Source: an uncultured Enterovibrio sp.
GTDB taxonomy: Bacteria; Pseudomonadota; Gammaproteobacteria; Enterobacterales; Vibrionaceae
Length of the DNA stretch: 32,861 bases
Assembly: GCA_947040595.1 (NCBI GenBank)
Contig: CAMRBZ010000009.1
Location: 1-32,861 of the forward strand
Reading direction: 5' to 3'
Shown: piece by piece, positions 1-32,861 of the stretch
How positions within the stretch are numbered: the first letter of the stretch is position 1
How the letters are laid out: each line of letters begins with the position of its first letter
Program-made: the position numbers and the translations under genes
Notes under the pieces: generated by a model
Told to the model about the DNA's origin: nothing
Database searches by the model: none
The model's input: only the letters and a program-made list of their open reading frames with translations

Positions 1-330
1 AATGCAAAAGAGTAAATATTTATGCAGTGATTCCACATTGTAAATTCACCTAAAAGAACTTACATCTCTTAATTATCCACTAGATGTGTTTGTTTCCTAT
101 TTTTTATCATTTTATTAACTCATGATTTTGCAATTCGACATAACCCATATTTATTAATCTGAATTAGTGCTGGATTCAGCTATTCCAATTTGCATATTCC
201 AATGCAAATTACTAACTAAAATCACACCAAAACAAATTTCTATATTTAATATAAAGGCTTATTCGTTATTGGATCACGAATTGAAATCAATATATACGTC
301 ATTATCTATTTTAAAAAGTTGAATTATCAA

Positions 331-385
331 AAATGCGTCAACAATGGCGCTTTATGTTATAATTACCGCCAAATATGACGCATTT
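331..385. repeat. Long two-step hairpin
   Basis: A perfect 10-bp inverted repeat (AAATGCGTCA at 331-340, TGACGCATTT at 376-385) encloses a second 5-bp pair (TGGCG and CGCCA) separated by a small internal loop. The apical loop carries TATAAT. No gene lies within several hundred bases on either side. It could be a REP-like unit, an insertion-sequence end or a small RNA. I do not recognise it. Confidence 0.55.
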
Positions 386-415
386 TCGGGCAACTAAGGA
401 CCGCTTCAATACCGG

Positions 416-663
416 TCTCTTAGTCACATCTCAAACTAAAACTGCAAAAATTATTGGATTTCACTCTATTCATTCATAGATTGGCGTGTTTTTATTGGAA
501 GTCATTTATTTAATTTATGTTTTTTTTAATTATTTAATTAAGAGGCGCTGATATCCCCTCAATTAACCGGATTTCTTTTTCAACAACTGAATTTCTGGGC
601 AATAAACAAGCGATTCGAGCAATATTTATCCAGGATCAGATTCGAAAAGATGTGACTAAGAGA
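416..663. repeat. 248-bp segment bounded by perfect 16-bp inverted repeats (MITE-like)
   Basis: TCTCTTAGTCACATCT at 416-431 is exactly inverted at 648-663. The AT-rich interior has no coding capacity. That is the architecture of a non-autonomous transposable element, but no clear target-site duplication is visible outside the arms. It lies about 150 bp upstream of a broken transposase. It may instead be the remains of two insertion-sequence ends. Confidence 0.5.
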
Positions 664-814
664 TAGCTTCTATACAGGCGCTTCATGACGTTTGTAAAAT
701 ATACTTTTCACGTAAAATGCTCTCAAATGAAAATAATAATTATCTTTTAAACTTTTTTTGAATTTAACGTTCAGAGTAGTAACTCTCTATTTTTATTGAT
801 ATTGTTACTTTTTT

Positions 815-1250
815 ATGGCATCGTTAAAACAATCAAAAAAGCATCTGACATTTACTGCGCTAAGAAAAGTATTTTCCACTCATCTAGAGAACCTTGCTGA
901 TTCAAGGCTCTCCCAAAAGTGAAATTATTCACTCCATTATTAGCGCTTTTGCCTGCATGTATTTTCAAGATCCTTCAGTGCTTCATTTTCAAGAGCGACT
1001 AGGAAAAAAATATCAGCGGAGCAATTTACAGACCATTTTTCGGGTAAAAAATACGCCAAAAGACCCACAGCTACGCAAGGTCATCGATACGATACCCAGT
1101 GATGCGCTGCCACCGATGTTTAAAGATTTGTACGAACGTTTGAGGCGACACAAGCACTTTGAAGACTGCACCATATTGCCCAATATATTGATGTGCGTGA
1201 TCGATGAGTGGGTAAAATTATTTCATCGAGAATGGCGGGTGTTTATATGA
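815..1250 (+). pseudogene. Truncated, frameshifted DDE-type transposase (IS4-like N-terminal part)
   Basis: An ATG at 815 opens a frame (begins MASLKQSKKHLTF) that stops at about 920. The coding similarity continues in another frame, where a run through HFQERLGKK, RSNLQTIFRV and LRKVIDTIPSD resembles the N-terminal region of IS4-like transposases of the type that read 'N-L-x-T-L-x-G-V ... P-S-D ... R'. Only about 140 residues remain. The catalytic DDE region is missing, and the frame ends where a regulator gene begins (4-bp overlap at 1247). What I see is a frame break plus a 3' truncation; the family assignment is by memory of motif style and is moderate. It is a dead insertion-sequence remnant. 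Confidence 0.6.
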
Positions 1251-1567
1251 ATAAAATTGATCCGATTGTCTATGTTTTAAGAAATTATCGTCACTCAATA
1301 GGCATATCACAAGATGAAATGTCTAAAAAAACAGGCATTAGCAGGCGCACATTACAGCGGATCGAGGCCGGTAATACTGATATGAAACTCAGCCAATACC
1401 GACAATATTTACGCATTTTAGGTATATCTGACATGGATGTTTCTATTGCGTTATTTTCTCACGACTTTGTTACCGAAAGAGAAATTTCAGCGGTAATTAG
1501 AAAATTACCCTTAAAAATAAAACAAGCGATCATTCAATTCTTAATTGAGCTAAGTAAGAACACATAA
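1247..1567 (+). CDS. XRE-family helix-turn-helix regulator
   Basis: A 106-residue protein whose first 70 residues form a Cro/C1-type HTH: an R-x-x-x-x-I-S-Q-x-E-x-x-x-x-T-G-I-S-R-R-T-L-Q-R-I-E-x-G pattern at about residues 12-40. I start it at the ATG at 1247, preceded by GGCGGGTG, because the extra residues from an upstream ATG belong to the transposase remnant and are unlike HTH proteins. The remaining 35 residues are hydrophobic and basic with no known domain. Orphan proteins of this size are often antitoxins or phage and IS-associated regulators; there is no toxin partner here. The stop codon lies inside a 31-bp sequence repeated at 5212-5242. Confidence 0.75.
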   Translation: MNKIDPIVYVLRNYRHSIGISQDEMSKKTGISRRTLQRIEAGNTDMKLSQYRQYLRILGISDMDVSIALFSHDFVTEREISAVIRKLPLKIKQAIIQFLIELSKNT

Positions 1568-1581
1568 TTAATCAGGTATTT
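1551..1581 (+). repeat. Direct repeat, left copy (candidate attachment site)
   Basis: This 31-nt sequence, starting TAAGTAAGAACACATAATTA, recurs in the same orientation at 5212-5242 with three mismatches. It overlaps the 3' end of the XRE gene. The two copies bracket the degraded phage genes, which is the arrangement left by site-specific integration into a gene's 3' end. No integrase is present, so this is an inference. Confidence 0.5.
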
Positions 1582-1799
1582 TTAACGTTCAGAGCCTTGA
1601 TTGGCTGGAGACAAGCCCCTGAAAAATTCCGAATGAGCACTTAGTTGAAGCTATAAAATAGAGTTAAATATCAAGCCACAGCACCTTCAGCCGTAGGTAA
1701 AGCCACAGCACCCGCTTCACGGGTGATGTTTAACTGGGCCTTACCTCGTTGCAATTCGCCCTGCCCGTTCGGTCTGTTTTTCTTTCACTTAATGCTTTT

Positions 1800-2321
1800 T
1801 CATTCGCTGCTGTCCTCCTTATTTTTTGATGTTGCGGCTTCTTCTGGGGTATTAAAAAGCCCAGCTAAATTGCTGGGCCTCTCAACACCGTCTTCCTCGC
1901 AGATTGTTTGCCATCGCTTCAATGATTTGGCATTTCGTCGCATGTTTTCGTCAAGATCGCCTCCATATTCTGCGGCTTCTACGTCAATGTTAGATAGCTG
2001 ATTTGATACCGCTTTTTGTCGAGCCTGGTAGTTACCTGCCAGCACTTCCATCAACTTCACCACCCAACGGGGCAACTTAGCCAACCATGTGGGCGGTATC
2101 CATGCCCGCAGTTGAGTGAACACATATCCAACCAAACCCAACAGCGTGAGCCATTGGGCTGCTTGTTCATGTCCTAAGAACACGGCCAGCAACTCTATCA
2201 ACGCCACCGGGTTTTCCGGGTTCCTTTTCAGTTCACTTGCCATGACCGTTTGAGGCATTACCAGAAAAGCCAGCGCAACCGAAACCAGCAAACCCGTTTT
2301 AAAACCTTTGGTTAATCCCAT
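1800..2321 (-). CDS. Phage-type exported/membrane protein of unknown function
   Basis: Starting from the ATG at 2321, which has GGAG seven bases upstream, the product is 173 residues. It begins with a lysine-containing n-region, a hydrophobic core (LLVSVALAFLV) and a small-residue cleavage site near residue 29 (VMA-S). A second hydrophobic helix follows at about residues 59-80 (WLTLLGLVGYVFTQLRAWI), then a basic, amphipathic C-terminal half ending in an acidic tail. It lies directly after the endolysin-like pseudogene, and its ribosome-binding site is inside that gene's end, so the two were co-transcribed. The position suggests a lysis-cassette or early structural protein. I do not recognise a family. 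It is the one gene in this remnant that still looks intact. Confidence 0.6.
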   Translation of the reverse strand: MGLTKGFKTGLLVSVALAFLVMPQTVMASELKRNPENPVALIELLAVFLGHEQAAQWLTLLGLVGYVFTQLRAWIPPTWLAKLPRWVVKLMEVLAGNYQARQKAVSNQLSNIDVEAAEYGGDLDENMRRNAKSLKRWQTICEEDGVERPSNLAGLFNTPEEAATSKNKEDSSE

Positions 2322-2325
2322 GTTT

Positions 2326-2845
2326 TTACTCCAAAAAAAGGGCGGCCTGAAAGCCACCAATCACCAGCATGCCCTTGCTAAATCGTGGAAAGTTCTCCAC
2401 AAACTCTTGGGGCTTGCCTGCACCCAGCGGCGTGTTGTAATACTGTTTCTAAAATGCTGCCATCGCATCCACATCCCCTGCTTTAGAGAGTAGCGCGCCC
2501 ACTCGAAGGTAATGCACTCGGCACATTGCCGCCGCATAGTTCAAGTTGCCCATTAACTCATTGGCATCTAGTAACATGTCATCATCAAGGCTCTGCATAC
2601 TTGCAAGCTCGGTGATACTGTTTGCCAACGTGCGTTTATACGCCAGATAGTTCCACCAAATATCATCATGGGTAGCGGGTTCCATCTGGGCCAAGTGCAG
2701 GGCCAGCGCCCAGTTGCTTGATGTATTCGCCACGCGATTCCTGCCAAATCGTCCCGATCACAAGTTGTTCCGCAGCTTCAGTGTGCAAACCACGTTTTTT
2801 CAACGTAGGTCTGATCACTAATTCCAATAGCTGTTTTGCGTCCAT
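2326..2845 (-). pseudogene. Phage endolysin-like (lysozyme/transglycosylase-type) pseudogene
   Basis: From an ATG at 2845 the frame reads MDAKQLLELVIRPTLKKRG, then GTIWQESRGEYIKQLG and GPALG, and runs into a stop near 2690. The continuation LAQMEPATHDDIWWNYL and about 75 more residues are in another frame, which ends at a TAG at about 2449-2451. Beyond that stop the same frame continues KQYYNTPLGAGKPQEFVENF to a natural TAA at 2326. The 520-bp length (one base more than a multiple of three) fits a single frameshift, and TAG is one base from the TGG Trp codon expected. The E-S-R-G and G-P-A-L-G...Q-M-E-P-x-T motifs resemble phage peptidoglycan-degrading enzymes. Thus one frameshift and one nonsense mutation inactivate it. 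Family name is moderate, decay is clear. Confidence 0.65.
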
Positions 2846-3091
2846 TCGTTTTCAACGCTGCTACATCTTTTTCCAGCTCACCTACACGGCGGCGCACCTC
2901 ACGCTTATCCGCAATCGCCCGGCGTAATTCATCACCCAGCAGAGCCACTTTCAGTTTTCTGAATTCGATCTTATTGGAATTAAGTGTTCCCCGACCCAAA
3001 GCAGCAACGCAACGGTGATGGCTGACACGATACCGAACAACGCCTGATCCGTGCTCTCCACATGCTGTGTGTTGTTTTCTGTTTTTTTCAT
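2778..3091 (-). pseudogene. Small membrane/coiled-coil phage protein (spanin- or DUF2730-like), frameshifted
   Basis: An ATG at 3091 (AAGGA upstream) opens MKKTENNTQHVESTDQ, followed by a transmembrane helix (ALFGIVSAITVALLLWVG). That frame stops at 2951. A second frame, picking up at about 2990, encodes a charged coiled coil (KLKVALLGDELRRAIADK and RRRVGELEKDVAALK) ending just before the endolysin-like start. One transmembrane helix plus a heptad coiled coil of about 100 residues matches Rz-like spanins and the DUF2730 proteins of Mu-like phages, which sit beside endolysins. Because the two halves lie in different frames I read it as a pseudogene. A programmed frameshift is not supported by any obvious slippery heptamer. 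Confidence 0.5.
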
Positions 3092-3290
3092 ACATCCCAA
3101 GTCCTTTAAAACACCCTGCACAATGGCCGAGTCACAGTTCAATTCATATTGCATTAAAGGAGGGCTAACCCTACCTAATCCCTGCCCTTTGGGCTTCATG
3201 CGGGATACGTTGCATAACTGATAACAGGTACAGCAAGAAACACCCGAAAACGCAGGACTCATCTACATAATTTCGCCCTCCCGCACCCAT

Positions 3291-3317
3291 AAAAAAACCC
3301 GGCACAATAGCCAGGTT
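3291..3317 (-). terminator. Rho-independent terminator
   Basis: On the minus strand CCTGGC pairs with GCCGGG across a short loop and is followed by seven T residues. It would stop transcription between the Q-like gene region and the lysis genes, consistent with a Q-type antitermination target. Confidence 0.8.
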
Positions 3318-3371
3318 CAAGGATATGGAAAGAATGCCTAAGCTCTCTTTTGGCGCACAAACACTACGATG
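3291..3371 (-). ncRNA. Candidate small RNA (promoter-terminator pair)
   Basis: A good sigma-70 promoter at 3378-3406 would start transcription near 3371, and a strong intrinsic terminator ends at 3291. The transcript would be about 80 nt, with no convincing reading frame. Phages encode small regulatory or antiterminator-target RNAs in just this position, downstream of a Q-like gene. This is inference from paired signals only. Confidence 0.3.
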
Positions 3372-3377
3372 GAACAA

Positions 3378-3406
3378 ACGATAGAGCAAACCGCCACTTT
3401 TGTCAA
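3378..3406 (-). promoter_or_regulatory. Sigma-70-like promoter
   Basis: On the minus strand TTGACA (3406-3401) is separated by exactly 17 bases from TATCGT (3383-3378). It reads toward the terminator at 3317-3291 and, with antitermination, into the lysis genes. The -35 box is perfect; the -10 box matches at four of six positions. Confidence 0.5.
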
Positions 3407-3700
3407 CTGTGAGTGTAAATAATAAACTGGCAGTGTAAGGCCACCCATCTGCAAAGCCGCTTTTTCTTGTCTTTGTGACCGATCACAACATCCCAGCTCA
3501 ACCTGTTTGGCGTTCAATCGTTCTTTATCAGTTAACAACATTGGTTTTAGTGGCTATACGTGTGACTTTTCCCTGTTTGATGTTTTTAACTTCTTCACTC
3601 CAAAAGTAATCCGAAAAATATTAAATGGCAGCCTCAGTGGCGGTGGCTTCAGTAGCGAAATATTCATAATCATCACCCTCAAAGAAAAACCACGGTTTAT

Positions 3701-4117
3701 CTAAACTTGGTGAATGCGCTTTTTGTGTTTTCCTTTCCCTAACTTGGTTAAAACATGCTTGCGGCCTTTAGCCAGCCGCCGTTCATAGGTTCTTAGGCTC
3801 AAATCCAATTGGTGAGCCTTTTGCATTTGGTTTAGTGGTTCGCCATCATCAACACCAATGAAACAGCCAAGGTACTCAAAGCGCACCACTTTGACGGTGA
3901 TAGGATCAGTGATAAAAAGCTGCATCAGTGCCGCTTCCACATTGGCTTCAATGCAATCAACAATGGGGGACGAACCGCCACCACTGCCAAACATCATGTG
4001 ACCTTTACTCTCGATCATCTTCGCCATCATCGAGCTACCGCCGGGCATACAAACACCACCAGAGACGCACCAACGTGCCCAAGCCTCAAAAATCTGATCT
4101 TCTCCCCTGCAGCTCAC
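3701..4117 (-). CDS. Phage antitermination protein Q-like regulator
   Basis: 138 residues from a GTG at 4117 with GAGGAAG upstream. The opening EAWARWCVSGG, a glycine/serine/methionine stretch, and a central E-A-A-L-M-Q-L-F-I-T segment are followed by a C-terminal helix-turn-helix-like region (about residues 98-125) with D-L-S-L-R-T-Y-E-R-R-L-A. This follows the layout of Q-type antiterminators: N-terminal W-A-x-W, then a middle E-x-x-L, then a sigma-region-4-like R-T-x-E/R-R-L. The tail is very basic (KGKHKKR). Context fits: lysis genes and a promoter-terminator pair lie downstream. The frame appears intact. Assignment is by motif style, so another small phage regulator is possible. A short acidic frame follows in a different register (to about 3600) and is probably another phage gene fragment. 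Confidence 0.5.
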   Translation of the reverse strand: MSCRGEDQIFEAWARWCVSGGVCMPGGSSMMAKMIESKGHMMFGSGGGSSPIVDCIEANVEAALMQLFITDPITVKVVRFEYLGCFIGVDDGEPLNQMQKAHQLDLSLRTYERRLAKGRKHVLTKLGKGKHKKRIHQV

Positions 4118-4120
4118 AGC

Positions 4121-4487
4121 TTAAACTTCCTCTATCGTTACGGGATAGCGGGCCTCTACTTGCTTTTTCTTGAGTTTGTAAAGCTCAGATAGTAGCAAGG
4201 TGAGTGCGTTTTTTCGTATAAACTCGATCACGGTCTGCCCTCGGTTTTTTGTTATGAATTTGCTTGGCCTCGGAATACATTTCCTCTGGCGTTAAAAAAT
4301 GGCGGCAATGGAGGCTTAAGTTGGTCACATAAAGATCACCAACTCTAATTGGCACCGTGTTAGACACTTGGCATTTCAAAACAGCAAACAGCGCCCCAAG
4401 TTCTCGCAGCGTTTCCGCTTCCAATTCGGTGAGAATACTTGGTAGTACCAACGCTTTACCTAAGCCCACGCCGTAACTTATTACCAA
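4121..4487 (-). pseudogene. Unidentified phage gene, frameshifted near its 3' end
   Basis: The main frame runs from a TTG at 4487 (start uncertain) to a stop at 4185 and contains ELEAETLRELGALFAVLK and, later, LTPEEMYSEAKQIHNKKP. Immediately after that stop another frame supplies SELYKLKKKQVEARYPVTIE and a stop four bases before the GTG of the Q-like gene. This is the spacing expected of the original gene end. The total length is one base over a multiple of three, agreeing with a single frameshift at about 4187. I do not recognise the family. The basic, helical C-terminus suggests a nucleic-acid-associated phage early protein. Confidence 0.45.
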
Positions 4488-4615
4488 ATTGCGCAGCTAC
4501 TTTGCTGGATTTTTTGGGTATCGCATATCAAAGCAGGTGATGTGTAGCGACAGAGTACAAATTTGATCAGCAATCTGATCGCGGCTTTCTTCGCAGCCGC
4601 CAATAAGACCAATAA

Positions 4616-4902
4616 TCAGGATTCCTTAATCTCCTTTAATTTACAGCGGCGGAAACTAGCCACCAGATTATGCACCGTCAAGAAACGACTCAGCCAACAA
4701 ACCCACCAGGTACTTAAAGCCGTTCTCGTTCAAGCCCTTCAATGACTTTCACGCGAGCAATAGGGTGGTAGATTCCATTAAAATCCACCTCATGCTTATT
4801 TTTTTGATAGCTGACGGAAACAACAGCGAACGCTCGCCACGAATCCAAGAAGCAACCGTGCAAGGATTCTTTTTCAGGATCTTGGTGGTGGATGGATGCC
4901 AT
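4616..4902 (-). pseudogene. Unidentified phage early gene broken in three frames
   Basis: Three consecutive peptides in three frames read like one protein: a segment ending HEVDFNGIYHPIARVKVIEG, then LNENGFKYLVGLLAESF, then LTVHNLVASFRRCKLKEIKE and a stop at 4616. Each join falls where one frame closes and the next opens. I therefore infer at least two frameshifts. Downstream (4490-4620), GILIIGLIGGCEESRDQIAD looks like the start of a further gene, possibly a degenerate P-loop nucleotide kinase, but the P-loop lysine is missing. No function can be assigned. Confidence 0.4.
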
Positions 4903-4943
4903 CCACTTTTTTTACCCAAACGGAAAATTCCACTAAAAAAGCC

Positions 4944-5029
4944 CTACACTTACACTTTCGGTGTAGTTTTTACACTTTAACGAACTTCTAATCAATGATT
5001 TTTGCTAGTTTTGCCACTTTGTGTGTAAA
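4944..5029. promoter_or_regulatory. Candidate phage operator region with repeated TACACTT motifs
   Basis: CTACAC at 4944 and GTGTAG at 4961 form an inverted pair. TACACTTT occurs at 4951 and 4971, and GTGTAAAA at 5023. On the minus strand TTGATT lies 17 bases from TAAAAA, a weak promoter reading into the phage genes and overlapping these motifs. The repressor gene is 380 bp away. Clustered repeats at an early promoter near a repressor gene are typical of operators; binding is inferred. Confidence 0.4.
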
Positions 5030-5211
5030 ATTGAGCTGTAGATATAAAAAGGCGCTTGTGAACGTGGGATTTACTCGGCATTCTATTTTTTGCTTAGGTT
5101 GCAAACTGAGTGATCAAGATAAGCAGGAAAAGGTGTTACCTATTTAATCAATAATAGAAAAGAAAAAAACATTTTTCTTATATTACATGGAGTTAGCTTG
5201 TTGCGTGGTAA

Positions 5212-5242
5212 TAAGTAAGAGTACATAATTAATCAGATATTT
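5212..5242 (+). repeat. Direct repeat, right copy (candidate attachment site)
   Basis: Matches 1551-1581 in 28 of 31 positions, same orientation. It abuts a repeat-element fragment. Its last codons would read I-S-K-S-T-stop, echoing L-S-K-N-T-stop at the XRE gene end, so it may be a duplicated gene end rather than a phage att site. Confidence 0.5.
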
Positions 5243-5311
5243 GAAGCCCCTGACTGATGAGGCTTAACGAGCTTAGCCAACACCCACGCAGCTTCAAAGG
5301 CGACAGGTATA
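5243..5311 (+). repeat. 125-bp repeat family, internally deleted copy
   Basis: Retains GAAGCCCCTGA, then jumps to the right part GCCAACACCCACGCAGCTTC and the terminal CGACAGGTATA. The central 'atagatggactctgtga' block and the left terminus are missing. Confidence 0.7.
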
Positions 5312-5408
5312 GCACCCAAGCTAACCCCAGGGTTTTTAATTTAATATATAACGGGCCATAGGCCGAGCGCTTGAGAACTCAGGCGTTATAAGTAAAAGGC
5401 AGCTCACC

Positions 5409-5924
5409 ATGTCTGAACTAAATATAATAATCGGCGCACGATTACAAGAGTGCCGCAAGGAACGTAATTGGACGCTCGAACAGGTTTCTAACCAGATCGG
5501 TGCGACTTTCCAGCAATATAGTAACTGGGAGCGAGGGATTCGCCCCGTTTCATTAATTTACCTGCATAAGCTCGCGGCGTTATACTGCAAGAACGGCGGC
5601 TGGCTATCTGGTTTTGATGAACAACAAACTGACACCAAAGGCCCAACAATAACCATTAATGACACGCTCATGGATAATGACCTTATCAAGGGTGATGAAG
5701 TGAAAATTGATACTTCAGTAACAGTGCCACGCACCACGGATATGTTCGCCATAAAAGTGAATGATCAGGTTTGGATTCGTTGGATACGGCCGGAACTCGA
5801 TGGCAGTTATACCATCAGGGCCGTGGATGCCAAACACTGGCCTGAAATGAAAGTGGGCAGCCTTGATGAACTCAAGAAACTGGAAATTATAGGCCGAGTT
5901 CACTGCATAAAACGCCACATATAA
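5409..5924 (+). CDS. C1-type phage repressor, apparently non-cleavable
   Basis: 171 residues. Residues 5-60 form an XRE HTH (G-A-R-L-Q-E-C-R-K...L-E-Q-V-S-N-Q-I-G...Q-Y-S-N-W-E-R-G). Residues 75-170 resemble the LexA/C1-like dimerisation fold of S24 peptidases (LIKGDEVKIDTSV, then MFAIKVNDQVWIRWI, then DGSYTIRAVD). The usual D-S-M serine motif reads N-D-T-L-M, and the catalytic lysine of the v-K-R-l strand is arginine (I-R-W-I), so self-cleavage seems lost. It would act as a dimeric repressor of the phage remnant's early promoter. A strong terminator follows directly. The frame is intact while neighbouring phage genes are broken, which suggests it is kept or simply younger. Confidence 0.75.
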   Translation: MSELNIIIGARLQECRKERNWTLEQVSNQIGATFQQYSNWERGIRPVSLIYLHKLAALYCKNGGWLSGFDEQQTDTKGPTITINDTLMDNDLIKGDEVKIDTSVTVPRTTDMFAIKVNDQVWIRWIRPELDGSYTIRAVDAKHWPEMKVGSLDELKKLEIIGRVHCIKRHI

Positions 5925-5930
5925 AGACGG

Positions 5931-5956
5931 GCACGGTCAAAAAACCGTGCTTTTTT
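5931..5956 (+). terminator. Rho-independent terminator of the repressor gene
   Basis: GCACGGT pairs perfectly with ACCGTGC across a short A-rich loop, followed by six T residues, seven bases after the repressor stop codon. Confidence 0.9.
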
Positions 5957-6003
5957 AGTGGCAAATGGCCGGTATTAAGTCCGCCGACTAAAACATTTCA
6001 GGC

Positions 6004-6095
6004 TTATTTCCCGCCTTTTTGTTCACGGTACAATTCAATACACGCATAAAGCAGTTCGTTGAGCTTCATGCCGTGACTTGCTGAAAACACTCGAT
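6004..6095 (-). pseudogene. 3' end of an unknown minus-strand gene cut by the IS1-like fragment
   Basis: A short frame ends MKLNELLYACIELYREQKGG and stop at 6004. The frame stays open upstream to the edge of the IS1-like end at 6096. The peptide looks like the C-terminal helix of a small regulatory protein, but it is too short to identify. Confidence 0.3.
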
Positions 6096-6310
6096 GGTAA
6101 TGGTTCATATATGTGATTTACGCTTTTTTCTGTATGCTGCTGATATGACACTTTATCAAAAAATTCATTGCCCAGAATGTGGCAACACAGACATCATGAA
6201 AGCGGGTTTTACTGCTGAAAAAAAACAACGTTATCGTTGTCGTTTTACTGCATGTGATAAAAGCCATTTTCTTCTAGATTATTCTTATCGAGCCGACATT
6301 CCGAACATGC
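6096..6310 (+). mobile_element. insA: IS1-family fragment with truncated insA
   Basis: From an ATG at 6145, 50 residues match the N-terminal zinc-ribbon part of IS1 InsA: MTLYQKIHCPECG, then MKAGFTAEKKQRYRCR, then TACDK and FLLDYSYRA. The paired C-P-E-C and C-R-x-x-x-C ligands are present. Upstream, GGTAATGGTTCATATATGTG at 6096 is a plausible left terminal inverted repeat. After residue 50 the similarity stops at once. The frame runs on through unrelated sequence into a 125-bp repeat copy, so the 142-residue open frame is chimeric and not a functional protein. InsB, the catalytic half, is absent. Confidence 0.75.
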
Positions 6311-6387
6311 TCGATTTTTTAAAATATGACGTTGACATTAAAATTGAAATGCAATTATTTGAAACACCCATGATTAATTTATGTCTC

Positions 6388-6512
6388 TACCCGTCGCCTT
6401 TAAAGCGCGTGGGTGTTGGCTACGCTCACTGCGCCCAATCACAGAATGCATCTATGCTCAGGGGCTTCACTTGCTTGCCGCAAGAAGGTAGCTTCAATGA
6501 CTTTAGGTATAT
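6388..6512 (-). repeat. 125-bp TATACCC-family repeat, near-complete
   Basis: Reads TACCCGTCGCCTTTAAAG on plus at its left edge and TTTAGGTATA at its right edge, i.e. the reverse orientation of most copies. It lies just downstream of argH and fills the gap to the IS1 fragment. Confidence 0.85.
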
Positions 6513-6523
6513 AAAGATCTAAT

Positions 6524-8407
6524 TTAAGAGCTCAAGATTTTTACCCTTGCAATGAGGTGGTCTTGGTCAAAAATAAATTCAAGGGCCACTTCATCACAGG
6601 CATGTAAGCGAGGGCAAAGATCGCAGTCTTTCATTACTTTTTCAGGAAGTAAGGATTTCGAGGTGGCAGTAAAACCAAGACGCACAAAAAAATCGGGGAC
6701 GCGTGTTAATACAAACACTTTTTGAATCACCATGTTTTTGGCTTTTTTTAATATCTCTTGCACTATGGCTCTTCCTTGCCCTTTATGTTGCCAAGCGGCA
6801 TCGATTCCAAGAGAACGTATTTCCGCAAGACCCGAGTCATAAACATACAAAGAAGCGCAGCCAGTAACCGCCCCTTGATCTTCTGCAACAATGAAAGAAG
6901 CAATATCACGCACCAATTCATTTCGTTCACGCGGTAAGTTTTCTCCAAGCGAAGCCCAACACGCCACCATGCTTTCAATCGTGTCTAAATCCGTTAATCG
7001 TGCATTGCGCACTTTTATAGGTGATAAGCTCTTTTTTTCTAAGCGCTTTTTAGCCTGAGAAAGGGCGAGTTCAATTTGAGCCGGAGCGACTCCCCCTAAT
7101 GCGGATCTTTTTTCAAGACACGAACTCAAGGTAAGAATGCCATAAACATCCTCTTCTATTGCATCTGAAAAGTGTTTAAATTCCGACAAAGAGAGGGCTT
7201 CAAGAGGGGCCGTTTTTTCTATCGCATAAAGAACAACAAGACCCACAATATGATGTGCATCTCGAAAAGGAACGCCTTTTTCAACCAAATAATCCGCAAG
7301 CTCTGTAGCATTTGAATAGCCTTGCATGGCCGCATCTGAAGCGTTTTGTTGGTTTATTTTGATCCCTTCAAAACAAAGCGCACTCATTTCTAAGCAATCA
7401 AGCCAAGTATCAAGCGCGTCAAATAAACCTTCTTTATCTTCTTGCATGTCTTTGTTATAAGCTAAAGGCAAGGCTTTCAAGGTCATCATCATGCCTGACA
7501 TCGCGCCAAAAACCCGCCCGGTTTTTCCTCGAATAAGCTCTAATGCATCCGGGTTTTTCTTTTGCGGCATCAAAGATGATCCTGATGTAACCCGATCTGA
7601 AAAGACAATGAACTGAGACTCTCCTGAGTTATAAAAAATAAGATCTTCAGCCATGCGGGATAAATGCAGCATAGAAAGAGACGCAAGCGACATCAGCTCG
7701 ACTACGTGATCGCGGTCTGACACCGAGTCCAAGCTATTACGCGTTGCACGACGAAAGCCAAGTTGATGCGCCAAACTCTCACGATCAATCGGATACGCCG
7801 TACCTGCCAGCGCCCCCGATCCAAGAGGGCAGGTATCTAAACGGTGCAAAGCGTCTTTTAAACGTGACGTATCACGCTCAAACATTTCAAGATAAGCAAG
7901 GCACCAGTGAGAAAAAGTCACAGGTTGAGCCCGTTGTAAATGAGTGTATCCAGGAAAAACAGTGGCTTTATTTTCGACGGCCAATTGCAAAAGCTGGGTT
8001 TGCAATTTATTGAAGGTAAAAAGCAACGCTTGCCCTTGCGCTCTACACCACAACTTTAAACTTGTCGCAACTTGATCATTGCGTGAACGCCCTGTATGGA
8101 GTTTTTTTCCAAGATCCCCGACTCTTTCAATCAGAGAAAGCTCTATCCAGCTGTGAACGTCTTCCGCGTCTGATTTTACAATTTGCTCAAGATCATGAGT
8201 CAGCGCATTTTTCATTTCATTTAGCGCCAATTCAATCGTGATTTGCTCTTCTTGCGTCAAAACAGAAACACTGAGCAAAGCTTTAGACCAAGCAATCGAA
8301 GCGATGATGTCATGCTCTGCAAGACGGTAATCAAATCGCAAAGAATCATTAAATTGCTTAAATCGAGAGTCCGCCTTCTGACTGAATCGTCCGCCCCACA
8401 ATGCCAT
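6524..8407 (-). CDS. argH: Bifunctional argininosuccinate lyase / GNAT N-acetylglutamate synthase
   Basis: 627 residues in two domains. Residues 1 to about 456 are argininosuccinate lyase, which splits argininosuccinate into arginine and fumarate. Visible are the N-terminal [26 protein letters not shown] and the signature [12 protein letters not shown] near residue 280 with its catalytic serine loop. Residues about 464-611 are a GNAT acetyltransferase with the acetyl-CoA loop Q-H-K-G-Q-G-R-A, the short NAGS-type domain known from argH(A) fusions in Moritella and Vibrio; it probably makes N-acetylglutamate. I start at the ATG at 8407: AGGAG lies eight bases before it, but only two before the ATG at 8413. 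Last gene of argCBGH. The 97-bp gap to argG contains a 60-bp repeat. Confidence 0.95.
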
Positions 8408-8427
8408 CTTCATTTCTCCTGAAATGG

Positions 8428-8488
8428 ATATCTGTCCGTCGCCTTTAAAGCTGCAAGATTGCTGGCTGCAACTTCAAATATCTTGAGT
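8428..8488 (-). repeat. 60-bp short form of the repeat family, inside the arg operon
   Basis: Shares the GTCCGTCGCCTTTAAAG end with the 125-bp elements, but then reads CTGCAAGATTGCTGGCTGCA and closes with AACTTCAAATATCTTGAG. A second example is at 12004-12063. It lies in the argG-argH gap and would be transcribed as a hairpin. Confidence 0.65.
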
Positions 8489-8504
8489 CTATTGATAAAA
8501 ATAA

Positions 8505-9716
8505 TCACTTTTGAATTTGTTTTTTCAATGCCCGAATGCGACAAGGCAAAGAATAAAGTCGAATAAATCCACCAGCATGGCTCTGATCGTAAACCTCATC
8601 TTCTGAAAAAGTAGCAAAAGCTTCAGAATACAAACTTCGCTCTGAGCGCTTTTGCAAAATGCTCACCTGACCCTTATATAATTTCACAACAACCTCTCCG
8701 CTTACCTCTTCAGCCAAAGAATGACTTGCTGCAAAAATAGACGCGCACAAAGGGGTAAACCAACGTCCGTCATAAATGACATGTGAGGCTTTAAGAGCCA
8801 GCTCCTGACGAAACAAAAAGCAATCTTTGTCTAACACCAACTGCTCGATTGCACCTAATGCTTCCAGCATAATGGTTCCACCGGGGGTTTCATAACAGCC
8901 CCGAGATTTCATCCCCACCACACGATTTTCAACAATATCAATGCGTCCTATGCCGTGCGTTGCCCCTTTTTGATTCAAAAAAGACAAGACTTCATAAGGA
9001 GACATGCGCTCCCCTTCAACGGCCACAACTTCGCCTTTTTCTATTTTTAATGAAAATGTTTCAGGGGTAGAGGGCGCAAATTCAGGATCGACCGTCCAAG
9101 CCCAGCAAAGCTCATTGGGGGCATTCCAGGTGTTTTCCAGCACCCCGCCTTCCGTCGAAACATGCCACGCATTTGCATCTCGACTGTAAATTTTTTCAAT
9201 GCTTGCCGTGGTTGGGATCCCGCGCTCACTAAGATAATCAAGCAAGGCCTCTCGGCTTCGAAGGGTCCATTCACGCCAAGGTGCTATCACATGAAGCTGC
9301 GGAGCCAAAGCCGCATAAGCACGCTCAAATCGAACCTGATCGTTGCCTTTTCCTGTGCAACCATGACAAAGCGCATCCGCGCCCAATTCTAGGGCGCACG
9401 CCACTTGCGCTTTGGCGATGATGGGCCTTGCCATCGCCGTTCCAAGTAAATATGTCCCTTCATAAACGGCCCCTGCTTTTAGGCTGGGATAAATATAATC
9501 AGAAACAAACTCTTCTTTTAGATTGGCCACATAACACGCGCTGGCACCCGAAGCTAAAGCTTTTTCTTCAATGCCCACAAGCTCAGCTTCACCCTGACCC
9601 ACATCCGCCACAAAGGCGATCACTTCACAAGCATAATTTTCTTTTAGCCAAGGAATAATGGCCGAGGTATCAAGCCCACCAGAATAAGCAAGAACGACTT
9701 TTTTTATGTCACGCAT
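8505..9716 (-). CDS. argG: Argininosuccinate synthase
   Basis: 403 residues, the normal length. It joins citrulline and aspartate with ATP cleavage to give argininosuccinate in the cytoplasm. The PP-loop ATP motif AYSGGLDTS is near residues 9-17, and [15 protein letters not shown] and Y-S-R-D-x-N lie further on. The frame is open further upstream, but those extra residues are unlike ArgG and fall in argB. The ATG at 9716 has GGAG and AGAAAGG upstream and gives the family's usual M[12 protein letters not shown] start. Only 13 bp separate it from argB, so translation is probably coupled. Confidence 0.97.
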
Positions 9717-9729
9717 CCTTTCTTCTCCA

Positions 9730-10509
9730 TTAAATCGTAAAACGTGTGCCAACATTGTCTCCGCTAAAAAGCGAAAGTAACTTTTCAGGATAACGCCAAC
9801 TGGCGATCTCAATGGAACGCTCTAGCGCTTTCACGGCCTCAAAGGCCGTTTTAACTTTCACTACCATTCCATCCGATATCACACCGCTTTCAATTAACTT
9901 CAAGGCGCTTTTTTCATCAAGAGCGGGTATTAACACCCCTTTACCGTCCAAAACCCCGCTAACATCCGATAAAATGACCAGTTCAGCGTCCAGCGCAGCC
10001 GCCACCGCCACTGCCCCTTGATCCGCATTCACGTTCATCAGATCACCCTTTGCATCAATGCCGACAGAACTGATGATGGGTAAATAATTCATCTCTAATA
10101 CACTCTGAATAAAATGCCCATCATTCGGACTGGCTTTGCCTGTATGTCCCCACAGAGGATCCAAAGCTTCAATCTTGCACAACCCCCCATCAGAGAGGCT
10201 CAACCCGATGGCCTCAATGCCGCTTTTCATCGCGCTTGCTTGTAAGTGTTTATTGGCAGTGCCCGCTAAAGCACCCACGACAAACGGAAGATGTGATTTA
10301 GGCGTCACTCTGATCCCGTTCTTTTTTTCGCTTTTAAAGCCAAGCCTTTCTAATACATCATCAACGAGGTAGCCCCCACCATGAACAATCACTAAAGGCC
10401 TGCAAACTGCGGCACGGTATTTAGTGATCCCATTGAAAAAATGCGCCAAGGTTTTTGAATTAGACAAGGCGGCTCCTCCCAACTTGATGACCAAAGGACG
10501 TGATCCCAT
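9730..10509 (-). CDS. argB: Acetylglutamate kinase
   Basis: 259 residues. It phosphorylates N-acetylglutamate, the second committed step to ornithine. It has the amino-acid-kinase fold: [10 protein letters not shown] near the N-terminus, [11 protein letters not shown] near residue 40, the N-V-N-A-D-Q-G-A nucleotide region and D-G-x-V-x-K-V-K-T-A near the end. The ATG at 10509 is chosen over upstream codons because it has AAGGAG eight bases before it and matches the family start. The upstream extension lies in a repeat-element remnant. It is of the short, arginine-insensitive type, lacking the N-terminal helix of feedback-controlled kinases. Confidence 0.96.
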
Positions 10510-10521
10510 TATTTCGCTCCT

Positions 10522-10580
10522 TATATCCGTCGCCGTTGAAACTTCATGGGTGTTGGCTACGCGCATTTACTTTGGATATT
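10522..10580 (-). repeat. Internally deleted repeat copy between argC and argB
   Basis: One end reads TATATCCGTCGCCGTTGAA and GGGTGTTGGCTACGC; the other end is ACTTTGGATATT, which matches the TATCCAAAG end of the copy at 17034. The centre is gone. It ends four bases before the argC stop, and its edge supplies the approach to the argB ribosome-binding site. Confidence 0.65.
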
Positions 10581-10583
10581 TTG

Positions 10584-11591
10584 TTAAAGAATGCCGGCCG
10601 TGTGCTGAAAACCAAATCGAAGATTAACGCACTCAATAGCCTGACTTGCCGCGCCTTTTAAAAGATTATCTATCCCTGATGTGATAACGATGTGCTCAGA
10701 GCTTAAAGCCCAGCCAATATCACAAAAACCCGTATTTTGTACGGCTTGAAGTTGCACGCTTGTACCCTCTTCTAAAAGACGAACAAAAGGAGCGTTATCA
10801 TAAGCGTGATGGAAGGCTGAGCGTATTTTTTGAGCGGATGCTGAAGGGAGTAATTTGGCGGTAATGGTAGCGAGCAGCCCGCGCTTAAATGGCGCAATAT
10901 GAGGATTAAAAATGACTTTACATCCTAAATGCGATTCAATTTCAGGCTGATGGCGATGATGAAAAAGACCATAGGCACTCAAGCTCACTTCACAAAAGCT
11001 GTTGTTCATTTTGGCTTTTCTTCCCATTCCAGAAATACCGCTGATAGCATTGATCACAGGGTACTGAGAAAGATCAAGAAGAGGGGTTTCAATCAAGGGT
11101 TTTAAAGCCAGTTGCACCGCCGTAGGGTAACACCCTGGTAAAGCCACCAAATCCGATTTTACAATCTTCTGAGCGTTCCATTCAGGTAAGCCATAAACCG
11201 CTTTTTCAAGCCAACCTAAATGACAATGCTCAAAGCCATAAAACGAAGGATAAACCGCCTCGGATTGCACACGAAACGCACCTGACAAATCAAAAACAGT
11301 GCAATCGCGCTTTAAAAATATCGGCGCAAGAGCGTGGCTGATTTGATGTTCGGTGGCCAAAAAAACAAGATCAACCCTTTTAGCCAGCATTTCAGGAGAA
11401 ATTAAAGGCCTTAATGGAACATCAAGAATGCCTTTTAAATCAGGATGCAAATCACTCATCAGCTTGTTCGCATCAAGGCTATTTTGAGAAACATACAGGC
11501 CAAGCAATTCAAGATGAGGATGACGAGAGACCATTTTACTGAGTTCAGCCCCGGTATAACCACTGGCACCAATGATGACGGTTCTTAGCAT
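10584..11591 (-). CDS. argC: N-acetyl-gamma-glutamyl-phosphate reductase
   Basis: 335 residues. It reduces acetylglutamyl phosphate to the semialdehyde with NADPH. The N-terminal Rossmann motif GASGYTGAEL is at residues 8-17. The catalytic cysteine is C154 in LPGCYPTA, and the histidine of the HHRHQPEI segment is near residue 214; the S-G-x-S-G-M-G-R/K signature is near 184-191. First gene of the argCBGH operon. No argE lies between it and ppc, unlike in Vibrio and enterobacteria. GGAATCT precedes the ATG, a modest ribosome-binding site. ARG-box-like sites lie upstream, as expected for ArgR control. Confidence 0.96.
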   Translation of the reverse strand: MLRTVIIGASGYTGAELSKMVSRHPHLELLGLYVSQNSLDANKLMSDLHPDLKGILDVPLRPLISPEMLAKRVDLVFLATEHQISHALAPIFLKRDCTVFDLSGAFRVQSEAVYPSFYGFEHCHLGWLEKAVYGLPEWNAQKIVKSDLVALPGCYPTAVQLALKPLIETPLLDLSQYPVINAISGISGMGRKAKMNNSFCEVSLSAYGLFHHRHQPEIESHLGCKVIFNPHIAPFKRGLLATITAKLLPSASAQKIRSAFHHAYDNAPFVRLLEEGTSVQLQAVQNTGFCDIGWALSSEHIVITSGIDNLLKGAASQAIECVNLRFGFQHTAGIL

Positions 11592-11642
11592 GCAGATTCC
11601 ATTTTTAATCGTTTTTAAGAAGAAAAATTGTCTGTTTCACTG

Positions 11643-11704
11643 TGAATGATAAATGTCACTCAATACAAAGAAAGAGAAGAATAAAAAAAGAGCATATTTA
11701 TTCA
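11643..11704. promoter_or_regulatory. ARG-box-like sites upstream of argC
   Basis: AGCATATTTATTCA at 11691-11704 matches the ArgR half-palindrome consensus TGAATWWWWATTCA at 12 of 14 positions. TGAATGATAAATGT at 11643-11656 matches at 10 of 14, with a perfect left half. Paired ArgR boxes are normally about 21 bp apart, centre to centre; these are 48 bp apart, so the call is tentative. Confidence 0.35.
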
Positions 11705-12003
11705 ACAACAGCTTTTATAAAGATATACCAAAATAAAATCTGCACATGAAAATAAAGAGAAAGGTGATATTTATAAGTTATGCGAATGGTTATGAAATGC
11801 CTTTTATTGCAAATAAAAAGAATATATATTTAAAAATACAAAATAATTTATATTCTCAACTTTTAATGGAAAATCACAGCAGAAAGACACACAGACACGG
11901 CAAACCAAACAACTTAAGCTGCAACACTTTGTAACAATTGACAATTTGAGCTGAAAAGACCAACGTTTAATACAGAGAGCGCAACAAGGCTCCTGAAAAA
12001 CCC

Positions 12004-12063
12004 ATACCCAAACTATTTGAGAATGCAGCCCACGGGCCTACAGCGTCAAAAACAACGGATATA
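12004..12063 (+). repeat. 60-bp short form of the repeat family, upstream of ppc
   Basis: Starts ATACCCAAACTATTTGAGAA and ends AAAACAACGGATATA, with GCAGCCCACGGGCCTACAGC in the middle forming a small hairpin (GCCC/GGGC). Same plan as the copy at 8428-8488. It lies 56 bp before the ppc start. Confidence 0.55.
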
Positions 12064-12119
12064 AAACGAACTCATCATTCACTTTTCGCTCCTCCACAGA
12101 GTAAATAAACGGACCCCTT

Positions 12120-14750
12120 ATGAATAACAAGTACGACGCACTGAAAAGCAATGTCAACATGTTGGGGCATTTGCTTGGAAACACCATCAAAGATGCACAT
12201 GGCGAAGAATTACTGGCAAAGGTAGAAGAAATCCGTCAGCTTTCGAAATCAGCCGTGAAAGGGAACAAAGAAGCTGAAGCACAATTAATTGAATTACTGC
12301 AAAATTTACCGAATGAACAAATGCTGCCTGTCAGCCGTGCATTCAGTCAATTTTTAAATTTTACCAATATCGCAGAACAATACCATTCCATCTCACGCCA
12401 TTGTGAAAACCTTATTTGCTCTTCTGCGCCCATTGACGATCTCTTTAAACGCTTAAAAAATCAAAATACATCAAAAGCAGACATCGAAAACGCCATTAAT
12501 GAGCTGAAAATCGATCTCGTTCTTACTGCACATCCAACAGAAATAACACGCAGAACCATCATCCATAAATTACTTCAAATCAACAAATGCCTTTCAAGTC
12601 TTGAAATCAGCGATTTATCCCAATCAGAACGAAGCCAGGTTGAGCTGCGTTTAAAACAATTAATCGCTCAAGCGTGGCATTCTGACGTGATCCGTAAGGA
12701 ACGCCCCACGCCATTAGATGAAGCAAAATGGGGATTTGCGGTTATTGAAAACAGTTTATGGAAAGCGATACCTGAATTTCTACGTCAATTTGACGTGAAA
12801 TTACAATACAACCTAGACTACCGCTTGCCGATAGAAGCCTCTCCCATTCAAATATCAAGCTGGATGGGAGGAGATCGCGATGGAAATCCTTTTGTTACAT
12901 CAAAAATCACACGAGAAGTCTTGCTTCTTTCTCGCTGGAAAGCCGCTGATCTTTATTTAAGCGATATCCAAATTCTTATCCGTGAATTGTCTATGACAAC
13001 CTGCACCGACAGCTTGCGAGAATTGTCCGGTGAAAAGCATGAGCCTTACCGCGCTATTTTAAAACGGGTACGGACGACCTTATTAAAAACATTGGATTAT
13101 TTATCTGCCTGCATCAAGGAAGAACACACTGACGATACAGGGATCCTTACCCACATCAATCAACTTTGGGAGCCGCTTCATGCATGCTACCAATCCTTGC
13201 ATGAATCAGGAATGGGGATCATAGCTGACGGCTTACTCCTTGATACGCTCCGTCGTATCCGCTGCTTTGGTATCAACCTTGTCAAACTGGACATTCGCCA
13301 AGAAAGTAGCCGTCATACAGAGGCCTTATCAGAATTAACGCGCTATCTGGGTCTTGGCGATTACAGTCACTGGAATGAACAAGATAAACAAGCCTTTCTC
13401 GTGTGTGAACTTTCATCTAAACGCCCTCTTATCCCTCAGCTGTGGACCCCTTCAGACGAAACAAAAGAAGTACTGGATACCTGCAAAATCATCTCACAGC
13501 AGCCACGAGAGGCCCTTGGGGCCTATGTTATCTCTATGGCACACTCCGCCTCTGATGTCCTCGCTGTCCATCTTTTATTAAAAGCATCTGGATGCCCGTA
13601 TCGCTTAGATGTGTGTCCGTTATTTGAAACCCTCGAAGATCTCAATAATTCCAAAGAGGTTATAACACAGCTCTTTAATATCGACTGGTACCGTGGAATT
13701 ATTCAAAATTTCCAAATGGTGATGATAGGTTATTCTGACTCAGCAAAAGACGCAGGCGTTATGGCGGCAGGTTGGGCCCAATATAAAGCAATGGAATCAC
13801 TCGTCTCCTTGTGTGAAGAAACCTCCGTTGATTTAATGCTCTTTCATGGGCGTGGAGGCTCGATTGGTCGTGGAGGGGCACCGGCACATGCCGCATTACT
13901 CTCTCAACCGCCTCGCAGCTTAAAAGGAGGATTACGCGTCACAGAGCAAGGTGAAATGATCCGCTTTAAACTGGGCCTTCCAGAGGTTGCAATCAACAGC
14001 TTAAACCTCTATACCAGCGCAATCCTCGAAGCGAATCTCTTGCCCCCTCCCGAACCAAAACAAGAATGGCGTGACCAAATGGAAACGCTCACAGAAGTCT
14101 CTTATCAAGCGTACCGCGAAATCGTCCAAGAAAACCCTGACTTCGTTCCTTATTTTCGTTCAGCCACACCAGAGCGGGAGCTTGGGAAATTGCCTCTAGG
14201 GTCTCGCCCTGCAAAGCGTAATCCGACAGGCGGTGTAGAAAGCCTTCGCGCCATTCCATGGATTTTTGCCTGGAGCCAAAACAGGCTTTTACTTCCCGCT
14301 TGGCTTGGCGCAGGACAGGCCATTCAACATTCCATTGATTCGGGAAATCTAAAGCAGCTAGAACAGATGTGCCGTGAATGGCCGTTCTTTTCTACCCGTC
14401 TTGGCATGCTTGAAATGGTCTTTACGAAAACAAACACATCCATTTCAAAATACTATGACGAAAGCTTGGTAGAGCCTTCACTGTGGGCACTTGGTGATCA
14501 ATTACGGGCGCGTCTTGCGCAAGATATCAAAGCCGTTCTCATGGTGGAAAACAGCGAGCATTTAATGGCCCAAGACCCTTGGGGCGCTGAATCCATTCGT
14601 TTGAGGAATGTATATGTGGAACCTCTCAACATGCTTCAAGCTGAACTTCTGAGTCGAACACGGGCCTCAAAAGAAGAAAATACCGTACTAGATGAAGCTC
14701 TCATGGTCACGATCGCGGGTATTGCAACAGGCATGAGAAACACAGGATAG
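12120..14750 (+). CDS. ppc: Phosphoenolpyruvate carboxylase
   Basis: 876 residues, full length. It carboxylates phosphoenolpyruvate to oxaloacetate, refilling the TCA cycle and feeding aspartate for the arg and met pathways encoded beside it. Catalytic landmarks are all visible: His138 in [12 protein letters not shown], the [12 protein letters not shown] substrate loop, [15 protein letters not shown] near residue 540, [14 protein letters not shown] near 575-590, and the C-terminal R-N-T-G that ends all these enzymes. The start is the ATG at 12120, with a poor ribosome-binding site (ACGGACCCC). A terminator follows the stop. Divergent from argC, as in Vibrio and E. coli apart from the missing argE. 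Confidence 0.98.
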
Positions 14751-14775
14751 TTCCAAAATCTGTATCAAAAATAAG

Positions 14776-14804
14776 AAAAGCTGCAAAGTTGCAGCTTTTT
14801 CTTT
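14776..14804 (+). terminator. Rho-independent terminator of ppc
   Basis: AAAAGCTGC pairs with GCAGCTTTT around AAAGTT, and the T run follows. It begins 26 bases after the ppc stop. Confidence 0.9.
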
Positions 14805-15096
14805 AAAAAAGAAAGAATTTTGATTGTTGTTTTTACAACAATGTTATAAATCTGTTTCTCAACCACGCAAAGCATATTTAACAAGCAAGCCAAATTATTC
14901 AATATGAACGTTACCTTTTGTCTACTTGTCGTCATCTATAACTTTTCTATCGTTGCTCTGCTGGCTAAATATCACTTGGAACTTGAAATACGAAAGACGG
15001 AGTACCACCCTGCATTTCACCCCAAGTAACAAAAACAATTGCCCTAGAGCAAAAACCCAGGATATGGACGCCCTTTTAATATTTCGGATAAAAGAG

Positions 15097-15699
15097 ATGT
15101 CACTACCACATGTAATTTTAACTGTACTCAGTCAACGTGAAGCAACTGGCTACGATATCACCAAAGGCTTTTCTTGCTCTATTGGGAACTTTTGGAAAGC
15201 AAGCCACCAGCAAGTTTATCGTGAACTCAATAAACTTGCGGAAATAAACGCAGTTCAATGCCGTCTTGAACCACAAGACGGAAAGCCAGATCGAAAAGTG
15301 TATTCGATTACTCAAATTGGGAATGAAGCCCTTTATGAATGGTATTTATCTTCACCAAAACACCCAACAGACAGAGATGAAATTTCAGCCAAACTCTTAA
15401 CCTGTAATGTGTTTAATCAAGGCCCAATGATCACTCACATTCGTTTGCTTATTGAAGAAGCGCATTTACAACTTCATCAATATCGCAATCAAGAAAAGGC
15501 GCAAACAGAAAAAGCCTCTAATTTCAGACTTGAAGATACACTAGAACACCTCACATTACGCCGAAACATCATTTTGAAAGAGGCTTGGGTGGTTTGGGCT
15601 GAAGAGGTCTTAAAAGAACTGAATTCATTGAAAAATGAGGCACCTGCAGAAAAATCATTTAAAAGAGAAATAGACAGAGCAGAAACTGCCACAGCTTGA
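15097..15699 (+). CDS. PadR-family transcriptional regulator
   Basis: 200 residues. The N-terminal winged helix (about 1-75) has the PadR plan: L-x-H-x-I-L-x-x-L-x-x-x-x-x-T-G-Y-D-I-T-x-x-F at residues 3-25, F-W-x-A-S-H-Q-Q-V-Y-R-E-L-N-K-L in the recognition helix, then D-R-K-V-Y-x-I-T-x-x-G in the wing. The C-terminal half is a long helical dimerisation region of the PadR/AphA-like type. I start at the ATG at 15097 (GATAAAAGAG upstream). The frame is open to 14926, but those residues are not PadR-like. Such proteins repress stress or efflux genes or, as AphA, virulence genes; its target here is unknown. It stands alone between ppc and metF. Confidence 0.85.
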   Translation: MSLPHVILTVLSQREATGYDITKGFSCSIGNFWKASHQQVYRELNKLAEINAVQCRLEPQDGKPDRKVYSITQIGNEALYEWYLSSPKHPTDRDEISAKLLTCNVFNQGPMITHIRLLIEEAHLQLHQYRNQEKAQTEKASNFRLEDTLEHLTLRRNIILKEAWVVWAEEVLKELNSLKNEAPAEKSFKREIDRAETATA

Positions 15700-15723
15700 C
15701 TTGAAGCTTTAATTTTTAAAATG

Positions 15724-15756
15724 GCCGTCACATCTCTTTTTGACGGCTGTTTATTT
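15724..15756 (+). terminator. Rho-independent terminator
   Basis: GCCGTCA pairs exactly with TGACGGC across a ten-base loop, followed by TGTTTATTTT. It lies 25 bases after the PadR stop codon. Confidence 0.75.
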
Positions 15757-15790
15757 TCAAAAAAGTTGAAAAGAGCAGTAAAGGCGCGTG

Positions 15791-17033
<1,243 letters not shown>

Positions 17034-17161
17034 TATCCAAAGTAATTCAAGGTACGCGCCTGCGCCAAGCGAGTGAAGCCCCTGTGCATAGAGATGGACT
17101 CTGTGATTGGGCGCAGCGAGCGTAAGGCAACACCCAGGCCGCATTAAAGGCAAGGGGTATA
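17034..17161 (+). repeat. 125-bp repeat copy that ends metL
   Basis: Begins TATCCAAAGTAATTCAAGG and ends GCATTAAAGGCAAGGGGTATA. On the minus strand its outer edge supplies the codons Y-T-P-C-L and the TAA of metL. It is therefore an insertion or recombination junction inside the former bifunctional gene. Confidence 0.85.
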
Positions 17162-18565
17162 GCCGACAGAAAGTAAATCGACGGGAGATTTAACCTGAAA
17201 AAGAGCTTGATGCATTCGCATCACTAAGCGTTGAGTATTTATTTTTCGTAAAATAACCAAAATGCTCAAACCATTTTTAGACTCACAAATAAATTCAATC
17301 GGCTGAGCTGAAAGCTGCTGATAAAAAGCATGGCAATGAGCGGCGTTCAAGGTCACCCCCGCACCAACCGCAGCAATCATGCTGTATCCTTCCCTCAACC
17401 TCATTTCAACGGCCATCGCTGCATTTTGTAAATGATGAAGAACGCTGCTCACCATTTCGAGGGTATAAACCAATTGAATTCGCCTTTCCTCTTCACTGAG
17501 ACAAGACGCCAAAGGCTGTAACTGCTTTTGCATCAAAAAGGCATCAATATCTTGATGTGTACTGGCAAAATCGACTTCATTTGAAACACAGAGATCGAGC
17601 AAACACACGGAATCAACCGAGGTCATTATTTTTGCACCGCACTCTCCACTTTCAATACGTTCAATGCGCGTAGAGCCCGCTTCTGGGGCATAACTGCAAC
17701 GCAGATTCAAATCAATGCAGCTTCCTGCGATAGGCTGTAAGGTTCGAGTGTGTAAAACGCTCGCTCCCATGCGAGCAAGCTCTGCCGCTTCATCTATGTG
17801 AAGCCGAGACAATAAAGTGCTTTGTGGTACGATACGCGGATCAGCACTGTAAACACCCGCAACATCACTCCAAATCGTGACACAAGAAACCTGCGCCAAA
17901 GCGCCAATCACGGTTGCAGAATAATCAGAGCCATTACGCCCCAATAGAACCGTTTCACCTTGTGCATTTTGTGCCATAAAGCCTGTGATCACGACACGCT
18001 TTTTGCCACACTTAACTAACTGGTTTTGCAGTAAAGGCAAAGAAGCAAGAAAGTCAACTTCAGGCATAACACTGCGCTGCGCCCTTAAAAATAATCGAGA
18101 ATCACATTGAACAGCCGGCATATTTTCTTGGTTCAATAAAGCACAAAGCAAACGCGTAGACCAAACCTCACCAAAGCCTTGAATCCAAGCACGCAGAGGA
18201 TCATCCAGTAAAGAGCCTGCTGCTTTCTCGATGCCATCAAGATCGTCATACAAGGCGTCTAACAGTGCTTTTTTTTGCGAGAAACCCATCAAATTTTCAA
18301 TTAAATTCGCTTGATACTCACGTAAACTCGAGAGCGTTTCATAAGCTCTAGGGCTTTTTTTTTCAAACAAAGACAAGCATTCAATTAAGGTGTTTGTTGT
18401 TTTTCCCGCCGCAGAAACAATAATAAGATCAGTGACACCCGCGTACTTTTCTAACAAACTCGCCACACGTAGAAAAGCTTCGGGCGACGCCAAACTACTG
18501 CCTCCAAATTTATGTAACTGACGAGAAGGTGGATTAAAAAAACATTCAAGATCAGAGTTTTTCAT
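17144..18565 (-). CDS. metL: Aspartate kinase II (MetL), truncated: homoserine dehydrogenase domain lost
   Basis: 473 residues against about 810 for MetL. The aspartate kinase half is complete: HKFGGSSLA at residues 18-26, VVSAAGKTTN-type loop, G-F-M-A-Q-N...L-G-R-N-G-S-D-Y-S-A-T, the V-A-G-V-Y-S-A-D-P-R motif and a C-terminal ACT-like region. The motif style is MetL, not LysC. The protein ends VDLLSVGY-TPCL: VDLLSVGY is where the dehydrogenase's first Rossmann strand should begin, and the rest comes from a repeat element. It overlaps metB by 4 bp (ATGA), so they are co-translated. The kinase may still work; homoserine dehydrogenase must come from another gene such as thrA. It could alternatively be an inactive remnant. 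Confidence 0.9.
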   Translation of the reverse strand: MKNSDLECFFNPPSRQLHKFGGSSLASPEAFLRVASLLEKYAGVTDLIIVSAAGKTTNTLIECLSLFEKKSPRAYETLSSLREYQANLIENLMGFSQKKALLDALYDDLDGIEKAAGSLLDDPLRAWIQGFGEVWSTRLLCALLNQENMPAVQCDSRLFLRAQRSVMPEVDFLASLPLLQNQLVKCGKKRVVITGFMAQNAQGETVLLGRNGSDYSATVIGALAQVSCVTIWSDVAGVYSADPRIVPQSTLLSRLHIDEAAELARMGASVLHTRTLQPIAGSCIDLNLRCSYAPEAGSTRIERIESGECGAKIMTSVDSVCLLDLCVSNEVDFASTHQDIDAFLMQKQLQPLASCLSEEERRIQLVYTLEMVSSVLHHLQNAAMAVEMRLREGYSMIAAVGAGVTLNAAHCHAFYQQLSAQPIEFICESKNGLSILVILRKINTQRLVMRMHQALFQVKSPVDLLSVGYTPCL

Positions 18566-19728
18566 TGGCGTTTCTCTCTTACTTTATCAAAAGCTTTTTT
18601 TAAATCAGCAATCAAATCTATTTGATCTTCTAATCCCACAGAAAGACGCAAAAGCATGGCACTCAATCCTGCCTCAGCTTGCGCTTCATCCGACATGGCT
18701 CTATGGGTCATTGAAGCGGGATGACAAACAAGACTTTCCACTCCACCCAAAGATTCAGCTAAGGTAAACATCTGAAGTGATGAGAGAAAAAGCTCCAATT
18801 GTGCCTTTTCTCCCTTGAACTCAAAGCTCAACATGGACCCAAAACCCAATTGCTGCTTTTTCGCAATAAAGTGGCCTTTATGCTCGACTAAAGAAGGATG
18901 ATAAATCACACGGACCAAAGACTCATCTTTTAAATAACAAAGGACTGCCAATGTGTTTTTTTCGTGCTGGCGCATCCTTACGCTTAATGTCTTTAATCCA
19001 CGCAGAATCATATAACTATCAAATGCTGATCCCGTCGCACCAATGCAATTTCCCCACCATTTGAATTTTTCTTGTAAGGCAGGATCTTTGGCAATCAGTA
19101 CTCCCCCTAGCGTGTCAGAATGCCCATTAATGAACTTGGTCAAAGAATGCACCACCAAATCAGCCCCCAAGCTTAAAGGCTGCTGAAAGACAGGAGACAA
19201 AAAAGTATTGTCCACCCCAACCAAAGCCGAAACGGCATGTGCTTTTTTCGCAATTTCAGCAATATCAACCACACGAAGTAAGGGATTCGAAGGAGATTCA
19301 ATCCAAATGAGTTTTGGTTTTTGTTGAAGGACGGCCTCTAATGCTTTGTCGTCAGACTGATCAATAAAGCAGAGCTTAAAAGCCCCTTTTTTTGCATAAG
19401 ACTCAAAAAGACGATAAGTTCCGCCATAACAATCGACAGAGGCAACAAGCAAGTCTTCGGGTGACAATAAAGTTAAAACCAAATTGATGGCTGACATACC
19501 ACAGTTTGTCACCGTCGCACCGGCCCCTTTTTCTAAAGCGGCAAGCGCATCTTCAAGCAGGGCACGGGTTGGCTGTCCACCGCGCGCATAATCATAGGTG
19601 GGCAATTCACCCAAATGAGGAAACTGATAATTCGTTGATAAATAAATGGGCGGAACCACCGCATTATACTGTTTATCTGTTGCAATCCCCGCGCGTATCG
19701 CTATCGTGGCTGACTTCTTGTCATTCAT
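18562..19728 (-). CDS. metB: Cystathionine gamma-synthase
   Basis: 388 residues. A PLP enzyme that replaces the acyl group of O-succinylhomoserine with cysteine to form cystathionine, the first step of transsulfuration. The PLP lysine is K198 in HSLTKFINGHSD, the same position as in E. coli MetB. The C-terminal S-L-G-G-V-E-S-L and R-L-S-V-G-L-E signature is present, as is the N-terminal Y-x-R-x-x-x-P-T-R loop. Preceded by AGGGAAAG. First gene of metBL, divergent from metJ, and it reads from the shared operator of four met boxes. Confidence 0.96.
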   Translation of the reverse strand: MNDKKSATIAIRAGIATDKQYNAVVPPIYLSTNYQFPHLGELPTYDYARGGQPTRALLEDALAALEKGAGATVTNCGMSAINLVLTLLSPEDLLVASVDCYGGTYRLFESYAKKGAFKLCFIDQSDDKALEAVLQQKPKLIWIESPSNPLLRVVDIAEIAKKAHAVSALVGVDNTFLSPVFQQPLSLGADLVVHSLTKFINGHSDTLGGVLIAKDPALQEKFKWWGNCIGATGSAFDSYMILRGLKTLSVRMRQHEKNTLAVLCYLKDESLVRVIYHPSLVEHKGHFIAKKQQLGFGSMLSFEFKGEKAQLELFLSSLQMFTLAESLGGVESLVCHPASMTHRAMSDEAQAEAGLSAMLLRLSVGLEDQIDLIADLKKAFDKVREKRQ

Positions 19729-19757
19729 TTCGCTTTCCCTGTCGAATAAAATTATAT

Positions 19758-19794
19758 CTCGATAGAATATACTGAAGATGACCAGTCAATCAAG
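19758..19794 (-). promoter_or_regulatory. Probable metBL promoter
   Basis: On the minus strand TTGATT is followed after 18 bases by TATTCT. A perfect TATAAT lies a little further downstream (about 19753-19758), without a good -35 at 17 bp. The met boxes directly adjoin the upstream edge, so MetJ bound there would occlude polymerase. Confidence 0.4.
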
Positions 19795-19826
19795 AGACGT
19801 CAACACATCTAGACGTCTGAAGTCCT
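19795..19826. promoter_or_regulatory. MetJ operator: four tandem met boxes
   Basis: Four contiguous 8-bp units read AGACGTCA, ACACATCT, AGACGTCT and GAAGTCCT. The MetJ consensus is AGACGTCT; the third unit is perfect, the first has one mismatch, and the second and fourth are weaker. Tandem arrays like this bind MetJ dimers cooperatively with S-adenosylmethionine. The array sits between metB and metJ, so it can control both. Confidence 0.92.
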
Positions 19827-19933
19827 TTGCATCGGGCCTTAAATATCGTTAAAATTTGGATTAATTCAATCTAGGTAGATTGCTTTTACCTTTGAAAGCG
19901 ATTTAAAAACAAACACTGCTGAGAAGGTGAACA

Positions 19934-20251
19934 ATGGCAGACTGGAATGGCGAATACATAAATCCTTACGCCGAACATGGAAAAAAGAAAAAACAAGTTA
20001 AAAAAATAACGGTTTCCATCCCACTGAAAGTCTTAAAAATACTGACAGATGAGCGCACCCGTCGCCAAGTCAACAATCTACGGCATGCAACAAACAGCGA
20101 ACTCCTTTGTGAGGCATTTTTACACGCCTACACAGGCCAACCTCTTCCTATGGATGATGATATTCAAAAAGACAAAACAGACACTGTCCCTGAAGAAGTG
20201 AAACGTATGATGAAAGAGCTTGGGCTTGAATTCAATGAAGAAGATCATTGA
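19934..20251 (+). CDS. metJ: Methionine repressor MetJ
   Basis: 105 residues, a ribbon-helix-helix repressor using S-adenosylmethionine as corepressor. The DNA-reading strand [20 protein letters not shown] is at about residues 23-42, followed by [23 protein letters not shown], which is nearly identical to the enterobacterial protein. GAAGGTGAACA precedes the ATG. It is divergent from metB across the met boxes and is thus autoregulated. The acidic C-terminal tail is slightly variable, as usual. Confidence 0.98.
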
Positions 20252-20292
20252 AAACAATGTACATATATAAAGAATGAAATTTCTTTAAAACA

Positions 20293-20322
20293 ACAGTGAA
20301 ATACAGCTTGTTATTTCACTGT
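20293..20322. terminator. Perfect hairpin between metJ and rlmF
   Basis: ACAGTGAAATA pairs with TATTTCACTGT, an 11-bp perfect stem with an eight-base loop. On the minus strand TGTTTTAAAG follows, so it can end transcription coming from rlmF. On plus there is no T run after it, so it is a weaker terminator for metJ. Confidence 0.6.
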
Positions 20323-20328
20323 GCCCGA

Positions 20329-20446
20329 AATATTTGAAGGTGCAGGTCGACCGCAAGAAGGAAAAGCCTTTAAACATAAATAGACTATGTGATTGGGCTG
20401 AACGCGCCTAGCCAACCCCCACGCAGCGTCAAAGGCGACGGGTATA
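20329..20446 (+). repeat. 125-bp repeat family, diverged left half
   Basis: Right half is typical (GTGATTGGGCTGAACGCGC, then AAAGGCGACGGGTATA). The left half is altered (ATATTTGAAGGTGCAGGTCG). It lies between metJ and rlmF. Confidence 0.8.
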
Positions 20447-20476
20447 TTTTACTTATTTCTAAAATAACGAAAATCA

Positions 20477-21487
20477 TTATTTCCATTTTGCAGACCATAA
20501 AGCTCTTTCTGGTTCTTGCAAAAATGTCCATGCCAAGATACGCGTTATTTTCTGACCTTGTATCATTTCGATGGTCCGAATCTCTTGTGCTTTCACCGTG
20601 TTTAATGCCTGATAAACAGCAGAAAGATTTTCTTTTTTTGAAAGTATCGTGGTAAACCACAAGCATTGCCCTGCATATTGCGCACTTTCTTTTATCATGC
20701 GTTTTACAAAAAAAAGTTCACCGCCGGGACAAAAAAGCTCCGCATTTTGCCCACCAAAATTCAACACCGATTTGTCTTGTTTTTTTAAGTTGCTTTGAAA
20801 GTGAACATTGTCCGAACCTTTCTTTCTTGCGTTTTCGGCTAAATTTTTAACTTTTCGTGTGTTTCCTTTTATCGCTTCTTCTAAAGAAACATGAAAAGGA
20901 GGATTGCACATCGTGAAGTCAAAATAGTCATCAGGCTTTATCATGCCGACCAAAATATCATCGGCCTTCTTTTGTAAACGGCATTCAATCCCCCCTTGTA
21001 AATTGGGATTTGCAGCGACAAGTAATTTGGCATTTTTTATCGAAATAGGGTCAATATCCGCCCCAACAAACTGCCACCCATGCACGCGATGCCCCAGTAT
21101 GGGATAAATGCAATTTGCCCCCATACCAATATCTAATCCTTTAACTCTCTTTCCTTTTGGGATTTTCCCATCATTACTTTGAGCTAATACATCCGCTAAA
21201 TAATGCACATAATCAGCGCGCCCGGGGATCGGGGGACAAAGATAACCCTTAGGAATATCCCAAAAAGACACGCAATAAAAATGATGAAGCAAGGCCTTGT
21301 TTAAGAGATTGACAGCCAAAGGATTTGAAAAATCAATGGAAAGGCCCCCAAAGCCCGTCTCTCGCACATGCCCTTCAAGGGCTGGCATGCTTTTAATCAA
21401 TGCCGGAAAATCATAAGGTGCTCGATGAGGATTCAGTGGATGTAATCCTTTTTTTTGTTTCGGCGTTTTGTCGCTTTTTTTAGGCAT
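20477..21487 (-). CDS. rlmF: 23S rRNA m6A1618 methyltransferase RlmF
   Basis: 336 residues. A SAM-dependent enzyme that methylates A1618 of 23S rRNA at N6. The N-terminal R-A-P-Y-D-F-P-A-L is followed by the SAM loop D-I-G-M-G-A-N-C-I-Y-P near residues 119-129, and the catalytic NPPF motif is at 195-198 (F-T-M-C-N-P-P-F). These are the features of the YbiN/RlmF family, and the length is normal. The Shine-Dalgarno sequence before the ATG is poor. Single-gene unit, flanked on both sides by 125-bp repeats. Confidence 0.95.
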   Translation of the reverse strand: MPKKSDKTPKQKKGLHPLNPHRAPYDFPALIKSMPALEGHVRETGFGGLSIDFSNPLAVNLLNKALLHHFYCVSFWDIPKGYLCPPIPGRADYVHYLADVLAQSNDGKIPKGKRVKGLDIGMGANCIYPILGHRVHGWQFVGADIDPISIKNAKLLVAANPNLQGGIECRLQKKADDILVGMIKPDDYFDFTMCNPPFHVSLEEAIKGNTRKVKNLAENARKKGSDNVHFQSNLKKQDKSVLNFGGQNAELFCPGGELFFVKRMIKESAQYAGQCLWFTTILSKKENLSAVYQALNTVKAQEIRTIEMIQGQKITRILAWTFLQEPERALWSAKWK

Positions 21488-21587
21488 TTAAAACTCATTT
21501 AGAAGGTAAATATGAAAATCGAAAGAGAGCACATTTTATACCCATCCCAGTCAATTTTTGATCCTTCTTACAGATAAAAATAATCGA

Positions 21588-21714
21588 TATACCCAAGACA
21601 CTTAAAGATACGCGCCTGCGGCAAACGAATGAAGGCCCTGAGCATAGAGAGACGATGTGATTGGCCTGAGCGAGGGCAGCCAAGACCCACGCAGTTTCAA
21701 AGGCGACGGGTATA
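21588..21714 (+). repeat. 125-bp repeat, complete, with symmetrical flanks
   Basis: Starts TATACCCAAGACACTTAAAG and ends GGCGACGGGTATA. The flanks read ATCGA on the left and TCGACG on the right, so the empty site may have been a palindromic ATCGATATCGA-like sequence with TA duplicated. Confidence 0.88.
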
Positions 21715-21740
21715 TCGACGTTATCGGATAAGGAGGGGGA

Positions 21741-22316
21741 TTACTTTTTCTTTTGAAAATGAAATTGCAGATAAGCGACAAAAAATCCAGCAAGTGCGCC
21801 AAAGAGATGACCATCCCAAGAAACACCTTGGCGAGGTAGCATCCCACTGAGCAAGGTGCCTCCGTATAACACGCCCACTAAAACAGCAATTAAAATGGAG
21901 CGTACTCGTCTTTCAAAATAACCCGCAAAAATTAAAAACGTCATTAAACCAAAGATAAGCCCACTTGCACCAATGTGTAATGCACTGCGCCCAAACAACC
22001 AAAGTAACACGCCACCAAGCAGACTGATGCTGACAGACGTTTTAAAACTGGAGACTCTGGAGCCTGCAAGCAGACACAACAGAATAATCAAGGGGATCGT
22101 ATTTCCGATTAAATGCTGAAAATCGGCATGCAAAAAGGGCATGGTTAAAATACCAAAAGCGCCAGATAAGTCCCTTGGCACTAAACCCCATTGCTCGAGA
22201 GGCAATAGCCTGTCCAAAAGGAAAATACCCCATATCAACACTAAAAAAAGAATGATCCCTTTTAGTTCCTCACGGATTTTATGCTGATAAGAGGTGTTGT
22301 TCTTATTTTTAAACAT
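21741..22316 (-). CDS. Rhomboid-family intramembrane serine protease
   Basis: 191 residues with six hydrophobic segments. The catalytic serine is S118 in HIGASGLIFG, and the catalytic histidine is H170 in WDGHLFGALAG. The upstream H-A-D-F-Q-H-L-I-G-N (residues 63-72) supplies the oxyanion-side His and Asn. All key residues are present, so it should be active in the inner membrane. It is compact and lacks the extra cytoplasmic domain of GlpG. Substrate unknown, no linked partner gene. The ribosome-binding site is weak (GAGAGTG). Confidence 0.92.
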   Translation of the reverse strand: MFKNKNNTSYQHKIREELKGIILFLVLIWGIFLLDRLLPLEQWGLVPRDLSGAFGILTMPFLHADFQHLIGNTIPLIILLCLLAGSRVSSFKTSVSISLLGGVLLWLFGRSALHIGASGLIFGLMTFLIFAGYFERRVRSILIAVLVGVLYGGTLLSGMLPRQGVSWDGHLFGALAGFFVAYLQFHFQKKK

Positions 22317-22496
22317 TTTTTATTCACTCTCTGTTGTTCGCCATTAAAAATTAATCATGCCTATTGGGTGATCATGAGGTCTGCCCAGACCCTGTTGATT
22401 AAGAGAAGGAATCGTCCCGAAATACAAGCTTACAAAGAGAGCCAGCCATTTACACAGTTAAGCTGAAATATAATCCAAACCCCTTGATTTTACATA

Positions 22497-22622
22497 TATA
22501 CCCGTCGCCTTTAAAGCTGCGTAGGGGTTGGCTACGCTCGCTGCGCCCAATCACAGAGCCCAAGATTATCGGGGGCTTCAGTCACTTGCCGCAGGCGCGC
22601 AACGTCAAGTGTCTTGGGTATA
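22497..22622 (-). repeat. 125-bp repeat, complete, reverse orientation
   Basis: On plus it starts TATACCCGTCGCCTTTAAAG and ends GTCAAGTGTCTTGGGTATA. It fills part of the 413-bp gap between the rhomboid gene and the DUF481 gene; the rest of that gap (22317-22496, 22623-22729) shows nothing but a probable promoter-type AT-rich stretch. Confidence 0.88.
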
Positions 22623-22729
22623 GAAGGAGAATAAACTTACGGTTTGATGTTTTTTTATTGAATCTTGGTTAATGCATAATTAAAAATTTTCGATACAATG
22701 TTCTTCTTCTTTTTTCAAAGGACATCCAT

Positions 22730-23473
22730 ATGCGTGGCCTAGGGTTAATTCCGTTTTTGTTTTACCTTCTCGTGCCCACTCTTAGCAAGGCTGAAGAAAA
22801 TTATCGTCCTTGGAAATCAGAAGTAGAATTCGGTTTTCAGCGCCTAACCGGAAATTCAGATTCACTGATATTGAATGCGCGTCTTGGGGTAGATTATACC
22901 GAAGGCCCTTATCGACACATTTCTGAAGGCCGATTTTTATTGATTGAAAAAGACGGCATGGAAGACAAACGAAAAAGCCAATTTGAAAGCCAAGCGAACT
23001 ATAAATACAGCCAAAAATATTATGTCTTGGGTAACGTCAGTTATGCAGAAGACAGATACGGCCCTTATTTTAACGATTTCACGTTAGCGACAGGTCTTGG
23101 CTATCAAGCTATTTGGCGAGAAGATATATCTTTGCTTCTTGAAATAGGGCCGGGTTATCGCTCACAAATTCCAAATCTTGACGAAATAGATAAAAGCGAT
23201 CTGATTTTACCCCACAATGTTCAAGAATTAATTTTCAGAGGGCAAAGTGTCTTTGAGTGGAAAATGAAAGAGGGGCTATTTTTCGAAGGTCGTGTCACGA
23301 TCATCAGTGGGATCAGCAATACCAGCTTTGAATCTCGACTTGCCTTCATCACCAATATCATTGACCCACTGGCGATTAATCTTTCTACTACACAAAAATA
23401 CATAAATGAGATCCCGCCGGGATTAAAAAATCTCGACTCCGTGTACGCCATAACCCTTGTTTACCGCTTCTGA
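22730..23473 (+). CDS. DUF481 (YdiY-like) outer-membrane protein
   Basis: 247 residues. A signal peptide (residues 1-21: hydrophobic GLIPFLFYLLVP, then SKA-E) leads into a series of alternating beta-strands (for example KSEVEFGFQRLTGNSDS, then YHISEGRF-type strands), ending in Y-R-F, the terminal phenylalanine typical of outer-membrane barrels. This is the DUF481 layout: salt-induced outer-membrane proteins of unknown function. AAGGA lies eight bases before the ATG. It is a single-gene unit with a strong terminator shared with rplI. Confidence 0.85.
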   Translation: MRGLGLIPFLFYLLVPTLSKAEENYRPWKSEVEFGFQRLTGNSDSLILNARLGVDYTEGPYRHISEGRFLLIEKDGMEDKRKSQFESQANYKYSQKYYVLGNVSYAEDRYGPYFNDFTLATGLGYQAIWREDISLLLEIGPGYRSQIPNLDEIDKSDLILPHNVQELIFRGQSVFEWKMKEGLFFEGRVTIISGISNTSFESRLAFITNIIDPLAINLSTTQKYINEIPPGLKNLDSVYAITLVYRF

Positions 23474-23564
23474 GCAACATATTCACCCACTTTACTCATG
23501 GCAATGGCAGAATACGTATCTCGCGCCTTTAAGAAAAAAACAGGCTTTTTCCTAAATTTAGAAA

Positions 23565-23596
23565 TAAAAAAACCAGCCATTGGCTGGTTTTTTTAA
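23565..23596. terminator. Bidirectional terminator between the DUF481 gene and rplI
   Basis: AAAAAACCAGCCA pairs with TGGCTGGTTTTTT, so both strands end in a T run. It would stop the convergent DUF481 and rpsF-rplI transcripts. Confidence 0.9.
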
Positions 23597-23612
23597 CGCG
23601 ACTGTTTTTGAA

Positions 23613-24062
23613 TTACTCAGAAACAACGCTGATTTTTACGGTCGAGAACACTTCAGAATGCAATTGAACACTGATGTCATAAAGACCCGTGTTGCGTAAT
23701 ACACCTTCAGGAAGACGTACTTCGCTTTTTTGCATTTTAATGCCCGCAGCGGTAACTGCATCAGCAATATCACGGGTTCCGATAGAACCGAATAATTTGC
23801 CTTCATCGCCTGCTTTAGATGAAAGAATAATCAAATCTAGAGCAGCAATTTTTTCAGCTTTCGCTTTAGCAGCAGAAAGAACGCCAGCAACCTTCGCTTC
23901 TAATTCAGCACGACGTGCTTCAAAATGTTCGATGTTTGCTTTTGTTGCCATAACGGCCTTACTTTGTGGAATAAGGAAGTTACGAGCATAACCTGCTTTA
24001 ACCGTTACCTGATCACCTAGTCCACCCAGGTTAGCGATTTTATCAAGTAAAATAACTTGCAT
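23613..24062 (-). CDS. rplI: 50S ribosomal protein bL9
   Basis: 149 residues, normal length. The N-terminal RNA-binding domain starts [19 protein letters not shown] and [10 protein letters not shown] long connecting helix ([10 protein letters not shown]) and the C-terminal domain with [13 protein letters not shown] follow. It binds 23S rRNA and helps keep reading frame. Last gene of rpsF-priB-rpsR-rplI; GAGGAA precedes the start. The operon terminator lies just downstream. Confidence 0.98.
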
Positions 24063-24096
24063 AATCTATTCCTCTATATAACTTGGACAGCGCCGA

Positions 24097-24643
<547 letters not shown>

Positions 24644-24652
24644 CAAATCAAA

Positions 24653-25051
24653 TTACTCCGCTGCTGCTTCGTCGTTTTCAGAATGCATTTCTGAATGATC
24701 GTCACGATCGTCACGACGTGGTGCGCGCTCTTCTTTAGCCTTCATCATGATAGATGGCTCAATGATAGCGACTTTAGTACGCATGATCATGTTACGGATC
24801 ACCGCATCGTTGAAGCGGAATTGGCTTTCCAATTCATCAACAACAGCCTGCCCAGCTTCTACGTTCATAAGAACATAGTGTGCTTTGTGCAGTTTATTGA
24901 TTGGGTATGCCAATTGACGACGGCCCCAATCTTCTAAACGGTGAACTTGACCGCCTGACTCATTAATAGAACCAGTGTAACGCTCGATCATGCCAGCAAC
25001 TTGCTCGCTTTGATCAGGGTGCACCATGAACACAATTTCGTAATGACGCAT
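24653..25051 (-). CDS. rpsF: 30S ribosomal protein bS6
   Basis: 132 residues. [16 protein letters not shown], then [14 protein letters not shown] and F-N-D-A-V-I-R-N-M are the S6 hallmarks. The last 25 residues are the acidic, variable tail that RimK extends with glutamate in enterobacteria; here it is rich in Asp/Glu but interrupted by Arg. First gene of the operon, with AAGGAG upstream and a leader hairpin. Confidence 0.98.
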
Positions 25052-25076
25052 AGGTTGCTCCTTACGGATTATTCAG

Positions 25077-25109
25077 CTTCCAAGCTGGCTCAGTCATCCA
25101 ACGGAAGCA
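25077..25109 (-). promoter_or_regulatory. rpsF leader hairpin (candidate S6:S18 site)
   Basis: On the minus strand GCTTCC-GTTGG pairs with CCAGC-TT-GGAAGC around a nine-base loop, with a two-base bulge. It ends about 25 bases before the rpsF start. S6:S18 autoregulates this operon in many bacteria by binding a leader stem; I cannot confirm the required CCG bulge here. Confidence 0.4.
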
Positions 25110-25209
25110 AGGAACGAATATAAAAGACTGAGAATTAGGAGGCGGGATAGTACTGAATTATTGCTCGAATAGCAATCACTATTCTAAAAAACAACACGAC
25201 AAAGAAGAA

Positions 25210-25335
25210 GCGCTTAGCGCAATGAGAAAAACGGACCTATGGGGAACCGCTGTAGCGCTGTGCATCGAGAGACTGGGAGATTTAAGCGTTGAAAACGCAG
25301 CCAACAATCCAGCATCTTCAAGAGCAAGGGGTATC
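25210..25335 (+). repeat. Diverged member of the 125-bp repeat family
   Basis: The right end reads GCAGCCAACAATCCAGC, ATCTTCAAGAGC and GGGGTATC, matching the plan of the standard right end (GCCAACACCCACGCAGC, CTTCAAAGGC, GGGTATA). The left half (GCGCTTAGCGCAATGAG) is unrelated. The size is the same, about 126 bp. Confidence 0.45.
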
Positions 25336-25517
25336 ACTCCAAAAGAGCTGAAGATGCGGGTTGTGGGCAAAGACAAAGCCCCTAAGCTGCAATACATTCT
25401 GCAACGAGGCTTTGATCTGATGAGGCTTTTCTGTAGTAATGGTGCTTTTTTGTAATAATGGCGCTTTTCTGCAAGGAGGCGTTGAAATCCCCCCTGCATT
25501 GTCAAAGGAGACGACCG

Positions 25518-26267
25518 CTATAAAAGAGAGGAACCTTTACGCTGGCGCACCGCTTCAAATAAGCACACCGCCGTTGCCACAGACACGTTCAAACTCGATA
25601 CCGTACCCGCCATTGGAATGCGAATAAGTTCATCGCAGGTTTCACGAGTAAGGCGGCGCATGCCTTCACCTTCAGCCCCCATCACAATGGCCAATGGACC
25701 TGTCATTTTACTTTGATAAATATCGTGGGTGGCCTCACCCGCCGTCCCCACACACCAAATACCACGCTCTTGAAGCTGGCGTAATGTGCGCGCTAAATTG
25801 GTCACCCGAACCAAAGGCACCATTTCAGCAGCGCCTGCTGCTACCTTACTGACCGTGGCATTCAACTGAGCCGCTCTGTCTTTTGGCACGATCACAGCGC
25901 ACACACCCGCCGCATCGGCACTGCGCAAACAAGCCCCCAAATTATGAGGATCCGTCACGCCATCTAAAACAAGAAGAAGCGGCATGTCTGTTTTGTCTAA
26001 AATGGCATCGAGATCATTTTCGTTGTACTTAGGACCCGCTTTAACCCGAGCAATCACCCCTTGGTGGGAAGCCCCTTTGGCTTTATTGTCGAGGGTTTTC
26101 CTTTCCATTTCTTGCAAGGTGATCCCAAGATCTTTAAGCTCATTGAGCACAGGCAAAAGACGATCATCTTGACGGCCTTTTAAAACAAAAACTTCAATAA
26201 AGCGTGATGGGTCGAGTTCCAATACCGCTTTGACGGCATGAATGCCGTAAATCATTTCATTGCTCAT
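25518..26267 (-). CDS. rlmB: 23S rRNA Gm2251 2'-O-methyltransferase RlmB
   Basis: 249 residues, SpoU/TrmH-type SAM methyltransferase. The N-terminal substrate-binding domain starts [11 protein letters not shown]. The three SPOUT motifs are present: [14 protein letters not shown] (about 101-114), [11 protein letters not shown] (about 195-205) and [16 protein letters not shown] (about 215-230), forming the knot. It methylates G2251 in the peptidyl-transferase P loop. Three bases after rnr, so co-transcribed and probably coupled. A repeat terminus overlaps its stop codon. Confidence 0.97.
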
Positions 26268-26270
26268 GAA

Positions 26271-28787
26271 TCACTTCTTTGTATTCGCAGGTTTTACGGG
26301 TTTGCCTTTTTGCGACTTTTTCTTTTTCGCTTTTTCTGGCTGGCTTTTTTTTACATCCGAGTTGGGAGCCTTGCTTTTGTCTAAGGAGGGCCCTTTCTTC
26401 TTTTTATGACGTCTCGGTTTTCTGGGTTTTTTATCTCCATCTTTTGTAGGGACTAAACCGTCTTTCAATTTTTGACGAACTGAATGTGGCGTGTCTGAAG
26501 GTGAAACTCCGGCTTCTGTCGCGGTTTTTCTGGCTTTATTACGGGCTGTTTTTCCTGCGCCTCGGGCCTTACGTTGCGTCCCTTCCAACTCAAAATCAAT
26601 CATTCGCTCTTCTAGCTTCACGGAAAGCACTTTAACCGAGACTTCATCACCCAACCTGAAAACGCGCCCAGAGCTTTCACCCACCAGCTTCTGACTTGCT
26701 GAGTCATAATTGTAATAATCATTGTCGAGGTTCGAAATATGCACTAACCCATCAATATTCAATTCATGAAGGCGCACAAAAAAACCAAATCCGGTCACAT
26801 TGGCAATGGTGCCCGCCATGACTTCACCGACATGATCTTGCATGTATTCACACTTAAGCCAGTCAGAAACATCTCGCGTTGCATCATCGGCGCGGCGCTC
26901 TGTTTTAGAGCATTGCTCTCCCATGACATCCATTTCATCCATGCTGTAATGCTGTCCACCTGTTGAGGTCAGAAGGTCCTCATTTAAACCTTCTTTTTTT
27001 GCAATCAGATATTTAATCGCACGATGAAGGAGTAAATCGGGGTAACGACGAATGGGCGAGGTAAAGTGTGCGTATTGATTTAAAGCCAAACCAAAATGAC
27101 CTGCATTATCGGCTTGATAAACAGCTTGTCGCATAGAGCGGAGCAACATAGTTTGAATCAAAAGTTGATCAGTTCGCCCTTGAATGAGGTTCGCAAGTTT
27201 TGCGTAATCAGTCGGTGTTGGCTCCAAACCGCCATCAAGAGACAAACCTAACTCACTCAAAAAGGCCTTAAATCCACCTAAACGCTCTTCTGCTGGCGGC
27301 TCATGCACACGGTATAAGGCGGGCTCTTTGGCTTTATCAACAAAACGTGCAGACGCGATATTCGCCAAAATCATGCATTCTTCGATGATTTTATGGGCGT
27401 CATTGCGCTCAAGCGGAACAATTTGTTCTATTTTCCGTAATGCATTAAAAATGAATTTGGTTTCAATCGTTTCAAATTCAATCGCGCCTCTGCGCTCACG
27501 CGCGCCTTTGAGAACAACATACATGCGATTAAGTTCTTCTAACGCCCCGACCAAAGGAGCATAACGCGCCCTTAAATCTTCATCCCCTTCTAAAATTTGC
27601 GACACCTTCGTGTAAGTCAGGCGTGCATGGGAATTCATCACGGCTTCATAGTGTTTAAAACCCGATAATTTACCGGCTTCTGAGATGGTCATTTCACACA
27701 CCATACACAAGCGGTCAACTTGGGGATTCAAAGAGCAAAGACCATTAGAAAGCACTTCAGGCAACATCGGGATCACCTGAGAAGGAAAATACACCGAATT
27801 CCCTCGGTTTATTGCTTCTAAATCTAGAGGTGAATGAGGGCGCACGTAATAACTCACATCCGCAATAGCAACCCATAAACGCCAGCCGCCACTGCGTTTT
27901 TTCTCACAAAAAACCGCGTCGTCAAAATCTCGCGCGTCTTCACCGTCAATAGTCACCAAAGGCAAGGCGCGAAGATCGACCCGTCCTTTTTTGGCCTCTT
28001 CTGGCACTTCTTCTGTGAAATTTTTGATCTGTTTTTGAAGATCAGCTGGCCAAGCGTGAGGGATATCATGCGTACGAAGCGCAATTTCAATTTCCATGCC
28101 TGGGGCCATATTCTCACCCAGAACTTCAAGAATTCGCCCTTCAGGACTGTGCTGTCGAGTTGGACGCTGCGTGATTTCAACCACCACGACATTTCCCATA
28201 CGAGCGCCTTCCCGTGCATCTTGTGGGATCAAAATATCTTGGCTAAAACGAGAATCATCTGGCGAGACAAAGGCTTTATCGTTTTCAATAAAATAACGCC
28301 CGACAATCTGTGTTTTACATTCTTCAAGCACACGCACTACACGGGCTTCTTTTCGGCCACGTTTATCCGCACCTGCAGGCTGAACCAAAATAAGATCACC
28401 GTGCATCACACATTTCATCTGATGATGCGGCAAAAGCCAATCTTCTTTATTGCCCTTGCCTTCTGGGCGTAAAAAACCAAAGCCATCACGGTGGCCTATA
28501 ACCGTGCCTTTTACTAAATCAAGGCTCTCTGGAAGTGCGTAACACTGGCGACGCGTAAAAATTAATTGACCGTCACGTTCCATCGCACGAAGACGACGAC
28601 GTAAACCTTCATACTCTTCTTCCGTTCGAAGACCTAAACGCTCAAAAAGTTGATCCCGGCCCACAGGCGCTGTAAAGGCTTTGATAACCTCAAGCAAATG
28701 CTCTCGGCTGGGGATGGGGTTTTCATATTTTTCAGCTTCACGAACTAAAAATGGATCATTGCTATGTTGGTGTTTGTCCTGAGACAT
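26271..28787 (-). CDS. rnr: Ribonuclease R
   Basis: 838 residues, 3'-5' exoribonuclease of the RNB family that degrades structured RNA. Order: N-terminal winged helix (about 20-90), two cold-shock domains (about 90-240), RNB catalytic core beginning [14 protein letters not shown] (279-292) with the metal-binding aspartates, an S1 domain (about 655-735), and a lysine-rich tail (745-838) typical of RNase R. AAGGGA precedes the ATG at 28787. It heads rnr-rlmB, as in Vibrio and E. coli. The long basic tail matters for helix unwinding and tmRNA-SmpB interaction. Confidence 0.98.
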
Positions 28788-29390
28788 ATCGGGTTCCCTT
28801 AGGCAAAACTTGTCATCAAGTATATTGCCTTAGATGAAAAAAATGGGCGCTCAGCGCAGTGGCTAAGCATTTCTTCGACTCAATAACAAAAATTCATCAT
28901 CATTTATTCAGGCTCATGTTACCCGCCAAACGAATTCGCATTGATGACAGATCAATTCAGTGATGTCTTTAGGGCTTTTAGGTTTAAGAGAGTCTTCTTT
29001 TCTTTTATGAAAAGAGCTCTCAAAGCCCGCCAATTGCCACAGTGTACCACCTTCCCCACAGGGTTACGTCTCGGTGCTCACTTTTCCTTTCCTCACACCC
29101 CCCCAATATTCAAGACTCACTCAAAAAGACGCGTTTATATTTTTTAGGAAAAACGAAAGATTCACCTAAAAAAGAAGTGATTTTCAAGTCCGAAGAAGAA
29201 ATACCAGTTCCATTAAATAGTTAGTCAAATATTGCGCCGGAAAAATCGCGCAGAACAAGGCGTGAATTTTCTATAAGGCGTTATTCTAATAAGGAAATTT
29301 ATAACAATGTGCTCTGTGATTTTAACAAGCAAGAATGATCCAATATTTATTGGAATGGGTATAACAAGGGGAATAGATAAAAAATCACTT
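28788..29390. other. Gene-free region upstream of rnr
   Basis: 603 bp. I see no convincing gene or tRNA on either strand; short plus-strand open frames at 28941-29224 have no family features. A C-rich stretch (about 29090-29105) and an inverted motif AGAGAGTC/AAGAGCTCTC region near 28990-29020 are unexplained. Promoter sequences for rnr presumably lie here. Confidence 0.5.
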
Positions 29391-29518
29391 TATACCCAAG
29401 ACACTTGAAGTTTCGCGCCTGCAGCAAGTGACTGAAGCCCCTGAGCATAGATGGACTCAGTGAAAAGAGCTAAATGACCCTAACCAACACCCACGCAGGT
29501 TCAAAGGCGACGGGTATA
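29391..29518 (+). repeat. 125-bp repeat, complete
   Basis: Starts TATACCCAAGACACTTGAAG and ends GGTTCAAAGGCGACGGGTATA minus its first base. Central block ATAGATGGACTCAGTGA is present. It lies downstream of motX, before a second copy in the same orientation. Confidence 0.9.
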
Positions 29519-29664
29519 TCCAAATTTAATCAGCGGGGTATTTTTTCCGTAATAAACAGAATGAACAGTGTCGAAGGTTCAAGAGGGAAATTATAAATTT
29601 AAACGCGCTCAATTTCACTGACTTTAATTGTACATGTTAAAAAAATGCGAATATTCCGTCATTC

Positions 29665-29790
29665 TATACCCAAGACACGTGAAGTTTCGCGCCTGCGAAA
29701 AACGACTGAAGACCCTGAATATACATGACTATGTGATTGCTCTGAACGAGAGCAAGCAACACCCACGCAGTTTCAAAGGGGACGGGTATA
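29665..29790 (+). repeat. 125-bp repeat, complete
   Basis: Starts TATACCCAAGACACGTGAAG and ends CAAAGGGGACGGGTATA. It is tandem with the copy at 29391 across 146 bp and ends eight bases before the motX stop codon. Confidence 0.9.
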
Positions 29791-29798
29791 ATCAAAGA

Positions 29799-30428
29799 TC
29801 ACCAATAAGTGTCTCGTCTTTTGGCTCTTGCTACGATGTTTCCTGGCATCTTGTTTTCTAATTCTTTTCGAAGCATGGCTATTTTCTTATAGGTGCGCTT
29901 GTCAGCGGTGATCGTATGATAAAGCCAGCGATACGCATCTTCATAATCCAATGGGCTTCCAAAATCTGCCACCAGCAATTCAGCTAATTCAAGCCGCGCC
30001 CGAGTATTTCCTAAAGACGCAGCTTCTCGAAGGTAAGGAATGGCACGATGCGTGTCTTTTTGAACGAGCGTCCCTTTCGAATAATAACGCCCAAGTTGCT
30101 CTAAAGCGGCAGGTAAACCCTGTTGCGCGGCCAAACGAATGTAATAAATACCCAGCTCAACATCCTGCGTGACACAGACACCCCATGCCAACATGTCTCC
30201 ATAGAGAAACTGATAAGCAGGAGACTCCACACGAATAGCGCGCGCTTCGATATCTTGCAATAATTGGCAATCATCCTCTTTCACTTGTTTGAGCTGGGTA
30301 TTTTTATCAAACAATTGGATCAACTGCGATTCATCATATATTGGCAAAGCATCGCCCACATAGGACACATCCGCCCGAGTAGAAGGGAGCGCGAGCATCA
30401 TCGATATACATAAAATCCGCAGCTTCAT
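29799..30428 (-). CDS. motX: Sodium-type flagellar motor protein MotX
   Basis: 209 residues. A signal peptide (MKLRILCISMMLALPSTRA-D) directs it to the periplasm. The Sel1-like repeat region reads A-Y-Q-F-L-Y-G-D-M-L-A-W-G-V-C-V, then A-A-Q-Q-G-L-P-A-A-L-E-Q-L-G-R-Y-Y-S-K-G-T-L-V and Y-L-R-E-A-A-S-L-G-N, closing with N-I-V-A-R-A-K-R-R-D-T-Y-W, near-identical to Vibrio MotX. MotX and MotY form the T ring that holds PomAB around a polar sodium-driven motor. I start at 30428; the open frame extends further, but lacks a signal-like start. motX next to rnr is the Vibrio arrangement; pomAB and motY are not in this window. Confidence 0.93.
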   Translation of the reverse strand: MKLRILCISMMLALPSTRADVSYVGDALPIYDESQLIQLFDKNTQLKQVKEDDCQLLQDIEARAIRVESPAYQFLYGDMLAWGVCVTQDVELGIYYIRLAAQQGLPAALEQLGRYYSKGTLVQKDTHRAIPYLREAASLGNTRARLELAELLVADFGSPLDYEDAYRWLYHTITADKRTYKKIAMLRKELENKMPGNIVARAKRRDTYW

Positions 30429-30888
30429 ATTCACCCACTCGTCAAAGAATAATGGTTTGATTTTGTATCTTGTTATTTTTGTATCGGCGTCATCAAGCTG
30501 AACTTTACCCAAAGAAGAAGAGATATTTTCATTTTAAAACAGCCTTCGGGTAAAAAAATGAATATGCGGCTCTATTTCCCCCGATAAAAACAGGAGTCTA
30601 AAAACATAAAAACTCTATTTATCAATTAATTGAATCTATAAAATAACGCGCTTATGTTTCTTTCATTATATGAGGTATATTCCTCTTTTCCTGACTTTAT
30701 TAAGCCATATACCCAAAGAAATTGAAGTCACGCGCTTGCGGCAAGTGAGTGAAGCCCCTGAACATAGATGGACTCTGTGATTGGGCTGAATGAGCCTAGC
30801 CAACACCCACGCAGCTTCAAAGGCGACGGGTATATACCCTCCATTGCATGGATCGAATGTTTAAACAATTGATAACAAGGCAAACACA
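30429..30888. other. motX-deaminase intergenic region
   Basis: Holds the divergent promoters, an inverted pair TTTACCC/GGGTAAA (about 30506-30555) whose TACCCAAAGA/CTTCGGGTA edges resemble repeat-family termini, and a full 125-bp repeat at 30708-30834. No gene seen. Confidence 0.5.
30708..30834 (+). repeat. 125-bp repeat, complete
   Basis: Starts TATACCCAAAGAAATTGAAG and ends AAAGGCGACGGGTATA. Central ATAGATGGACTCTGTGATTG matches the family consensus exactly. It lies 54 bp upstream of the deaminase start. Confidence 0.92.
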
Positions 30889-32133
30889 ATGAACGCTCCA
30901 TTATTTTCACTCCCTAAAGTTGTTTTACACGAGCACATTGAAGGTTCTGTTACGCCCAAAATGGCGCAATTTTTGGCAAAAAAACACGCCGTAACACTGG
31001 CAGATGATTTTTTGTATCCTGAAGGAAATTATGACTCAGACGCATTTCCTTACGGGCGCTATCAATATGATGAGTCCGATTTTGGCGCTTTTGTCGTCAC
31101 TTATGATGTAGTGGCCTCTTTGGTACGAGACCCTGATGATTACTATCTCATTTTAAAAGATTACCTAACAAGAAACGCCAAGCAAGGCTTGATGTACTGC
31201 GAGATGATCACCTCCGCTTTTCATCTTTGTTATCGCGGGGATTTACTTAATGAAAACGCGGATGAAACATCCAATGAAAACACCCTCTTTGATGCAGCGC
31301 GCTATCACGAGATCATCGATGCCCTTGAGCGTGCAATAGGGGAAGTTGAGCACGAATATGGCACCATCACGCGCTTACAGGCTTGCGGAGTCCGGCATTT
31401 AAGTTTGGAAAATATCAACCAAAGTGTGGATTTTATTATCGATAATCCGCGAGACTGCATTACAGGTTTCAATATTGCTGGCAATGAAATGGCGGGAAAA
31501 TTTTCTGACTTTCATTACCTGCATGAGCATGTGGCGAGTATTCCGCTGGAAAAATCTTATCATGCTGGTGAAATTTGTGGCCCTGAAAGCATTCGCAATG
31601 CCCTTTTTTTTGGCGCAAAACGCATCGGCCATGGCATCGCGGCTATCGAAGATGAAGCCTTAATGGAAACATTAATTCAAGACAATGTCTTGTTAGAAAT
31701 AGCGCCAACCAGCAACCGTATTTTAGTGACTCAATTTGAGCAAGCCTTCACGCACCACCCCCTTCGAAAGTTATATGAAAAAGGAGTACGCTTGTCGATT
31801 AACACGGACGACGCGGGTCTCTTTGGCACTGATATAGGAAAAGAATATCAATTGGCCCAGAGCGAATTTGGTTTTTCTCGCGTGGAATTACTGGATGTCA
31901 GCCTGTGCGCATTGGAAGCGGCTTTTATTGATACTCAAACAAAACAAACCTTAATTGAAAAGGTGTACGCTCAATTTACCCCTGAAGATTGGAGCGCCTT
32001 GGCAGAAAAATGCGAGCAATTAAACGCCGCTATCGACACGCCTCAAGAACAAAAAGAAAAAGACGCGACACCTTCCCTGACAAAAAATGCATTGCTTATA
32101 CGTTTACAAGAGCGCCTTTCATTTAAAAAATAA
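30889..32133 (+). CDS. Adenosine deaminase-family protein
   Basis: 414 residues, a metal-dependent hydrolase of the adenosine/adenine deaminase family. Zinc ligands H14 and H16 lie in LPKVVLHEHIEGS, H225 and the catalytic glutamate in YHAGE (224-228), H248 in RIGHGI, and the catalytic Asp pair in S-I-N-T-D-D near 307-308; the G-N-E-M loop (198-201) also fits. It should convert adenosine (or a related purine) to the 6-oxo product for salvage. It is longer than the usual 330-350 residues, with an insertion near 40-60 (rich in Asp and Tyr) and a C-terminal tail of about 30 polar residues, so it may be a subtype with another substrate. A strong terminator follows. Confidence 0.9.
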   Translation: MNAPLFSLPKVVLHEHIEGSVTPKMAQFLAKKHAVTLADDFLYPEGNYDSDAFPYGRYQYDESDFGAFVVTYDVVASLVRDPDDYYLILKDYLTRNAKQGLMYCEMITSAFHLCYRGDLLNENADETSNENTLFDAARYHEIIDALERAIGEVEHEYGTITRLQACGVRHLSLENINQSVDFIIDNPRDCITGFNIAGNEMAGKFSDFHYLHEHVASIPLEKSYHAGEICGPESIRNALFFGAKRIGHGIAAIEDEALMETLIQDNVLLEIAPTSNRILVTQFEQAFTHHPLRKLYEKGVRLSINTDDAGLFGTDIGKEYQLAQSEFGFSRVELLDVSLCALEAAFIDTQTKQTLIEKVYAQFTPEDWSALAEKCEQLNAAIDTPQEQKEKDATPSLTKNALLIRLQERLSFKK

Positions 32134-32138
32134 TCCCT

Positions 32139-32177
32139 CAGTGTGCAACGAAAAATTCAGTTGCACACTGCATTTTA
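32139..32177 (+). terminator. Rho-independent terminator of the deaminase gene
   Basis: CAGTGTGCAAC pairs perfectly with GTTGCACACTG, an 11-bp stem, followed by CATTTTACC. It begins five bases after the stop codon. Confidence 0.8.
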
Positions 32178-32320
32178 CCATTCAATCAAAGGGGATCCCC
32201 TTACATCTAAAATGAACGGCTGGCATGAAAACACAAGAAAAACACTTTAAAGAATTTAATTAAAACGATCACTGCTTAAATCAAGTTGATTCATTCCTGG
32301 ATTGACCCTTTTTAAGATCC
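32178..32320. other. Gene-free spacer before the repeat patchwork
   Basis: 143 bp, AT-rich. It contains the palindrome AGGGGATCCCCT near 32189-32201 and nothing else I recognise. Confidence 0.4.
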
Positions 32321-32369
32321 TTTTTAACCAGACACCCATATTAAAAACGCACGACTTATCTTCCGCGAT
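32321..32369 (+). repeat. Module A of the right-hand repeat patchwork
   Basis: TTTTTAACCAGACACCCATA then TTAAAAACGCACGACTTATC and TTCCGCGAT. The same module recurs at 32512-32570 and 32737-32794, and a 25-base stub at 32706-32730. Confidence 0.85.
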
Positions 32370-32372
32370 CGA

Positions 32373-32435
32373 GTTTTAACCAGACATATATGGACGTTCC
32401 GTAGAACGCAAGGTGTTTTTATCCCTCGGATACAA
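32373..32435 (+). repeat. Module B of the right-hand repeat patchwork
   Basis: GTTTTAACCAGACATATATG followed by GACGTTCCGTAGAACGCAAG and a TATCCCTCGGATACAA tail. It shares the anchor TTTAACCAGACA with module A, then diverges. CGTTC/GAACG forms a small hairpin. It recurs at 32797-32861. Confidence 0.85.
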
Positions 32436-32511
32436 TTCCCGCATGGGTTTTTCTGTTTCCTTTGCTTATTTCTCGTTTAATGAAGACTTAAAATGTGTTG
32501 CTCTGACAAAC

Positions 32512-32570
32512 GTTTTTAAGCAGACACCCAAATAAAAACGCACGACTTATCTTCCGCGATTAGACTTCAA
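32512..32570 (+). repeat. Module A, second copy
   Basis: Anchor reads TTTTTAAGCAGACACCC (C to G change), then ATAAAAACGCACGACTTATC and TTCCGCGATTAGACTTCAA. It ends 34 bases before the transposase start. Confidence 0.85.
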
Positions 32571-32603
32571 TGAAGCCATAGAATTAGCTGTTGGAGTCGT
32601 ACT

Positions 32604-32711
32604 ATGCCGCAACCTCGTAGAAGCCAAATCAGTCTTGAAGACACCCCTTACTATCACTGCTGTAGTCGCGTGGTTCGCCGCGCTTTTCTTTGTGGCGATG
32701 AAGCAGTTTAA
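32604..32711 (+). pseudogene. REP-associated (Y1, IS200-like) transposase, N-terminal stub
   Basis: 35 codons: MPQPRRSQISLEDTPYYHCC then SRVVRRAFLCGDEAV and stop. This is the well-known opening of the RAYT-type Y1 transposases of gammaproteobacteria, normally about 200-330 residues. The frame is cut at GATGAAGCA by the anchor TTTAACCAGACACCC, which supplies the stop. The H-x-H metal motif and the catalytic tyrosine are lost, so it is dead. GGAG lies nine bases before the ATG. These enzymes mobilise short palindromic repeats, which makes the surrounding modules of interest. Confidence 0.85.
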
Positions 32712-32794
32712 CCAGACACCCATATTAAAAATGAAAGTTTAACCAGACACCCATATTAAAAACGCACGACTTATCTTCCGCGATTAGACTTCAA
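32706..32794 (+). repeat. Module A, tandem stub plus full copy
   Basis: A 25-base stub (GTTTAACCAGACACCCATAT...) at 32706-32730 is followed, after six bases, by a full module at 32737-32794 ending TTAGACTTCAA. Confidence 0.85.
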
Positions 32795-32796
32795 CA

Positions 32797-32861
32797 CGTT
32801 TTTAAGCAGACATATATGGACGTTCCGTAGAACGCAAGGTGTTTTTATCCCTCGGATACAA
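32797..32861 (+). repeat. Module B, second copy, reaching the window end
   Basis: Anchor TTTTTAAGCAGACATATATG, then the same tail as 32391-32435 through GGATACAA. The element may continue past the window. Confidence 0.85.

Follow-up and report, generated by a model that had tools for sequence, protein, structure and literature searches.

Why does the metL gene of an uncultured Enterovibrio encode only the aspartate kinase half of what is otherwise a bifunctional aspartate kinase–homoserine dehydrogenase (AK-HSDH II), and what part did the mobile repeat at its 3' end play in the loss? The window, by which we mean the whole stretch of 32,861 nucleotides analysed, is contig 9 of a draft genome (G000; 3.6 Mb, 374 contigs, 98% complete) from a genus linked with fish hosts. 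An earlier note on this DNA had proposed that metL lost its homoserine dehydrogenase (HSDH) half at a repeat element, by recombination between two repeat copies, leaving a monofunctional kinase cotranslated with metB. The features on which the argument turns are the following.

15791..16675, minus strand: metF, intact
16732..16759, minus strand: ERIC end, truncated and opposite in orientation to the full copy at 17034-17161 (weak match, E 0.0033)
16798..16845, minus strand: second dispersed repeat, MITE-like, of which a truncated left end of about 48 bp is present (from the alignment of copies)
16846..17033: single-copy spacer stretch of unrecognisable origin, common to the window's genome and its nearest relative, G002
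17034..17161, plus strand: complete ERIC (nhmmer), whose outer edge gives metL its last five codons and stop
17144..18565, minus strand: metL, aspartate kinase half only (ORF of 473 aa)
18562..19728, minus strand: metB, cystathionine gamma-synthase, overlapping the metL start (ATGA)
19795..19818, minus strand: MetJ boxes ahead of metB (scored against three consensus boxes, 21 of 24 positions match)
19934..20251, plus strand: metJ, methionine repressor (NF003622, 200.7 bits)

Judged by its sequence, metL encodes an aspartate kinase that is complete, regulatory domains included, and no homoserine dehydrogenase. The product covers only positions 11-465 of the 810 in the AK-HSDH II profile NF007003 (E 2.8e-161), and its score of 538.7 bits lies below the family cut-off of 582. 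Pfam returns AA_kinase alone and no HSDH domain, and residues 18-456 align to residues 7-448 of E. coli AKIII, a monofunctional enzyme of 449 aa and known structure. The make-up is that of a monofunctional aspartate kinase, as the earlier note had predicted, with kinase and ACT domains and the conserved KFGG, GE and GRxGSDY motifs (here KFGGSS, GFGEVWS and GRNGSDYSAT, all intact). These alignments bear out the loss of the dehydrogenase half at the repeat edge. The further claim that the protein ends exactly where the second Rossmann domain should start is roughly right, but the frame may take in some 11 codons of the first HSDH strand (VKSPVDLLSVG versus AQRRIGLVLLG), in a stretch that is very degenerate. 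At its other end, the metL start overlaps the metB stop as the note had stated; since the same ATGA overlap occurs in relatives with a full-length metL, this arrangement is ancestral.

What is the repeat? We identify it as an ERIC element on the strength of its sequence. A profile built from 46 full copies matches 17034-17161 with an E value of 8.9e-29 (nhmmer), and the family consensus of 128 bp with TATACCC...GGGTATA ends agrees with the length of about 127 bp, the ends and the similarity to enterobacterial ERIC by which such elements are recognised. E. coli chromosomes match the repeat at 77% identity over 83% of the query (E 4e-14); these matches carry no annotation, and the name rests on length, ends and published descriptions. 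The metL codons at 17147-17161, together with the stop, fall within the profile match, so that the repeat's outer edge does supply the last five codons and the stop, as had been noticed. In the metL frame the ERIC consensus reads YTRRL*, the copy in the window YTPCL* and that of the nearest relative YSCRL*; an intact ERIC inserted at this position would thus itself end the protein. The copy at metL carries mutations at either end, and a TA target duplication is unreadable there.

A draft assembly of 374 contigs, rich in repeats, might join distant segments, and the earlier note had named such an artefact as grounds for discarding its reading. A scan for loci related to the window found one genome, G002 (MAG CAMRDW01), the nearest relative of the window's genome among those compared. 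It too has a short metL (open frame 479; MetL 95% identical at the protein level) that ends at an ERIC edge, and the 358 bp between repeat and metF (16676-17033 in the window, the interval being exactly as long as the note had given it) are 87% identical there. The two genomes represent distinct species (metL dS 0.22), and the same junctions with a diverged spacer recur in both. The gene order ppc-padR-metF-metL-metB-metJ is moreover that of the genome G027; with the ancestral order kept, the loss in metL is local. We therefore regard an assembly artefact as having a negligible probability. A full-length MetL is encoded by 13 further genomes of the genus, the nearest sister G004 among them.

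The spacer records what else disappeared. In relatives of the same genus, MetL has about 814 aa, and the metL-metF gap of 201-248 bp holds a terminator-like hairpin and MetJ boxes. The window's genome and G002 lack the roughly 1.05 kb that encode the dehydrogenase half, and likewise the terminator and the MetJ boxes before metF; only the final 13 bp upstream of the metF ATG match the relatives. Permissive tblastn and blastn searches of the 358 bp yielded chance-level matches only, so the observation that no dehydrogenase remnant survives there stands. Read in gene direction, the spacer consists of the full ERIC, the unplaced stretch, the MITE-like left end and the outer end of an inverted ERIC. 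This last element, of which about 52 bp are recognisable in G002, corresponds to the solitary repeat terminus reported at 16731-16754 and was recovered here as the weak profile match at 16732-16759 (E 0.0033). The two truncated repeats face each other, which places a deletion junction probably between them, at 16760-16797. The spacer as a whole was also considered as a mobile unit and rejected, being single copy apart from its two repeat fragments.

Could homologous recombination between two ERIC copies have removed the roughly 1 kb, as the earlier note suggested? ERIC sequence does lie on each side of the altered region, and a single ERIC at the junction could be the recombinant. The visible copies are inverted, a geometry that inverts rather than deletes, and both persist with about 270 bp between them; recombination of the metL repeat with the terminus at 16731-16754 thus fails as an explanation. 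A deletion between direct copies, one of which has since vanished, needs a copy that is not seen. Taken together, we consider ERIC–ERIC recombination improbable.

We favor instead, with reasonable though far from complete confidence, a succession of events that began with the insertion of an ERIC, a miniature mobile repeat of the non-autonomous kind. It would have landed where the dehydrogenase half of metL begins, closing the reading frame with a stop of its own five codons on. Deletion would later have removed the dehydrogenase half, by then untranslated, and with it the terminator of metL and the promoter of metF with its MetJ boxes; the repeat ends that remain in the spacer would be the mark of this deletion. 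The surviving 473-aa kinase would be made together with MetB under MetJ control, ThrA alone would provide homoserine dehydrogenase, and metF would now be read from the metB promoter. The last step draws on the contrast between the two sets of MetJ boxes: those upstream of metB are intact (two-box score 14/16), whereas ahead of metF no pair of boxes scores above 9/16, which is chance level, against 12-14/16 in relatives. With its own boxes and the terminator gone and the metB boxes in place, metF probably depends on the metB promoter. A promoter scan around metF, metL and metB found no more sites than in shuffled sequences.

The ERIC could also have been a passenger, inserted at or near the gene end after the dehydrogenase half had been lost by an ordinary stop or deletion. 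ERICs are extremely frequent in this lineage: the window has 13 matches in 32.9 kb (about 11.7 kb of it non-coding), and first-look candidates number 862 in the window's genome and 802 in G002, of which 40 were scored in each. At this density an ERIC edge would lie near any given gene end by chance in, roughly, a few percent of cases. A search for an intermediate among the compared genomes, in which metL would contain an ERIC and yet retain its dehydrogenase half, found none; this, with the abundance of ERICs, leaves some room for an insertion after the loss, and short MetL proteins elsewhere, described below, arose with no ERIC detected at metL. Against a late arrival, the metL frame runs straight into the ERIC and uses the very stop that the ERIC consensus carries in that frame, and only one of the 13 ERICs in the window overlaps the 3' end of an ORF. 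We therefore rate a passenger ERIC as unlikely, though it deserves a hearing, and the ERIC as the likely agent of the metL truncation in these two species.

The two species differ from the rest of the genus in their ERIC content. The element has expanded to hundreds of candidate copies in the pair. Five other genomes of the genus that were searched have hardly any, each giving one match at most. ERIC is also frequent in G027. Elsewhere in the window, an ERIC end at 10522-10567 reaches over the initial 45 bp of the argB ORF (9730-10566), and the true argB start probably lies further in than the ORF start. The other dispersed family, MITE-like and seemingly some 170 bp long, starts ATACCAATTCCA, ends near GGGATTGGTATTA and has many copies in both genomes, with copies in L043, L051, L084, L085, L087 and L091. 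The terminal part of the window (32323-32861) holds 47-nt direct repeats (TTTAACCAGACACCCATATTAAAAACGCACGACTTATCTTCCGCGAT and near copies) about 190-225 nt apart, as well as 62-nt direct repeats, and these run into the contig end. The sole Rfam match in the window is an RpsF leader at 25049-25131 (51.7 bits).

Is the kinase remnant maintained? Because the truncation is common to both species, all of their divergence postdates it. Over 465 codons the metL kinases differ by 60 synonymous and 26 nonsynonymous changes (dN/dS 0.11, with 0.19 for the neighbouring metB and 0.06 for metF); the last 15 codons give about 0.9 from very few sites. Divergence in the Enterovibrio-like lineage generally runs at about three times the rate of free-living relatives, and with thrA and lysC present a third aspartate kinase could in principle be spared, so that one might regard truncated metL as a decaying, functionless pseudogene. 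Yet the ratio of divergences G000-G007 to G003-G007 is 3.2 for the MetL kinase, no higher than the general run of its partners (MetB 2.8, MetF 3.7, ThrA 3.4), neither species has a frameshift or stop in the gene, and the catalytic motifs are intact. These comparisons, together with the low dN/dS, indicate that truncated metL is kept under purifying selection, and make a pseudogene very improbable. Its 473-aa protein would be expected to work as a monofunctional aspartate kinase. A retained role of MetL other than the kinase was also considered, since E. coli MetL is reported to be a weak prolyl isomerase as well (PMC7461557).

The window's genome retains thrABC, lysC and dapA, and the HSDH domain occurs once, in an intact ThrA of 819 aa followed by thrB and thrC. 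The search for thrA or a separate hom that the earlier note had recommended thus turned up ThrA as the sole HSDH, with no displaced HSDH gene found elsewhere in the genome; ThrA alone would supply homoserine dehydrogenase. The sister genome G004 (2.1 Mb) has the reverse pattern: its bifunctional MetL (L063) is the only homoserine dehydrogenase, and metB is broken into pieces. G013 keeps only ThrA.

How singular is a kinase-only MetL? In surveys of 197 genomes of the family and 159 of the order, MetL-type kinases nearly always occupy frames of about 800 aa. Clear kinase-only forms besides the pair are found in G027 (461 aa), G216 (481 aa), G217 (455 aa) and G342 (493 aa); the other short frames are frameshifts, internal stops or contig ends, and G302, G316 and G288 were left out. 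None of these four genomes has an ERIC at metL, and ERIC is consequently not a general requirement for a kinase-only MetL. The earlier note held that a relative with the same short metL and no repeat would refute its reading. Such short genes do exist in the four genomes, but they go back to independent losses and so do not speak against a role of ERIC in the pair. A tree test rejects a common origin of all short MetLs (p-AU 7e-130). It also rejects trees that group the pair with G027 (p 0.013), and likewise with G342 (p 0.006), where the long branches of G027 and G342 call for caution. This makes at least three independent losses, possibly four, as G027 and G342 may share one.

In G216 and G217 (1.0-1.1 Mb) and in G342 (1.2 Mb), no homoserine dehydrogenase was found anywhere in the genome and dapA is retained, which suggests that the kinase is kept there to feed the synthesis of lysine and cell-wall diaminopimelate. 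G027 retains ThrA; in its metF (L075 2220-3157), which adjoins the kinase-only metL, two frames meet near codons 27-30, through a frameshift or a sequencing error. Put together, MetL in Vibrionaceae and relatives would repeatedly shed its dehydrogenase half and retain the kinase, in one direction only, with the kinase serving lysine and diaminopimelate synthesis in the most reduced genomes and with an ERIC-borne stop and a merged operon in the Enterovibrio-like pair; we put this forward tentatively, as a combination about which we remain somewhat doubtful. If it holds, one of these losses made metB-metL-metF a single MetJ-controlled operon in the Enterovibrio-like pair.

What is the wider relevance of this locus? 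A fused enzyme has been undone in nature, cut at a domain boundary with the remaining half still under selection, and independent repeats of the same loss are available for comparison. A mobile repeat ends a protein at the edge of a functional domain, and a linked deletion probably alters how the next gene is regulated. Reduced genomes are already known to lose domains, and proteins with ERIC tails have been described before; what is of interest is that the kinase-only form has arisen repeatedly, and a limited search of open-access text found no description of a kinase-only MetL.

Compared with known systems, the locus shares with those encoding bifunctional MetL (PRK09466 / NF007003) an orthologous kinase half, the metJ-metB-metL-metF cluster and the ATGA overlap with metB, but lacks the entire dehydrogenase half. 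In its kinase and ACT domains and its length it resembles monofunctional LysC/AKIII enzymes of about 450 aa; unlike them, it descends from a fusion protein by secondary loss, and the genome has a separate LysC. Reduced amino acid pathways and evolution 3.5 times faster have been described in luminous Vibrionaceae fish symbionts with reduced genomes (Hendry et al. 2018, PMC6020299), a study that makes no mention of metL, homoserine or ERIC. The present lineage, with reduced amino acid pathways and a factor of about 3, is similar, whereas the repeats expanded here are of ERIC type and not full transposons. ERIC or RU-1 elements at protein C-termini have likewise been reported (Delihas 2007, PMC2759123), the tail of E. 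carotovora Tdh beginning YTRHT, close to the YTRRL of the ERIC consensus found here. In those cases, as in metL, a real protein takes its C-terminal residues from the edge of an ERIC; those proteins, however, retain their domains and gain a tail, whereas in metL a whole catalytic domain is gone.
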